A DNA stretch of 64,000 bases from Elusimicrobiota bacterium (GTDB taxonomy: Bacteria > Elusimicrobiota > Elusimicrobia > UBA1565 > UBA9628): positions 38,961-102,960 of the forward strand of contig JACRNU010000055.1 of assembly GCA_016234805.1 (NCBI GenBank), read 5' to 3'. Position numbers and translations under genes: made by a program. Positions 1 to 64,000 of this stretch are shown here, one piece after another (position 1 is the stretch's first letter; every line of letters begins with the position of its first letter). A model generated the notes under the pieces. The model was given only the letters and a program-made list of their open reading frames with translations, made no database searches and was not told the DNA's origin.

Positions 1-1
1 C

Positions 2-235
2 GAACTCGATGCCGAAGCCTTGAGGGCTCCTTGCCCCTCCCAGCTCTACAGCATGGCCTTCCACCCGCTGGGCACCTGCGCCATGGGCCGCGTGGTCGAC
101 GAAGACCTCAGGCTCACCCCAGGCATCTTCGTCTGCGACGGGTCCGTGGTGCCGGAGAGCCTGGGAGTCAATCCCCAGATGACGATCTACGCCTTCGCGC
201 TAAGATTGGCTGATCATCTGCTATGCGCGACCTGA
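2..235 (+). CDS. GMC-family oxidoreductase, C-terminal fragment (5' end outside window)
   Basis: HPLGTCAMG...GIFVCDGSVVPESLGVNPQMTIYAFALRLAD matches the GMC oxidoreductase C-terminal signature; frame is open to the window edge. Confidence 0.8.
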   Translation, partial: ELDAEALRAPCPSQLYSMAFHPLGTCAMGRVVDEDLRLTPGIFVCDGSVVPESLGVNPQMTIYAFALRLADHLLCAT

Positions 236-1530
236 TCGTCATCGGCGGGGGCATCACGGGCGCCGCGGCCTTCAGGGCCGCGGCCCGGGCCGGCCTCTCG
301 GTGTTCCTGCTCGACCGCGGCCTGGCCGGAGGCGCGACCACGGCCGTGACCAGCGGCCTCTTCCACGGCGGCCTGCGCTATCTGGCGCACGACGTGGCCA
401 CCTCCTACTCCATGTGCCGTGAGATCTCAGCCCTGCTCGCGGACAAGCCGGACCTCCTGACCCGCCAGATGTTCCTGTGGCCGGTCTATCGCCACCACAA
501 GCTCGGCTTCGGGCTGGTGGGGAGCATGATGGAATACTACGACCGCTTCGCGGGCCTGCGCTCGAGCCCGGGCCACTTCAGGCTCTCGGCTGGAGAGACC
601 CTGGAGCGCGTCCCCGCCCTGGAGGGGGCAGGTCTGGAGGGCAGCTTCGCCTTCGATGAGTGGCGCGTGGACGTCCCTTGCCTGGTCCGAAGCCTCCTGG
701 ACGAAGGCAAGGCCGCGGGCGGGGAGGTCCTCGAGGGCAGGAGGGTCGTGGGGCTCGTGGTGAAATCCGGGCTCGTGACCGCGGCGCGGATCGGGGTCCC
801 GAGAGGAGGGTCCATCGAGTTCCACAGCCGGGTCTTCCTCAACGCCGGCGGCCCCTGGGCAGGGGAAGTGGCGGCCCTGGCAGGCTCGAAGGCCGTGAAG
901 CTGAGCCTGCGTCGCGGAGCGCACCTGATCGTGCCGCATGAGCCCCCGGGGTGCGGCCTCATCTTCCCCGAGCCCTCGGGCCGGTACATCGGGCTCTATC
1001 CCAGGGACGGGGAGTTCTGGGTCGGGCCCACGGACGACCCTCACGAGGCTGGTCCGGACCAGGTGCTCTCCTCCCATGAGGAATCGGAGCGTCTGCGCCG
1101 AAGCCTGGCCACAGTGCTGCCCGGGTATCCGCGCGACTCGGGCAGGACCGTGGTGGGCCTGCGTCCCATCTTCAAGCAGTTCATGTCAGGAGGCATGCTC
1201 TCCAGGGACTACCGGATCATCGACCATGCCTCGGAAGGCATCGACAACCTGGTGACCGTGGTCGGAGGCAAGCTCACCTCGCACCGGCCCATGGCCGAGG
1301 ACTCCCTGGCCGCGATCCTGCCCAAGCTCGATCGCATGCCGTCCTCCGGAAAGTCGCAGTCTCCGACATATGGACTCCCGGCCTCGCGGCTCCTTTCCAC
1401 GCGCAGCAGGCTGGCCAGCCTGGCTCTTTCCGCGGGCCTGCTGGCCTACCACGGCCTGCGGCACGCTCTATCCAAGCCGGACCCGGACCGCGGCGGCGAA
1501 GGATTCCGCAAGGCCTTCCCTGAGAAATGA
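223..1530 (+). CDS. FAD-dependent glycerol-3-phosphate dehydrogenase-like oxidoreductase
   Basis: N-terminal GGGITGAA FAD-binding motif, TSGLFHGGLRYL, and GlpA/GlpD-like layout ending VVGGKLTSHRPMAED. Confidence 0.8.
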   Translation: MRDLIVIGGGITGAAAFRAAARAGLSVFLLDRGLAGGATTAVTSGLFHGGLRYLAHDVATSYSMCREISALLADKPDLLTRQMFLWPVYRHHKLGFGLVGSMMEYYDRFAGLRSSPGHFRLSAGETLERVPALEGAGLEGSFAFDEWRVDVPCLVRSLLDEGKAAGGEVLEGRRVVGLVVKSGLVTAARIGVPRGGSIEFHSRVFLNAGGPWAGEVAALAGSKAVKLSLRRGAHLIVPHEPPGCGLIFPEPSGRYIGLYPRDGEFWVGPTDDPHEAGPDQVLSSHEESERLRRSLATVLPGYPRDSGRTVVGLRPIFKQFMSGGMLSRDYRIIDHASEGIDNLVTVVGGKLTSHRPMAEDSLAAILPKLDRMPSSGKSQSPTYGLPASRLLSTRSRLASLALSAGLLAYHGLRHALSKPDPDRGGEGFRKAFPEK

Positions 1531-1531
1531 C

Positions 1532-2248
1532 ATGGCTCGTGAAATACTCGTGGCCTCCGCTGACCCGCAGTTCCTCGACAGCGTGCGGAGGCAGTTCGAG
1601 GAAGCTGGAGTCTCCCTGCGCCTGCTCGACCACCTGCCGGACCTTTCCGGGCTCATGGCAGCGGGCGCCATCCAGGCCGCGGTCCTGGACCTGGACCTCA
1701 GCCCCAAGCCTCCTTGGGAGATCCTCTCCCAGTCCAGGCTCCATCCTCAGACGGCCAAGATCCCCATCGTGGCAGTCACGGGCCTCTACACCAACCCGCG
1801 CTTCGTGATCGAGGGCCTCAAGGCCGGGGCGGTCGAATACCTCCTCAAGCCCGTGGACCCCAGGGTCCTGGCAGCCAGGGTCGAAGCCCTGGCCTCTGCC
1901 ATGGAACGGCGGCGCAAGGCAGGCGGAGCCTGGGTCCTGCGCACCCCGGATGACCGCATCCTCCTCGACCTCAGGGCGCACAAGTGCGTGGTCCGCGGTC
2001 CTGGAGGGAAGGAAGAAGAGGCCGGCCTCTCGCCCAAGGAGTTCTCGCTCCTGGCAGCCCTCCTGGGGAGATACGGGGAACTGGTCCGCAAGGAAGAGCT
2101 CATGCGCGTGCTCTGGCCCTCCGCGACCAAGACCACCAGGTCCAATGAGATCACCCTGGCTCAGTTCATCGCGCACCTGAGGCAAAAGGTCCCGGCATTG
2201 AGAGAAAGACTCAAGACCGTTTGGGGTTTGGGATTCAGGCTGGAATAA
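1532..2248 (+). CDS. OmpR-family response regulator (REC + winged helix)
   Basis: Receiver domain followed by LSPKEFSLLAALLGRYGELVRKEELMRVLWP...VPALRERLKTVWGLGFRLE winged helix; ATG at 1532 rather than 1370. Confidence 0.8.
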   Translation: MAREILVASADPQFLDSVRRQFEEAGVSLRLLDHLPDLSGLMAAGAIQAAVLDLDLSPKPPWEILSQSRLHPQTAKIPIVAVTGLYTNPRFVIEGLKAGAVEYLLKPVDPRVLAARVEALASAMERRRKAGGAWVLRTPDDRILLDLRAHKCVVRGPGGKEEEAGLSPKEFSLLAALLGRYGELVRKEELMRVLWPSATKTTRSNEITLAQFIAHLRQKVPALRERLKTVWGLGFRLE

Positions 2249-2323
2249 AGGTGTCACCAGTATTCATCAATCATTCATAATTACGATATTGATTATTCCA
2301 TCTTCCTCATATATGCTTATATC

Positions 2324-3697
2324 GTGCTCCGCAAGACCTGGCTCTGGGCCTTTCTGGCCTTCTCTCTCCTCCTGAAACCCGGCCTCGGGTCCGCCTATGT
2401 CTCCAGCGGAGGGGACTGGGAGCTCATCAGGTCCGTGCACGGCGAGATCGGCGGAGACCTGACCGGCTCGGATTACAAGGTGACGCATTCCATGGGCGAG
2501 CCTTTCATCGCCCTTTCCGCCCTGACGGGCGGCGCGGCCGCCAGCTTCGCGGGCTATCTCTCCCAAGTCCCATCCTTCTCCAACGCCGGCACCTCGATCA
2601 CGGTCGCCGGGGGTTCCTCCACCACGGTCACCTTGGACGGCATCGTCTACGGGATCAAACCCGGGGACTCCGTGGTCGTCAGCTTCAATAACGAGATGAC
2701 CTCCACCACCCTGCCCGGAGCGGTCACGGTCACGGCCATCCTCGACAACCTGGGCAACGCCGTCTCAGCAGGCCAGGCCTACACCCTGACCTACTCGGCC
2801 ACGGAGCAGGCTGCTTATGTCAGCCTCGGAGCCGGGTGGCCCAAAGGCACCCTCTTCCTGCTGACGATCTCCACGCACGCCGAGGAGATCAACGGCTCGC
2901 GCCTGGTGAACTTCTCCACGGTCAATTTCGCGACCGCCCGGGACTTCGCGGCCGCCAACGTCGTCTTCGCCCTCGGGGACCCGTCCACCAAGGTCGAGAT
3001 CCCGGCCAGGGCCTTCCCCTCCGACTACAGCGTCGCGGTCAGCACCGGGGTCCGGAGCCAGACCATCACCACGGCCGACGAGACCATGGCCGCGAACCTC
3101 GGCGCGGCCAGCAGGCCCTTCAAGAAGGTCCAGATCGACGCCTTCGGCCCGACCATGGAGCGGTGGTCCGCCAACCTCAACGCCCAGGCCTCCATCATCA
3201 TCCCCTTCGACGACCTCAACAGCGACGGCAGGGTGGACGACACGAGCCCCGCCATCCGCAGCAAGACCGTGTGGATGTGGCGCCTCGACGAGGGCGCCAA
3301 GCTCTGGGTCCGCCAGCCGCGCTCGAGCCTCGATTTGGCCAACAAGCGCGTGGTCCTGCCCGCGGACCACTTCTCCACCTACGCCCTGGCCGGTTCCGCG
3401 GACACGGATGTCTCCCTTTCCTACGCCTTCCCCGTGCCCTTCCGGCCCTCCGGCGGCAACCCAGCCCGCTACGGCACCTGGGCGGACGGCATCCGCTTCA
3501 CGAACCTCCCCTCCACTGGCAGAATCAGGATCTTCACCATCTCGGGCGAGCTCGTCCGCGAGCTGGAAGTCGTGGACAACCCCCAGAGGTGGGACGTCAA
3601 GAACCAGGTCAACGAGGTCGTGGCCAGCGGCGTCTACATCTGGGAGGTCACCTCGGGCCAGAACCGCAAATCCGGGAAGCTGATGGTCGTCAAATGA
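2324..3697 (+). CDS. Secreted surface protein with FlgD-like/Por-type C-terminal domain
   Basis: Signal peptide-like N-terminus; C-term GRIRIFTISGELVRELEV...SGVYIWEVTSGQNRKSGKLMVVK. Confidence 0.65.
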   Translation: MLRKTWLWAFLAFSLLLKPGLGSAYVSSGGDWELIRSVHGEIGGDLTGSDYKVTHSMGEPFIALSALTGGAAASFAGYLSQVPSFSNAGTSITVAGGSSTTVTLDGIVYGIKPGDSVVVSFNNEMTSTTLPGAVTVTAILDNLGNAVSAGQAYTLTYSATEQAAYVSLGAGWPKGTLFLLTISTHAEEINGSRLVNFSTVNFATARDFAAANVVFALGDPSTKVEIPARAFPSDYSVAVSTGVRSQTITTADETMAANLGAASRPFKKVQIDAFGPTMERWSANLNAQASIIIPFDDLNSDGRVDDTSPAIRSKTVWMWRLDEGAKLWVRQPRSSLDLANKRVVLPADHFSTYALAGSADTDVSLSYAFPVPFRPSGGNPARYGTWADGIRFTNLPSTGRIRIFTISGELVRELEVVDNPQRWDVKNQVNEVVASGVYIWEVTSGQNRKSGKLMVVK

Positions 3698-4824
3698 TCC
3701 GCCTGCTCATGCTCCTCATGCTTTCCGCCGCCGTCCCGGCGGCGGTTCAGGCCGGCGCAGGCCGCACGAGCCTCGATTTCCTCAAGATCAACGCGAGCCC
3801 CAGGTCCCTGGCCATGGGCGAGACCGGCGCGGGCCTGGCCGACGACGCCATGTCCGCCATGTACCTCAACCCCGCGGGCATCGCGCGTCTGCGGCATCCC
3901 GAAGCCTCCTTCAGCTACAACCTCTGGTACGAAGGCATCTCGCTCCAGCACTTCTCCTATGCCCACCCCACCCGGACCATGGGGTCCTTCGGTTTCTCAG
4001 GCACGGTGCTGCAGGTCAAGAAGTTCGACGGCTACGACAACTCGGGCGCTCGGGTGGGAGAGGTCGCCGCCACTGATTTCGTGGTCAAGCCCGTGTACGC
4101 ACGCCGCCTCTTCGGCCCCTCGGAAGACCAGCGCCACGGCCTCTTCCTCGGAGCCGCGGCCAAGTTCGCCAGGGAGGAGCTCGACGAGTTCCGGGCCAAC
4201 GCGGTCATGGCCGACGCCGGACTGCTCTACGTGCGCGGACTCGGCAGCGGGGTCCTCGGGTTCGGAGGCTCCGCCATGTCCGTGGGCCGGGGGCCTGCCT
4301 TCGGCGCGGAGCGCGACAAGCCCGCCACGACCTATCAGGCGGGCCTCAGCTACGGCCTCCATCTCTTCGGAGACCCCTTCGTGGTCGCCGCGGACGTCAA
4401 GATGCCGGTCTACGACGAGTTCAGCTACGCCGCGGGACTCGAGTACGGGGTCAAGCGCATCCTCTTCATCCGCGGCGGGTTCGTGTCCCACCAGTCCCTC
4501 GGCGACGGGTGGAGGGTCGGTCTCGGGATCAAGGCCAAGTTCCTCCAGCTCGACTACGCCGTTTCAGAGTACGGCAAGATGGGCCTGGGCCACCTCATGG
4601 GTGTCTCTTTCCGATTCGGCGAGCCCATCGAAGTCACCCCCCACCGGACCCCGGCCCAGGACAAGGCCCTGCTGCTCATCCGCCGCGCCAAACAGATGGC
4701 CAAGGAAACCCGTTTTTACGAAGCCGCCCTCAGCCTCAACGAAGCCCTCACCCTCGACCCGAACAACAAGGAGGCTTTGCAGCTGCTGCGCGAGACCCGC
4801 GATGCGCTCGAGAGGCAGCGATGA
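3694..4824 (+). CDS. PorV/PorQ-family outer-membrane beta-barrel protein with C-terminal TPR-like tail
   Basis: LKINASPRSLAMGETGAGLADDAMSAMYLNPAGIARL motif; ATGA overlap with upstream stop. Confidence 0.75.
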   Translation: MIRLLMLLMLSAAVPAAVQAGAGRTSLDFLKINASPRSLAMGETGAGLADDAMSAMYLNPAGIARLRHPEASFSYNLWYEGISLQHFSYAHPTRTMGSFGFSGTVLQVKKFDGYDNSGARVGEVAATDFVVKPVYARRLFGPSEDQRHGLFLGAAAKFAREELDEFRANAVMADAGLLYVRGLGSGVLGFGGSAMSVGRGPAFGAERDKPATTYQAGLSYGLHLFGDPFVVAADVKMPVYDEFSYAAGLEYGVKRILFIRGGFVSHQSLGDGWRVGLGIKAKFLQLDYAVSEYGKMGLGHLMGVSFRFGEPIEVTPHRTPAQDKALLLIRRAKQMAKETRFYEAALSLNEALTLDPNNKEALQLLRETRDALERQR

Positions 4825-6086
4825 ACCGCGGGGGATCCCTGGCCATCCTGATGATTTCCGCCGTCGTGCCGACGGCGGGACACGCCTACACCTTCCGCGC
4901 TGAGAAGACCTACCACCGCAGCCTCGCCCTCCTCAAGGACGGCCAGTACGAGCGGGCCCTCGAGGGCTTCATGGACGTCCTGCTCGAAGACCCCGAGTTC
5001 CCTGGAGCCAAGGAGTCTCTGCGCAAGGCTGCCCGCGAGTCCGTCAAGCGCGAGCGGACCTCGATCATCGAGGAACGGGACTCCCTCATGGAAGAGATCC
5101 GCGGCCTGACCGGCCCGAAGGAGGGCGCGCCCAAGGACTCGGCCGTGGCCTCCTGGAAGGAGGCCGTGGACACTGCCATCAGCCTGGTCTCGGAGCCGGC
5201 TGACCTCGAAAAAGCCTTCCGGGCCTACGCCAAGGCGATCGAGAGGACGCCGATCTCCTTCAGAGCCATGCAGTCCCTTGCCAGCGCCAGGACCGGCATC
5301 CAGAAGAAGGTCTTCGACCTCTACCCTGCCATGGCGGAAGAGCCGCAGTGGAAGGGCAAGTGGCCGGGGAGCATGAAGACCGGCGCCCTGGTCGAGGCGG
5401 TGCTGATGGAACAAGCCAACACCATGGCATGGTCGGACGCGGAGAAGGACATGGTCCGCCAGCCGGCCAGGCCTGAGACCTCCGCGAAGATCCGCAAGCT
5501 CGCCTCATCCATCGACGCGACGGAGAAGGCCAAATCCGAGCTCCTCTGGACCGCGACCCAGGCGTTCCACCACATGCGCAAGGAGCGGTTCCAGGAATCC
5601 TCCGGATTTTGGCGGAAGGTCCTCGAATCCGACCCTGGCAACGAGGAGGCGAAGCTCTATCTCTCCCGCGTGGAAAAGGCCGTGGCGCAAGCCTCGCCCA
5701 AGGCCGTGTCCGCGTACGCCCGGGCCAGGAAGGACGAGCCTATCGCGTGGCCCTCGGGATCCGAGGAAGCGGCAGAGGGAACTCCCGCGCCCGAGCCGGC
5801 CCGGTCCAAGTCTAACAGGCCAGCCAAGCCCAAGCCCGCTCCCGCTCCCCCGGCTGCAGCGCCGCAGCCCGAGCCCCCGGAGCGCGTCCCTCCCAAGGGG
5901 CCCGCGGCCGTGGACCCCGCGGTCATGCGCGAATGGGGCCAGGACCTCTACCGCAGGGGCTTGAAATCCTATTCCCTTGGCAAGCTCGACGAGGCCATCG
6001 AATACTGGAACAACTGCCTGGGAGTCGACCCGGACCATCCCAAGGCGAGGAAGGCTCTTGAAAGAGCCATGAGGGAGAAGAAGTGA
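4821..6086 (+). CDS. Secreted tetratricopeptide-repeat protein
   Basis: YHRSLALLKDGQYERALEGFMDVLLEDPEFPGAKESL and C-terminal TPR; ATGA overlap with upstream gene. Confidence 0.65.
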   Translation: MNRGGSLAILMISAVVPTAGHAYTFRAEKTYHRSLALLKDGQYERALEGFMDVLLEDPEFPGAKESLRKAARESVKRERTSIIEERDSLMEEIRGLTGPKEGAPKDSAVASWKEAVDTAISLVSEPADLEKAFRAYAKAIERTPISFRAMQSLASARTGIQKKVFDLYPAMAEEPQWKGKWPGSMKTGALVEAVLMEQANTMAWSDAEKDMVRQPARPETSAKIRKLASSIDATEKAKSELLWTATQAFHHMRKERFQESSGFWRKVLESDPGNEEAKLYLSRVEKAVAQASPKAVSAYARARKDEPIAWPSGSEEAAEGTPAPEPARSKSNRPAKPKPAPAPPAAAPQPEPPERVPPKGPAAVDPAVMREWGQDLYRRGLKSYSLGKLDEAIEYWNNCLGVDPDHPKARKALERAMREKK

Positions 6087-7474
6087 GCCTGAAGACCCGG
6101 TTCGGCCTGGTCATCGGCGCCATGGTGCTCTTCGTGGTGGCTGCCACGACCGGCATCCTCTATTGGACCGAGAAGAGCTTCCTTGCCCGCGAAGCCATGG
6201 AGCGCCAGGAGACCGCCCTGGCCGCGCTCTCCCAGGTGGCCCGGGAGAGCCACCTCAGCCAGGACGACCTCATGCTCATCAACTACGTGCTGAGCCTCCC
6301 GGCCAAGGACCCGGACATCCTCTTCGCCTATGTGGCGGCGCCTGACGCCAAAGGCGTGCCCCAGGTCCTGGCCCACACCATCAAGGACCTCTCTGGAGTG
6401 CCCCTTTCGACCCTCCCCCCGTCCCCTCCTGGCAGCCGGGTCCTAAGAGAGACCGTGCCGCAGAGACCTGATGCCGCGGCCGAGGCTGTGTTGGCGGTGT
6501 CGCAGGAAAAGGTCGCGGCTTCGGTCGAGGCGAGCCTTTCGCGCACCCGCAAACGCATCGCCGGAGTCACCGGGGTCATGGTCCTGCTCGGCTTGACCGC
6601 TTCCACGGCCCTCGCAATATCGCTCACCCGCCCCATCTCCAGGCTCGCGCAGGGAGCCGGGCTCCTCGGCCAGGGCAAGCTCGGCACCCGCATCCCGGCC
6701 GAAGGGTCGGACGAGATCGCCCAGCTCTCCCGGGAGTTCAACAACATGGCACACCGTCTCGAGAAGCTCGACGAGATGAAGAAGGACTTCGTGTCCTCGG
6801 TCACTCACGAGCTCAAGAGCCCCCTGGCCGCCATCGACTCCACCCTCGAGCTCATCCTCCACGAGAGCAAAAAGGAGCGCGACCCGTCCAAGTGGCTCGA
6901 GGACGTGGCCGCCATCCGCAACCACACCGGCCGGCTCTCCCGCTTCGTCACCGACCTCCTCGACCTTGCCAAGATCGAGAAGGGAGCCTTCTCCATCCAG
7001 AGGGCCGACCTCGACGTGGCCGAGACCGCGCGGGAAGTGACGGCCTTCCTCTCCCCGCTTGCGGACAAGAACGGGGTCTCCCTGCGCGGGCCCAAGGACG
7101 GCGCCGGCCTCCCGAGAGCCTTCGCGGACAGCGAGCGCGTGCGCCAGGTCTTCATCAATCTCGTGTCCAACGCCCTTAAGTTCACCCCGAAGGGCGGTAC
7201 CGTCTCCGTCGAGATCGCGAAGTCTGACAACCGCCTGCTCTGCTCCGTATCCGACACCGGCATCGGCATCAAGCCCGAAGACCTGGGACGCATCTTCGAC
7301 AAGTTCGAGCAGGTCCGGGAGGCTCGCAGCGCCGCCCAAGGGCCCAAGGGCACGGGCCTGGGCCTGTCCATCTGCAAGGCCATCGTGGAGGCCCACGACG
7401 GCAGGATCTGGGCCGAGAGCGAGCCGGGCAAGGGATCAAAATTCTGTTTCACCCTGCCCGGAGGCAAGGCATGA
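6083..7474 (+). CDS. HAMP-domain sensor histidine kinase
   Basis: HAMP (RPISRLAQGAGLLGQGKLGTRIP), HisKA FVSSVTHELKSPLAAI, HATPase GTGLGLSICKAIVEAHDGRIW; GTG start. Confidence 0.9.
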   Translation: MSLKTRFGLVIGAMVLFVVAATTGILYWTEKSFLAREAMERQETALAALSQVARESHLSQDDLMLINYVLSLPAKDPDILFAYVAAPDAKGVPQVLAHTIKDLSGVPLSTLPPSPPGSRVLRETVPQRPDAAAEAVLAVSQEKVAASVEASLSRTRKRIAGVTGVMVLLGLTASTALAISLTRPISRLAQGAGLLGQGKLGTRIPAEGSDEIAQLSREFNNMAHRLEKLDEMKKDFVSSVTHELKSPLAAIDSTLELILHESKKERDPSKWLEDVAAIRNHTGRLSRFVTDLLDLAKIEKGAFSIQRADLDVAETAREVTAFLSPLADKNGVSLRGPKDGAGLPRAFADSERVRQVFINLVSNALKFTPKGGTVSVEIAKSDNRLLCSVSDTGIGIKPEDLGRIFDKFEQVREARSAAQGPKGTGLGLSICKAIVEAHDGRIWAESEPGKGSKFCFTLPGGKA

Positions 7475-7848
7475 AGAGAGCGCTCATCGTCGAAGACGAG
7501 CCCGATTTCGCCAGGATCGTCAAGCGCATCCTCGAACCCGAGGGTTTCACCGTGCACTGGTCCGAGTCGGCCGAAGACGGCTGGCAGGTCCTGCAGTCGC
7601 AGGCGTGCGATCTCGCCATCCTCGACTGGAACCTGCCCGGCATGTCCGGCATCGACCTGTGCCGCCGCATCCGTTCGGACACCCGCTTCCAGAGCCTGCC
7701 TGTGGCCCTCCTGACCGTCCGGAACCTGCCCGAACAACAGGTCCAGGGACTCAAGGAGTCCGGAGCGGATCTCTACCTGACCAAGCCCATCAAGCCCGGC
7801 GAATTCCTCGCGCGCATCCAGAGCCTGGTGGGGTTCCTGGAAAGATGA
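7471..7848 (+). CDS. Response regulator receiver protein (single domain)
   Basis: LIVEDEPDFARIVKRIL...LAILDWNLPGMSGIDLCRRIR...LTKPIKPGEF. Confidence 0.88.
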   Translation: MKRALIVEDEPDFARIVKRILEPEGFTVHWSESAEDGWQVLQSQACDLAILDWNLPGMSGIDLCRRIRSDTRFQSLPVALLTVRNLPEQQVQGLKESGADLYLTKPIKPGEFLARIQSLVGFLER

Positions 7849-7881
7849 CGATGCGAACAATAAGCCGCCAACAAAACGAAA

Positions 7882-7902
7882 GGCCCCGGATGAACCGGGG
7901 CC
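7882..7902. terminator. Perfect 8-bp GC hairpin GGCCCCGG-ATGAA-CCGGGGCC downstream of the two-component operon
   Basis: Read directly; A-rich on the 5' side (U-rich only for the minus transcript), no T-run on +, so terminator call is tentative. Confidence 0.4.
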
Positions 7903-8023
7903 CAGGGTCGTCTAACGGAATGCCAGCCGTCAACTACTTTAAGTGTAGCATGGGTTCCCCGTCATTTCAAGATATACGACTGAGCCTCGAAAAAGTTCCC
8001 TTCGTCGCCTGGAGAGGTGCATT

Positions 8024-10417
8024 ATGAAGACCCGAATCCTCGGCAAAATCTTCTCAGCCGCCATCGCCCTGAGCCTGGCGGCCCAGCCCGCCCTGGCAGC
8101 CGTGCCCCAGCGCATCCTCTACCAGGGCACCCTGCGCCAGACAGGGGGCCTCTACACCGGCAACGCCACCTTCCTCTTCCGCATCACCAACTCCTCGGGC
8201 GGCACCGAGTATTGGAACTCAGGCTCCACCGTGGTGGCCGTGACCTCCGGGCTATTCCGCTATCCGTTGGGCACCGACAATCCCGGCACCGGGCCCGACG
8301 AATCCGCCTCCTTCCTCACCATCGACTGGTCCAACATCTCCCCCTACATCGAAGTCACCGTGAACGGCAACCTCCGCTCCCCGCGCGAGGAGATACAGTC
8401 GGTCCCCTACGCCATCTTCAACTCGGCCGCGACCGACTCGGTCAACCCCAGGGTCATGCGCTCCGGAGACACCATGACCGGCCAGCTCACCCTCTACGGC
8501 TCCACCCTCACCGTGACCGGCAACGCCTTCTCGGTCGGCGTCTCGACCCTGGTGGTCAAGGACGGCAACGTCGGCATCGGAACGTCAAGTCCCTCCACCA
8601 CGCTTCATGTCTCGGGCACCGCCCCCTCCATCCGTCTGGAGCACACAAGCGGCCCGGACATCACCATGCACACCAATGACGGCAGCGGATTTGCCGGGAT
8701 CAAGATCACCGAAGGGACGAACCTCCTGAGCATCCAGGATTCCGGCGACACGGTCCTGGGGCGCGCCAGCGGCAGCGTCGGCATCGGCATCTCGAACCCC
8801 TCCAGCAAGCTCCACGTCCTCAACGGGGACATCCGCATCTCGACGAACGACGCGGTCAGCCGAGGCATCATCTTCAAGGATGGGACGACCCAGACCACCG
8901 CGGCCATGGGCGGCAACCTCTGGGCGGACCGAGGATCCAACGATATTTCCAACACCAACACGGCCAAGGTGGGCATCGGCATCACGAACCCCTCCTTCAC
9001 GCTCGATGTCAACGGCTCCGTCAACACGTCGGATGCGCGGGGTCTCTATCAGCTCGGCGCCAGGGTGTTCGCCTCGAGCAACACGAATGTCCTCGCCGGC
9101 GAAACCGCCGGCGCCGCATCCCAGGCGGACGCTTTCGACAACGTGTTCGTGGGCTCATCCGCCGGCGACGACAACACCAGCGGCGACGACAACGTCTTCA
9201 TCGGCTACAGCGCGGGCGACGGCAATACCACCGGCATCCGGAACACCTTCATCGGCAGCAACGCGGGCGCCTCGAACATCAGCGGCAGCAGGAACGTCTT
9301 CCTAGGCTATCAGGCGGGGTTCAGCGAGACGAACTCGGACAAGCTCTACATCGACAACTCCAACGCCGCCTCCCCCCTCATCTGGGGAGACTTCAACACG
9401 AACGTCGTGAACGTGACCGGCTCCCTGGGCATCGGATTGACGAACCCTTCAGGCTCTTTCGAGACATTCAACGACGTCAACGCCCCCTCGCTCATGAACA
9501 TCAGCAATCCTAATGCGGGAACCGTGGCCTACTCGGAACTCAACCTCCGCAACGACTCCGGAGCCCAAAGCGGCTTGAGGATCACGGCGATGGGCACAGG
9601 GTTCACGACCGCGGAACCCTTCGTGCAGGACGCCGGAGCCGTGATCGCGGACCTGAACCTCTCGGGCGGCCTGTCCGTGGGGTCCCGGGCCGCCGCCCCG
9701 GTACGGTTCTACGCCAACGGAACCGAATACATGCGCCTTACCAGCGGCGGCCTCATCGGGATGGGCGCCCCGAGCCCGTCCGCAAGCTACCGATTGACCC
9801 TGCGGGGCGATGGCTCCGTGTCCCCGCTGGGCGGCCTCGCCATGTACGCGGGCGCCAACAGCGGGGCGTTCCTCGGCTACCCCACCGCTGCGAACACCGT
9901 GGACTTCGAACTCTGGAACGCGAACAACGGCTACTTGAGGTTCGGCGCGAACAACGCCGAACAGATGCGCATCACGAACGCGGGCATCGTGGATATGCCC
10001 AACCAGTCCGCGGCCCGCGCCTACCGGTCCGGGTCGGTCCAGTCGATCCCGGACGTCGGCTTCACCCAGGTCCAGCTCAACGGCGAGGACTTCGACCGCC
10101 AGAACGAGTTCGACACCGGGGCCTACACCTTCACGGCCACCCGCGCGGGGTACTACTCCGTCAGCGGCACGGTCACCTATACGGGCCTGACGGACCAGAT
10201 GTGGTTCTGCGCCCTGATCTATAAGAACGGGGGGATGGTCGCTAGGAACAACGTCGGCGCCAGCGGCGCGAACGACCAGAGCAGCACCGTCACCACCGTG
10301 GTCTATCTTGCGGTCGGGGACAACATCGCGCTCTACACCTATCAGAACAGCGGCGGTGCCAAGAACATCAATTTCGGCACGGCAGAGACCTACCTGTCCG
10401 TCGTCAAACAGCTCTAG
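8024..10417 (+). CDS. Secreted tail-fibre/adhesin-like protein with head-type repeats and C-terminal C1q/TNF-like domain
   Basis: VGIGTSSPSTTLHVSG, repeated NVFIGYSAG/NTFIGSNAG/NVFLGYQAG motifs; C-term FTQVQLNGEDFDRQNEFDTGAYTFTATRAGYYSVSGTV...NGG...LAVGDNIALYTY resembles C1q-like fold. Confidence 0.7.
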   Translation: MKTRILGKIFSAAIALSLAAQPALAAVPQRILYQGTLRQTGGLYTGNATFLFRITNSSGGTEYWNSGSTVVAVTSGLFRYPLGTDNPGTGPDESASFLTIDWSNISPYIEVTVNGNLRSPREEIQSVPYAIFNSAATDSVNPRVMRSGDTMTGQLTLYGSTLTVTGNAFSVGVSTLVVKDGNVGIGTSSPSTTLHVSGTAPSIRLEHTSGPDITMHTNDGSGFAGIKITEGTNLLSIQDSGDTVLGRASGSVGIGISNPSSKLHVLNGDIRISTNDAVSRGIIFKDGTTQTTAAMGGNLWADRGSNDISNTNTAKVGIGITNPSFTLDVNGSVNTSDARGLYQLGARVFASSNTNVLAGETAGAASQADAFDNVFVGSSAGDDNTSGDDNVFIGYSAGDGNTTGIRNTFIGSNAGASNISGSRNVFLGYQAGFSETNSDKLYIDNSNAASPLIWGDFNTNVVNVTGSLGIGLTNPSGSFETFNDVNAPSLMNISNPNAGTVAYSELNLRNDSGAQSGLRITAMGTGFTTAEPFVQDAGAVIADLNLSGGLSVGSRAAAPVRFYANGTEYMRLTSGGLIGMGAPSPSASYRLTLRGDGSVSPLGGLAMYAGANSGAFLGYPTAANTVDFELWNANNGYLRFGANNAEQMRITNAGIVDMPNQSAARAYRSGSVQSIPDVGFTQVQLNGEDFDRQNEFDTGAYTFTATRAGYYSVSGTVTYTGLTDQMWFCALIYKNGGMVARNNVGASGANDQSSTVTTVVYLAVGDNIALYTYQNSGGAKNINFGTAETYLSVVKQL

Positions 10418-10498
10418 GAAGGCGGGAGCCTCGGACAGGTCGTAGGCGTATTCGACCGGCCCGGCGTCGGGACAGCGATTCCGAGAGGCCCCCTGGAC

Positions 10499-10816
10499 GT
10501 GCAGAGCGGCTCGGCCAAGCTGGTGGTCACGAACACCGCCTCCATCCCCGACACAGGGAGCCTCGCGCTGGAGACCCTGGTGACGGGCCAGCACGGGGTC
10601 CTCACCGTCGTCGAGGACACCGGCAACTGCGCCGGGCAGGTCTACATCAGGGGCGCGATCAACGCCTCCACGATCCTCTCGGACCCGCTCGCCTGCCTTG
10701 CCACGAGCGACACGCCAGGAAGGGTCTCCATCATCGCGGACGGAGACGGCACCTACACCTTGAAGAACAACCGGGGCGCTGCGAGGACATACTCCCTCCT
10801 CTATAACGGCTTCTAG
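10499..10816 (+). CDS. Small ORF resembling an orphan C-terminal domain of a surface protein
   Basis: Same frame as the 8024-10417 gene after its TAG stop; GTG start possible; ends ...RTYSLLYNGF. Confidence 0.35.
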   Translation: MQSGSAKLVVTNTASIPDTGSLALETLVTGQHGVLTVVEDTGNCAGQVYIRGAINASTILSDPLACLATSDTPGRVSIIADGDGTYTLKNNRGAARTYSLLYNGF

Positions 10817-10844
10817 GCTCGGCCCTCCGCCTTGCGAATGGTGG

Positions 10845-11120
10845 TCATTGAGATTTCAAGAAGCGCCGGATATCGTCATGGCTCCCATAAAGCAGGTATC
10901 TTATCGTGCCTTCGCGGCGCAGATACAGGACCCGGTCATGGATGTCCACGCGGAACTCGAAGAATTGGTCCCTGAGGTGCTTCATCCGGAGTCCCCTATG
11001 GAACCGGCCGGCCTCCCAGGCGGCCTCGAACTTGGCTACGGCGCCGTACAGACGCAGGGCTTGGCCGCGGGAAAGCGAACCGATAGTCGCGTGGAACGAC
11101 TTCGCGTAGTCGAATCGCAC
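10845..11120 (-). CDS. RelE/ParE-superfamily-like toxin
   Basis: FHRGLRMKHLRDQFFEFRVDIHDRVLYLRREGTIRYLLYGSHDDIRRFL, size and pairing with AbrB-type gene. Confidence 0.65.
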   Translation of the reverse strand: MRFDYAKSFHATIGSLSRGQALRLYGAVAKFEAAWEAGRFHRGLRMKHLRDQFFEFRVDIHDRVLYLRREGTIRYLLYGSHDDIRRFLKSQ

Positions 11121-11124
11121 TTGG

Positions 11125-11409
11125 TCAGCGCAGCTTCAGCCGCGACTTGAGGTGCCGCAGGGAAGCCTGGGAGTCGAGCCCTGCCGCGGCCGGAGGCTGG
11201 GCAGCCAGTATTCGGATCTTCGCCCATTCCTCTTCGGTGAAGGGATCGCTGGTGGGGACCGGCTCGATCCTGGTCAGGGCCACGCGGTTGCCTTCGACGA
11301 TGAATCCTACCAAGTCGCGGGCCTCCTTGAAGCCGAGGGCCTTTCGGACGGCCTTGGGAAGCGTCACCTGCGCTTTATTGCCTAGTTGGCTGAAATACAT
11401 GTGCTCCAT
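11125..11409 (-). CDS. AbrB/SpoVT (MazE-like) antitoxin
   Basis: MEHMYFSQLGNKAQVTLPKAVRKALGFKEARDLVGFIVEGNRVAL swapped-hairpin domain; 4 bp from the toxin ORF. Confidence 0.7.
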   Translation of the reverse strand: MEHMYFSQLGNKAQVTLPKAVRKALGFKEARDLVGFIVEGNRVALTRIEPVPTSDPFTEEEWAKIRILAAQPPAAAGLDSQASLRHLKSRLKLR

Positions 11410-11532
11410 GTTCCTCCTCAATTGTCGGGAATCTGAGAATTCCTACTAATAGTCTACCGGCTGCCGTCCGGCCTGTCAAGGGGGCCCGACCTTCTCCCCC
11501 AGGCGAACCCATCGGGACGCCGCTCGCCTGGT

Positions 11533-12756
11533 TCAGGACAGCTTCGGGAAGGAGGACGCGATCCGGCGGGCGCAGGCCTTCGAGACGCCGGCCCGGGAGG
11601 CAACGACGGCCCAACGGCCGACGGAGGCTCGGACCTCTTCGATGATGGCGAGGGCCTGGGGCTTGGACACGCCGGCGGCCTCGGCCAGGCGGAGGAGGTG
11701 CGCCCTGTCGGGATTCTTTCCCTCTCCGGCGAGCGTCATCGAATGCTCGCCGCCGGGGCCGGAGGCGTAGGACAGGTCGTAGGCGGGAGAAAGCGTCCAG
11801 TCTCCGCTCGCGGAGTCCATGAGGAACGCGAAGTTCTTCACGTGGTCGTCCCGGTTATGGGCCGCAACATTGAACACCCCCCTTCGAAAGGCCCGAAGGA
11901 CGGCCTGGTGATCGCGCGTCAACACCGAGGCCGCCTTGAAGAGGTCGGCGTAATCGGCCGACGGGACGCGAAAATCAGCCTGAATGAGATTGCCGAAGGT
12001 ATGGACATGGATCCGCCGGCTGCGGTCGCGGTCGAACCGCTTGACCCCGAAGAAGAGCTCCCCGGCGGAAGTCTCGAAAAGACGCGTCGGAGGCATGTCG
12101 ATGCCGGCCGCGAAGGCCATGAGGCCGTAGGCGTATTCGACCGGCCCGGCGTCGGGCATGTCTTTCTTGGCCGCGAACTTGACGATCCAATGTTCGAATC
12201 CTTCCGGCAGGTCGTCCTCGCCGGAGAGGAGGCGGTCCCCATGCACGCCGACCAGCACCTTGGGCCGGGCGCCTCCCGGAGAGCCGCCCGCCCGCAGGAG
12301 CTGGGGCAGCACGTCTACGGCGGCGCCGGAGAGGATCTCTTGAGACCGGCGGGCGAGGTCGTGCAAATCGAAGGCTCCGGCGCCGGAGTCCCCCTGCTCG
12401 GTTGGAGGGTGGTAGGTCAGCGCGCCCATCGTCTTCGTGCCCAGCCATGAAAGACGGTCCAAGGGGCTGACAACGGCCGGGTCCATGCCCCTTGAACGGA
12501 GATGCCGGTCCATGAGCAGCAAGCCCCAGCCATCGGGCAAGGAGTCGTCGAAAAGCCCCGGCAGCGGCCCGAAGGCATGGTCCGCATGCTCGAAGAGCCC
12601 CGCCTGGAAAGGCAGGCGGAAGGGCGAGAGATTCAACCCCGAGGCGAGGAACCCGGGCGCGTACTCGAAATAGACCCGTCTTCGCTCCTCGGCCAGGGCG
12701 CCGACGAAGAGCGGCTCGCCTGGGCCGGCCGCGAGTCGAACCTGGAGCTTCTTCAG
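11533..12756 (-). CDS. hipA: HipA-type serine/threonine kinase toxin (start uncertain; possibly CTG at 12756)
   Basis: FDDSLPDGWGLLLMDR, GGSPGGARPKVLV, NRDDHVKNFAFLMD, LSPAYDLSYASGP; N-terminal HipA-like LKKLQVRLAAGPGEPLFVGALAEERRRVYFEYAPGFLASG lies upstream of the annotated ATG/TTG. Confidence 0.85.
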   Translation of the reverse strand: MKKLQVRLAAGPGEPLFVGALAEERRRVYFEYAPGFLASGLNLSPFRLPFQAGLFEHADHAFGPLPGLFDDSLPDGWGLLLMDRHLRSRGMDPAVVSPLDRLSWLGTKTMGALTYHPPTEQGDSGAGAFDLHDLARRSQEILSGAAVDVLPQLLRAGGSPGGARPKVLVGVHGDRLLSGEDDLPEGFEHWIVKFAAKKDMPDAGPVEYAYGLMAFAAGIDMPPTRLFETSAGELFFGVKRFDRDRSRRIHVHTFGNLIQADFRVPSADYADLFKAASVLTRDHQAVLRAFRRGVFNVAAHNRDDHVKNFAFLMDSASGDWTLSPAYDLSYASGPGGEHSMTLAGEGKNPDRAHLLRLAEAAGVSKPQALAIIEEVRASVGRWAVVASRAGVSKACARRIASSFPKLS

Positions 12757-13094
12757 ACCCGGCCTCTCTTGCGGGTCGGCGCTGCGGCGCGCTCATCGAG
12801 TTCCGCGAGGCTCCGCGCCGCGGGCGGCTGGAACAGCCCGCCGAATTCCTCCAGGCGGGCCAAGGCGTGCGCGGCCTTGAGGACCAGCTCCAGTGAGGCC
12901 TTGCCCGCGTTCTCGAACCGCTTGAGGGACGCGGCCGAGATGCCGGAGCGTTTCGCCATGGTTTGCCGAGTCCAGCCTTTGAGCAGCCGAAGCGCGCGCA
13001 TGCGCTCAGCCAGAGCCTTGCCCATCTCAGCGGGCGCCATCGGCAACAGGGTCATCGCGCTCATCCTTTGAGTGTATTGTATATGATGAATCAA
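12753..13094 (-). CDS. hipB: HipB-like XRE-family antitoxin/regulator
   Basis: GKALAERMRALRLLKGWTRQTMAKRSGISAASLKRFENAGKASLELVLKAAHAL HTH immediately upstream of hipA. Confidence 0.75.
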   Translation of the reverse strand: MIHHIQYTQRMSAMTLLPMAPAEMGKALAERMRALRLLKGWTRQTMAKRSGISAASLKRFENAGKASLELVLKAAHALARLEEFGGLFQPPAARSLAELDERAAAPTRKRGRV

Positions 13095-13240
13095 TAAAAG
13101 TCAATATGTTGTCTGTTGATAGGATTATTTCCATATTACAGATAATCAATTGTCTACTATTATTTGACCAGCGTGCCTGATCGAACTCGGGCGCCTTCGG
13201 CTCGGCTCAGTCGGAGAGGACGGCGCTCCATCTCGGCGGT

Positions 13241-14365
13241 TCAGGGAGGAGGCAGCCTCAGCCAGAAGGTGCTGCCCTCGCCGGGCGTGCTCTCCACGCT
13301 CACGCTGCCGCCGTGGGCCTCCGCGATCCTCTTGACCAGGGCCAGGCCCAGGCCCAGGCCGCGGACCTTGCGGGTCATGAAGTCCGCGATCTGGTAGAAG
13401 GCGTCGAAGATGGTGAGCCTCTGGTCCAAGGGCACGCCTTCGCCGGTGTCCTTGACCGCGAACTCGACCCCGGTCGGGGAGGACTGGACCACGATGTCCA
13501 CGGAGCCGTTCTGCTTGTTGAACCGGATGGCGTTCAAGACCAGGTGGCGCAGGGCCTTGGCCAGGAGCTCCCGATCGGCCATGACGTGCGCGGGCTCGCC
13601 TGCCATGAAGGCCGTGACCTTGATGCCGCGGGCCTTCCACTCGGGCCCGGTCTCCTCCACCACCCGCTGGACCAGGGGAGCGACCTCCACATCGGTCTTC
13701 TCCACGTCGAGGCCGGGGTCCTGGATCTCGGCGAAGCTCACGATGTCTTCCACGACCTCGCGCAGGCGGCGTGCTCCGTCCATGGCGGTCTTGAGCTTCT
13801 CGGCCGAGCACTGGGGGTCGGCCTGGTTCTTGACCGCGGCTTCGATGCAGCCGAGGATCTGGGCCATGGGGGTGCGCAGTTCGTGGCTGACTCGGCAGAT
13901 GAAGCCTTCCTTGAGCTGCTCCATCCTTTTGAGCTCCTGATAGGCGGCCTGCAGCTCCTCCCGGAGGTGGCGTTCCGTGGCGAGCTCTTCCTTGGTGGCG
14001 CGGGCCTCGACGCAGCGGCGCACCACGGTGCGCAGCTCATCCTTGGTCACGGGCTTGCGGATGTAGTCGTAAGCCCCCTCCTTGACCGCGGCGATGGCGG
14101 TGTCCAGGGAAGGCGCGCCTGTCATGAGGATGACGTCCGTGGAGGGCGAGCGGGTCTTGACCCCGCGGATGAGCTCGATGCCGGACATGCCCGGCATCAT
14201 GAGGTCGGTCAGGACGATGTCGTAGTGGGCGATGAGCTTATCGAGCGCCTGCGCGCCGGATGAGGCCTCCTCCACGGGATAGCCCTCTCCCCGGAGGATC
14301 TTGGCGCACATGAAGAGGAGGTCCGCGTCGTCGTCGACCACCAGGATGGTCTGGTTGCGCGCCAT
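13241..14365 (-). CDS. Hybrid response regulator/sensor histidine kinase
   Basis: REC (ILVVDDDADLLF, IVLTDLMMPGMSG) followed by HisKA (FICRVSHELRTPMAQI) and HATPase_c. Confidence 0.88.
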   Translation of the reverse strand: MARNQTILVVDDDADLLFMCAKILRGEGYPVEEASSGAQALDKLIAHYDIVLTDLMMPGMSGIELIRGVKTRSPSTDVILMTGAPSLDTAIAAVKEGAYDYIRKPVTKDELRTVVRRCVEARATKEELATERHLREELQAAYQELKRMEQLKEGFICRVSHELRTPMAQILGCIEAAVKNQADPQCSAEKLKTAMDGARRLREVVEDIVSFAEIQDPGLDVEKTDVEVAPLVQRVVEETGPEWKARGIKVTAFMAGEPAHVMADRELLAKALRHLVLNAIRFNKQNGSVDIVVQSSPTGVEFAVKDTGEGVPLDQRLTIFDAFYQIADFMTRKVRGLGLGLALVKRIAEAHGGSVSVESTPGEGSTFWLRLPPP

Positions 14366-14411
14366 GGGGCATATTTAACGCCTCTTGAACGATGAATGCA
14401 AGCCACTTTGG

Positions 14412-14417
14412 TATAAT
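14412..14417 (+). promoter_or_regulatory. Extended -10 element TTTGGTATAAT upstream of the FAD-oxidase gene
   Basis: TGnTATAAT 22 bp upstream of ATG 14439; no good -35. Confidence 0.45.
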
Positions 14418-14438
14418 CCCGCGCTTGGAAACCACACG

Positions 14439-15863
14439 ATGAGCTTGCCTTTTGCCGAGATCGGAAGGGTCCTTGGTCCCGCCCGGGTGCTCGAGGACGA
14501 GCCCACGAGGCTCGCCGCGAGCCGGGATTCCTGGCCCCAGGCCCTGGGCTGGGGCCCTGAGGAGCTTTCCCGCCGCAGGCCCGCTGCCGTGCTCAAGCCC
14601 CGCGACGAGAAGGGCGTGGCCGCGGTCCTGGCCTGGGCCTCGGCCGAGAAGCGCGGGATCATGCCCAGGGGCGCCGGCTCGGGCGTGCTGGGCGCGGCCG
14701 TGCCCCCGGGCCCTGAATCCGTGGTGCTCGACGCCTCCAGTCTCGACGAGAAATTCGAGCTCGACCTCAGGCCGGACCGGCCCTCGGTCGCGTGCGGGGC
14801 CGGGATGCTCGGCTCGAACCTCGAGTCCAGGCTCCAGGCCAAGGGCTGGTCGCTCATGCATTTTCCCCAGTCCATGGAGGACTCGACCGCCGGAGGCTGG
14901 ATCGCGACCGACTCCTTCGGCCAGCTCTCCACGCGCTACGGAGGGATCGCGGACCAGGCCCTGTGGGTCAAGGCCGCGCTCCCGGACGGGAGCTTCCGCG
15001 CCGAGGAAGCCGCCCCCCACATCGGAGCCGAGGGGACCCTGGGCGTGCTCACCGAGGTCTGCCTAGCCATCCGGCCCGCTGCCCGGTCGCGGAGCTTCCA
15101 TGCCTTCCGGTTCCGGAAACTCCGCGAAGCGCTTGATTTCTGCCGAACCAGCATGGACCAGCCGGTCCCTCCCTCGGTCCTGCGGCTCTATTGCCCGGTG
15201 GACTCGTTCTTCAACGGCCTGCGCCGCGGCCGAGGCACGGGGGGGTCATCCTCCCTTCTCGAGACAGCGCAAAGCGCGGCCCTCAGGCGCCTGGGCCTGC
15301 TGTACGCCCTCTCCCCCCTCATCGGCAGGCATTGGATCTGCGTGGCCATCTACGAGGATGAGCCCGGGTTCGCGGGCGGCGCCCCGGCTCCAGCCCCCCG
15401 CGGCTCCGGACTCGGGGACGGCCCGGCCATGAGGTGGTGGGAGAAGCGCTATCACCTGGACCGCGAGAAGCTCGAGCGCGCGTTCCTCCGAGGGTGCTTC
15501 GCGGACACGGTGGATTTTTGGGCCCCGTGGGAGGGCCTCGCGGGCCTGCATGCCGGGGTCCTCGCGGCTCTCAGGCCCCATGCCTTCGCGTTCGCGCACC
15601 TCTCCCACTTCGACCGCAGCGGCGCCTGCCTCTATGTCACGCTCGCCGGCACAGGGGCGGACAGCCACCTTCGCGCCTGGCAGGCGGCCATGGACGCGTG
15701 CGTCCGGGCCGGGGGCCGGGTCAATCACCACCACGGCGTGGGCTTGGCCAAGCTGCCCTGGCTCAAATGGGCCAAGACCGAGGAATGGCTCTCACGCTGG
15801 CAGGCGGAGAAGAAAAGGCGGGACCCTGGGAACATGTTCAACGCGGGCAAGCTATGCCGATAG
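14439..15863 (+). CDS. FAD-binding oxidase (FAD_binding_4), alkylglycerone-phosphate synthase/glycolate-oxidase-like
   Basis: IMPRGAGSGVLGAAVPP, FPQSMEDSTAGGWIATDSFGQLSTRYGGIAD, MFNAGKL C-term. Confidence 0.7.
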   Translation: MSLPFAEIGRVLGPARVLEDEPTRLAASRDSWPQALGWGPEELSRRRPAAVLKPRDEKGVAAVLAWASAEKRGIMPRGAGSGVLGAAVPPGPESVVLDASSLDEKFELDLRPDRPSVACGAGMLGSNLESRLQAKGWSLMHFPQSMEDSTAGGWIATDSFGQLSTRYGGIADQALWVKAALPDGSFRAEEAAPHIGAEGTLGVLTEVCLAIRPAARSRSFHAFRFRKLREALDFCRTSMDQPVPPSVLRLYCPVDSFFNGLRRGRGTGGSSSLLETAQSAALRRLGLLYALSPLIGRHWICVAIYEDEPGFAGGAPAPAPRGSGLGDGPAMRWWEKRYHLDREKLERAFLRGCFADTVDFWAPWEGLAGLHAGVLAALRPHAFAFAHLSHFDRSGACLYVTLAGTGADSHLRAWQAAMDACVRAGGRVNHHHGVGLAKLPWLKWAKTEEWLSRWQAEKKRRDPGNMFNAGKLCR

Positions 15864-16642
15864 GAAGGTTCCTGTTGTTCGCGCACCGGGGCGCCAAGAT
15901 CACGGCCCCGGAGAACACCCTCGAAGCCATCGAGTCCGCGAAAGCCGAGGGCGCGGACGGCATCGAGCTCGACGTCCAACTGAGCGCCGACGGCCAGCCC
16001 TTCCTCTTCCATGACCGGACCGGAGAGCGGGTGGCCGGGACCAAGGCTGCCATGAGCAGTTTGACCTGGAAGGAGATCCGGGGCCTGCGGGCCTTTGGCA
16101 AGCATCCCATCCCTCACCTGGACGAGGCCCTCAGCGCCATGGAAGCATGGAAAGGCAGCCAACTCTTCCTCGATCTTCACCAGCGCTCCGAAGAGCTGGC
16201 CGTGGCCGTGGCCGGCTCGGTCTCGGTCTCAACTCTAAAGGAAAGGACCTGCATCCTCGACTTCTACTCCAACCGCCGCTTCCTGCTCCTCGCTGCCCGG
16301 GCCGCGCCGGGCATCCAGATCGCTGTCATGCCTGGCTCGCCCTGGAACACGGATGCCTCCACTGCTCTAGGGGCCTCGGCCCTCTGCCTGGGCTGGGACC
16401 GTCCCTCGACCAAGGTGCTCTACCAGGCCGCCTGTTGGGCCTACGAAATCAAGCCTGCCCTGACCCGCGCCAGGCAGATGGGGCTTTCGCTGAGCGCCGG
16501 CGTGGCCAACACCCCGGAGGAAGTCCGCTATTTCATCGGCCAAGGCTTCGAAGCCTTCTGGACCGATGACCTCCGCATGGCCCGCTCCACCCTCGAAGCC
16601 GTCCCTCCCGGCACCGGAAGGAGCGCCGGCGGACGATCATAG
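15854..16642 (+). CDS. Glycerophosphodiester phosphodiesterase
   Basis: FAHRGAKITAPENTLEAIESAKAEGADGIELDVQLSADGQPFLFHD GDPD signature. Confidence 0.9.
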   Translation: MPIGRFLLFAHRGAKITAPENTLEAIESAKAEGADGIELDVQLSADGQPFLFHDRTGERVAGTKAAMSSLTWKEIRGLRAFGKHPIPHLDEALSAMEAWKGSQLFLDLHQRSEELAVAVAGSVSVSTLKERTCILDFYSNRRFLLLAARAAPGIQIAVMPGSPWNTDASTALGASALCLGWDRPSTKVLYQAACWAYEIKPALTRARQMGLSLSAGVANTPEEVRYFIGQGFEAFWTDDLRMARSTLEAVPPGTGRSAGGRS

Positions 16643-17332
16643 GCTGTCGGACTTTTCCAGCTCAGAGTAGCGGCCCGGATACCGGGCCTTGAACCGGTTC
16701 AGCAGGGACTGCCGAAGGGCCTTCCAATCGGATGCTTTCTTCCCGAGTTTCCTGCGCGTGGAGTCCCAGGAGAGGAAGGCTCGGATGGCGCGCTGGTCGC
16801 CCTCTCCGATGGCGCTCAAGGGCTTGGCCGCCATCCGGCTGACGCAGAGCTTCCAGACATCCGCCTCCACTTGCCATATCAACGGTTCCTTAAAAAACTC
16901 GGGGTGGTCCTGATTGAGGGACGCGATCGCGGCTTCCTTGTCAGGAACATCCCTGCCCTCAGGCTCGGCGTAACGATGGTTCAGGGCCCGGGCCGGAGTG
17001 TGGCAGCGGCCGCAGCGGCTGAGCACGAGGCTGTAGCCCCCGCGCTCGGCGTCTGGGAGCTGGCCTGGAGCCAAGCCGATGTTCCGGGGGCCGAGGTCCG
17101 CCGGGTAGGCCGGCGACGGTCGGGAGAACCGGCCTAGCGCCGCCTCCGAAGCCTTGGATGCGGCCGGACGCTCGGGCCCGTCCGCAGGTGCGGGCGAGGA
17201 CGTTCTCCGATCGCCCTGTGCCGGCGGACGCTCGGGCCCGTCCGCAGGTGCGGGCGAGCATCCGACGCCCAGTACTGACAGGTACATCCAGGCCGCGAGC
17301 GCGGCCCTGGGCTTGGCAGCATTCCCCTTCAT
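16637..17332 (-). CDS. Probable lipoprotein with c-type cytochrome motif
   Basis: Lipobox-like LGVGC; one CxxCH (RCGRCHTP) and downstream Met-containing helix. Confidence 0.55.
   Translation of the reverse strand: MKGNAAKPRAALAAWMYLSVLGVGCSPAPADGPERPPAQGDRRTSSPAPADGPERPAASKASEAALGRFSRPSPAYPADLGPRNIGLAPGQLPDAERGGYSLVLSRCGRCHTPARALNHRYAEPEGRDVPDKEAAIASLNQDHPEFFKEPLIWQVEADVWKLCVSRMAAKPLSAIGEGDQRAIRAFLSWDSTRRKLGKKASDWKALRQSLLNRFKARYPGRYSELEKSDSL
17158..17258. repeat. Two 34-bp copies, 60-bp period, of palindromic element GCGGACGCTCGGGCCCGTCCGC..CCGCAGGTGCGG
   Basis: CGGACGCTCGGGCCCGTCCGCAGGTGCGGGCGAG at 17165-17198 and 17225-17258. Confidence 0.85.
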
Positions 17333-18384
17333 GGCTTCAGGCCGCAGGCCTCTTCAGACTTGCCTGCTGTCGGGGTCCCGGAGCAGGCTCCGGGATCCTG
17401 GCCCCCTGACGAACTCTTGCGCAGGAGCGCCTTCAACGCGTCCACGCGCTTGGGATCGGTCCCTGGGAAGCGCCGCATGTCCGAGAGCCTGGCTCCCATG
17501 GAAGCGGCTTCCTTGACCCAGGCCGCGATGAGAGGGTGCGGCATGATGGTCTTGGGCTCCATGGTGTATGCCAGGCCTTTGAGGTCGCGGTCTATCGCTT
17601 TCAATCCATCCCAGGCCAGGGCGAAGGGAACGACGAGGACCTTGCCCTCCGAGCCCGCGCGGCCCACCAGGCTGCGCAAGGATGAGACCGCCCTGGCCCG
17701 TTCCATGGCCGTGCCGTCCTCCCGAACCACAGCGTACCGCACCGCTCTATAGCCAACCCCGCGGCGCAGGGTCCCAGCCGCGGACTTGAGGGCCCGGTCC
17801 AGGCTCTTGCGGGCGCGGACGTTCTCCGATCGCCCTGTGCCGGCGGACGCTTGGGCCCGTCCGCCGGTGCGGCCGCGGCCGTCTCCGGGATCAGGGGCCA
17901 CGAGGATCACCGTTTCTCGGCGGGGTTCCTTGCTCAAGCCCCGGAGCCGTTCCGTGAGGATCGCCGCGAGGTAAGCATGGTCCTCCATGGGAGGAACAGC
18001 GGTCACGGGCACCGCGACCTTCAGGGGAGGAGGGCACGCGCCCGAAGCATCGCAGGGCGGTTTCTCAGCCCCGCGGAATCCCAGGAACGCCTTGACCGCA
18101 TCCGCCTCCCTGGTGTCGGACGACAGCGAGAGGGGCACGACCACGATCTTGGCCGGCCTCCGGGCTTGGAGCCGTTCCACGGCGAAGCGAACTTCCGCCG
18201 CGTCGGACGCGGAGTGAACCGCTTCCAAGGGGAAGTCTCTGCCCACGGCCTCCTTGAGCGCCGAGGTCTCGCGGCTCATGGCTTTTCCGCCAGGCGCAAC
18301 GAGGAGAACCCCATAAGCCGGAGCAGGGTCCAGGGCCCAACAGGAGGACGCGAGCAGCGCCAGCAAGGATGCGGCAATCATCAT
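17329..18384 (-). CDS. Secreted CbiX/sirohydrochlorin chelatase-like protein
   Basis: Two-lobe CbiX-like layout (YGVLLVAPGGKAMSRETSALKEAV... ARRPAKIVVVPLSLSSDTRE...); signal peptide-like N-term; no experimentally decisive motif. Confidence 0.45.
   Translation of the reverse strand: MMIAASLLALLASSCWALDPAPAYGVLLVAPGGKAMSRETSALKEAVGRDFPLEAVHSASDAAEVRFAVERLQARRPAKIVVVPLSLSSDTREADAVKAFLGFRGAEKPPCDASGACPPPLKVAVPVTAVPPMEDHAYLAAILTERLRGLSKEPRRETVILVAPDPGDGRGRTGGRAQASAGTGRSENVRARKSLDRALKSAAGTLRRGVGYRAVRYAVVREDGTAMERARAVSSLRSLVGRAGSEGKVLVVPFALAWDGLKAIDRDLKGLAYTMEPKTIMPHPLIAAWVKEAASMGARLSDMRRFPGTDPKRVDALKALLRKSSSGGQDPGACSGTPTAGKSEEACGLKP
17817..17872. repeat. Third copy of the 17.2 kb palindromic element inside the neighbouring gene
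   Basis: 17817-17851 is identical to 17198-17232 (35 bp); 17817-17872 vs 17198-17253 differs at 2 positions. Confidence 0.85.
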
Positions 18385-18386
18385 GG

Positions 18387-19064
18387 CTAGCCGACGAGTT
18401 CGTACCCGTCCGCCGCGGTCTGGATGCGTTTGCCCTCAGCCTCCCCAAGGTCCTCGCGCAGGCGCTGCATGGTCTTCTCGAGCGCGCTGACCCCGCCGGT
18501 GGGACCCCACACCGCCAGGAGTATCTTGGCTTTGGGCACAGGCCCGGCTGATTCGATGAGCAGCCGGAGCACCGCGGCCTTCTGCGGGGAGAGGGTGGCG
18601 AGGAGCTTGTCCGCGACCCAAACGGTCCGGTAGCGCACATCCAGGCGCACGCTCCCTTTCTGCACGCTCTCCGCGGACGAGGACACGGACGGCACCTTGG
18701 CCAGGGTCCGGGCCGCGAGCCTGATGAGTTCTCTGAGTTCGAAAGGCTTGCGCAGGTATTCGACCGCGCCGTGGGCTTTGATGGTCTCCTCGAGCATGCC
18801 GGGCTTGTCCCCGTGTCCTGTGACCACGATGACCGGGATGCGGCGGGCCACAGGGTGAGCCGTCATCTTCTTGAGCACATCCGCGCCATTGAGGACCGGG
18901 AGCATGAGGTCCAGGACCACGAGATCCGGGTGAAGGGAGAGGATCTTCTCGTAGCCTTCCTGGCCGTTGAAGGCGTAGTGCGCTTCATAGCCTTCCTTGA
19001 AGAAGGCCAGGCTCATGAGTTCCATGAGCGCGCCATCGTCTTCAACGATGAGGATGCGTGCCAT
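18387..19064 (-). CDS. OmpR-family response regulator
   Basis: MARILIVEDDGALMELMSLAF receiver and C-terminal winged helix LSPQKAAVLRLLIESAGPVPKAKILLAVWGP. Confidence 0.85.
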   Translation of the reverse strand: MARILIVEDDGALMELMSLAFFKEGYEAHYAFNGQEGYEKILSLHPDLVVLDLMLPVLNGADVLKKMTAHPVARRIPVIVVTGHGDKPGMLEETIKAHGAVEYLRKPFELRELIRLAARTLAKVPSVSSSAESVQKGSVRLDVRYRTVWVADKLLATLSPQKAAVLRLLIESAGPVPKAKILLAVWGPTGGVSALEKTMQRLREDLGEAEGKRIQTAADGYELVG

Positions 19065-19300
19065 GGCTATACAATAGAAAATATGACCGACCCTACGCGA
19101 GGAAATGCCGCCTCCATAAGCCGTCGGAAAGCGGCCGTCCATCGCTGTGGGAGGCGACCATGGGGCGTTTACTCAAATTTTACTGAAGGCCCTTTGGCCT
19201 GACAATTCCTGACATCCAAAACCTTGATTAACCGGGCCAAAGGGTTATGATTGTAGTAACACCCCGTGGAATGGAGGCTTGTCCATAGGGGGAGGGATTT

Positions 19301-20575
19301 ATGAAAACCATTGGAACGGTTTGCCTGACAATCCTCGGCGCCATGACCCAGGCAGCCTGGGCGGCCGAAACCGTCAACTGGCAGGTCACGGTGAGCGCCA
19401 TGGAAGAGATCTCCACCCAGGCGTGGCAGGAGTACCCTGTGACCGTGGGCCTCAACAGTTCCGGCGGGGTCAAGAACTACGCCCCCCCCCAAGGCACCAC
19501 GCGCATCGACATCACCGTGGCCTTCCCCATCACCGCGTCCTGCACGAACTGCGGGGAGAGCTTCAGCGGTATCCCGCACACCTACCCTTATTACGCCGTG
19601 TGGTACACCTACCTCGGCGGTGACATGCATAGGGTTCAGGTCTTCGGCGGGAACGTGGGTGGGGCGCTCTTGCGGGAGTCCGTCTTCTCACGGTACTGCC
19701 CCAACGGCTACCGCCAGATGTCCGTGATGTTCGACGCCCTGGTGACCTCCAAGGTCCAAGAACCCAGGGCCGCGAATGCGGTCGGGACTCTCGTGGGCGG
19801 CCAGGGCGAGGTCCTTTCCGCTCCCTGGCAGGCCGCCCCGCAGGCCATCAACGGAGGCACGCTCACCGGATACACCGCTTCCGTGGCGGGCGACAATCCC
19901 AAGGTCGAGATGAGCCTGACGGTCAGCGACAACATCTCCGGGACCGTGACCGCCAAGTTCCCGGCCTGCATCCCCGCTCCCGAGCTCTGCGACGGGGTGG
20001 ATAATGACTGCGACGGCGACATCGACGAGGACCAGGGCGTGGCCCAGTGCGGAGCCGGCGCGTGCGCCAACTCGGTGCCGGCCTGCGTGGACGGCAAGCT
20101 CAATGCCTGCGCGCCCCTGCCGGCCTCGTCCGAAGTCTGCGACGGCGTGGACAACAACTGCGACGGCGCGGTGGACGAGGGGCTCGGGTCCGTATCCTGC
20201 GGCTCGGGCTTGTGCGCCAACACGGTGTCCGCCTGCGTCGGCGGATCCTCGCAGTCCTGCTCGCCGCTCCCGGGCTCGGCCGAAGCCTGCGACGGCATCG
20301 ACAATGATTGCGACGGAGTGGTGGACAATGGATGTCCGAGAGGCATCCTCAACATCCTTGAACACTTCACCAACAAGGCGCTGCCGCCCGGCATCCAGAG
20401 GCTCATCGACAAGGTGAACTCCCGCGCCAACGCGGGGATCGCGCCCACGAGCGCGCTGGAGAACCGGGTCGACAAGGTCAACGACCGCCTCGACCAGCAG
20501 GCGGAGAAGAAGGCAGAGCAGGAGGCCAAGCAGGCTGCGCAGCAGGCCAAGCAGAACCAGAAGAAGAGCAAGTAG
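19301..20575 (+). CDS. Secreted protein with three MopE-type DGxDNDCDG repeats
   Basis: ELCDGVDNDCDGDIDED, EVCDGVDNNCDGAVDEG, EACDGIDNDCDGVVDNG; signal peptide at N-term. Confidence 0.75.
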   Translation: MKTIGTVCLTILGAMTQAAWAAETVNWQVTVSAMEEISTQAWQEYPVTVGLNSSGGVKNYAPPQGTTRIDITVAFPITASCTNCGESFSGIPHTYPYYAVWYTYLGGDMHRVQVFGGNVGGALLRESVFSRYCPNGYRQMSVMFDALVTSKVQEPRAANAVGTLVGGQGEVLSAPWQAAPQAINGGTLTGYTASVAGDNPKVEMSLTVSDNISGTVTAKFPACIPAPELCDGVDNDCDGDIDEDQGVAQCGAGACANSVPACVDGKLNACAPLPASSEVCDGVDNNCDGAVDEGLGSVSCGSGLCANTVSACVGGSSQSCSPLPGSAEACDGIDNDCDGVVDNGCPRGILNILEHFTNKALPPGIQRLIDKVNSRANAGIAPTSALENRVDKVNDRLDQQAEKKAEQEAKQAAQQAKQNQKKSK

Positions 20576-20599
20576 CCGTGTGACAGGCACCATAGGCAC

Positions 20600-20622
20600 G
20601 CGCCGCTCCGAGGGAGCGGCGC
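20600..20622 (+). terminator. 10-bp perfect hairpin GCGCCGCTCC-GAG-GGAGCGGCGC
   Basis: Read directly, 25 bp after the MopE-like gene stop. Confidence 0.5.
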
Positions 20623-20665
20623 GGCGATTTCCCGGCCAAGTGGGCCTTTAGACCCATCCAAGTCT

Positions 20666-20683
20666 GGGCCTTCCGGCCCTTTT
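20666..20683 (+). terminator. Short intrinsic terminator-like hairpin GGGCC-TTCC-GGCCC followed by TTTT
   Basis: Read directly upstream of the protease gene. Confidence 0.4.
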
Positions 20684-20743
20684 CCGGGCCATAAGTCCTA
20701 GTACAATAGTCGCGTGGATCAATCCCGCCGAGGAGGCACCCCG

Positions 20744-21955
20744 ATGTTTCTTGGCCGCTTGCTGCTGCTCGTCGCTGTCCAGACGCTCTTCGTCGCGCAG
20801 GCCCGCGCGGTCTGCCCTTACGGCCCCACGGTGCGCAAGATCGTCTCCTGCAAGGCCTCCGTGTCCACCGCGGACTGCCGCAAGGTCGCGGAGAAGACGG
20901 GCTGCGAGGTCATCCGGGAGCTCGAGCTCATCAATGCCATCGTCATAGACGTGAGCGCCACCCAGGAGAAGTCCGCGGACCTCGAACTGGCCGCGGCAGA
21001 GGAAGTCAAGATCGTGGAAGCGGACCGCAGGGTCAACTGGCTCAAGGGCCTCGGCGAATTCAAGCTTCCTGATATCAAGGATATCGTAACGCCCTTCCGG
21101 GCCGCGGTCGGGGCCGGGCCCGCGCCCAAGGCCGGGGAGGACCCGGAGCAGCCCTGGGGCATCCAGAGGGTCAACGCCGCCGGAGCCTGGGCCAAGACCC
21201 AGGGGGCGGGGGTGCGGGTCGCGGTCATCGACACCGGCATCGACTACAACCACCCGGACCTCAAGGGCAACGTCTACGGCGGGGCGAACGTGGTCAATGA
21301 AGCCAAGCCCAAGGACTACATGGACGACCAGGGGCACGGCACCCACGTTTCAGGCACCATCGCGGCCCTCAAGGACGGCAAGGGCGTGGTGGGAGTCGCG
21401 CCCAAGGCCAAGCTCTTCGGGGTCAAGGTCCTCGACGCGGAGGGCTCTGGCGACTACTCCACCATCATCGCCGGCATCCAGTGGGCGGTGAAGAACAAGA
21501 TGCAGGTCGCGAACATGAGCCTCGGCGCTGAAGAGGGCATGGACGCCTTGCACGAGGCTATCAAGGCAGCGACCTCAGCCGGGCTGCTCATCGTGGCGGC
21601 CGCGGGCAACAACGGAGGAAAGGTCGGCTATCCAGCGGCTTACCCGGAGGTCGTGGCGGTCTCCGCCTCGAATTCGGCTGACAAGATCACCTCCTTCTCC
21701 AGCCGGGGGCCCGAGATCGCCTTCATCGCTCCTGGAGCTAACATCAAATCATCCTTCATGGGAGGAGGCTACGAGAACCTGGACGGAACCTCCATGGCCT
21801 GCCCCCACGTGGTGGGCTTGGCTGCCCTGGCAGCAGGCCTGGGCCATAAGGGAGAGGCCATCCGTGGGGCCCTGGAGCGGGCAGCAACCCCGCTTCCTGG
21901 CCTGACCGCTACCCAACAGGGCAAGGGCTTCATCAACGCGGCGAAAATAAAATAG
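20744..21955 (+). CDS. Subtilisin-like S8 serine protease with prodomain
   Basis: VAVIDTGIDYNHPDL (Asp), GHGTHVSGTIAA (His), GTSMACPHVVGLAAL (Ser); signal peptide. Confidence 0.93.
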   Translation: MFLGRLLLLVAVQTLFVAQARAVCPYGPTVRKIVSCKASVSTADCRKVAEKTGCEVIRELELINAIVIDVSATQEKSADLELAAAEEVKIVEADRRVNWLKGLGEFKLPDIKDIVTPFRAAVGAGPAPKAGEDPEQPWGIQRVNAAGAWAKTQGAGVRVAVIDTGIDYNHPDLKGNVYGGANVVNEAKPKDYMDDQGHGTHVSGTIAALKDGKGVVGVAPKAKLFGVKVLDAEGSGDYSTIIAGIQWAVKNKMQVANMSLGAEEGMDALHEAIKAATSAGLLIVAAAGNNGGKVGYPAAYPEVVAVSASNSADKITSFSSRGPEIAFIAPGANIKSSFMGGGYENLDGTSMACPHVVGLAALAAGLGHKGEAIRGALERAATPLPGLTATQQGKGFINAAKIK

Positions 21956-22035
21956 GTGCCTGGCTTGACCCGGGCGCAGCCCGGAGGTGCCAGGCTTGCA
22001 CTGCGGCCTCATGCCTGCGGTCAAGCCTGGCACCT
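21954..22035. repeat. GGTGCCAG-type inverted-repeat element
   Basis: AGGTGCCAGGCTTG 21985-21998 pairs perfectly with CAAGCCTGGCACCT 22022-22035; alternate arm AGGTGCCTGGCTTGACC 21954-21970 pairs 16/17 with 22019-22035. Confidence 0.8.
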
Positions 22036-22220
22036 GGACCCAGACCGACACAAGACCAAGTTGTCCACAGACTATCCCCGTCCATTTCCCGTGGCCTTCC
22101 AAATTTCTACACTAATTGGTGCCAGACCTGCCGACCTGGCGTAAACAGGCCATATTAATATTGCTTGGCTTAACCTCGCCAGATATCATGTTTGTTAACT
22201 ATTGGTGCCAGACATTGCTA

Positions 22221-22265
22221 ATTGATTTCAATCAATGCACAACTTTCCCCAGGATATGCTATAAT
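22221..22265 (+). promoter_or_regulatory. Candidate promoter and operator for the fatty-acid-like operon
   Basis: ATTGATT-TC-AATCAAT palindrome 22221-22236; TATAAT at 22260-22265; ATG at 22282. Confidence 0.45.
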
Positions 22266-22281
22266 CTCATCCACAGACCAG

Positions 22282-23268
22282 ATGACTGACACCACCAGCA
22301 CCTCAAAGCCGTTCGAGAACACGGGTTACTGGGCCGTCATCCTTGGGGGTTCTTCGGGCTTTGGCCTGGCAACAGCCAAGCGCTTGTCTAGAGCCGGGAT
22401 GAACATCCTCATCGGCCACAAGGACACGGAAGGCACGGTCGAGACCGTGCTCAAGCCTCACTTTGACGAGATCCGGGCCCAAGGGGTCAAGCTCGTCACC
22501 CACAACACCAACCTTTTCGATGAGGACGGACGGGGTGAGGTGTTCGAAAGCATCGCCCGGAACGCCGGCCCAGGAAAGGTCCACCTCTTCATGCACTCCA
22601 TCGCCGCAGGGGCCTGCAAGCTCCTGATCGAGGACAAGGGGCCGGATTTCAAAGGCAAGGCCATGGCCGGGCTTGCGGATGCCCTCAAGAAGGAAGGGGT
22701 GGCGGTCACCCCTGAAGTCCTCCGGAAGGCCGTGAACGAGGCCTTTCATGGCGGAGGGGCTGATGCCCTGCACACCCTGGCGGACAGCAGGATCCCCTAC
22801 CGGGACACATTATTGGAAGAACCCGATCTTCAGCGCACCATCGGGATGATGGGCTACGACTACCTGCTTTGGGGCCGGGAACTGGCCAAGGAAGGCCTGC
22901 TCTCCAGATCCGCCAGGCTCGTGGGCCTCACCTCGGAAGGCAACACCGTGTCGTGGAAAGGCTACGCTGCCGTGTCCGCTGCCAAGTGCGGGCTCGAAGC
23001 CTGCGCCAAGGCCATGGCGGTCGAGCTCGGCCCCCTAGGGGTCCGGTGCTTCATCCTTCAACCCGGCATCACGGACACCCCGGCCGGCAATGCCATACCG
23101 AATTTCGACTTGATGAAGGCTGAGGCGCGCATCCGCAACCCTTCGCGCCGCCTCACCACCCCGGAGGACGTGGCCGAGGTCGTGTGCGCCATGTGCCTGC
23201 CGGGGTTCGACTGGGTCAACGGCGCCGTCATCCGCGTGGACGGCGGCGAAGCAGTGTCAGGAGGCTGA
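22282..23268 (+). CDS. SDR-family enoyl-ACP reductase-like protein
   Basis: VILGGSSGFGLATAKRL, HSIAAG, YAAVSAAKCGLEA, GITDTPAGNAIPNFDLM; FabI-like length. Confidence 0.75.
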   Translation: MTDTTSTSKPFENTGYWAVILGGSSGFGLATAKRLSRAGMNILIGHKDTEGTVETVLKPHFDEIRAQGVKLVTHNTNLFDEDGRGEVFESIARNAGPGKVHLFMHSIAAGACKLLIEDKGPDFKGKAMAGLADALKKEGVAVTPEVLRKAVNEAFHGGGADALHTLADSRIPYRDTLLEEPDLQRTIGMMGYDYLLWGRELAKEGLLSRSARLVGLTSEGNTVSWKGYAAVSAAKCGLEACAKAMAVELGPLGVRCFILQPGITDTPAGNAIPNFDLMKAEARIRNPSRRLTTPEDVAEVVCAMCLPGFDWVNGAVIRVDGGEAVSGG

Positions 23269-23274
23269 ACAAGG

Positions 23275-24185
23275 ATGAAGCTGAACATTCTCGGGATGGG
23301 CTGGTATCTGCCGAAGAACGAGATCACCAATGATTTCCTTCATAAGGAAGTCGGCCTCGAAAAGGGGCCGGACTGGGTGGACTCGCGCCTCGGCATCTAC
23401 CGCAGGTTCTCCGTCCTGACCAAGGACTACATCCTCAAGACCAAGAACCAGAACCCCGCCCAAGCCATGGCCCACGCCCGCGCGCACGGGGAGACCCCGG
23501 TGACCATGGGCATCAAGGCGGCCAAGGACGCCCTCAAGATGGCCGGCGTCAGCCCGGACAAGGTCGGCATGGTCATGGCCAACAGCGACACCCCCTTCGA
23601 CATGGTGCCGGCCACGGCCAACCTCATCGCCAAGGGCCTCGGCGTGCGCAACGGCGCGAACTGCGACGTCAACTGCGCCTGCTCGAGCTTTGCCAAGCAC
23701 ATGCAGATCCTCTCCGACACCCGCCCCGAACGGGTGCCCGAGTTCGTGCTCTGCGTCCAGACCGCGGCCTACACCGCGCGCATCGAGTATTCCCCCAACT
23801 CCATCGACCCCTACATCTTCGGCGACGGTGCCTGCGCCCAGGTCCTTTCCACCAAGCACCAGGGCAGGCTCACCGTGGAGCCCATGATTTTCGAGACCAA
23901 CCCGGACGCGGCGGAGACCATCCTCCTCGATGCCGCCGGCCATGTGAGGCCTTCACCGTGGCCCACCAGGCCAACTACGTGATGCAGAACTCCGTGCTCC
24001 ACCACCTGAACCTGCCCGAGAAAAAGCATCTCCGGAACGTCCATGAGCAGGGCAACATCGCGGCAGCCGGGGCGCCTTCGGCCATCGCCCAGAACCTCCA
24101 CCGGTTCAACAAGGGCGACAAGCTCGTTTACGCGGTCCTCGGCGCGGGCCTGGCCTGGGGCGGCGGGTACATGGAGGCCAACTAG
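23275..24185 (+). pseudogene. Beta-ketoacyl-ACP synthase III (FabH)-like, disrupted by deletion/frame change near 23940
   Basis: ORF 23275-23982 holds ...CACSS; ORF 23958-24185 in another frame holds AHQAN and GNIAAAGAPS; Cys-to-His spacing is non-integral in codons. Confidence 0.75.
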
Positions 24186-24188
24186 GGC

Positions 24189-24911
24189 ATGGACGAGATC
24201 GCGGTCGTCACCGGAGCGGGCGGAGGCATCGGCAGCGCGGTCGCGCTCATGATCCACGATAAATCCGAGGGCGCGCTCAAGCTCGCCCTGTGCGACATCA
24301 ATAAGAACGCGCTCGCCGAACTCGCGGGCCGCATCCCAGGGTCCTTCCCCGTGGTTTCGGACATCACGACCGAGGCGGGACGCAAGGCCCTCGTGGACGC
24401 GGTCCTGGCCAAGGGCACGCCCTCGGTCCTGGTCAACAACGCGGGCATCGACCGGCCCCACGAGCCCTGCCTCGCCATCCTGGAGTCGTCCTACGACACG
24501 CTCCTCAACCTCAACCTCAAGGCCCCGGCCTTCCTCATGAGGGCCTTCTGCAAGGAGATGATGGCCGCGGGCGGGGGAGCCGTGGTCAACATCAGCTCGG
24601 TCCTGGCCAAGCACGCCCTGACCGGCTCCGCCCTCTACCGGGTGAGCAAGGCGGGCCTCGAGGCCCTGACGAAGCAGTTCGCGGCCGAGTTCGGACCCCG
24701 GGGCGTGCGGGTCAACGCCGTTGCGCCCGGCTTCATCATGACTCCCATGACCGCCAACATCCCGGATGAGACCAAGGAGAAGATCCGCTCCATGATCGCG
24801 CTCGGCGAGTTCGGCACGCCCGAGGCCGTGGCCGAGGCGGTATGGCACCTGGTCGAGAACCAGTACATCAACGGCGTGGTATTGCCGGTGGATGGAGGAA
24901 TGGTCCTGTGA
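24189..24911 (+). CDS. 3-oxoacyl-ACP reductase-like SDR
   Basis: VVTGAGGGIGSAVALMI, NISSVLAKHALTGSALYRVSKAGLEALTK, APGFIMTPMT. Confidence 0.85.
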   Translation: MDEIAVVTGAGGGIGSAVALMIHDKSEGALKLALCDINKNALAELAGRIPGSFPVVSDITTEAGRKALVDAVLAKGTPSVLVNNAGIDRPHEPCLAILESSYDTLLNLNLKAPAFLMRAFCKEMMAAGGGAVVNISSVLAKHALTGSALYRVSKAGLEALTKQFAAEFGPRGVRVNAVAPGFIMTPMTANIPDETKEKIRSMIALGEFGTPEAVAEAVWHLVENQYINGVVLPVDGGMVL

Positions 24912-25393
24912 GCCTCTCCAATGACGAGATCCTGGCCCTGGTCCCCCAGCAGCGGCCCATGCGGTTCATCGACGACATCCTCGAGCTCGACGGGGACCAC
25001 ATCGTGGGCTCCTACACCTGGAAGGAGGAGGACTGCGCCGGCCACTTCCCGGGCAACCCCGTGGTCCCGGGAGTCAAGCTCATCGAGATGGCGGCCCAGG
25101 TGGGCAACGTGGCCTGGGGCATCTACCTCATGTCCCTGGAATCCTCGCCCGAGCAGGTCCGCGACATGGTGGGCTTCTTCACCCGGATCGAGCAGGGGAC
25201 CTTCAAGCGGGTGGTCCGGCCAGGGGACAAGGTCCGCGCCGAGGCCCAGTTCGGAGACGAGGGCTACTTCCGGTCCAACAAGGTGGCCTCCTGCGTGGAG
25301 ATCCGCTTCGAAGGCGGGCCCAAGGACGGTGAGCTCGCCTTCGAGGGCTTCACCTGCGGGATGTGGGTCCCGCGCGCGGAGGTCCGTGATTAG
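24908..25393 (+). CDS. FabA/FabZ-like hot-dog dehydratase
   Basis: QQRPMRFIDDILELDGD...CAGHFPGNPVVPGVKLIEMAAQVG; GTG start overlaps upstream stop. Confidence 0.85.
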   Translation: MSLSNDEILALVPQQRPMRFIDDILELDGDHIVGSYTWKEEDCAGHFPGNPVVPGVKLIEMAAQVGNVAWGIYLMSLESSPEQVRDMVGFFTRIEQGTFKRVVRPGDKVRAEAQFGDEGYFRSNKVASCVEIRFEGGPKDGELAFEGFTCGMWVPRAEVRD

Positions 25394-25410
25394 GCCTGGA
25401 GCGCGCGCGG

Positions 25411-25461
25411 AGGTGCCAGGTTCGGGCATCAACATGATGCCCCAGTTCGAACTTGGCACCT
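25411..25461. repeat. GGTGCCAG-type long hairpin inside the fatty-acid-like operon
   Basis: AGGTGCCAGGTTCG 25411-25424 / CGAACTTGGCACCT 25448-25461 (13/14), with inner perfect stem GGGCATCA-ACA-TGATGCCC 25424-25442. Confidence 0.85.
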
Positions 25462-25474
25462 GGGCACAGCTATC

Positions 25475-26788
25475 ATGATGATGAAACGCGTCGTCGTCAC
25501 CGGCATGGGCGTCGTGGCCGCCAACGGCGTGGGCCTAGCCGCGTTCCGTTCGGCGCTCAAAGCGGGCCGCAGCGGCATCAAGCGGCACGAGCACCTCCAG
25601 AAGCTCAATTTCTCCTGCCAGATCGGCGGCATCCCGGACCTCACCGAGGAGGACATCCTCAAGGTCCTGCCCGAGCCCGAGTCGCGCAAGCTCGGCGAGG
25701 CCCAGGTCTACACTGCCCTGGCCGCGGTCGAGTGCGCCCGGAGCGCCGGCATCCACGCCGACCTCTACAACGGGTTCAAGGATTCGGCCGTGGACTGGAA
25801 CACCGGCGTGATCATGGGCTGCGGCATCGGCGGCATGGACACCATCTTCGAGGAGATGGGCCCGGCCATGGCTTCGGCCGAGGAAGCCGAGCCCGGCCGG
25901 GGACCTGCTGCCATGGGCACGGATGTCGTGCCCAAGATCATGGGGAGCTCGACGAGCGTCGTGATCGGCCGGTTCCTGGGCCTGGGCAACCTCACGAGCA
26001 GCAACAGCTCGGCCTGCAACACCGGCACCGAAGCCGTCTTCGCCGGCTGGAACCATCTTCAGATGGGCTATGCGGACGCCATGTACGTGGGCGGGGCCGA
26101 GGGCTCCCACTACGGCATCTGGGCAGGGTTCGACGCCATGCGCGACGTGCTCTGCTCCAAGTTCAACGAGACCCCGGAGCGCGGCTCCCAGCCCATGGGA
26201 GCGCTCGCCTGCGGGTTCGTGCCAGGCTCGGGCGCCGCGGTCCTGAGGATCGAGACCCTCGAGGCCGCGCAGAAGCGCGGGGCCCCCATCCTGGCCGAGC
26301 TCCTTGCCGCCTACTGCAACTCAGGCGGCCAGCGCGACGGCGGGTCCATGACCTTCCCCAACCCCGAGGGTGTGACCCGGTGCATCCGCCGGGTCCTCAA
26401 GGACGCCGCAGTCGAGCCCTCGGCCATCAGCCTCATCAACGGACACCTGACCTCCACGGGCGCCGACCCTCAGGAGGTCTCGAGCTGGATGAGCGCGCTC
26501 GAACTTGCGCCGGAGAAGTTCCCCCTCATCCAGTCCACGAAGTCCATGATCGGCCACGGCCTGGGCGCGGCCGGGGCCCTGGAGTCCGTGGCCGTGGTGG
26601 ACCAGCTCGGCCAGGGCTACGTCCACCCCTCCATCAACTGCGAGGAGACCCACCCGCGCATCAAGGCAATCGAGCGGAGCATCCCGCGCTCTTGCATGCA
26701 GAAGCGCCTCGACCTGGCCATCAAGGCGTCCTTCGGATTTGGAGACGTGAATGGCTGTCTGCTGTACAAACGCTGGGACGGGAGGTAA
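25475..26788 (+). CDS. Beta-ketoacyl-ACP synthase II (FabF)-like
   Basis: SSACNTGTEAVFAGW active Cys, INGHLTSTGADPQE, STKSMIGHGLGAAGALESV. Confidence 0.88.
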   Translation: MMMKRVVVTGMGVVAANGVGLAAFRSALKAGRSGIKRHEHLQKLNFSCQIGGIPDLTEEDILKVLPEPESRKLGEAQVYTALAAVECARSAGIHADLYNGFKDSAVDWNTGVIMGCGIGGMDTIFEEMGPAMASAEEAEPGRGPAAMGTDVVPKIMGSSTSVVIGRFLGLGNLTSSNSSACNTGTEAVFAGWNHLQMGYADAMYVGGAEGSHYGIWAGFDAMRDVLCSKFNETPERGSQPMGALACGFVPGSGAAVLRIETLEAAQKRGAPILAELLAAYCNSGGQRDGGSMTFPNPEGVTRCIRRVLKDAAVEPSAISLINGHLTSTGADPQEVSSWMSALELAPEKFPLIQSTKSMIGHGLGAAGALESVAVVDQLGQGYVHPSINCEETHPRIKAIERSIPRSCMQKRLDLAIKASFGFGDVNGCLLYKRWDGR

Positions 26789-26797
26789 TTGTAAACA

Positions 26798-27745
26798 ATG
26801 GCATTCAAGCGCAAGGAAACGACGGTCGAAGCCGTGGACCTCAGCACGATCACGCCCGAGGACGCGCAGACGCGGATCATCGCCGGGGTCAAGAAGTACG
26901 CCACCAATGAGGCCAACTGGTCCAAGGCCGACCGCAACACGCCCTACCTGGGCCACATCACCGGGATGGGCATCGAGTCCGCGAACCTGGCCGACATCAC
27001 CATGTCCATCGAGCGCCAGTTCCTGACCAAGAAGACCAAGAAGGTCCCGGTCGCCCTAAAGGGCTCTCCTTCGGGTGGGGGCTCCGAGACCGAGTTCACG
27101 CTGGAAGACGGCGACCTCGGCAAGCTCCGCATCCTCGAGGGCCAGGACTCCGTCATGGCCACCCCGGGCCTGACCATCCAGAAGCTCATGGAGCTCGGCC
27201 ACCTGCCGACGAACGCCTCCTACCTCGACGGCACGGCTTCCTTCGCCACGATCGTCTCCGTGGGAGCGGGCCACCGCCTCACGGACGCCCTGCGCAAGAC
27301 GGCCCTCCGCATGGAGAAGTCCCAGCCCGCGGAGAAGACCGAGGCGCGCGCGAACCTCGAGTCCCTCATCAAGCAGGCGCGGGACTTCGAGACCCTGCTC
27401 GGCGACCCGGCGGCCCTGGCCGCGTCCAAGCAAGGTGACTTCCAGACGGACAAGAACTCGCTGGAAGCCCTGACCCACGAGCTCTCCATCGTCAACGAGA
27501 AGCTCAAGGGCGTCACCTCGAGCGACGACCCCTCCCGCTCGACGAGCCTGCGCGCGGAAGAGTCGCAGATCCGCACCCGGATCAGGATGATGCGCCAGAA
27601 ACTGACGGTCTCGGAAGAGACCGCCCGCGGCGCCGGGGTCCGAAAGTCCGTGGACACGGCGAAGTTCCAGGAGGTCCGAGCTCTGCTCGCGGAGACCATC
27701 AAGCTCGCCGTAGAGGCGCTGGCCCAGGTCCCTGCCGGCTGCTGA
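26798..27745 (+). CDS. Hypothetical protein with possible N-terminal ACP-like segment and coiled C-terminal region
   Basis: Open frame within operon; GMGIESANLADITMSIERQF around Ser61 resembles ACP helix II; rest unrecognised. Confidence 0.6.
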   Translation: MAFKRKETTVEAVDLSTITPEDAQTRIIAGVKKYATNEANWSKADRNTPYLGHITGMGIESANLADITMSIERQFLTKKTKKVPVALKGSPSGGGSETEFTLEDGDLGKLRILEGQDSVMATPGLTIQKLMELGHLPTNASYLDGTASFATIVSVGAGHRLTDALRKTALRMEKSQPAEKTEARANLESLIKQARDFETLLGDPAALAASKQGDFQTDKNSLEALTHELSIVNEKLKGVTSSDDPSRSTSLRAEESQIRTRIRMMRQKLTVSEETARGAGVRKSVDTAKFQEVRALLAETIKLAVEALAQVPAGC

Positions 27746-27769
27746 ACGGACGCTGACCAGGTCCGGTCC

Positions 27770-27800
27770 CCGTGGGGGAGGGCATCCCCCTCCCCCACGG
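27770..27800 (+). terminator. 13-bp GC hairpin CCGTGGGGGAGGG-catcc-CCCTCCCCCACGG between operon genes
   Basis: Read directly; no T-run, may be attenuator or RNA-stability element. Confidence 0.45.
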
Positions 27801-27826
27801 GCCGGTTCCCTGCGGCAGCGTCGCCC

Positions 27827-29227
27827 ATGACGCTCACCTCTGCGGACATCCGCAACCTCAGGCTCCAGAGGCTCCTGGGGGACATCGCCGTCCCCTTCAC
27901 CCACGTGTTCCTCTCCCTGGCCTCGCGCTATTTCGGGTACCGATTTCGGGACCTCGAAGCCTTCCGCCGCAAGGTCTGGAAGGCCCTCGACGGGCACGAC
28001 GGCCCGGTCATATGGGCCGCCAACCACCTGACCCTCTGGGACTCCTTCGTCATCTTCTGGGCGGTCTTCCCCCTCCTCAGGACCCTGGAGGGCCGGCGCC
28101 TTCCCTGGAACACCCCTGAGCACACCAACTACTACAGGAACGGCGGGTGGTTCAAGTGCCGCGTCATCCGGGTCTTCATGTACCTCTGCCGCTGCATCCC
28201 CTTCCTGCGCGGGGGCGAGGACGAGTTCTCGGTCCAGTGGCGGCAGATCGCCTTTGAGAAGTGCGTCTGGGTCCTCTCCGAGGGAGGCACTGTCTTCGTC
28301 TTCCCAGAAGCCACCCGCGCCCGCAACGGCTGGTTCGAGGCTGACAAGCCCAAGGACTTTCTCGGCAGCCTGTGTGTTCGCGTTCCGCGTGCCAAGGTCC
28401 TTTGCCTCTACCTGAGAGGCGAGGGCCAGGCAGGCACCACCTCCTACCCGGCTTGGGGCGAGACCTTCCGCATGGACGCCGAGCTCTGGGACCCTGCCAC
28501 GGGCCCGGCCAGCACGGCCCGGTCCATCGCGGCCGGCCTCTTCACCCGCGTCGGAGCCCTGCAGGAAGCCTGGTTCAGCGCAAGCACCCTGCTCAAGAAC
28601 TGCTCCGGCAACGACATCGTGGACCTCAAGGGTCACCTGCTCCGCGAGCACTTCAGCGACGACCTTCTGGACATCGACCCGGAGTGGGCAGGCCGCCTGC
28701 TCACCTCGAAAGAGCTCGAGTACCTCGGAGCCCGACCCGCGGCCGAGCTCTTTTCGACCTTCTGGCGCTTCCACGCTGCCAAGGAAGCGGCCTCCAAAGC
28801 CCTGGCCCAGGCCGGGGTCAAGGTCCTGCCCGGAGGGTTCTCCACTATCGAGGTGGACCTCTTCCAGAACCGGGCCCGGCACCTGCCCACCCTGCTGGAG
28901 TGCCGCCTGCGCTTCACCGACGACGACGCGGACAAGATCCACTGCGTCGCGGTCCTCCGCGGGGGCCGCATCGGAGACGACTCCGAGCCGGGCGACGTGC
29001 TCTGGAAGGTCGCCGAGGTCCCGCCGGGCGAGTCCGGCTCAGGGTTCTGCCGCGACCTAGCCCTGGACCTCATCGCCGAGTCCTCCGACGACATCTCCCC
29101 GGCCTCCCTCTCCTTCACCGAGATCGACGACATCCCGCGCGTGATGCGCGCAGGCAAGCCCCAGGACTGGGGCGTGTCCATCTCGCACGCGGGAAGGTAT
29201 GTTGCGTGCAGCTTCATGGTGTCATGA
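27827..29227 (+). CDS. Fusion: PlsC-like acyltransferase + 4'-phosphopantetheinyl transferase-like domain
   Basis: NHLTLWDS (HX4D) and FVFPEATRARNG; then GNDIVDLKGH...FWRFHAAKEAASKALAQAG...VSISHAGRYVACSF typical of AcpS/Sfp superfamily. Confidence 0.75.
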   Translation: MTLTSADIRNLRLQRLLGDIAVPFTHVFLSLASRYFGYRFRDLEAFRRKVWKALDGHDGPVIWAANHLTLWDSFVIFWAVFPLLRTLEGRRLPWNTPEHTNYYRNGGWFKCRVIRVFMYLCRCIPFLRGGEDEFSVQWRQIAFEKCVWVLSEGGTVFVFPEATRARNGWFEADKPKDFLGSLCVRVPRAKVLCLYLRGEGQAGTTSYPAWGETFRMDAELWDPATGPASTARSIAAGLFTRVGALQEAWFSASTLLKNCSGNDIVDLKGHLLREHFSDDLLDIDPEWAGRLLTSKELEYLGARPAAELFSTFWRFHAAKEAASKALAQAGVKVLPGGFSTIEVDLFQNRARHLPTLLECRLRFTDDDADKIHCVAVLRGGRIGDDSEPGDVLWKVAEVPPGESGSGFCRDLALDLIAESSDDISPASLSFTEIDDIPRVMRAGKPQDWGVSISHAGRYVACSFMVS

Positions 29228-30660
29228 CCTGCGTGAGAGGGGAAAAAGGCATCCACAGGATTCCCCTCGCCTTGCCTCGGTCTTTGGAACCCCGAAGGGA
29301 GGACCTGGAGGAAGCCTTGCTGTCCGCCCAGCGCCGACTGAAGGACTTCGCCGACCGGAACGGCTGGGCCGATCTCGTCAAGGATAGATTCGCCGACCAA
29401 GCCGAGATTTTCAATGACAAAGCCGAGTTCGATGCGGCGCTGATCCGGCTGACGGGCGCCGACCCTTCGACCAAGCTGCCCAAGACCTATTCCGCCGCTC
29501 TGGAGAAAGGCGTCTTCTTGTCCGTCTCGCCCAGGCTGTACCAAGAGAACTACCCGCAAGGCTCCGAGGACGGCGCCTTCGAGAAACTGGTCGCCCATGA
29601 GATGGCTCACCGACTGCACATCCGTATTCTGAAAGGAGATGAGGATGCCATGGGGCCGATCTGGTTCTACGAGGGATTCGCCATCCATGCCGCAGGGCAG
29701 TTCGAAACGCTTCCGATCCGGTTGAGCCCCGAGGAGATCCAGGAAGTGGTCGACAGCGCGACAAGAGGCAGCTACGCGAAATACGGCGCCGCGTTCCGGC
29801 ATTTCCTGGAGAAAGCTCCCATCCAGGAGCTGGTGAAAAGGGCCGGAGGCAAGGACTTCCCGGACTACCTGAGACGGATTGACAGGCCTTTTCTTCTGAC
29901 CCAGGCCACGAAAGGCGACTGCAAGGGAACCATCCTGCTGGTCCAAGGCAGCGCGCCCTTCAATATCGACGGCCGCATCCCGGTCAAGGGCCGCTCCGCG
30001 TATCACAACATCGAGTTTTACAGGGATATGGCCGACGCCCTCAACTCCTACGGCTGGGATGTCGTCCGGTATGCCAAGCCCGGCGTCTACAAGGATCGGA
30101 TCGATCTTAATGAATACGACAAAACCGACCTTGCGACCATCATGCGCCAGTTGAACGCCATCTGGAACGAGATGCCGTCCCGGAAGCCCCGCATCATCTT
30201 CGCTTGGAGCGAAGGGACTCTGCACGCTTCGCGATTGCCGCTTTCTGAAGCCAGCGCGGTCATTCTCCTGGGAGCGATATCAACGAACATCAGGGATGTG
30301 ATTCTCGCGCAAGGGGGATCGCCAAAAGAAATAAAGGCCATCAGGAAAATGGGCCGCGAAGAGATGTTGGGGATAGATCGCCCTGCCGGAAGGCTTCTCG
30401 ATGAGCTCGCCATGGCGGACAACTGGCGGTTCTTCGAGAAGCACCCAGATCTTCCCATGCTGATCCTGCATGGGGAAGAAGACACGGAGGTTCCGGCCTC
30501 CCATGCGAAGACATGGAAAACCATGCTGCCCAGGCACCGCATCGACCTTGTCTTGAAGCCGTCCGGCAATCACATGTTCGGAGTCGCGCAATCGCCGGAT
30601 ATCGCTGCCCTGGCAGGGACAATCCAAGGATGGCTGGCGGAGACCCTTCAGACCAAATGA
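29224..30660 (+). CDS. Fusion: HExxH zinc metallopeptidase-like domain + alpha/beta hydrolase-like domain
   Basis: KLVAHEMAHRLH...WFYEGFAIHAAG; C-term IIFAWSEGTLHASRL nucleophile elbow-like and LPMLILHGEEDTEVPASHAKTW...NHMFG. Confidence 0.7.
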   Translation: MTCVRGEKGIHRIPLALPRSLEPRREDLEEALLSAQRRLKDFADRNGWADLVKDRFADQAEIFNDKAEFDAALIRLTGADPSTKLPKTYSAALEKGVFLSVSPRLYQENYPQGSEDGAFEKLVAHEMAHRLHIRILKGDEDAMGPIWFYEGFAIHAAGQFETLPIRLSPEEIQEVVDSATRGSYAKYGAAFRHFLEKAPIQELVKRAGGKDFPDYLRRIDRPFLLTQATKGDCKGTILLVQGSAPFNIDGRIPVKGRSAYHNIEFYRDMADALNSYGWDVVRYAKPGVYKDRIDLNEYDKTDLATIMRQLNAIWNEMPSRKPRIIFAWSEGTLHASRLPLSEASAVILLGAISTNIRDVILAQGGSPKEIKAIRKMGREEMLGIDRPAGRLLDELAMADNWRFFEKHPDLPMLILHGEEDTEVPASHAKTWKTMLPRHRIDLVLKPSGNHMFGVAQSPDIAALAGTIQGWLAETLQTK

Positions 30661-31595
30661 GATACTGCATCCTCTTCGCCGGCCAATCCGTGCAGGAGTC
30701 CGGCATGTGCCGGGAGCTCTGGAAGCTCCCCGCGGCCAGGGAGATCCTCGACCGCTTGAAGCCCTCCCTCGGCTCCGACCTCGAATACGTCACGACCGAG
30801 ATGCCCGAACCCGAACTGGCCAGGACCTTCAACGCCCAGCGGGCCATCCACGCCCACCACCTGGGCCACTGGTTCGCCTACAAAGCCGCGCATCCGGGCC
30901 TGGTCCTCGACGGGAGCGTGGGCCACTCCATGGGCATCGCGGCCGCGCTCGTGGCTGCCGGGGCCATGAGCGTGGAGGACTCAGGCGCCTTCATCCGCGC
31001 CCGGGCCCAGGCCTTCTCAGAAGTGTGCGCGGCCTTCAAGGAGCCCATGGGCCTGGCAGCGGTCATGACGGACTTCCTGGGCGACTACATGGAGAAGATC
31101 GAATCCTTCCCTGGCGTGAGCCTGGCCCTGCACAACACCATCGGCCGCGGCACAGCCGGAGGCACCTTGGCCAGCCTCGAGGCTTTCGCACGGCACAGCC
31201 AAGCCGAAGGGTGGCCCATGAAGATCAAGGTGCTCAAGGTCGAGGGCCCCTATCACACCGCGGCTTTCATGGCTGCCGAGCCGGCCCTGCTCCAGGCCCT
31301 GGCCGGCATCAGGCTCGACTCTCCCAAGGTCCCGGTCTTCATGGGGACTTCGGGCAAGTCTGAGACCGACCCGTCGGAGATCAGCCGTCTGCTCGCTGCC
31401 CAGCCCCACACGCGGGAGAAGCACTTCGACGCGGTCTGGGCCGCCTGCGACTCGGGGTGCAGGAACTTCCTCGAGATCGCGCACAAGCCCCAGCCCGTGA
31501 CCTGGATCAGCGACCAGCTTCAGGACGAGGAAGGCGGGCTCATGGCAGGCGTGACCACGCTCGCGGTCAAGACCGCGGACCTCGCCGCCCACTGA
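30657..31595 (+). CDS. Malonyl-CoA:ACP transacylase (FabD)-like
   Basis: FAGQSVQESGM, SVGHSMGIAAALVAAGAMS, VEGPYHTAAFMAAE. Confidence 0.85.
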   Translation: MRYCILFAGQSVQESGMCRELWKLPAAREILDRLKPSLGSDLEYVTTEMPEPELARTFNAQRAIHAHHLGHWFAYKAAHPGLVLDGSVGHSMGIAAALVAAGAMSVEDSGAFIRARAQAFSEVCAAFKEPMGLAAVMTDFLGDYMEKIESFPGVSLALHNTIGRGTAGGTLASLEAFARHSQAEGWPMKIKVLKVEGPYHTAAFMAAEPALLQALAGIRLDSPKVPVFMGTSGKSETDPSEISRLLAAQPHTREKHFDAVWAACDSGCRNFLEIAHKPQPVTWISDQLQDEEGGLMAGVTTLAVKTADLAAH

Positions 31596-31735
31596 GCACG
31601 GCCCCGGGCCGCAGTCGGCCTCAGGGAAAAGTGGGTGAGGTCGAGCGGGGAATGGTTGCTTTTCGACGGGAAATCGTGTTCAATAAGGTTACCGTCGGGC
31701 ACGCTGAGGCCCGGCGCATAGGAGAACCGACCAAC

Positions 31736-31993
31736 ATGGCGAAGAAGGCGAACACGGCGTTTATGAAGCCCCTCACCCCCAGCGAGAAGCTCGCGCAGGT
31801 CGTCGGCTGCAAGCCCCTGCCGCGCACCGAAGTCGTCAAGAAGCTCTGGGCCTATATCAAGAAGAACGGCCTGCAGGACAAGAAGAACAGGCGGAACATC
31901 AACGCGGACGCGGCGCTGAAGACGGTCTTCGGCGGAAAGTCCGTGGTCAACATGTTCGAGATGACCAAGCTGGTCAGCAAGCACCTCAGCTGA
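31736..31993 (+). CDS. SWIB/MDM2-domain protein
   Basis: FMKPLTPSEKLAQVVGCKPLPRTEVVKKLWAYIKKNGLQDKKNRRNINADAALKTVFGGKSVVNMFEMTKLVSKHL. Confidence 0.9.
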   Translation: MAKKANTAFMKPLTPSEKLAQVVGCKPLPRTEVVKKLWAYIKKNGLQDKKNRRNINADAALKTVFGGKSVVNMFEMTKLVSKHLS

Positions 31994-32058
31994 CCGCTCT
32001 CCCCGGGGGGTCCGCGGCGCCCGCCGCGGGCTCCCAGGGTCCTTACCCGGCCGGAGGA

Positions 32059-32436
32059 TCAGGCTCCCAGAAGGGAGCGGATCTTGCCGCGCAGGTCTTC
32101 GGGCTGGAAAGGCTTGACGATGTAGTCGTTCGCCCCGATCTCCTTGGCGGTCTTGATGTCGGTGGCGTACGACTTGCCGGACACGAAGAGGATCTTCGTG
32201 GCCTTGATGGCCTCTTCCGCCCGGATGCGCTGGCAGAGCTCGAACCCGTGCATCTTCGGCATGCTGACGTCGACGATGGCCAGGTCCGGCAGGGTCTTGC
32301 GGATGGCGTCGAGGCCCGAGTCTCCGTCAAAGGTCTGGGTCAGGTCGTACTGCTTGGCCAGAAGGGCGTCATAGAGGCTGCGGATGAGCGGGTCATCCTC
32401 GACCACCACGATCCGCTTCCTCGCCTCAGGCCCCAT
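32059..32436 (-). CDS. Single-domain response regulator
   Basis: IVVVEDDPLIRSLYDALL...LAIVDVSMPKMHGFELCQRI...YIVKPFQPEDL. Confidence 0.88.
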   Translation of the reverse strand: MGPEARKRIVVVEDDPLIRSLYDALLAKQYDLTQTFDGDSGLDAIRKTLPDLAIVDVSMPKMHGFELCQRIRAEEAIKATKILFVSGKSYATDIKTAKEIGANDYIVKPFQPEDLRGKIRSLLGA

Positions 32437-32507
32437 GCGAGTAGGATACCTGATACCGTCGTGGCCGTCAAGGACGGAAGTCATTTTCCGGATACCTCCA
32501 AGTCTGG

Positions 32508-32513
32508 TACAAT
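32508..32513 (+). promoter_or_regulatory. Extended -10 TGGTACAAT upstream of rubrerythrin
   Basis: Sequence match, 41 bp upstream of ATG. Confidence 0.4.
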
Positions 32514-32553
32514 GCTCCTCCAGGGCAAGAACGCGGATCACCAGGAGAGACCG

Positions 32554-33054
32554 ATGCCAGACACGATGGAGAACCTCAAGAACGCCTTCGCGGGAGAGAG
32601 CCAGGCCAACAGGAAATACCTCGCCTTCGCCAAGAAAGCCGAGGGAGACGGATTCCCCAAGGTCGCGCGCCTCTTCCGCGCCGCTGCCGAAGCCGAGACC
32701 ATCCACGCCCTCGCCCACCTGCAGGCCATGGGCGGGGTCGGGTGCACGGCGGACAACCTTAAGACAGCGGTCAGCGGCGAGACCTACGAGTTCAAGGAGA
32801 TGTACCCCCCCATGCTCGCCCAGGCAGAGAAGGACGGGCACAAGGCCAAGGTCATGTTCGACTTCGCGCTCAAGGCCGAGGAGGTCCACGCCGGCCTCTA
32901 TGGAAAGGCCCTCGAATCCGTGCTCGCGGGCCGCGACCTCGAGTCCGCGGAGGTCTACCTCTGCCCATTCTGCGGGCACATCGATCTCCGCAAGCCCTCG
33001 GCCGCCTGTCCCATCTGCGGGGCCAAGCCCGAGAAGTACGTGAAGGTCGACTGA
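32554..33054 (+). CDS. Rubrerythrin
   Basis: NLKNAFAGESQANRKYLAFA, ExxH ligands, C-terminal CPFCGH...CPICGA rubredoxin site. Confidence 0.95.
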   Translation: MPDTMENLKNAFAGESQANRKYLAFAKKAEGDGFPKVARLFRAAAEAETIHALAHLQAMGGVGCTADNLKTAVSGETYEFKEMYPPMLAQAEKDGHKAKVMFDFALKAEEVHAGLYGKALESVLAGRDLESAEVYLCPFCGHIDLRKPSAACPICGAKPEKYVKVD

Positions 33055-33059
33055 GCGGC

Positions 33060-34211
33060 ATGCCCGCGCAGCGCCCGGACCGCCCCCTGGTCGCGGTGGG
33101 CTTGAGCGGCGGCGTGGATTCAGCCGTCGCGGCCCTCGTGCTCAAGAAGACCGGCCACGAGGTCGTGGGCCTGACCATGAAGACCTGGGACGGCGGCGTG
33201 GCCATCCCGGACGAGGGGCGGTCCGGGTGCTACGGCCCGGGGGAGGCCAGGGACGTCGAGTCCGCCGCGGCCGTGGCGCGGAAGCTGGGCATCCCGCATC
33301 ACACCGTGGAGGTGGCGCGTGAGTACCGGGGAGCGGTCCTCGACTACTTCCGGTCCGAATACCTGGCCGGACGCACGCCCAACCCCTGCGTGAGGTGCAA
33401 CCAGAGGATCAAGTTCGGGGCCCTCATCCGCCAGGCCCGGATCGACGGCATCCGCTTCGACCTCTTCGCTACCGGACACTACGCCCGCCTCACCCGGGGC
33501 GAGGGATGCTCTCCTCTCGTCGGAGGGGGGCGGGTGGTTCTGCGCCGCGCCATGGACCGTCGCAAGGACCAGTCCTACTTCCTTTCCGGGCTTTCCCAGG
33601 CCCAACTCAGCCGCATGCTCCTGCCCCTCGGCGAGCTCTCCAAGAACCAGGTCCGGTCCCTGGCGCGCGAGGCCGGATGGGATGACCTGGCCTCCAGGCC
33701 CGAGAGCCAGAACTTCATCGAGAGCAAGAGCTACGAGGCCCTTTTCCGGCCAGGAGACAACCGCCCAGGCCCCATCCACGACCTGGCAGGCAAGGTCGTG
33801 GGCGAGCACAAGGGCATCACGCGCTACACGGTCGGCCAGCGCAGGCGCGTGGGACTCGGAGGCCGCTCCGGCCCGCTCTACATCGTGGGGGTGGATGCCG
33901 CGGCCAATGCCGTGACCGTGGGCCCGAAGGAAGCCCTGCTCGCGGAGTCCTTCACGGCCCGCGAGGTCCGCTGGGCTGCCGCGTCTCCCCCGGAAGGTTC
34001 CCCTCGCCTGCTCGTGCAGGTCCGCAGCGGGCACCCCGGAGCCGAAGGGGTCGTGACCCCGGTCCGAGGGGGCCGGGAGGCCGCGGTGGCCTTCGACGAG
34101 CCCCAGCCTGCCTTGACCCCGGGCCAGACCGCCGTCTTCTACGAGGGCGACGCGGTCTTCGGAAGCGGCGTCATCGGAAGCGGTGTCGCTCGAAGTGGTG
34201 TCAGACGATAA
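33060..34211 (+). CDS. mnmA: tRNA-specific 2-thiouridylase
   Basis: VAVGLSGGVDSAVAALVL, NPCVRCNQRIKFG, RKDQSYFLSGLSQAQLSRMLLPLGE, HKGITRYTVGQRRRVGLGG. Confidence 0.95.
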   Translation: MPAQRPDRPLVAVGLSGGVDSAVAALVLKKTGHEVVGLTMKTWDGGVAIPDEGRSGCYGPGEARDVESAAAVARKLGIPHHTVEVAREYRGAVLDYFRSEYLAGRTPNPCVRCNQRIKFGALIRQARIDGIRFDLFATGHYARLTRGEGCSPLVGGGRVVLRRAMDRRKDQSYFLSGLSQAQLSRMLLPLGELSKNQVRSLAREAGWDDLASRPESQNFIESKSYEALFRPGDNRPGPIHDLAGKVVGEHKGITRYTVGQRRRVGLGGRSGPLYIVGVDAAANAVTVGPKEALLAESFTAREVRWAAASPPEGSPRLLVQVRSGHPGAEGVVTPVRGGREAAVAFDEPQPALTPGQTAVFYEGDAVFGSGVIGSGVARSGVRR

Positions 34212-34246
34212 GAAACGAAGACTTCACACCTTATCGTCTGACACCA
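34196..34246. repeat. 17-bp perfect inverted repeat across the mnmA stop codon
   Basis: TGGTGTCAGACGATAAG 34196-34212 / CTTATCGTCTGACACCA 34230-34246. Confidence 0.9.
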
Positions 34247-34266
34247 GTGTATGGTAGAATGCAGAC

Positions 34267-35628
34267 GTGACCAGCGCGCCTGAATATCGCTATCCTCAGA
34301 GCCCGGTCTTCTACCGCAACCTGACCAAGAGGTTCCCCAAGATCGTGTGCGGGGAGGGCTGCTGGCTCTTCGACGACCGGGGCAAGCGCTACCTCGACGC
34401 CTCCGGCGGCGCGTTCACGGTCAACATCGGCCACGGCGTGCGCGAGGTCGCGGAGGCCATCGGGGTCCAGGCCGGCCGGGTGGCCTACATCAACGGCACC
34501 GCCTTCACGAGCGACGCGGCCGAGGACCTCGCGGGAGAGCTCGTGAAGCTCAACCCCGAGGGCTTGCGCTACTCCTACTTCCTGGGCTCCGGCTCGGAAG
34601 CCGTGGAGGCGGCGCTCAAGCTCGCCCGCCAGTACTGCGTGGAGACGGGCAAGCCCGGCAAGCACAAGATCATCGCCCAGAGCCCAGGCTATCACGGGAA
34701 CACCCTGCTGGCCCTCTCGACCTCGGCGCGCGGCCACTACAAGAAGCTCTTCGAGGCTTGGCTCGTGAAGGTGCCGATGATCCCGGCGCCCTACGCCTAC
34801 CGCTGCCCCTGCGAAGGCAAAGCCTCCTGCCCGGCGTGCTCCGGCTCCATCCTTGAGAAGGTCATCCTCGAAGAAGGCGCGGACACCGTGGCGGCCTTCA
34901 TCGCGGAGCCGGTCGGAGGCTCTTCCACCGGCGCCTCGGTGCCCAGGCCGGACTACTACCGCAGGGTGAGGGAGATCTGCGACAAGCACGACGTGGTCTT
35001 CATCGCGGACGAGGTCCTCACGGGCGCGGGCCGCACCGGCGAGTGGTCCGCCATGAAGCACTACGGCGTCTCGCCCGACATCCTCGTGCTCGGCAAGGGC
35101 TTGAGCGGCGGCTACGTCCCCCTCTCCTGCGTTTCGACCTCGGAGAAGTTCATCGAGCCCCTGGCCAAGGGCTCGGGCTCCCTCAAGCATGCCCAGACCT
35201 TCTCCCACGCGCCCACGGCCTGCGCCGCGGGCCTGGCCGCGGTCCGCTACATCAAGAAGAACAACCTCATCGCCCGGGCCGCCAAGATGGGCAAGGTCCT
35301 GGCCCGGCACCTGGAGGTCCTCAAATCCCTGCACACCGTGGGCGACGTGCGGGGCATCGGGATGCTCCACGGCATCGAGTTCGTGGCTGACAAGAAGAAG
35401 AAGACCCCCCATCCCCGCTCGCTCAAATTCGCCGAGACCTTCGTGGATTTCGCGCAGGACAACGGCCTCATCCTCTGGCCCAACACGGGCCAGGCGGACG
35501 GGGTCAACGGCGACCTCGTCATGGTCGCCCCGCCGTTCACCATCACCGAGGAGGAGATCCGCCAGCTGGTCTCTCTCTTCGAGAACGCGCTGGAAAAGAC
35601 GCTCGACCACCTCGGCGAGAAAGCATGA
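34267..35628 (+). CDS. Class-III PLP-dependent aminotransferase
   Basis: VFIADEVLTGAGRTGEWSAMKHYGVSPDILVLGKGLSGGYVPLSC. Confidence 0.9.
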   Translation: MTSAPEYRYPQSPVFYRNLTKRFPKIVCGEGCWLFDDRGKRYLDASGGAFTVNIGHGVREVAEAIGVQAGRVAYINGTAFTSDAAEDLAGELVKLNPEGLRYSYFLGSGSEAVEAALKLARQYCVETGKPGKHKIIAQSPGYHGNTLLALSTSARGHYKKLFEAWLVKVPMIPAPYAYRCPCEGKASCPACSGSILEKVILEEGADTVAAFIAEPVGGSSTGASVPRPDYYRRVREICDKHDVVFIADEVLTGAGRTGEWSAMKHYGVSPDILVLGKGLSGGYVPLSCVSTSEKFIEPLAKGSGSLKHAQTFSHAPTACAAGLAAVRYIKKNNLIARAAKMGKVLARHLEVLKSLHTVGDVRGIGMLHGIEFVADKKKKTPHPRSLKFAETFVDFAQDNGLILWPNTGQADGVNGDLVMVAPPFTITEEEIRQLVSLFENALEKTLDHLGEKA

Positions 35629-36926
35629 CCAAACCAGACTACCCCCGCATCCTCGTCACCCCGCCGGGCCCCAAGGCCGAGAAGATCATCGCCTTAGACC
35701 GCGCCTGGAGCTCCCCGTCCTACATCAAGGCCTACCCGCTCGCCATGGCAGGCGGGAAAGGGGCCATGGTCGAGGACGTGGACGGCAACCGCTACATCGA
35801 CTTCATGGCAGGCATCGCGGTCTCCTCCACCGGCTACAACCACCCCAAGGTGGTCGCGGCCGTCCAAGAAGCGGCGGGCCGGTTCCTGCACATCTGCGGC
35901 ACGGACTTCTACTACGAGACCATGTCGCGTCTCTGCGAGCGGCTCGGCAAGCTCGCGCCGGGCAAGGGCAAGAGCCGGGTCTTCCTCACCAACTCCGGGG
36001 CCGAGGCAGTCGAGGGCGCGGTCAAGCTCGCGCGCCACCACACCAAGAAGGCGCACCTCATCTCCTTCCAGGGCGCCTTCCACGGACGGACCTACGCGGC
36101 CATCTCGCTCACCGCGAGCAAGGTCAAGTACCGGGCCGGGTTCGGGCCGCTGCTGCCCGAGGTCACCCACATGCCCTATTCCAACCCCTATCGCGGAGGC
36201 GACCCCATCGCAGCCGCCAAGGAAGTCTTCGAGCGGACCCTCTCCCCCAAGGACGTGGCCGCGGTGTTCATGGAGCCGGTGCTCGGGGAAGGCGGCTACG
36301 TCGTCCCGGACCCGGAGTTCGTCCGGTACTGGAGGAGCTTCTGCGACGAGCACGGAGCGCTCCTGGTCTTCGACGAGATCCAGTCCGGCGCGGGCCGCAC
36401 CGGCAAGTGGTGGGCGTGCGAGCACCACGGCGTCGAGCCCGACATCCTGCTCACGGCCAAGGGCCTGGGGTCAGGCATGCCCATCGGCGCCATCGTGGCC
36501 AAGGAGAGCGTCATGACCTGGGGCCGCGGCACCCATGGCTCGACCTTCGGCGGCAATCCCGTGGCCTGCGCCGCGGCCTTGGCCACTCTCGACGTGATCG
36601 AAGCGGAGGGGCTCGCCAATGCCAGGAAGATGGGCGACCGGCTCATGAAGGGCCTTCTCAAACTCCAGGCCAAGCACCCCTGCATCGGCGACATCCGCGG
36701 CCTGGGCCTCATGGTCGGAGTGGAGTTCGTCAAGGACCGCGGGACCAAGGAGCCGGACTCGAAGCTCGTGGAGGAGCTCGAGCAGCGCGCCTTCCGCAAG
36801 GGGCTCCTCCTGCTCTCCTGCGGCAAATCCGTGATCAGGATCGCGCCGCCGCTCGTGCTCACGGAGTACGACGTGGACGCGGGCCTCGGCATCCTCGACG
36901 AGTGCCTGGCCGAGCTCAAGCACTGA
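35625..36926 (+). CDS. Class-III aminotransferase, 4-aminobutyrate/acetylornithine type
   Basis: LVFDEIQSGAGRTGKWWACEHHGVEPDILLTAKGLGSGMPIGAIVA...HGSTFGGNPVACAAALATLD; ATGA overlap with previous. Confidence 0.9.
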   Translation: MTKPDYPRILVTPPGPKAEKIIALDRAWSSPSYIKAYPLAMAGGKGAMVEDVDGNRYIDFMAGIAVSSTGYNHPKVVAAVQEAAGRFLHICGTDFYYETMSRLCERLGKLAPGKGKSRVFLTNSGAEAVEGAVKLARHHTKKAHLISFQGAFHGRTYAAISLTASKVKYRAGFGPLLPEVTHMPYSNPYRGGDPIAAAKEVFERTLSPKDVAAVFMEPVLGEGGYVVPDPEFVRYWRSFCDEHGALLVFDEIQSGAGRTGKWWACEHHGVEPDILLTAKGLGSGMPIGAIVAKESVMTWGRGTHGSTFGGNPVACAAALATLDVIEAEGLANARKMGDRLMKGLLKLQAKHPCIGDIRGLGLMVGVEFVKDRGTKEPDSKLVEELEQRAFRKGLLLLSCGKSVIRIAPPLVLTEYDVDAGLGILDECLAELKH

Positions 36927-36942
36927 CGACCCCGAGGCTCCC

Positions 36943-37848
36943 ATGAAAGACAAGCTGCTCAGCATGAAGGAGGCCGTCGCGGGGTTCGTGCGCGACGGAG
37001 ACACCGTGGTCATCGAGGGCTTCACGCACCTCATCTGCTTCGCAGCTGGCCACGAGATCATCCGGCAGGGCCGCAAGGACCTCACCCTGGCCCGCCTGAC
37101 CCCGGACCTCATCTACGACCAGATGATCGCGGCCGGTTGCGCCAGGAAGCTGGTCTTCTCCTGGGCGGGCAACCCCGGCATCGGCTCCCTGCACGCCTTC
37201 CGCCGCGCGGTCGAGTCCCAGCCGCCGACCCTGGCCATCGAGGAATACTCTCACTTCGGCATGGTGGGCAGGATGTGCGCCGGAGCCGCGAACCTTCCTT
37301 TCTGGCCCATGCGCAACTACACCGGGGCCGACATCCCGGGCTCCAACCCTCTCATCAAGACCGTGACCTGCCCCTACACGGGCGAGAAGCTCGCGGCCGT
37401 GCCGGCCCTGCGGCCCGACGTCACCATCGTCCATGCCCAGCGCGCGGACAAGACGGGCAACGCCCAGATATGGGGGCTCATGGGCGTGCAGAAGGAGGCG
37501 GCCTTCGCCTCAAAGCGCGTCATCGTGGTGGTCGAGGAGCTCGTGGACGAAGCCGTCATCCGCTCAGACCCCAACCGCACCTTGATCCCGGCCTTCCAGG
37601 TCGACGCCGTGGTTCACGAGCCCTGGGGAGCGCACCCTTCCTACTCCCAGGGCTACTACGACAGGGACAATGATTTCTACGTCAAGTGGGACAAGATCGC
37701 CAGGGAAGATGCCTCCCTCAAGCAGTACCTGGATGAATTCGTCCGGGGCGTGAAAGACCGGAGCGAGTACATGAAGAAGCACCCTGGCCTGGCCGAGCGC
37801 CTCAAAGCCAAGCCCTCCGTGTGCGCGGGGGTCGACTATGGCTACTGA
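36943..37848 (+). CDS. CoA-transferase alpha subunit (glutaconate CoA-transferase type)
   Basis: VRDGDTVVIEGFTHLICFAAGHEIIRQGRKDLTL; paired with beta subunit. Confidence 0.82.
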   Translation: MKDKLLSMKEAVAGFVRDGDTVVIEGFTHLICFAAGHEIIRQGRKDLTLARLTPDLIYDQMIAAGCARKLVFSWAGNPGIGSLHAFRRAVESQPPTLAIEEYSHFGMVGRMCAGAANLPFWPMRNYTGADIPGSNPLIKTVTCPYTGEKLAAVPALRPDVTIVHAQRADKTGNAQIWGLMGVQKEAAFASKRVIVVVEELVDEAVIRSDPNRTLIPAFQVDAVVHEPWGAHPSYSQGYYDRDNDFYVKWDKIAREDASLKQYLDEFVRGVKDRSEYMKKHPGLAERLKAKPSVCAGVDYGY

Positions 37849-38629
37849 GAGCGTGCCGAAGACCGCGACCGACCACACCCTCTCCGAGCTCATGACCGTG
37901 CAGGCCGCCAGGGAGCTCAAGGACGGGGACGTGGTCTTCGTGGGCATCGGCCTGCCCAACCTGGCCTGCAACCTGGCCCGGGCCACGCACGCGCCCAATC
38001 TCGTGCTCATCTACGAATCAGGCGCCGTGGGCGCGGTCCCGGACCGGGTCCCCCCCTCCATCGGCGACCCGGCCCTGGTCACGGGCTCGCTCATGGTCTG
38101 CGGCATGTCCGATGTCTTCCAGCTCGTGCTCCAGAACGGCAAGATCCAGGTCGGGTTCCTCGGCGGAGCCCAGCTCGACCGGTGGGGCAACATCAATACG
38201 ACCGTTGTCGGGCCCTACAGCCAGCCCAAGGTGCGCCTGCCCGGTTCCGGCGGAGCCTGCGAGATCGCGATCCACGCCCAGAGGGTCCTCATCGTCATGA
38301 AGGCCTCCAAGCGAACTTTCATGGAAAAGGTGGACTACATCACCAGCCCCGGCACCCGGCCCGGCGGCCAGCCGCGCGGAGGCGTGTCCCTGCCGGGCCG
38401 CGGCCCGGTCAAGGTCATCACGGACCTGGGCATCCTCGAGCCCGATCCCCAGACCGGGGAGTTCATCCTCACCTCCATCTACCCCGGCGTGACCATCGAG
38501 AAGGTCAAGGAGAACATCGGCTGGCCGCTCAAGGTCCGCGAGCCCCTGGGCACGGTGGCCGTTCCCTCGGCCGCGGAGATCACGCTCCTGCGCGAGAAGC
38601 TCGACCCGCAGAGGCTCCACATCAAGTAA
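37838..38629 (+). CDS. CoA-transferase beta subunit
   Basis: VFVGIGLPNLACNLA...LIYESGAVGA (catalytic Glu motif), GFLGGAQLDRWGNINTT. Confidence 0.85.
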   Translation: MATESVPKTATDHTLSELMTVQAARELKDGDVVFVGIGLPNLACNLARATHAPNLVLIYESGAVGAVPDRVPPSIGDPALVTGSLMVCGMSDVFQLVLQNGKIQVGFLGGAQLDRWGNINTTVVGPYSQPKVRLPGSGGACEIAIHAQRVLIVMKASKRTFMEKVDYITSPGTRPGGQPRGGVSLPGRGPVKVITDLGILEPDPQTGEFILTSIYPGVTIEKVKENIGWPLKVREPLGTVAVPSAAEITLLREKLDPQRLHIK

Positions 38630-38662
38630 GCCGCCCGGCTAGGCCCTGAACGGAGGCGTCCA

Positions 38663-39202
38663 GTGTCCCTTGTCATCGCGTTCGCGTCGCTGGCCGGCTC
38701 GATCGTCTTCTTCGTCATCGCATGGGGGGCGCGGGTCGTGGATCCCGCGGACCCGATCCTCAAACAGCCCTGGCAGTCCTTCACAGGCCGCTACAAGCTC
38801 ATCGCTTATTCCCCGAAGGGAGCCGCATATTCGATCTCCTGTCTGCTGCTGGCGCTCTCTTTCTGGACCGCCTTCTTCCGGACCCAGCACAAGCAGGCCG
38901 CGGACTCTCTCGCATCGCGTGTGTCTCTGTTTCCCGGAGCCACGTTCGAATCAGGGGCGAGTCTTCCTCCTAGATTCGAACGCATGTGGATATTCCAGAC
39001 CTCGGGAACCGCCCGGGAGGTCGTCTCCTTCTATTCCAGGAACGCGTCGAAGACCGGTTGGACGGTCGAATCGGGGGGGCCGACAGCGCTCATCCTTTCG
39101 AGGTCGCGGGAAAGACTGACCATCCTCGTGGTGGAGGATCGCGGAAGCGCGAAACCGCGCAACAACATCATCTACCAGTTGACGCGGAAAGAGATCCCTT
39201 GA
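38663..39202 (+). CDS. Hypothetical membrane-anchored protein
   Basis: GTG start, N-terminal TM-like segment, second hydrophobic segment; no family recognised. Confidence 0.45.
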   Translation: MSLVIAFASLAGSIVFFVIAWGARVVDPADPILKQPWQSFTGRYKLIAYSPKGAAYSISCLLLALSFWTAFFRTQHKQAADSLASRVSLFPGATFESGASLPPRFERMWIFQTSGTAREVVSFYSRNASKTGWTVESGGPTALILSRSRERLTILVVEDRGSAKPRNNIIYQLTRKEIP

Positions 39203-39329
39203 TAGGCTTCCTGGCCGCCGGGTCCGGCGTTCCCAGGAATTAAGCAGGAATTAAGCGGCTGATAAGGAAGGCTCCAGACAGCCCGGCTAGAATAGAAAAA
39301 GGTTGTCATCACCGCGGAAAGGCATATTC

Positions 39330-41546
39330 ATGACCCAAAAGAAACAGGTGGCGGGGATTTTCGTGGTCGCGGTGTCGGTGGAGGCTTTGATCATGATCCT
39401 GCTGCACCGGGTCAGCCTCACCCACTTCCAGGAAAGCTTGCTCGATTCCCTCCTGCTCGGTTCCGTGCTGGCGGCCTACATGATCTTCCAGATCGCCCGG
39501 GAATCGGCCGGCCGGGAGAAGGCCGAGCTGGATCTCGCCGGCGCGGAGTCCAGGTTCCAGGGCCTGGTCGAGCAGTCCCTGGTCGGCATCTGCATCGTGC
39601 AGGACGGACGCATCGCCTACACGAACCCCCAGTTCGGCCGGATATTCACCTGCTCGCCGGCAGAGGCCGTCTCCAGGGAGGTCCTTGACTTCGTGGTCCC
39701 TGAGGACCGGGCGCTGGTGGCAGAGCAGATCCGCCGCAGGCTGACCGGAGAGGCCAAGACCGTGCACTACGAGTTCCGCGGACTGCGCAAGGACGGCTCG
39801 ACCGTCGCAATCGAGCTCTTCGGCTCGGTGACGCTGCACGGCGGCCGGCCCGCGGTCATCGGGTCTTTGCTCGACATCTCCGCGCGGGTCTCTGCGGAGA
39901 AAGAGAGCGCCAGGGACGCGGACATCCAGGCCAGCCTCAACTCCCTGCTCTCGGTCTCGCTCTCGGAAGGCGGTCTGCCCGAGGTCCTAGAGAGAGCGCT
40001 GACCCTCCTGCTGTCCATGCCCTGGCTCTCGCTCGAATCAAAGGGCGCGATCCTCCTGGCCGACGAGGACGGCAAGTCCCTGAGGATGACCGCGCAGATG
40101 GGCCTGTCGGAGTTCGTGCGAAGCAGCTGCGCCAAGGTCCCGTTCGGAGAGTGCCTCTGCGGCAAAGCGGCCCAGACGGGCCGGACGGTGTACAGCTCCC
40201 ACCTCGTTGCCGAGCACTCGGTCAGCTACCCAGGCATGTCCGACCACGGCCATTACTGCGTCCCCATCAAGCTGCGCGGCAAGGTATTGGGCGTCATCAA
40301 CCTTTATCTTGCGCCAGGCCATATAGAGAACGCCAAGGAGACGTCCTTCCTCGAGGCGGCAGGGCAGGTCATCGCAAGCCTCATCGAGCATCAAAAGCTC
40401 GACGCGAGCCTCCAGCAGTCGCAGAAGATGGAGGCGGTCGGCAAGCTCGCGGGCGGAGTGGCCCACGACTTCAACAACCTGCTGACCTCCATCCTGGGCT
40501 ACTCCGGATTCCTCATCGACTCGCTCACCGAGGGCGACACACGGCGCGAGGACGCCCTGGAGATCAAGAAGACCGCCGAGCGGGCGGCTGACCTGACCCG
40601 GCAGCTGCTGGCGTTCAGCCGGCGCCAGCCCCTCCTCCTGGCGGACGTCGACCTTAACGCCGTGGTGGAGGACTCCTTGAAGCTTCTGCGAAGGCTCCTC
40701 GGGGAGGCGGTCGAGGTCCGCAGCATCCCGTGCCAGGGCCGGCCGGTCGCCCGGGTCGACCAGGGCCAGATGCTGTAAGTGCTCATGAATCTGGCTGTCA
40801 ACGCCCGAGACGCCATGCCCGGAGGCGGGAAGCTGACCATCGCGACCGGGACCCTCTCCGCCGATCAGGCCTTGGACCTCGCGCCCGCGGCCAAGCCGGT
40901 CCGGCACGCTTTCCTGTCGGTGGCCGACACCGGGACCGGGATGGACGAGGAGACCCGGTCCCGCGTCTTCGAGCCATTCTTTACGACCAAGGAGCAGGGT
41001 AAGGGCACGGGCCTGGGGCTTGCCGTGGTCTTCGGCATCGTCAAGCAGAGCGGCGGCGAGATCCACATCCGGACCTCCCTGGGCAGCGGCACGACCTTCA
41101 CGGTCCTGCTGCCGTCCATCGAGGAGCGTCCACCGGATCAGTCGCCGGAGGAACCCGCCGAGGCGGCCTTGGCCGGAAGCGAGACGGTCCTGCTGGTCGA
41201 AGACGAGCCGCCCGTCTTACGGGTCACCGCGAGGATGCTCCGGGAGAACGGCTACGAGGTGCTGGAAGCCTCGCACCCGGAGCAGGCCCTCGAGCTCGCC
41301 CGCCTGCATCCCGGGCGGATCGACCTGGTGCTCACCGACGTCGTGATGCCCGGCATGGCCGGGCCCGCCCTCTCACGCCTGCTTGCGCCCCTGCGTCCGT
41401 CCGCGAAGGTCTTGTTCATGACCGGCTATGTCGACCCCGCGCTCGCCGAGGACCCGCTCCTGTCGCGAGGCTCCCCTCTTCTGCGCAAGCCCCTGACGAA
41501 TCGGTCTTTGCTCCAGGCCGTCCGCCGGCGCCTTGACGCTCCTTGA
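39330..41546 (+). pseudogene. PAS-GAF hybrid histidine kinase with C-terminal receiver, interrupted by in-frame TAA at 40776-40778
   Basis: 39330-40778 ends ...VARVDQGQML*, 40779-41546 in same frame resumes VLMNLAVNARDAMPGGG..., HATPase + REC. Confidence 0.8.
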
Positions 41547-41673
41547 GCCGCGGCCAAGGCCCGGCAGGCTCTCCTCCACGGCAGGGTCCCACGCGCAAGT
41601 AGGCCCATTTCCAGGCAAGAGCCTGCCCTTTCGCTCTATACGGCCGTAGACCTCCCGGTGCTATCATGGATGC

Positions 41674-43161
41674 ATGAGCATTCCCAAGGCCTGCGTTTCG
41701 TCCATGACGCTGCGCACCACTCTTTCACTCGCGTTCGCCCTTTTGTCATCCGGCTTCGCGTCCCATGAAGCCGCGGCCCAGACCGTGGCCATGCCTGTGG
41801 TCAACTCAGGCGGGATGCCCGTGACCGGGAGCGCGGCAGGGGCTGCCCGCTCCTACCGCCTTGGAACGCAGGGGTCCGAGCCTGTCCTGACCTTGAGCCC
41901 ATCCCTCATCCCTGGGCTCATGGCAGTGCCAGCCCCTGCCATCTCGCAGGGCGTGCGGATTCAAGCATCCCCGGCCGAGATCGGCGCGCTCTCGCCCCTT
42001 GCCGCCGCGCCTGAAGCTGTTATCCCCGGATCCGCGAAGACGCTCAAGATCGCCGTCCCTGGCCCGCAGGCTCTCCCTGGAATCGTCAAAGCCGCGCCTC
42101 AGACCGAGGCCAACGGCCAAGCAGGCTCCCTGAACATGTTGATGGAATCCTCCCCGGCCCGGCCGGACAAAAAGGCGGCGGTCGAGACCTCAAGGTTGGA
42201 CCTTGAGCGCCTCTTCGACGGCAAGACCCGCGGCCGCTCCATGGACGAGAGCCCTGTCTCCTCGGTGCGGATGGCCGGGCCTGGCCTCATGAGCCCTGCG
42301 CCTGAGTTGGGCAAGCCGACCGTGGAGGGCTCCCCCGACGCCATGCCCACGACGCCCGCTCCCGCCAAACCGGCTAAACCTGCCAAGCCGGCCAAACCCG
42401 CCAACCCGGCATCCCTTTCCAACGCGGTCATCGCGATCCTGGCCGCGGCAATCATCATCGCTGTGCCCATCCTGGCCTCGGCTCTGGGCGCTTCCATGTC
42501 CACCCTTGCCATGGTCCAGCCTATCGCGACCATGTTCACTACAGTGGCCGGCGCGGTTTACGGCTTGGTGACGAGCCTCCGGAAAGAAGGCAGCCCGCCG
42601 ACCGCGGGCGAGATCCTGAGCTCGGTCGTGCGCTACGGCATCCTGGGTGGCGCGGGCATGTACCTGCTCCTGGACCTCTCGCAGGTGGTGCTGTTGGGCA
42701 AGGTCGCGTCCAGCATCAGCCCTCTTCCCACTGCCCTGGCCACGGCCACGCTCGGCCAGGCCGCCTTCCAGGGCAAGTTCGCGGATGCCGAGACCTCCTC
42801 CGCGGACCGGATCATGTCCGTGTTCCCTGCCGTTGCAGCGGCCCTTGGCTTGGCCATCACTGCCAAGCTCCCCGCGGTCCTGATGATGACCCTGGCCGTC
42901 AATGCCATGGCCGTGACCGGCCTGGCCGCGGCGCTCTTCGCTGCCCTCTACAGGCCAGGCGTGTCGCAGGCCAAAGGCCCGGCTTCCATGGCGCGAGGAT
43001 TCGTGCTGCAGGCCTTGATGAGCGGCCTAGCCCTGGCAGTGGCCAACCCTTTCCTGTCAGCCGCGTTCCTCGCGCTCGGGGCCTGGGGGTTCTTGGAAGT
43101 GCTCTACACATCGGCGCGGGAGCTCTACTCGCGCCTGTCCGCTTCCCTGCGGGTCTTCTAA
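41674..43161 (+). CDS. Hypothetical exported/membrane protein with Pro/Ala/Lys-rich repeat linker and multiple C-terminal TM segments
   Basis: Signal peptide-like N-term, APAKPAKPAKPAKPANPAS, hydrophobic stretches. Confidence 0.55.
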   Translation: MSIPKACVSSMTLRTTLSLAFALLSSGFASHEAAAQTVAMPVVNSGGMPVTGSAAGAARSYRLGTQGSEPVLTLSPSLIPGLMAVPAPAISQGVRIQASPAEIGALSPLAAAPEAVIPGSAKTLKIAVPGPQALPGIVKAAPQTEANGQAGSLNMLMESSPARPDKKAAVETSRLDLERLFDGKTRGRSMDESPVSSVRMAGPGLMSPAPELGKPTVEGSPDAMPTTPAPAKPAKPAKPAKPANPASLSNAVIAILAAAIIIAVPILASALGASMSTLAMVQPIATMFTTVAGAVYGLVTSLRKEGSPPTAGEILSSVVRYGILGGAGMYLLLDLSQVVLLGKVASSISPLPTALATATLGQAAFQGKFADAETSSADRIMSVFPAVAAALGLAITAKLPAVLMMTLAVNAMAVTGLAAALFAALYRPGVSQAKGPASMARGFVLQALMSGLALAVANPFLSAAFLALGAWGFLEVLYTSARELYSRLSASLRVF

Positions 43162-43197
43162 CACGACATCCTTGGTTTCCCTCAGAAGAACCGTCGT

Positions 43198-43375
43198 CCT
43201 ATGGAGCTGAATTTTACCGGGACAGGAACTGAAGGAGTTCCTCCCCATAGGGGCCTGCATCCAAAGTCCGCCAGCCAGCGGCTTGCGCGTTCAGCGCAGC
43301 CTTCTAAGTGGAGCGCGATTGCGTTTCCATGCATTTCACCTTCGCTGGGAAATGTGGAATTCATGGAAACGCAAT
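43198..43375. other. Structured intergenic region with several nested inverted repeats
   Basis: CCTATGG/CCATAGG (43198/43245), GGAACT/AGTTCC (43225/43236), ATTGCGTTTCCATG/CATGGAAACGCAAT (43318/43362), CATTTC/GAAATG nested. Confidence 0.6.
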
Positions 43376-43426
43376 TCCTGCATTCCGCCTAGCAGAGCGT
43401 GCGGAAAATCCCGGACCTGCGGAGCG

Positions 43427-43744
43427 TCAGGAAGGCTCCAGCAGGACCCACATGGTCCCGCCGCACACGTCGCTGTCGTCGCCTTCCTTGGTGAGGGTCA
43501 GGTCCACTTCCAGGAGCTCGGGGGCTTCGGTGGCGACCATGCAGCGCATGGCAGCGCTGCGCACCCGGCCCTCGCCGCAACCGCCGCCCACGGTACCGAG
43601 GATGTCCCCGTCCACGGTCACGACCATCTTGGCCCCTGCGTCCCGCGGGGTCGAGCCTGCGGTCTTGACCACCGTGGCCAGGCACGCGCGGGCTCCCTTG
43701 GCACGGATCTCGTCGAGCCGGCGCAGAAGCTCCAGGTCGGTCAT
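43427..43744 (-). CDS. XdhC/CoxI-family N-terminal-domain protein
   Basis: CLATVVKTAGSTPRDAGAKMVVTVDGDILGTVGGGCGEGRV. Confidence 0.85.
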   Translation of the reverse strand: MTDLELLRRLDEIRAKGARACLATVVKTAGSTPRDAGAKMVVTVDGDILGTVGGGCGEGRVRSAAMRCMVATEAPELLEVDLTLTKEGDDSDVCGGTMWVLLEPS

Positions 43745-44511
43745 GAGGCGCCCCACCCTGGTTTGCGCAGCTCCCGAGTCTGGACGCGGCCAAGACGGCG
43801 GACAGAGACCAGCTCGGCCGCGATGCAGAGCGCGATCTCCTCAGGGGACTCGGCTCCGATGGCCAGGCCGATGGGAGAGAAAAGGCGGTCATCAAGCATC
43901 TCCCTGGAGAAACCTTCTTTCACCAGGCAGTTCTTCACCACCCCGATGCGGGCCCGGCTGCCGATAAGGCCCACATAGTCGGTCTCCCACTTCATGATCT
44001 CGCGCAGGCAGTCGAGGTCGTGGCTGTGCCCGCGGGTGATGACCACGCAGTAGCGGAGCGGCCCGAGATCCGTGCGGCGCAGGGCGGCTCCGAACTCCTG
44101 AGCAAGGACCCGGCACCCAGGGAAGCGCGCATCGCTCGCGTACTCAGGCCGGTCGTCAAGCACGGTCGGGAAGAACCCGGCTTCGAGGCTGAACTTGGCC
44201 AAGGAGACCGCGATGTGGCCGGCCCCGCAGATGATGAGCCTCGCGGCCCCCACCCTGACCTCGAGGAAGACCTCCGCCCCGGGCTCAAGGTCGACGCACC
44301 CGGACTTGCCGCAAGCGAAGGCTTTCGCAACTAACGCGGCTAGGGGCTTCTCGCGGTCCGGAGGCAGGCCGAAGAGCTCCACTCTCCCATCCGGGAAGCA
44401 GACCGCCTTGGCCGCGAGCGGGACCGTGGCCGAGCCTGACCTGATGACCGTGGCGAGGCAGAAGTCCTCCCCCTTCTCGAGCAGGTCAGCGACCCGGCCG
44501 GTGGAGGTCAA
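43741..44511 (-). CDS. XdhC-type protein with Rossmann C-terminal domain
   Basis: LIICGAGHIAVSLAKFSLEAGFFPTVLDDRPEYA...VVITRGHSHDLDCLREIM...VGLIGSRARIG. Confidence 0.85.
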   Translation of the reverse strand: MTSTGRVADLLEKGEDFCLATVIRSGSATVPLAAKAVCFPDGRVELFGLPPDREKPLAALVAKAFACGKSGCVDLEPGAEVFLEVRVGAARLIICGAGHIAVSLAKFSLEAGFFPTVLDDRPEYASDARFPGCRVLAQEFGAALRRTDLGPLRYCVVITRGHSHDLDCLREIMKWETDYVGLIGSRARIGVVKNCLVKEGFSREMLDDRLFSPIGLAIGAESPEEIALCIAAELVSVRRLGRVQTRELRKPGWGAS

Positions 44512-44515
44512 CGGC

Positions 44516-45925
44516 CTAGAACCTCTGCCAGAGCTTCTTGGAAAGCTCCATGGACTTGGCCGCTATCGCGGCCTCGTCGAGGTCCAGGCAGAGCTTCTTG
44601 CCCTCCATGAGGACCCTTCCTGAGGCGATCGTGGAATCCACGAAGGACTGGGACAGGCCGAAGATCATGTGCCCGAGGACCGTGGTCTCGTCGAACTGGG
44701 TCGGCGGGTGGTAGTCCATGATCGCGAGGTCCGCCCCTGCGCCCTCTTCGATCACCCCGAGCTTCACGCCCCAGTGCCGGTTGGCGATCTTGGAGTTGTT
44801 GAACAGCAGGGTCGAGGCCGCTTCCATGAAGCCGCAGGAAGGGTTGTCCTTGGCGAGGTGCTGCGCCCACAGGGCCGCGCGGAGTTCCTCGAGCATGTTC
44901 ACGGTCATGGCGTCCGTGCCCAGGCCCACCAGGATGCCCTTGGCCTGCATCTTGATGATGTCCGCCACGCCGACCGCGTTGTTCATGTTGGACTGGGGGT
45001 TATGCGCCACCGCGGTGTCCGTGGACTTGAGCAGGTCCATCTCCTTGTCGGTCACGTGCACGCAATGGGCCGCGATGGACTTCGGGCCCAGGATGCCGAA
45101 CTTGTGGAGCCGCTCGACCACGCGCATGCCGAAGTTCTTCTCATTGAAGTCCTGGTCGGATTTGGCCTCCGCGGTGTGGACATGGAAGCCCGCTCCGAGG
45201 TCATGCCCGGCCCGGGCGGCCTTTTCCATGGTCTTATCGTTGATGGTGAAGGAGGCGTGCAGGCCGAAGAGGGCCTTGAGCTGCTCGTCCTTATCCTTCT
45301 GACAGCGCTTGATGAAGGCGATATTCTCGTCAATGCCGTCCTGCGCCACCTTCTCTCCGTCCCGGTCCGAGAGCTCGTAGCACAAAGACGCGCGCAGGCC
45401 CGTCTCCTTGACCGCCTTGGCGATGAGGTCCAGCGACCCGCGGGCAGCCATGGGGCTGGCGTGATGGTCGATGAGGGTGGTGGTGCCGCGCTTGATGGCG
45501 TCGATCAACGGCAGAAGGGCTGAATAGTAGCAATCATCGAGAGAAAGCTTCTTGTCCAGCCGCCACCACAGGTTCTCCAGGACCTCCTGGAAGTTGGCCG
45601 AGGACTTGGCCTTGCCGAGCCCCCGGACCATGGTGCTGTAAAAGTGCATGTGGCTGTTGATGAACCCGGGCAGGACGACCTTGCCGTCAGCCAGGAGGGT
45701 CTTGGAGTATTCCCCCTTGAACTCCGAGGTCTTGGCGATCTTCGAGATCTTCCCGTCCTCGCAGAGGATGGAGTGGCCCCGCAGGACCCGGCCCTTGTCC
45801 CCGAGCGTGACGATGATGCCGTCTTTCACCAGCAGGGAGGCCTTCAAGGAACGGTGAGCGTCCTTACCACAAGCCTCCCCCACGGGGAGGCGCGTAGTTG
45901 TCGGGGCAGATTTGGGATTTTTCAT
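44516..45925 (-). CDS. ssnA: SsnA-like aminohydrolase/chlorohydrolase
   Basis: VLPGFINSHMHFYSTMVRGLG, TTTLIDHHASP, LGTDAMTVNMLEELRAALW; next to PreT-PreA-like gene. Confidence 0.82.
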   Translation of the reverse strand: MKNPKSAPTTTRLPVGEACGKDAHRSLKASLLVKDGIIVTLGDKGRVLRGHSILCEDGKISKIAKTSEFKGEYSKTLLADGKVVLPGFINSHMHFYSTMVRGLGKAKSSANFQEVLENLWWRLDKKLSLDDCYYSALLPLIDAIKRGTTTLIDHHASPMAARGSLDLIAKAVKETGLRASLCYELSDRDGEKVAQDGIDENIAFIKRCQKDKDEQLKALFGLHASFTINDKTMEKAARAGHDLGAGFHVHTAEAKSDQDFNEKNFGMRVVERLHKFGILGPKSIAAHCVHVTDKEMDLLKSTDTAVAHNPQSNMNNAVGVADIIKMQAKGILVGLGTDAMTVNMLEELRAALWAQHLAKDNPSCGFMEAASTLLFNNSKIANRHWGVKLGVIEEGAGADLAIMDYHPPTQFDETTVLGHMIFGLSQSFVDSTIASGRVLMEGKKLCLDLDEAAIAAKSMELSKKLWQRF

Positions 45926-45928
45926 AGA

Positions 45929-48424
45929 CTAGGCCTCCTGAAGGAGCGCCAGCTCCTTCTTCGTTCGTTCGCGCATGAACAGCGCGCCGGAGAAGCACTT
46001 CTGGGAGCAGATGGAGCAGCCGATGCACCTGGACGGGTCGGTCTCCGGGACCTTGTCCTTATCGAGCTCGATGGCGAGGTACGGGCACCGGGTGCAGTTG
46101 CCGCAGTGCTGGCAGATTTCCGAGCGCACGTCGGATATCTTCTTGACAGCCGTGAGCTCCATGAACCCGGTGACGGGGTTCGGCAGGCTGCACCCGATGA
46201 GCTCATGGACGGACTTCATGCCCCGGGCTTCGAGCAGGTGGCTTAAGCCCGAGTGCAGGTCATCGGCCACGCCGTAGCCGTGCTTCATGACCACGGTGCA
46301 GAACTGCACGGTCCTGGCGCCCAGGGCCAGGAAGTCCGCGGCCGCCTTGTAGTCCATGGGCCCGCCGTTGCCTGAAACGGCCACGCCCATCTTGGAGACA
46401 TTGGCCAGGGTCAGGTTGCTGATGGGGATGACCCCTTCGCCGCTGAGGCCTATGACCACGCCCTCGTCCCAGGCCTTCTTGGCTCCGGGCCGGAACGACA
46501 GGGCCGGGAAGGTGTTGGCCAGGGTGACCCCGGCCTTCTTGCCGGGATGCCGCTCGAAGACATCCTTGATGGCCTTGATGATGGGGTAGATGGCCGTGAC
46601 AGCCGCGGTCAGCTTGAAGAGCTTCGGGACCTCCGGGTCGCCGGCCTGCATCACCCACTCGATGATCCGGGCCGTCAGCTCCGCGTCCTGGGACACGATG
46701 TCGCCCTTGGTGCCGTCTCCGCCCTGAGGGCAGGAAAGGCTGTACTCGATGCCCATGACCCCGCAGGACTCGAGCTTCCTGGTGTTGGCCTGCCACCCGG
46801 CCCGGTCATTCTCGTCATTGCCGGTCACCGGCCCGCCGGTCGAGGCCATGGTGAGCCGGTCCGGGTACTCGCGCCGCAGGCGCTCGACCTCGCGGCACAC
46901 TCGGTCCATGGGGTGGCCGGAGACATTGTCGCAGTTGCCGTAGGTGGACCGGGTGACCGCGAACATGTACTCTCCCGGGATGTGGATGGGCACGTTGTCG
47001 AAGGAGGTCTTCATGACCCCGCCGGCCCAACCCGCGTCATAGGCCTTCTTCATCTGCTCGTAGCCGTCGCTCGGCGGAGCCGCGGAGAGCAGGAACGGAG
47101 AGATGATCTCACGACCGAAGAATTCGGTCGTGAGGGGCACCGGCGTGAGGTTCCTTCCCGAAAGGACATGGAGGCTCTTTGTCTTTTTCTTCAGAGCCTC
47201 CACAGCCGGGCCGCCCAGGGCAGCGTGGACTTCCATGGCGATGTTCTTGCCCGCTGCCACAGCCTCCACCACGGTGGTGGGACCGTTCTCGAGGTCCCCG
47301 GCGTAGAACACGCCGTGTGCCTTGCCGGGCTTGACGCTGGCCCTCGCCCCGACGGCCATGATAACGACATCGAAACCCTTGCGGGTCTGCTTGGAGCCTT
47401 CGACGTCCTTCATGAGGCTCGGATGGAACTTCTTGTTCCTGGGGAGCTCGACCTTGCGGGTCTTGAGTCCCCGGACCTTCTTCCCCTTGGCCAGGATCGC
47501 GGTGACCCGCGTGCGTCCGGTCAGCTGGCTGCCGGACTTCATCAGGCCGTCGAGCTCCTTGGCGGTGAGCGGCATCTCGCTGAGCTTCTCCAGGGCGAAG
47601 AGCTCCACGCGGCCGGCCCCCCGCTCCACAGCGGTCTCGGCGCAGTCCGCGGCCACGGCGCCTCCGCCGATGATGGCCACGGCCTTGCCCTTCACCCGGT
47701 GGTCCCCGGGATTCCTGAGATACTCCTGCCAGTCCAGGGCCGCTTCCTCGCCCTTGATCGGGAGCCGGAAAGGAGCGTCAAGGCCTGTGGCGACCACCAC
47801 GGCGTCGAAGCCCTTCTTGAGGAGCTCCGCGGGCTCCTCCACCTTCTTGCCGCCGCGGACAGTGATGTCCCCGAGGTGCTTGGCGAATTCAAGGTCGGTC
47901 TTCAGCACGGCCTTCTCGAGCCTGGAATCCGGGATGAGGTCCGCCATGCCTCCGCCCCCGCGCTGGGCCTCGAAGACCGTCACCCCGTAGCCCAACTGGG
48001 CCAGGACTCCGGCAGCGCCATACCCGGCAGGACCGCCGCCCACCACCGCGACCTTCTTGCCCACGGGAGCGGAGGCCGAGAACTTCGGCATCACCCCGAG
48101 GTCCTTGGCCCTCTGGATGATGGTGGCCTGGACCATGGGGATGTCGACCGCATGGTCGAAGGTCCGGTGCACGCAGGCCTTCATGCAGTGCCGGTCCGGG
48201 CAGACCGCGCCGCAGACCCCGCCCAGGGGGTTGGAGCCCATGATGATGGCCGCGGAACGCTTGTAGTCGGATGGAGCGCCGCGCCTGACCGCCATGATGA
48301 AGTCAGCCGGGGAGCAGTCCGCGGGGCAGGCGGCCTTGCAGGGCTTCTCCGAGCAGTACTCGCACTTGTCGAGCTCGGCCCTGAGCTGGGCGTCCGTCAG
48401 AAAGAGGGGCTTCTCATTCTTCAT
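45929..48424 (-). CDS. Fused dihydropyrimidine dehydrogenase-like protein (PreT + PreA domains, C-terminal 2x4Fe-4S)
   Basis: N-term Cys-rich Fe-S domain (CEYCSEKPCKAACPADCSP), VVGGGPAGYGAAGVL, central DHOD-like domain (TYGNCDNVSGHPMDRV...GNGGPMDYKAAADFLALGARTVQFCT), CQHCGNCTRCPY and CIGCSICSQKC. Confidence 0.88.
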   Translation of the reverse strand: MKNEKPLFLTDAQLRAELDKCEYCSEKPCKAACPADCSPADFIMAVRRGAPSDYKRSAAIIMGSNPLGGVCGAVCPDRHCMKACVHRTFDHAVDIPMVQATIIQRAKDLGVMPKFSASAPVGKKVAVVGGGPAGYGAAGVLAQLGYGVTVFEAQRGGGGMADLIPDSRLEKAVLKTDLEFAKHLGDITVRGGKKVEEPAELLKKGFDAVVVATGLDAPFRLPIKGEEAALDWQEYLRNPGDHRVKGKAVAIIGGGAVAADCAETAVERGAGRVELFALEKLSEMPLTAKELDGLMKSGSQLTGRTRVTAILAKGKKVRGLKTRKVELPRNKKFHPSLMKDVEGSKQTRKGFDVVIMAVGARASVKPGKAHGVFYAGDLENGPTTVVEAVAAGKNIAMEVHAALGGPAVEALKKKTKSLHVLSGRNLTPVPLTTEFFGREIISPFLLSAAPPSDGYEQMKKAYDAGWAGGVMKTSFDNVPIHIPGEYMFAVTRSTYGNCDNVSGHPMDRVCREVERLRREYPDRLTMASTGGPVTGNDENDRAGWQANTRKLESCGVMGIEYSLSCPQGGDGTKGDIVSQDAELTARIIEWVMQAGDPEVPKLFKLTAAVTAIYPIIKAIKDVFERHPGKKAGVTLANTFPALSFRPGAKKAWDEGVVIGLSGEGVIPISNLTLANVSKMGVAVSGNGGPMDYKAAADFLALGARTVQFCTVVMKHGYGVADDLHSGLSHLLEARGMKSVHELIGCSLPNPVTGFMELTAVKKISDVRSEICQHCGNCTRCPYLAIELDKDKVPETDPSRCIGCSICSQKCFSGALFMRERTKKELALLQEA

Positions 48425-48486
48425 CTTAAGGTCATCCTCGCGGTTGCGGCGTGTGATTTGAGGCGGCGTGCGCCGAGTATACCAAA

Positions 48487-48948
48487 TCAGCGCGGAGGCC
48501 GGCAGGAACCGCACAGCCCGTGGATCTCCAGGGTATGGGACTCCAAGGTGAAATCGTGGCGCGAGGCGATGGATTCCTGGCGCCGCTCGATCTCCGAATC
48601 CAGGAATTCCACCACCTTGCCGCAGCGGCTGCAGACCAGATGGTCATGGTGCCGGTGCCGGAAAGCGTGCTCGAAGCGGGCGGCCTTCCCGCCCAGGGAC
48701 ACCTGCTTGGCCAGGCCGCAGGAGGCCAGGAGCTTCAGATTGCGGTAGACCGTGGCCAGGCCGATGCCCGGGTGCTCTGCGCTCAAGACGCGGTGCAGCT
48801 CCTCCGCGGTCACATGGGTCTCCATGGCCAAGAATGCGGAAAGGATGGCGTCCCGGCGTTTGCTCTTTTTGAGCTTGCGCTCCGCCAGGAAGGAGGCCAG
48901 CACACCCTTCTCCCGGGCAAGGTCTCTTCGCGGGGCAGGTCTTGTCAT
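48487..48948 (-). CDS. Fur-family transcriptional regulator
   Basis: RDAILSAFLAMETHVTAEELHRVLSAEHPGIGLATVYRNLKLLASCGL...HHDHLVCSRCGKVVEF, CxxC pairs. Confidence 0.92.
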   Translation of the reverse strand: MTRPAPRRDLAREKGVLASFLAERKLKKSKRRDAILSAFLAMETHVTAEELHRVLSAEHPGIGLATVYRNLKLLASCGLAKQVSLGGKAARFEHAFRHRHHDHLVCSRCGKVVEFLDSEIERRQESIASRHDFTLESHTLEIHGLCGSCRPPR

Positions 48949-48965
48949 GATAACGATTCTCAATT
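48948..48965. promoter_or_regulatory. Fur-box-like site TGATAACGATTCTCAATT
   Basis: Close to canonical GATAATGATAATCATTATC core; sits in the fur/KamA-like divergent intergenic region. Confidence 0.6.
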
Positions 48966-49015
48966 CCAGTATAACGCGCCTCCACCCCGCCTGTCAAGTT
49001 TGTTATATTAGGGCC

Positions 49016-50380
49016 ATGGCCAGGAAAGTCAAGGCTGATCCCTCGCGTCAGCCTTTCCAGTACCCCCTCCAGCGCCGGTTCGTGGAGCCTGATTTCAAGC
49101 GGCTGCCGGGCTACCGGGACGTCACGACCCAGGAATGGGAGAGCAGCGTCTGGCAGCGCCGGCACTCGGTCAAGAACCTCAAGGAGCTCAAGGCCGTCTT
49201 CGGCGACTTCCTGCCGGACGATCTCACGGCCTCGATCGACAAGGACCAGAAGGACACGGCCACCATGCCCATCCTGGTCCCCCCCCACATGCTCAACACC
49301 ATGAACGAGGCCGACCTGTGGCGCGACCCGGTGCGGCTCTACATGCTCCCGGCGGCCAAGGACCGCCACCCGGAGTGGCCGAGCCACCCCCTGGCCTCCC
49401 GCGACAGCCTGCACGAGAGCGAGATGTTCGCTGTCGAGAGCCTCGCGCACCGCTACCCCACCAAGGTCTTAGCCGAGCTCACCCACACCTGCCCCCAGTA
49501 CTGCGGCCATTGCACCCGCATGGACCTGGTCGGCAGCGACGTGCCCCAGGTCAAGAAGCTCCGGTTCGAGGCTCCCCCTGGTGAGCGCCTCGACGCCATC
49601 CTCGACTACCTCGCCAAGACCCCCTCGGTCCGCGACGTGGTGGTCTCAGGCGGGGACATCGCCAACGTGCCCATCGCCCAGCTCGAGGATTTCGTTTCCC
49701 GGCTCATGGACCTGCCCAACATCCGCGACATCCGCCTGGCGACCAAGGGCCTGCAGGCCCTGCCCCAGCACTTCCTGCAGGACTCGGTCCTCCAGGGCCT
49801 CGACCGGCTGGCCAAGAAGGCCTGGTCCCGGGACATCAACATCGCGGTCCACACCCACATCAACCACGCGGCCCAAGTCACCCCGCTCCTGGGCAAGGCG
49901 GTCCGGAAGATCCTCTCCATGGGCTTCCGCGATGTGCGCAACCAGGGCGTGCTCATGCGGGGCATCAACAACACCTCCAAGGACCTCCTCGAGCTCTGCT
50001 TCACGCTCATCGACCACGCCAAGATCACGCCGTACTATTTCTACATGTGCGACATGATCCCGAACTGCGAGCACTGGCGGACCTCCGTTGCCGAGGCCCA
50101 GCAGCTCCAGCACGACATCATGGGCTACCTCCCCGGGTTCGCCACCCCGAGGATCACCTGCGACGTGCCCCTGGTGGGCAAGCGCTGGATCAACCAGCTC
50201 GCGGCCTACGACAGGGTCAAGGGCGTCTCGTACTGGACCAAGAACTACCGCACCGGCATAGAGGCCGACGACGCCGAGGCCCTCACCCGCAGGTACGAGT
50301 ACTACGACCCTGTGTACACCCTGCCCGCGGAGGGCCAGGAGTACTGGCGGGGCCGCCTGAGGCTCTCATGCCAGGCCTGA
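49016..50380 (+). CDS. KamA-family radical SAM protein (lysine 2,3-aminomutase family)
   Basis: ELTHTCPQYCGHCTRMD (CxxxCxxC), VVVSGGDIANVPIAQLEDF, INHAAQVTP. Confidence 0.88.
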   Translation: MARKVKADPSRQPFQYPLQRRFVEPDFKRLPGYRDVTTQEWESSVWQRRHSVKNLKELKAVFGDFLPDDLTASIDKDQKDTATMPILVPPHMLNTMNEADLWRDPVRLYMLPAAKDRHPEWPSHPLASRDSLHESEMFAVESLAHRYPTKVLAELTHTCPQYCGHCTRMDLVGSDVPQVKKLRFEAPPGERLDAILDYLAKTPSVRDVVVSGGDIANVPIAQLEDFVSRLMDLPNIRDIRLATKGLQALPQHFLQDSVLQGLDRLAKKAWSRDINIAVHTHINHAAQVTPLLGKAVRKILSMGFRDVRNQGVLMRGINNTSKDLLELCFTLIDHAKITPYYFYMCDMIPNCEHWRTSVAEAQQLQHDIMGYLPGFATPRITCDVPLVGKRWINQLAAYDRVKGVSYWTKNYRTGIEADDAEALTRRYEYYDPVYTLPAEGQEYWRGRLRLSCQA

Positions 50381-50940
50381 CCTTCACCCCCCTCGCGATC
50401 CCGGACCTCATCCTCATCGAAGGCAGGGTCTTCGGGGACGACCGCGGCTTCTTCCTGGAGGGCTACCGGGAGTCCGAGATGCTGGCGGCCGGCCTGCCGC
50501 GGTTCGTGCAGGACAACATCTCCCGCTCCAGCCGGGGCACGGTCCGCGGCCTGCACTATCAGAAGCCGCCGGCCAGCCAGGGCAAGCTCATGCGCTGCCT
50601 GAGAGGCAAGGTCTTCGACGCGGCCGTGGACATCCGCAGAGGCTCGCCGACCTTCGGGAAGTGGGCCGGGGTCGAACTCACGGACGAGAAGAACATGATG
50701 CTCTACATCCCGGCGGGCTTCGCGCACGGCTTCCACACCCTCAGCGACTCGGCCGACATCCTCTACAAGACCACGGACTACTTCTCCCTGGAGGACGACC
50801 GCGGCATCCGCTGGGACGACCCTGCCATCGGCATCCCCTGGCCCTCCAGGGACGCCAAGCTCTCCCCGAAGGACCTCCGCCTGCCGCTCCTGGCCGAGGC
50901 CGCCGCTGATTTCTCCTGGACCCCGACTCCCGCGAGGTGA
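50368..50940 (+). CDS. rfbC: dTDP-4-dehydrorhamnose 3,5-epimerase
   Basis: GDDRGFFLEGYRESE, FVQDNISRSSRGTVRGLHYQKPPASQGKLMRCLRG, YIPAGFAHGFHTLSD. Confidence 0.95.
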   Translation: MPGLTFTPLAIPDLILIEGRVFGDDRGFFLEGYRESEMLAAGLPRFVQDNISRSSRGTVRGLHYQKPPASQGKLMRCLRGKVFDAAVDIRRGSPTFGKWAGVELTDEKNMMLYIPAGFAHGFHTLSDSADILYKTTDYFSLEDDRGIRWDDPAIGIPWPSRDAKLSPKDLRLPLLAEAAADFSWTPTPAR

Positions 50941-50945
50941 TTCCC

Positions 50946-51380
50946 ATGCCCGACCATTCCCCGTTGTTCGATGCGATCAAGAAGCTCGTGGTCTCCAAGC
51001 TCAAGGACGACCCGGAGGCCCATCTCCATGTGGCTCCCATCGTGCTGGAGTTCGCGCGGACCGAGCTGGCCAAGCCCGGGAACACGACCAAGCAGGTGCT
51101 GTCCGAGACCTGCCACGGCGCGCTGAGCGCCCTGCTCCTCTTGGACAAGGATGTCTGCGTCGGCGCGGTCGAGGTGCTCAAGGGCCTCACCCACATCATC
51201 CAGGAGCGCAGCGGTGACCCCATGCAGACCATGAACTACGCCCTGGAAGGGGTGGCTCGCATCGGGTCCTTCATCTCCTCCGGGAAGCTCTCGGACATAG
51301 AGCACCACATCGAGCAGGAGTTCATGGGAGCCGGGGAGCAATTCAGCGTCCACGCCCATCAATACCACAAGAAAGGCTGA
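50946..51380 (+). CDS. Hypothetical alpha-helical protein
   Basis: Open frame, helical composition; no family recognised. Confidence 0.5.
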   Translation: MPDHSPLFDAIKKLVVSKLKDDPEAHLHVAPIVLEFARTELAKPGNTTKQVLSETCHGALSALLLLDKDVCVGAVEVLKGLTHIIQERSGDPMQTMNYALEGVARIGSFISSGKLSDIEHHIEQEFMGAGEQFSVHAHQYHKKG

Positions 51381-51499
51381 AGACACTCAGGCTGTTTTTG
51401 TCAAGGGCCCCTGGGGCACTGTTCCCGGGAAGGGTTTCGCCTCCCGAAATAGGCCCTCCGACCCTGCCGGCGGCCCGTTCCAGGCGCCATACTATTGAT

Positions 51500-52516
51500 A
51501 TGTCCGACAGAGGCGCAGGTGTCCGGGATGTGGCCTTCCTGGGTGTCGCGGTCGTCCTGCACGGAGCCCTTTTTGCCGTGGACCCCGGCATGAGGTGGGC
51601 ATCATCCTCCGCCCCTGAGCGCGTCATCCCCATCGAGTTCGTCCAAGCCGAGACCTCCCCCTTCCTGGCCCCCATCCCGCCGGGTGACGGAAGGGGCTCG
51701 GAGATGCCGGACAACGGCCCTGGCCCGGTCATCATCCCAAAAACGAGCCAGCCAGAGCCCCAAGCCAAGCCCCAACTCTCAGTTCCCAGGCCGGCCAAGC
51801 CTGTCCAACGCAAGCAGGCCAAGCCCAAGCCCGCGGCCCCATCCCAAGCCGAGCTCGACCGCCGGGCCAGAGTCAGGGCTGAAAAGGCGCTGGCCAAGGC
51901 TGAGGCGGCCCGGGTCAAGGCTGAAGCTGTCAGGATCAAGGCCGAGGCTGCCCGCGCCAAGGCTGAAGCTGCCAGGATCGCCAGGGCCGAGGCCAGGCAG
52001 AAGAGGCTCGAGCTTTCCCGGGAATTGGCCGGGCTCCAGAACCCTGACGAGGCGGTCACGGACGGCTCGGCAGGGCCCGCCCTCGCCGAAGCCGGAAGCG
52101 ACCGCCGCTCCGCTGCCAGCCTGGAAGAAGGCCCCTCGGAAGCCTCTGCTTCCGATCTCAGGGACTCCCTCAACTCCCAACCCATGGGCGGGGGCGTCAA
52201 GCGCACCGAAGGCTCGATCTCGTGGAGCATCGACGGACCCATCGGGACCCGCCGCCTGCTCAAGCGGACCCTGCCGGTCAGCCCGGAGTGGGTGTCCCAG
52301 CGGGGTCTGGACCTGACGGTCCAGGTCAAGTTCCAGGTCCTGGAGGACGGCTCCGTCAAGCAGGGAGCCATCATCAAGGTCACCTCGGGATTCCCCGAGC
52401 TCGACCGCCTGGCCAACGACGCCATCAAGCTCTGGAAGTTCGAAGCCGTGCCCAAGCAGCCCTCTTCCGCTCCCCAGACCTGGGGCGTGGTGACCTTCCG
52501 GTTCACCATGGGATGA
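51500..52516 (+). CDS. TonB-like energy transducer with heptad-repeat linker
   Basis: N-terminal TM, Pro/Lys linker, KAEAARV-type heptads, C-term LDLTVQVKFQVLEDGSVKQGAIIKVTSGFPELDRLANDAIKLWKFEAV. Confidence 0.75.
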   Translation: MSDRGAGVRDVAFLGVAVVLHGALFAVDPGMRWASSSAPERVIPIEFVQAETSPFLAPIPPGDGRGSEMPDNGPGPVIIPKTSQPEPQAKPQLSVPRPAKPVQRKQAKPKPAAPSQAELDRRARVRAEKALAKAEAARVKAEAVRIKAEAARAKAEAARIARAEARQKRLELSRELAGLQNPDEAVTDGSAGPALAEAGSDRRSAASLEEGPSEASASDLRDSLNSQPMGGGVKRTEGSISWSIDGPIGTRRLLKRTLPVSPEWVSQRGLDLTVQVKFQVLEDGSVKQGAIIKVTSGFPELDRLANDAIKLWKFEAVPKQPSSAPQTWGVVTFRFTMG

Positions 52517-54927
52517 ACGCGCTCGTCATCCTTGCTTGCCTGATCATAGGCGTTCCTTTCGCCGCCCTGGCCGCCTCCCCAAAAACGAAGAAGAAATCAG
52601 CCTCCCTTGACGGCTGGGATTCGCTCAAGATGGAGGGCGCCGCCATCCTGGGCGAGCTCAAGCTCCAGAGCGGCGATTACTCGGGCGCTCACGAGACCTT
52701 CGGCGAGTCGCTCGAGACCAGCGTGAACCTCCGCGACCCCTCGAGCCCGGTGATGGCCCTGGACCTCTACCGGAGCGCGCTCCTGGCAGCCAGCAAGGGC
52801 AGGGTGGAGGAGGCGCGCGGCCATCTCGAGATCCTCATCAACCGCTATCCCGACTCCGAGTTCTCCATCAAAGGGCGCCAGCTCATGGCCCTCATCGACC
52901 GCGGGGAGCGCATCAGGATCGAGGGAGAAGAGCCCCTGGACCTCGAACCCATGGCTGACCGGCCCAGTGCCAGGCTCTCCCGCATCCGCGAGAGCCTGCG
53001 GCAGGAACATTGGCGCGACGCCCTGTCCCAGACCAGGGACTTCCTGGCCGCGGACCCCGGCCACGAGCTCGCGGCAGAAGCCCGTCTCCTTGAGGGTCTG
53101 CTCTATCTCAAGGTCCAGCCTGCCAAGGCCGCGCCCATCCTGACCCGCGTGGCCAGGGGCGGCCCGCCCGGCCTGCGCAGCAGGGCCGACTACCTGCTGG
53201 GAGCGGCTGCCGTGTCCCTGCGCAACTGCTCCTGGATCTCCGAGGACCTCCAGGACCGGGCCGTGGCCGCGCCGGACCGCTGGCAGCAGGCCGGGGCGGC
53301 ATGGTCCGCGGCGTGCGACGACCTCAAGGGAGACTCGGACGCGGCCGCGGCCAAGTACCGGTCCGTGGCTGAAGCCTCCTTCGACACCCCGCTCAAGGCC
53401 TATGCCCTGGCCTCCCTGGGAGAGCGCCAGGCCCGGCAGGGGCAGTACGGACCGGCCCTCAAGACCATGGACCGTGCCGTGTCCGAGGCGGACCGCCACG
53501 ACCTCGACGACGCGGCCGCGGCCGCGGCCCTGTCCCGGGGCCACCTCCTCTACCGCCTGCGCCGATACCGCGAGGCTGCCGAAGCCTACGAAGCCTTTGC
53601 CGGCGCCTATCCCCGCGACCCCAACAGGACAGCGGCCCTTTACCACAGGGCGCTCGCCCTCAAGTGGGCAGGCGACCGCCGCGGAGCGGTGCAGGGGTTC
53701 GAGAGCCTCGTGGCGCGCTTCCCTGACACGGTCTACGCGCCGGACGCCCGCCTCCAGCTGGGACTCATCTACGATGAGACCGGCCAGTCCCAGCGTGCCG
53801 TGGAGAACTATCGCAAGATGTCCGACGGCGGGCTCCAGAACCGGCGGGAATCCCTCCTCCTCGAAGCCCAGCTCCACTACAACCGCAAGAAGTACGGCGC
53901 CGCCATCCCCCTCCATTGGAAGTTCCTGTCGGAGTTCCCCAACGACCCGCGCAAGTCCGAGGTGGCGACCCTCCTGCTCACCTCGTATTGGATGAGCGCC
54001 AAGGATGACCCCGGCTTCCTCAAGGCCGCGGAGATGTTCCCGGACCACCCCATCGTGGCGAACCTGCGCTGGAACCTGGCGGCCCAGGCCCACCGGCTGG
54101 GCGACTGCCGGAAAGCCGTGCCCCTCCTCCAGAGGTTCGAGGCCGAGTACCCCGATTCCCCGCGCATGGAAGAGGGCCTGATGCTCAAGGGCGAGTGCCT
54201 CCACGAGATGGGCGGGTACCGCCTGGCAGCCGACGCCTTCACCGAGCTGACGCGCCGCTATCCCAAGAGCAAGCGCCTGCGCGACGCCCTGTTCAAGAAA
54301 GGCCTTGCCCTGCACGAGGCGGGCGACTTCGAGGGGAGCGCCGCGGCCATGAAGGCCGTGGGCGGCACGGACTCACTCGCCGCGGACGCGGCCTACAACA
54401 CCGTGCTCTCGGACCTCAAGGCTAAGGACAAGGCCAAGGCCCTGGCCAGCCTCGAGCACTTCGTGAAGGCCTTCCCCCGCCACGCCAGGACAGGCTGGGC
54501 CTACTTCAAGGTCGGAGAGCTCAGGGAAGCGGCCGGCCGCCACGCAGCAGCGGCTCTGGCGTACGACCGAGCGCTATCGCGAGGAAGTGCCGCCTCCGAA
54601 GTCCGTTCGGACGCGGCCTCCCAGGCCACGGAGGACCGCGGCCAGGCCCTCTTCAACATGGGCCGCTGCTACGAGAAGCTGCGCAAGACGGCCCTGGCCA
54701 AGAAAGCCTATGAAGGCTTGCGCAAGGTCCGGCCCCTCGACGACTCCCACCGAGTGGCTGGCCTGGCCAGGCTCGGCCTCATCTACGAGCTCGAAGGCAA
54801 GCCCCAGAAAGCGGCCCAGGTCTACGCGGACATCCTCAAGAACGCGCCCCAGGGCCCCGTGCTCGAGCTCGCGCGCAAGCGCCTGCTGGCCCTGACCAAG
54901 GACGGCTCGCTCACCGACATCCGCTGA
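52513..54927 (+). CDS. Large exported TPR protein
   Basis: Signal peptide and many TPR-like units (e.g. YDETGQSQRAVENYRKM, RYPKSKRLRDALFKKGLALHEAGDFEGS). Confidence 0.8.
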   Translation: MNALVILACLIIGVPFAALAASPKTKKKSASLDGWDSLKMEGAAILGELKLQSGDYSGAHETFGESLETSVNLRDPSSPVMALDLYRSALLAASKGRVEEARGHLEILINRYPDSEFSIKGRQLMALIDRGERIRIEGEEPLDLEPMADRPSARLSRIRESLRQEHWRDALSQTRDFLAADPGHELAAEARLLEGLLYLKVQPAKAAPILTRVARGGPPGLRSRADYLLGAAAVSLRNCSWISEDLQDRAVAAPDRWQQAGAAWSAACDDLKGDSDAAAAKYRSVAEASFDTPLKAYALASLGERQARQGQYGPALKTMDRAVSEADRHDLDDAAAAAALSRGHLLYRLRRYREAAEAYEAFAGAYPRDPNRTAALYHRALALKWAGDRRGAVQGFESLVARFPDTVYAPDARLQLGLIYDETGQSQRAVENYRKMSDGGLQNRRESLLLEAQLHYNRKKYGAAIPLHWKFLSEFPNDPRKSEVATLLLTSYWMSAKDDPGFLKAAEMFPDHPIVANLRWNLAAQAHRLGDCRKAVPLLQRFEAEYPDSPRMEEGLMLKGECLHEMGGYRLAADAFTELTRRYPKSKRLRDALFKKGLALHEAGDFEGSAAAMKAVGGTDSLAADAAYNTVLSDLKAKDKAKALASLEHFVKAFPRHARTGWAYFKVGELREAAGRHAAAALAYDRALSRGSAASEVRSDAASQATEDRGQALFNMGRCYEKLRKTALAKKAYEGLRKVRPLDDSHRVAGLARLGLIYELEGKPQKAAQVYADILKNAPQGPVLELARKRLLALTKDGSLTDIR

Positions 54928-54958
54928 CCGGCGCCGGGGCGCGCCTTGGCCGGGCGCC

Positions 54959-55372
54959 CTAATCCAGCTTCGCGACCTTGACGGAAACCCGGGTCTCCGC
55001 CGTGTCCACGAGCACCTTCTCCACGCCCAAAGGGACCTTCACCGAGGTCTGGAGCTGGAAAGTCGACTTCCCCTTCTGTTGGCCCGTGAGCTCGACCTGC
55101 ATCTCCATGCGCGCTTCAGGCCGCCCAGGGACCAAGACCGGCAGGACGTTGCAGATCAGGTCCTGGGACTTCTTGTCGTTGCGCACCACGTAGTTGGCCT
55201 GACTCTCCTCCTCCACGGCCAAAGCTCCCTTCCAATCCGGCTTCATCTCCGGCTGCGCCGCGACAGCGGAAGAGGGCTTGCCATCGGCCTTGCCTCCCGC
55301 TTCAGCGGCGGAGCCCGCACCCGCGAACCCGAGGAACAACGCGAAGGCCAGGACCGTTCTCAGTGGGGACAT
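54959..55372 (-). CDS. Hypothetical secreted protein
   Basis: MSPLRTVLAFALFLGFAGAGSAAEA signal peptide, then beta-rich domain. Confidence 0.55.
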   Translation of the reverse strand: MSPLRTVLAFALFLGFAGAGSAAEAGGKADGKPSSAVAAQPEMKPDWKGALAVEEESQANYVVRNDKKSQDLICNVLPVLVPGRPEARMEMQVELTGQQKGKSTFQLQTSVKVPLGVEKVLVDTAETRVSVKVAKLD

Positions 55373-55418
55373 CGATACACCTCCGTTCCGGGATGACGAC
55401 ACGACCGGGGCCGCAGGT

Positions 55419-56585
55419 TCAACTGGCAGCCTCGAAAGCGAGGATGGCTCTGGTGACCCTGTCCACCAGATGGCGGAACCCGGTGAAGCCCAGGACGGGC
55501 CTCTCCAACACCGGATGTTCCAGGTAGTTCGGATAGCCCACGGGGACCGTGATGACGTTCCCCCGGGTCACGAGGTTCGGGGCGAACACGACGCATCGGA
55601 CCGCCCCGCGGGGCGCGTTGCGCAGGCCGAGCTCCGCGCAGAGCCCGGCCAGAGCCCCGTGCAGAGCCGGATCGTCGGTATAGACGAGGGCCCGTCGGCC
55701 CTTGATGAAGCGCTGGACATGGGCCTGAGTCTCGCCCAGAGCCGCGCGGGTCTCGCGCTCCACGAACGCGCGTGCTTGGGCACCTGCCCCCAGGGAGAAA
55801 CCGAGCCTCAGCATGAAATCCTCCGTGGCCTTGAGGCCCAGGGGCAGATCCGCCTCGACCAAACGGGCCCGCAGCCGCTTGGCAAGGACCCGCCCCGCTT
55901 CCCGGGCATACGGCAGGGACACGATGACTGAAGCCCGGGAAACGGCCCTGAGCTCGGATTCCCTGACGCCGGAGAGCCACACGCAGGAAACGCTCCAGCC
56001 CAAGGCTTCGAACATGCGGCGAAGCTCCCTGATGCCGCCGCGGTGGTCCGGCTCGTCGCGGTCGAAGAGGTAGCCCACGATCGCCGCTGTCCGGGGCTCG
56101 GGCTTGGCCCGGGGCAGTCCGATGCCCCGGCCGAGGGCTTCGCAGAAGCGGGAGTAGCCGTCAAGCCAAGAGCCTCCCAGCGAGGCCGACGGGATGAAGC
56201 GCACCGGCTTTCCGTGCCGGCCCGAGAACCTGGCGGCGATGTCCTTGAGCGGGAAGCTGACGAGCTCGTGGAAGTCGAACGAGGTCGCGTACACGGACTC
56301 GGCCTCGGGCCAGGAGCAGACCTCCTCGAAGAGACGCTCCACGGAGCCGACGCGGTCCCTTGCCAGGCCCGCGACCTCCTCGGTCGCCACGGACCCGGCG
56401 GTATGCAGGATGCGGGGCCTGCCGAGCGGCCGCAGGACCTCGGATTTCAGATTATGGCAGTGCTGCATCTCCGCCTTGGTGGACACGCAGTAGGGCCCGT
56501 CCACGATGAGGAACGCCCCGGGCACCGCGTCCACCGCGACATAGGCGCCGTTGAGGAAGGGGAGCTTGGAGAGCGCCTTCATCAT
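55419..56585 (-). CDS. Nitrogenase component-1-like protein (NifK/NifN/BchB superfamily-like)
   Basis: IVDGPYCVSTKAEMQHCHN; VEADLPLGLKATEDFMLRLG; NVITVPVGYPNYLEHPVLERPVLGFTGFRHLVDRV; ATGA overlap with upstream partner. Confidence 0.65.
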   Translation of the reverse strand: MMKALSKLPFLNGAYVAVDAVPGAFLIVDGPYCVSTKAEMQHCHNLKSEVLRPLGRPRILHTAGSVATEEVAGLARDRVGSVERLFEEVCSWPEAESVYATSFDFHELVSFPLKDIAARFSGRHGKPVRFIPSASLGGSWLDGYSRFCEALGRGIGLPRAKPEPRTAAIVGYLFDRDEPDHRGGIRELRRMFEALGWSVSCVWLSGVRESELRAVSRASVIVSLPYAREAGRVLAKRLRARLVEADLPLGLKATEDFMLRLGFSLGAGAQARAFVERETRAALGETQAHVQRFIKGRRALVYTDDPALHGALAGLCAELGLRNAPRGAVRCVVFAPNLVTRGNVITVPVGYPNYLEHPVLERPVLGFTGFRHLVDRVTRAILAFEAAS

Positions 56586-58339
56586 GCCGCCAGGAATCTC
56601 CTGTGGCGAGGAAAAGGCCTGGTCCGGCATCGGCGCAGGAGCCTGCGGCCTGAGGCCAGGAACCCCTCCACCCCCACTTCGAAGGCTTCTTCGCAGAAAC
56701 CCGCCACTCCCCTGGCCGCCAGGCGCGGGTCATGGTTGAAATGGGTGAAGGCCAGGTCCACCCCGCCTGCCAGGAGCCGGTCGAGCTCGGCACTGGTGCT
56801 GAAGCGCAGGAACTCCACGCTCCCAGAGCCGGCGTCCCCAGGGGCCGTTGCGGTCCCGCCCCCTCCAGCCCCCCACCACTGGGCCTTCCCGTCCGGGTCG
56901 AGGACAAGGCACCTGACCCGGAAGCCCATCTCGGAGAGCACAGCGGCCACGGAGAACCCCATGGGCTGTCCTCGCTGGACCATGGCCGACAGGTCCGCCT
57001 GGTCGCCGATGAGGGCCACGGTCCGCTCTCGGCACTCCCTCCGGAGCGCGGCCAGGGCGCGGCTGTGGGGAGCCGCGGCGCAGGCGGCCAGCGAAGGGTC
57101 TCGGCCCAGGACCGAGCAGACCCGGCCCAGCCACTCCACCGTGCCCCGTATGCCGTAGGGCGGATGGAACCGCACCACCTTGAGCCCGTTCCGGATGAAG
57201 TGGGCGTCCGAGATCTTCTCCCAGCCCACCGGGCTCACCCAGACCAGGGCGCCGGCCTTCCTGCCGCCCCGCATCTTCCGGCTGTCGAGGTCCGGGAACA
57301 TGGAGCCCGCGACCTTGAGGCCCACGGTCCCGAGGAGGCGGGTCATCTCGCGGTGTGCCGCGTCATCGGGGGCCCCTGCGAGGATCACGGTCCCGGGGCC
57401 GCGCTTCTTCGCGAACCTGATGCCGGCCACGATCCCGGAGAGCACGTCGTTGAAGGAGACGCCTGGGTCACGGGTCTTGGAGGTCCAGACGACCTTCACG
57501 CCGAACTCCCGCTCCAGCCGCTTCATGACGGGCCGAGGATCGTCGCCCACGAGTTCCGGCAGGCAGGTGGTCATCAGGTGGATGATGGCGGGCCGGTCGC
57601 GCGCCGCGGCCTCCCTCAGCTTGGAAGCCAGGACCGCGAGCGTCCGTCCCTCCACGACCTCTCTCTCCCCGAGGTCGGTGTCGTAGTAGCTGGAATTCCG
57701 GCGTGGAGACGGCCGGCGCTCGTCCGCGAACAAGCGCAGGGAGGCCACCGACTCCTGCGGGCCGTTGAACCGGCACTACGGAGAGCAGTGCGAGACCACC
57801 GTGACCCTGGAGCCGAGCACCACCTCCTCCTCCAGGGCGGGCTGGCGCGGATAGAAGAATTTCCACCAATCAAGCCCGTGGTCGGTCCTCCGGAAGAAGC
57901 GGTCGAGCCGTCCCGGAGACCGCGACCCATGAGGGTCGGTATAGAACAGACCGTCGGCCTTGAGCCTGCGGAGCAGCAGGTCGAAGGGCACGGCCCCGAA
58001 GATGGAGAACAGGGCCCGGGGCTCGGTGTCGGAAGCAGGGCCAACCCCCTCATCCCCGAACGGACGCCTCAGCCCCATGACCCGGTTCGAGAAGAGCATC
58101 GCGCGTGGGTCATCCCCGGGCCGGACGAGCGCGTAGCCCAGCCTCCTGAAGCCGCGGCTCAGGGTGAACTCGATGACCGCTTCGCTGAAATCCAGGGAGT
58201 CCACGGACCAGGCAGGCAAGGCCCGCTGCACCAGGCTCGTGAAGAAGTCCAGCCCCGCCTTTCCCGGCTTGTACCGGACCGGACGCTGTTCCTGACCCGG
58301 GCCAGGCCCTCCCATCGTGTTCCGCGCATGCTTGGTCAT
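56582..58339 (-). pseudogene. Nitrogenase component-1-like protein with N-terminal extension, split by in-frame TAG at 57776-57778
   Basis: ORFs 57776-58375 and 56582-57748 share one frame: ...VTVVSHCSP*CRFNGPQESVASLRLF...; downstream HLMTTCLPELVGDD matches nitrogenase TTC..E.(I/V)GDD motif. Confidence 0.65.
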
Positions 58340-58491
58340 GGGCCTACATGGTACCAAACATCCTCGGGCCGTCAAAGACAGCCGCGGGCATAGTCCGTTC
58401 GACCCATGACCTCAGGGGCCGAAATGCGGGCCGGCTTTGGGCCCTCCGACGCACGGAAGATCTCGTCCCCATTGATAGAATCTCCTTTAAG

Positions 58492-58743
58492 ATGCCCGGA
58501 ACCTCCGCTGCCGGACGCTGTTTCTTCGCGTTCCTTATCCCAGCCGGGCTATTCCCTCTTTCAGCCAACAGCGCCGCCATCAGCCAGCCTGCTGTCCGAC
58601 GGACTCCGACTGCTGTCCCGGTTTTCACCGCCTTTTGGAACGGGGGGCCCAAGACCATCGCGGGGCAGGGCTTCACCGGCTCTTCGCGCCTGGACCTTTC
58701 CCCAGGAGTGGTCCTGCCGATCCCTCCCTTGCCGGACTCCTAG
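58492..58743 (+). CDS. Small secreted hypothetical protein
   Basis: MPGTSAAGRCFFAFLIPAGLFPLSANSA signal-like; directly precedes rimO. Confidence 0.3.
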   Translation: MPGTSAAGRCFFAFLIPAGLFPLSANSAAISQPAVRRTPTAVPVFTAFWNGGPKTIAGQGFTGSSRLDLSPGVVLPIPPLPDS

Positions 58744-58745
58744 GG

Positions 58746-60152
58746 ATGGACCGCCCCAGCATGGACCGCTCCAAGCCGCCGGTCGTCTCCCTGGTCAGCC
58801 TCGGCTGCTCCAAGAACCAGGTGGATTCCGAGCGCATCGTCGGCGCCATGGTCACGGAGGGGTTCCTCCTGGCCGAGGATCCCGCGGACGCTGACATCGC
58901 CTTGGTCAATACCTGCGCGTTCCTCGAATCCGCGCGCAAGGAGACCCGCGACATGCTCTCCGAACTCCAGGCCTTGAAGAAGCGCTCGGGCCTGCGGGCC
59001 GTGGTCGCCCTGGGCTGCTACCCTTCCAAGACCGCCTCCGTTCCAGGCGCGGACGCGGTCGTCCCTTTCAGCGCCTACCGCGACCTGCCCAACCTGTGCC
59101 GCCGCCTCCTGCGCCTGCCCCCTCCGGCGAGCAGAAAACGGCCTGCGCCTCCGGGGACGGCGGTCCTTTGCCGCCAGCCTCCGGCCAAGCCCCTTTCGGA
59201 GTCCGCCGATGTGCTCGGCTGCGGCCCGCGCCTGCGCTTCGGCTTGAAGGCCGTCGCCTACCTCAAGATATCCGAGGGCTGCTCCAACTCCTGCGCCTAC
59301 TGCGCCATCCCCTCCATCCGCGGCAGTTTGAGGAGCCGGCCCATGAAGGACGTCCTCCGCGAGGCCCAAGACCTCGTGACCGATGGAGCGTCCGAACTCG
59401 TGCTCGTGGCCCAGGACACGGCCGCCTATGGCCGGGATCGCGCTGGAAGCGGCCGGCCAAGCCTCGATGGTCTCATGACCGGCCTGCTCGGCATCCGCGG
59501 CTTCCGGTGGCTGAGGCTCATGTACGCGCACCCGGCCCACCTGACCGACGATATCATCGAGCTCCTTTCCGAGAAGCGCGTGGCGCGCTATCTCGACCTG
59601 CCCATCCAGCACGCGGACGACGGGGTGCTCGCGGCCATGAACCGCCCGTACGGAAGCGCGCACCTGAGAGGACTCATCGCCAAGCTCCGCAGGAAGGTCC
59701 CGGGAATCGCCTTGCGCACCACCTGCCTCGTGGGATTCCCCGGAGAGACCACAAAGGCCTTCCGCAACCTCATGGATTTCGCGCGGGAATCATGCTTCGA
59801 CCACCTCGGCGCTTTCGCCTACTCCCGCGAGCCCGGCACTGCCGCGGCCCGCCTTTCCGGCCAGGTGGATGAGAAGACCAAGGCGGAGCGCCTGGACCGG
59901 CTCATGTCCCTCCAGAAGACCTGCTCCCGAAAGGCCGGCACAGCCCGCGTAGGACAGACCCTCGAGGTCCTCGTGGAAAAGGTCGGCCCGGAGAGCGTGG
60001 AAGGCAGGTCTCAGTTCCAGGCCCCTGAGGTGGACGGCAAGACCATCGTTTCGGGCTCTCAAGCCGGGCTCAAGCGCCTCAAGCCAGGAGCGTTCTGCAA
60101 GGCGAAGGTCACGGCTGCCAAGGATTACGACCTGGCAGCGGAAATGATCTAG
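58746..60152 (+). CDS. rimO: Ribosomal protein S12 methylthiotransferase (RimO-like)
   Basis: VSLGCSKNQVDSERI, ISEGCSNSCAYCAIPSIRGSLRSRP, TTCLVGFPGETTKAF, C-terminal TRAM-like domain. Confidence 0.9.
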   Translation: MDRPSMDRSKPPVVSLVSLGCSKNQVDSERIVGAMVTEGFLLAEDPADADIALVNTCAFLESARKETRDMLSELQALKKRSGLRAVVALGCYPSKTASVPGADAVVPFSAYRDLPNLCRRLLRLPPPASRKRPAPPGTAVLCRQPPAKPLSESADVLGCGPRLRFGLKAVAYLKISEGCSNSCAYCAIPSIRGSLRSRPMKDVLREAQDLVTDGASELVLVAQDTAAYGRDRAGSGRPSLDGLMTGLLGIRGFRWLRLMYAHPAHLTDDIIELLSEKRVARYLDLPIQHADDGVLAAMNRPYGSAHLRGLIAKLRRKVPGIALRTTCLVGFPGETTKAFRNLMDFARESCFDHLGAFAYSREPGTAAARLSGQVDEKTKAERLDRLMSLQKTCSRKAGTARVGQTLEVLVEKVGPESVEGRSQFQAPEVDGKTIVSGSQAGLKRLKPGAFCKAKVTAAKDYDLAAEMI

Positions 60153-60153
60153 C

Positions 60154-61488
60154 CTACAGCAGTTCCGACGCCAGCGCAGCCAGCCCCGACCGCTCGATCT
60201 TGTCGAACTTCACCGTGCCCGCGACCTTCTGGTCCTTGAAGCGCTCCACCAGGTTCGACAGGCCGTTGGAGGCCGCGTCGAGGTACGGGTTGTCGATCTG
60301 ATAGGGATCTCCGGTCAGCACGACCTTGGTCCCCTCGCCCGCGCGGGAGATGATGGTCTTGACCTCGTGCGGGGTCAGGTTCTGGGCGTCGTCGATGATG
60401 ATGTACATGCGCGGCAGGCTGCGGCCGCGCAGGAAGGAGACGGCCTCGACCTCGATCTTATCGGAGTCGAAGATGTCGCTCGCGTCCGAGAGGACCTCCT
60501 CCTGCGTCACCTGGCCGGAGGAGTCGCACAGGAACTCGATGTTGTCCTTGACCGCGCCCATCCAGGTAGCGAGCTTCTCCTCCTTGGTCCCGGGCAGGAA
60601 CCCGATGTCCCGCCCCACGGGCACCACGGGCCGCGAGATGAGCAGCCTCCGGTAGAGCCTGGATTCGAAGACATGCTCCAAGCCCGCCGCCAGGGCGAGC
60701 AGGGTCTTGCCCGAGCCCGGCACGCCGATCAAGGTCACGAGGCTGATGTCCTTGTCCATGAGCAGATCCATGGCGAAGCGCTGCTGGACGTTCAAGGGCT
60801 TGACCCCCCAGGGCTTGTGCTGGGCCTGCAGGGGCACGAGTCCGAATCCCGCCTTGAACTTGGCCAGGGCGCTCGCCGAGGGGTTCTCCGCGGACTTGAG
60901 GATGAGGAACTCGTTGGCCCTGAGGTCCTCGACCCCCTTCAACTCCGCGAGCTTGTGCTCCTTGAAGAGCTTGTCGACCTCGGCCTGGCTGACCGTGGCC
61001 TCTCTCCAGCCCTTGTAGAGGCCCTGGATGGGGGCCTTCTCGCGCTCGTAGTCCTCGGTCTCGATGCCCAGGATCTCGGCCTTGATCCTGAGGTTCATGT
61101 CCTTGGAGATGAAGACCACGTTCTCGCCCTTCTCCTTGAGGAAGAGCGCGGTGGCGAGGATCTCGTTGTCCTTCTTGATCGAGGTCCCCTCGAACTGCGA
61201 CGGAAGCTTCTCGGCCCTGCGGTACTCAATGACGAGGACCCCGCCGTGCTCCAGGGGCACCCCTTCGGACAGCTTGCCCTTGGAGCGCAGGCGGTCGAGC
61301 TGGCGCGCGGCCTGGCGCACCGAATAGCCGCGGTCGTCGTTCAAGCGCTTGAAGTTGTCGAGCTCCTCGATGACCGCCAGGGGCAGGACGACTTTCGAGC
61401 GCTCAAAGCGCGTGAGGCACCCCGGGTCGTGGATGAGGACGTTGGTGTCCAGGACGAAGGTCTTGGCAAGGCGCTGGGCTGGGTTCAT
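60154..61488 (-). CDS. PIN-PhoH fusion ATPase/ribonuclease
   Basis: KTFVLDTNVLIHDP PIN domain; IGVPGSGKTLLALAAGLEH and YIIIDDAQNLTPHEVKTIISRAGEGTKVVLTGDPYQID PhoH. Confidence 0.93.
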   Translation of the reverse strand: MNPAQRLAKTFVLDTNVLIHDPGCLTRFERSKVVLPLAVIEELDNFKRLNDDRGYSVRQAARQLDRLRSKGKLSEGVPLEHGGVLVIEYRRAEKLPSQFEGTSIKKDNEILATALFLKEKGENVVFISKDMNLRIKAEILGIETEDYEREKAPIQGLYKGWREATVSQAEVDKLFKEHKLAELKGVEDLRANEFLILKSAENPSASALAKFKAGFGLVPLQAQHKPWGVKPLNVQQRFAMDLLMDKDISLVTLIGVPGSGKTLLALAAGLEHVFESRLYRRLLISRPVVPVGRDIGFLPGTKEEKLATWMGAVKDNIEFLCDSSGQVTQEEVLSDASDIFDSDKIEVEAVSFLRGRSLPRMYIIIDDAQNLTPHEVKTIISRAGEGTKVVLTGDPYQIDNPYLDAASNGLSNLVERFKDQKVAGTVKFDKIERSGLAALASELL

Positions 61489-61507
61489 GGTCGAAGGGAA
61501 TATAACA

Positions 61508-63850
61508 TTATTCACTGAACAGGACAAAAGGCGCCCAGTAATAAGGGTGCTCGAAGCCCTCCCGGCGGATGTCCGTCCGGGCCGACCGAAGGGCTTCGTG
61601 CGGGGTCTGGCCGTCCCGCACATGGAGGAAGAACCTCTCCGTCAACAGGACCGTCGACTCTTCGGAGACGTTCCATAAGGACACCAGGGCGTTGCGGGCG
61701 CCTGCCTGGAGAAAGGCCCTGCCAAGGCCGACTACCCCCTCCCCGCTCACCCGTCTCCCAAGACCCGTCTGGCAGGCGGTCAGGGCGACGACATCCGCGT
61801 TCAGGTCGAGCCCCATGACGTCGGACATGGTCAGGAACCCTTCGCCGAGTTCCTTGTTTCCGACCTGCGAAAGCGCCAGCGCCGGCTCGCGGATTCCCGG
61901 GATGGCCCGACCCAACAATCCGTGCGTGGCCAGCACGATGTAGCGGAACGACCGCAGATCCTGCTTCAAGAGCTCGGACTTGGAAGCCGATGTTCCGACA
62001 AGGGTCACCACGCGATCAGCCGCGAAAAGCTTCTGGCGCAGGTCCTGGGCAAGAACGCTCGTTTTATCCAGCCTTGGGAGGATGGAGACCGGATCAGGGC
62101 CGATGACTTTCGACTCAGCCTGTCCCTTGCGGCTTCCTCCCAGACCCATGGCCTTGACCACCGCTCCCATGGTCTTGACCTCATCCGCTGATGGACGGGC
62201 CCCAACCAGAGAGGTCCCACTGAGCCTGCTGTCGGAAGGATCGAACACCGGGTCAGCCAGGACGAGCATTCCTGCCGCGGCCCTGCCCTGGCGCGGAACC
62301 GTCCGCTGCGTTGCCAGAGCCGTGGCCGATTGATAATACGCGATATCGTAGTCGTCGGCGACATACCCGACGCCCACAGGGACCGGGCCATGGGGCCCGG
62401 AAGGCATCTGCAGGGATTCCGGCACGGAGGTCACGAGGCTTTCGAACGGGAGGATGCCGAGGACCTCGTCGGGCACGATGATGACCTTGTCGGCATCGAC
62501 CACGAGGGGGCGGCTCTGGTTGTCAGTGCCGGTCAGGACCGGCTTGAGGATCATCTTGTAAAGCTCATGGCCTGCCCGCGGATCGAAACTCGCCAGTTCC
62601 GAGATGCCGGTGGCACGCGTAAAGGAGCCCAGGTAACGCAAAACAGCGGATGAGACCGCGGCTCTCGTCACAGGCAGGTCCAATACATGGAGGGCGCAAT
62701 CGGCCCTGACAACGAAGACTCTGGTGACCCGCTCCATCACCTCGTACTCGATCAGCACCTCATGAGGCCGCAGCGGGATGGCCGAAGCCTCGATGGGAGC
62801 CGGATATTTCGCCCAGCCATAGCGCGGGTATTCAGCCCTCAGCTTCGCCATCAGCGCCTCATGCCGCCGCTTGAGAGCGTCCAGCTTTGATTGGAGGCCG
62901 GCCGCCTCTTTCCAGTCGTTCCTGAAATACGCCCGGTTGGTTTCCCGGGCGATGATTGCGACCTCTTCCCCCAACCGTCCATCCTCATCAGAGAGCGGAG
63001 CAGGAAGGAGATGCCTGAGCGAACCGCGGCGACGGCCGATCGCCTCGGTGAAGGTCCGGCCATGCGTGAATTCCGAACGGATGAAGGACTCCGACCAGCC
63101 GCCGGATCCTGCCGTGCTTAGCCGGATCAGTCCCTCGAAAGGCTCGAGATGCTTGAGAAGGCCGCTGGAGGCGTTCATGAGCCCTAGACGCATGTTCAGC
63201 ACGTTCGCGTCCCGGATGCGCTCGAGGATCCCGATCGCCTTCTGATAATGAGTGAGGGCTCCGTCCTTATTGCCCATACCCTCGGAGCACAATCCCATGC
63301 CAATCTCGTAGGTCAGGAAGATTTCCCGCTGGCCCATCATCTCCCACTTCTTGAATTCCTCCGAATACAGCCTGCACGCCTCGGCAAACCGACCTTGGGC
63401 GATGCGCGCCCTCGCCAAGTCAAAGAAACTCTTGGTTCCAGTGAAGATCTCCGCTGCCCTGGCAGCGTCTCCCAAAGATAGATAGGCCCGCCCCATGTTT
63501 GCGGCCACGACTTGGAGATTGGGATCCAGCTGATCGACCTCTTGGAAGAAGGACAGCGCCTCATCTGCGTCGCCAGCATAAAGCAACGCTCCCCCGAGAT
63601 TGTTGAGCGCAACAGTCTCGATAAGCCTATTCTGCGTCTTGCGCGCAAGAACGAGCGCCTCCGAGGAGATTGCCACACCTTCCTCGTAATCTCCGAGGTC
63701 CCAATTAAGATCTGTGAGTTCCTGCATGGTCAGCAATACGTCTAGAGGCGCACCTCCCGTGGAAAGATGCAGGCTCATAGCCTGTCGCAAGGCCTGCAGG
63801 GAGGCTTCGTAGTCACCATAGACCCTCAATACCTTTCCCATGACAGTCAA
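61508..63850 (-). CDS. TPR-CHAT domain protein (caspase-like peptidase), N-terminus uncertain
   Basis: N-terminal TPRs; YIVLATHGLLG (His) and VVALTACQTGLG (Cys); C-terminal NALVSLWNVSEESTVLLTERFF. Confidence 0.88.
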   Translation of the reverse strand: MTVMGKVLRVYGDYEASLQALRQAMSLHLSTGGAPLDVLLTMQELTDLNWDLGDYEEGVAISSEALVLARKTQNRLIETVALNNLGGALLYAGDADEALSFFQEVDQLDPNLQVVAANMGRAYLSLGDAARAAEIFTGTKSFFDLARARIAQGRFAEACRLYSEEFKKWEMMGQREIFLTYEIGMGLCSEGMGNKDGALTHYQKAIGILERIRDANVLNMRLGLMNASSGLLKHLEPFEGLIRLSTAGSGGWSESFIRSEFTHGRTFTEAIGRRRGSLRHLLPAPLSDEDGRLGEEVAIIARETNRAYFRNDWKEAAGLQSKLDALKRRHEALMAKLRAEYPRYGWAKYPAPIEASAIPLRPHEVLIEYEVMERVTRVFVVRADCALHVLDLPVTRAAVSSAVLRYLGSFTRATGISELASFDPRAGHELYKMILKPVLTGTDNQSRPLVVDADKVIIVPDEVLGILPFESLVTSVPESLQMPSGPHGPVPVGVGYVADDYDIAYYQSATALATQRTVPRQGRAAAGMLVLADPVFDPSDSRLSGTSLVGARPSADEVKTMGAVVKAMGLGGSRKGQAESKVIGPDPVSILPRLDKTSVLAQDLRQKLFAADRVVTLVGTSASKSELLKQDLRSFRYIVLATHGLLGRAIPGIREPALALSQVGNKELGEGFLTMSDVMGLDLNADVVALTACQTGLGRRVSGEGVVGLGRAFLQAGARNALVSLWNVSEESTVLLTERFFLHVRDGQTPHEALRSARTDIRREGFEHPYYWAPFVLFSE

Positions 63851-64000
63851 AGCCTTAGCCTCATCGCTCCTAGGTTAATTTCGTGAGCTTCTGGCCACCG
63901 CTGATATGAGCGAGAGACTTCCACCGTCGCCGGCCTCGAACAAAGTTGCGGCGCCGTCGATGGCTGTTTCGCTTCCGCACGAGGATCGCGTCCAGCGTGG

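What the first reader, a model, noticed from the sequence alone, without database searches (positions are those of the whole stretch)
26798..27040. Hypothetical protein in the FAS-like locus carries an ACP-like phosphopantetheine-site motif (Ser61)
GHITGMGIESANLADITMSIERQF lines up with the ACP helix-II pattern (LGxDSLxxVELVMALEExF): G-x-[D/E]-S followed by an amphipathic helix ending E-x-x-F, and is preceded by a helix I-like EDAQTRIIAGVKKYA. A PPTase-like domain is encoded one gene downstream. The motif is divergent (ESA instead of DSL), and the protein continues ~230 aa beyond, so this would be an atypical carrier protein. Inference from eye alignment only.
Basis: inference. Interest (0 to 1): 0.7.

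Follow-up and report, generated by a model that had tools for sequence, protein, structure and literature searches.

The report
Hidden acyl carrier in fatty-acid cluster
A conserved Elusimicrobia protein that no family database recognises is most likely the missing acyl carrier (the swinging arm that holds the growing chain) of a self-contained fatty-acid-like gene cluster, encoded right beside the enzyme that would arm it; this is a strong prediction, not yet shown at the bench.

Summary
The ORF (26798-27745, 315 aa) and its GMGIES61 motif are real. No Pfam or NCBIfam model recognises the protein, PF00550 (PP-binding) included. It is nevertheless conserved in about 36 Elusimicrobiota genomes (52-74% identity), with Ser61 invariant in every copy inspected. 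Independent tests point to a very divergent acyl carrier. Profile-profile alignment places Ser61 on the ACP phosphopantetheine serine (0-1 of 500 column shuffles score as well). An ACP profile ranks this family above every other ORF in 34 related loci. A model of residues 1-145 starts helix II at Ser61; its best PDB match is Thermus ACP, and 4 of only 10 hits are carrier proteins, though each E-value is weak. The gene sits in a type II FAS-like set (ER, KASIII, KR, DH, KS, MAT) without any recognisable ACP, immediately upstream of an acyltransferase-AcpS (PPTase) fusion with intact catalytic motifs. Where the cluster is split, carrier, PPTase and MAT stay together. A predicted beta-hairpin follows helix II and a long coiled coil ends the protein.

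The parts
26798..27745 (+). Candidate carrier protein, 315 aa: helix I (20-34), Ser61 at the start of helix II (61-74), predicted beta-hairpin (75-84/100-109), short helix (about 123-132), coiled coil (149-309)
   Evidence: no Pfam/NCBIfam match
26978..26980 (+). Ser61 codon, candidate 4'-phosphopantetheine attachment site
   Evidence: invariant in the family (7, 13, 31); aligned on the ACP serine by hhalign and by ungapped match
27827..29227 (+). Acyltransferase (LPLAT, NHxxxxD) fused to an AcpS-type PPTase domain (GNDIVDL, KEAASKA, SISH)
   Evidence: PF01553 and PF01648 (3); motifs conserved in 32-34 loci; adjacent to the carrier gene in relatives
25475..26788 (+). Beta-ketoacyl-ACP synthase I/II (Cys-His-His present); 9-nt gap to the carrier gene
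24842..25393 (+). FabZ/FabA-like 3-hydroxyacyl-ACP dehydratase
24189..24911 (+). FabG-like ketoacyl reductase
23275..24188 (+). KASIII (FabH-like), with a deletion and frame change near 23946 in this copy
   Evidence: intact in relatives
22222..23268 (+). SDR-type enoyl-ACP reductase (Y-x6-K, FabL/FabI-like)
30513..31595 (+). FabD-like malonyl transferase (GHSMG); travels with the carrier and PPTase genes

Best explanation
The protein is the dedicated, highly diverged acyl carrier of a self-contained type II fatty-acid-synthase-like system of one Elusimicrobiota lineage. Proposed mechanism (inferred): the AcpS domain of the downstream fusion protein attaches 4'-phosphopantetheine to Ser61. The FabD-like enzyme loads malonyl on it. 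KASIII starts the chain; KS, KR, DH and ER extend and reduce it on the same arm. The acyltransferase half of the fusion moves the finished chain to a lipid acceptor. The C-terminal coiled coil probably oligomerises the carrier or docks it to partners. Shown here: the genes, their conserved linkage, the invariant Ser61, the ACP-like sequence register, the catalytic motifs of the partners and the absence of any other recognisable ACP in the loci. Inferred: the modification, the chemistry, the product and the role of the coiled coil.
For: Ser61 invariant in the 30 aligned sequences found by whole-protein search, with residues 61-80 the most conserved block. Profile-profile alignment to ACPs in the expected register, 0-1 of 500 shuffles. 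ACP profile ranks the family directly after true carriers among 1,691 ORFs, and housekeeping ACPs are among the top non-self hits of the reciprocal search; across the window and 34 related loci the 20 best ACP-profile hits are all this family. N-terminal model: helix II starts at Ser61; Foldseek best PDB hit is T. thermophilus ACP 1x3o (2.3 A over 57 columns), and 4 of 10 hits are carriers. Co-occurrence with the PPTase fusion and KS across 342 genomes of the phylum, the few exceptions being fragmented or incomplete assemblies. Order ER-KASIII-KR-DH-KS-ORF-PPTase-MAT conserved; in one genus-level group with the cluster split, ORF-PPTase-MAT stay together and the KS part has no ACP either. Catalytic motifs of partners conserved.
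Against: No PF00550 match in any member. hhalign probability only 24-32%; Foldseek E-values 2 and above. Model confidence is modest (pLDDT 64) and low in the loop before Ser61. Helix III/IV could not be aligned by sequence. The genome also encodes a canonical ACP that could serve the cluster. Helix II is less acidic than in AcpP (E60, D66, E72 kept, but R73 and K78/K79 follow).
Confidence: 0.78

Rival explanations
1. The cluster's enzymes use the housekeeping AcpP encoded elsewhere; this protein is a coiled-coil scaffold or regulator of the synthase, and its helix-II-like stretch is an ACP mimic or a coincidence.
For: A canonical acpP lies in a plsX-fabG-acpP-rnc context in the same genome. 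Half of the protein is coiled coil. PF00550 does not match.
Against: The most conserved block is the Ser61 helix, not the coiled coil. A dedicated PPTase is always adjacent although the genome has three other ACPS-family genes. ACP register and structural hits.
Confidence: 0.14
2. A former carrier domain that has lost phosphopantetheine but keeps docking surfaces for KS/PPTase (pseudo-ACP).
For: Strong divergence, Ala/Ser in place of Leu after the serine, inserted hairpin.
Against: Ser61 and the preceding E60 are invariant, which a pseudo-carrier would not need; the PPTase motifs are intact.
Confidence: 0.05
3. Unrelated protein; the motif is a chance resemblance and the neighbourhood is misleading.
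For: Individual statistics are weak (hhalign 24-32%, Foldseek E about 2); a PROSITE PS00012-like pattern (recalled) occurs about once in 31,000 residues of background ORFs.
Against: Sequence, structure and context tests agree on the same serine; shuffles and 1,691 background ORFs rarely or never reach it.
Confidence: 0.03

Closest known systems
Type II acyl carrier protein (AcpP family, Pfam PF00550 PP-binding)
   Same: Helix I, G-x-[DE]-S at the start of helix II, positions matching D35/S36/E41/M44/E47/F50 of E. coli AcpP (E60/S61/D66/M69/E72/F75), FAS enzymes as neighbours
   Different: No PF00550 match; about 20 extra residues before helix I, longer helix I-II loop, beta-hairpin after helix II, about 160-residue coiled-coil tail
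Aryl polyene (APE) type II clusters, e.g. E. coli ApeA-R (PMC8253772)
   Same: Discrete KS, KR, DH, ACP and a lysophospholipid acyltransferase thought to attach the product to a lipid anchor
   Different: APE_Ec has two canonical ACPs and no PPTase in the cluster (PMC8253772); here one divergent carrier, an in-cluster PPTase fused to the acyltransferase, plus KASIII, ER and MAT
Secondary lipid / PUFA-type FAS/PKS, Type R of Elusimicrobium minutum (PMC3098273)
   Same: Elusimicrobia; dedicated PPTase gene downstream of the synthase
   Different: Type R is a multidomain KS-MAT-CLF-ACP(3-6)-KR protein with ACP repeats; here all enzymes are discrete and the carrier is not recognisable
Specialised ACPs of lipid pathways (e.g. 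the sphingolipid ACP of Rhodobacteria, PMC9386255, abstract only read)
   Same: A pathway-dedicated ACP next to its pathway enzymes
   Different: Those are described as ACPs; this family escapes the Pfam and NCBIfam profiles and carries a coiled coil

Membership tests
Acyl carrier protein (PF00550 PP-binding) | Profile match above the curated cut-off | tested here: not met
   No PF00550 hit at E up to 10 for the window protein, none listed among 28 members at E up to 1, ORF not among own-genome matches
Acyl carrier protein (PF00550 PP-binding) | Conserved serine in G-x-[DE]-S at the N-terminus of helix II | tested here: met
   S61 invariant; helix 61-74 in the N-terminal model; hhalign and ungapped match put S61 on the ACP serine
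Acyl carrier protein (PF00550 PP-binding) | Four-helix bundle fold | tested here: inconclusive
   Model pLDDT 64; matches ACPs (1x3o TM by target 0.54); hairpin 75-109 follows helix II; helices III/IV not established
Acyl carrier protein (PF00550 PP-binding) | Modified to the holo form by a PPTase | not testable with these tools
   Only indirect: neighbouring AcpS-type domain with conserved D, KEA and SH motifs
Type II FAS-like cluster | Discrete KS, KR, DH, ER, MAT, KASIII with catalytic motifs | tested here: met
   KASIII of this window copy is disrupted and KS Cys is Ser in L062
Type II FAS-like cluster | An ACP gene in the cluster | tested here: inconclusive
   No canonical ACP in 34 related loci or in the split g9 loci; the ORF is the only candidate
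AcpS-type PPTase (PF01648) | Profile match and catalytic motifs | tested here: met
   27.3 bits against cut-off 25; GnD..D, KEA..KA, SH conserved

The most novel reading that the evidence does not exclude
A new carrier-protein family: an ACP domain with a beta-hairpin inserted after helix II, fixed to a long coiled coil that multimerises the carrier and gathers discrete FAS enzymes into a complex, served by a fused acyltransferase-PPTase that both arms the carrier and unloads it onto a lipid.
Probability: 0.35. Interest if true: 0.75.

Novelty: new variant of a known kind. Interest (0 to 1): 0.6.

Why it matters
Carrier proteins are usually found by one short profile. A functional carrier family with no member visible to Pfam would mean that 'ACP-less' FAS/PKS clusters in uncultured phyla may have hidden carriers, findable by context (a serine-invariant helix next to a PPTase). 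It would also give a natural test of how far ACP sequence can drift while a dedicated PPTase and KS keep recognising it, and it points to an uncharacterised lipid of Elusimicrobiota.

Tried and rejected
PDB sequence search with the N-terminal profile found no relative. Foldseek of the full-length model hit only coiled coils and helical bundles, so residues 1-145 were modelled alone. Excising the presumed hairpin insert did not extend the ACP alignment into helix III/IV (39 of 200 shuffled tails did as well), so homology of the 115-145 stretch to ACP helices III/IV is not claimed. A second 'GQDS' at residues 115-118 was considered as an alternative site and rejected: Ser118 is Ala in most members. 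A search with the 72-residue core over 196 genomes of the class found no credible more distant relative. Literature searches for Elusimicrobia FAS clusters, PPTase-acyltransferase fusions and ACPs with insertions gave nothing describing this family in the held library.

Full report
What is there. The window lies in an Elusimicrobiota genome (the relatives are Elusimicrobia MAGs). The ORF 26798-27745 encodes 315 aa and starts 9 nt after a KS gene. The next gene (27827-29227) encodes an acyltransferase fused to an AcpS-type PPTase domain (PF01553 and PF01648). Upstream are an enoyl reductase, KASIII, FabG, FabZ and KS; downstream, after a gene that is not conserved in relatives, is a FabD-like transferase. 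Catalytic motifs of these enzymes are conserved over the related loci. No Pfam or NCBIfam family fits the 315-aa protein.

Conservation. A whole-protein search found homologues in 35 of 44 genomes of the same family. A profile search of 342 genomes of the phylum listed 37, nearly all in that family plus one full-length copy in a neighbouring family; one of the 37 (G232) is only a weak coiled-coil match, leaving 36. Ser61 is invariant in every aligned copy (not seeded on the motif). Searches agree, but the loci were seeded with GIES[SA]NLAD and TMSIERQF, so their invariance is partly by construction. The block 61-80 is the most conserved stretch; the C-terminal coiled coil is much less conserved.

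Is it a carrier? Sequence. Profile-profile alignment of residues 23-75 with a diverse ACP set puts GMGIES61 on LGADS of the ACPs, with an hhalign E-value of 8.5e-4 for a single comparison but a probability of only 24%. Column shuffles reach the score in 1 of 500 (residues 1-146) and 0 of 500 (1-88). The ungapped 18-mer match to the own ACP is equalled by 8 of 20,000 shuffles, and only true carriers and this family reach 34 or more among 1,691 ORFs. An ACP profile run on the window and 34 related loci returns this family as its 20 best hits, with no canonical ACP among them. Most members (22 of 28) also fit PROSITE PS00012 as I recall it; the window copy misses it by Ala62.

Structure. The full-length model (pLDDT 83) has helix 20-34, helix 64-74, strands 75-84 and 100-109, helix 123-132 and a coiled coil from 149. 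Modelled alone, residues 1-145 (pLDDT 64) start helix II exactly at Ser61. Against 350,542 PDB chains that model has only 10 hits at E up to 10. The first is T. thermophilus ACP (1x3o, 2.3 A over 57 columns), and three more are carrier protein chains of Bradyrhizobium ligase complexes. None is significant alone. The fold is therefore consistent with an ACP with a hairpin after helix II, not proven.

Context. The PPTase fusion was found at full strength in the same genomes as the ORF and directly next to it; isolated absences or partial copies lie at contig ends (G020, G025, G031). KS orthologues follow the same distribution. The gene order is conserved over the related loci. In genus-level group g9 the cluster is in two places: ER-KASIII-KR-DH-KS in one, ORF-PPTase-MAT in the other, and neither has a canonical ACP. 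A carrier, its activating enzyme and its malonyl loader staying together is what the carrier reading predicts. The own genome has a housekeeping ACP (plsX-fabG-acpP-rnc context) and three other ACPS-family genes, so the cluster's PPTase is not the only one.

Mechanism. Most likely Ser61 receives phosphopantetheine from the AcpS domain, the chain is built on it by the cluster enzymes, and the acyltransferase half moves the product to a lipid. The modification, the product and the coiled-coil function are inference.

Relation to known systems. It works like an ACP. As a member of PF00550 it fails the profile test, so I describe it as a carrier-protein variant, not as a filed member. Aryl polyene clusters and the Type R secondary lipid synthase of Elusimicrobium minutum (PMC8253772, PMC3098273) are the closest cluster-level analogues I found, and differ in having recognisable ACPs. 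No description of this family was found in the held literature, which is not exhaustive.

Noticed in passing
window 23275-24188: The KASIII gene is disrupted in this copy: compared with intact relatives (about 331-340 aa) it lacks roughly 90 nt with a frame change near 23946, leaving the C-terminal motifs in another frame; a real lesion or an assembly error.
   Followed up: partly
window 27746-27826: The gap between the carrier and PPTase genes folds into a very strong GC hairpin (-59 kcal/mol, z about -5) without a T run; most relatives have much shorter gaps there, so it is not conserved. It could set carrier and PPTase mRNA levels apart.
   Followed up: partly
L058 8742-9878 (-); L066 about 1990-3130: Some related clusters carry an extra tandem hot-dog gene with FabA-like motifs (MPGCWG), absent from the window copy.
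   Followed up: no
L062 (KS, residues 177-188): The KS active-site Cys reads Ser (NSSASNTGTEAI) in one relative; KS is also split there, so sequence error is possible.
   Followed up: no
L144 (own genome contig C31), minus strand, AcpS at 6987-7361: A separate free-standing ACP (GGIVDSFSMV motif) lies near its own AcpS gene, a second carrier-PPTase pair in this genome.
   Followed up: partly
L080: One homologue is in a MAG labelled Acidobacteriota (JPNG_maxbin.061) with the full Elusimicrobia-type cluster; mislabelled bin or transfer.
   Followed up: no
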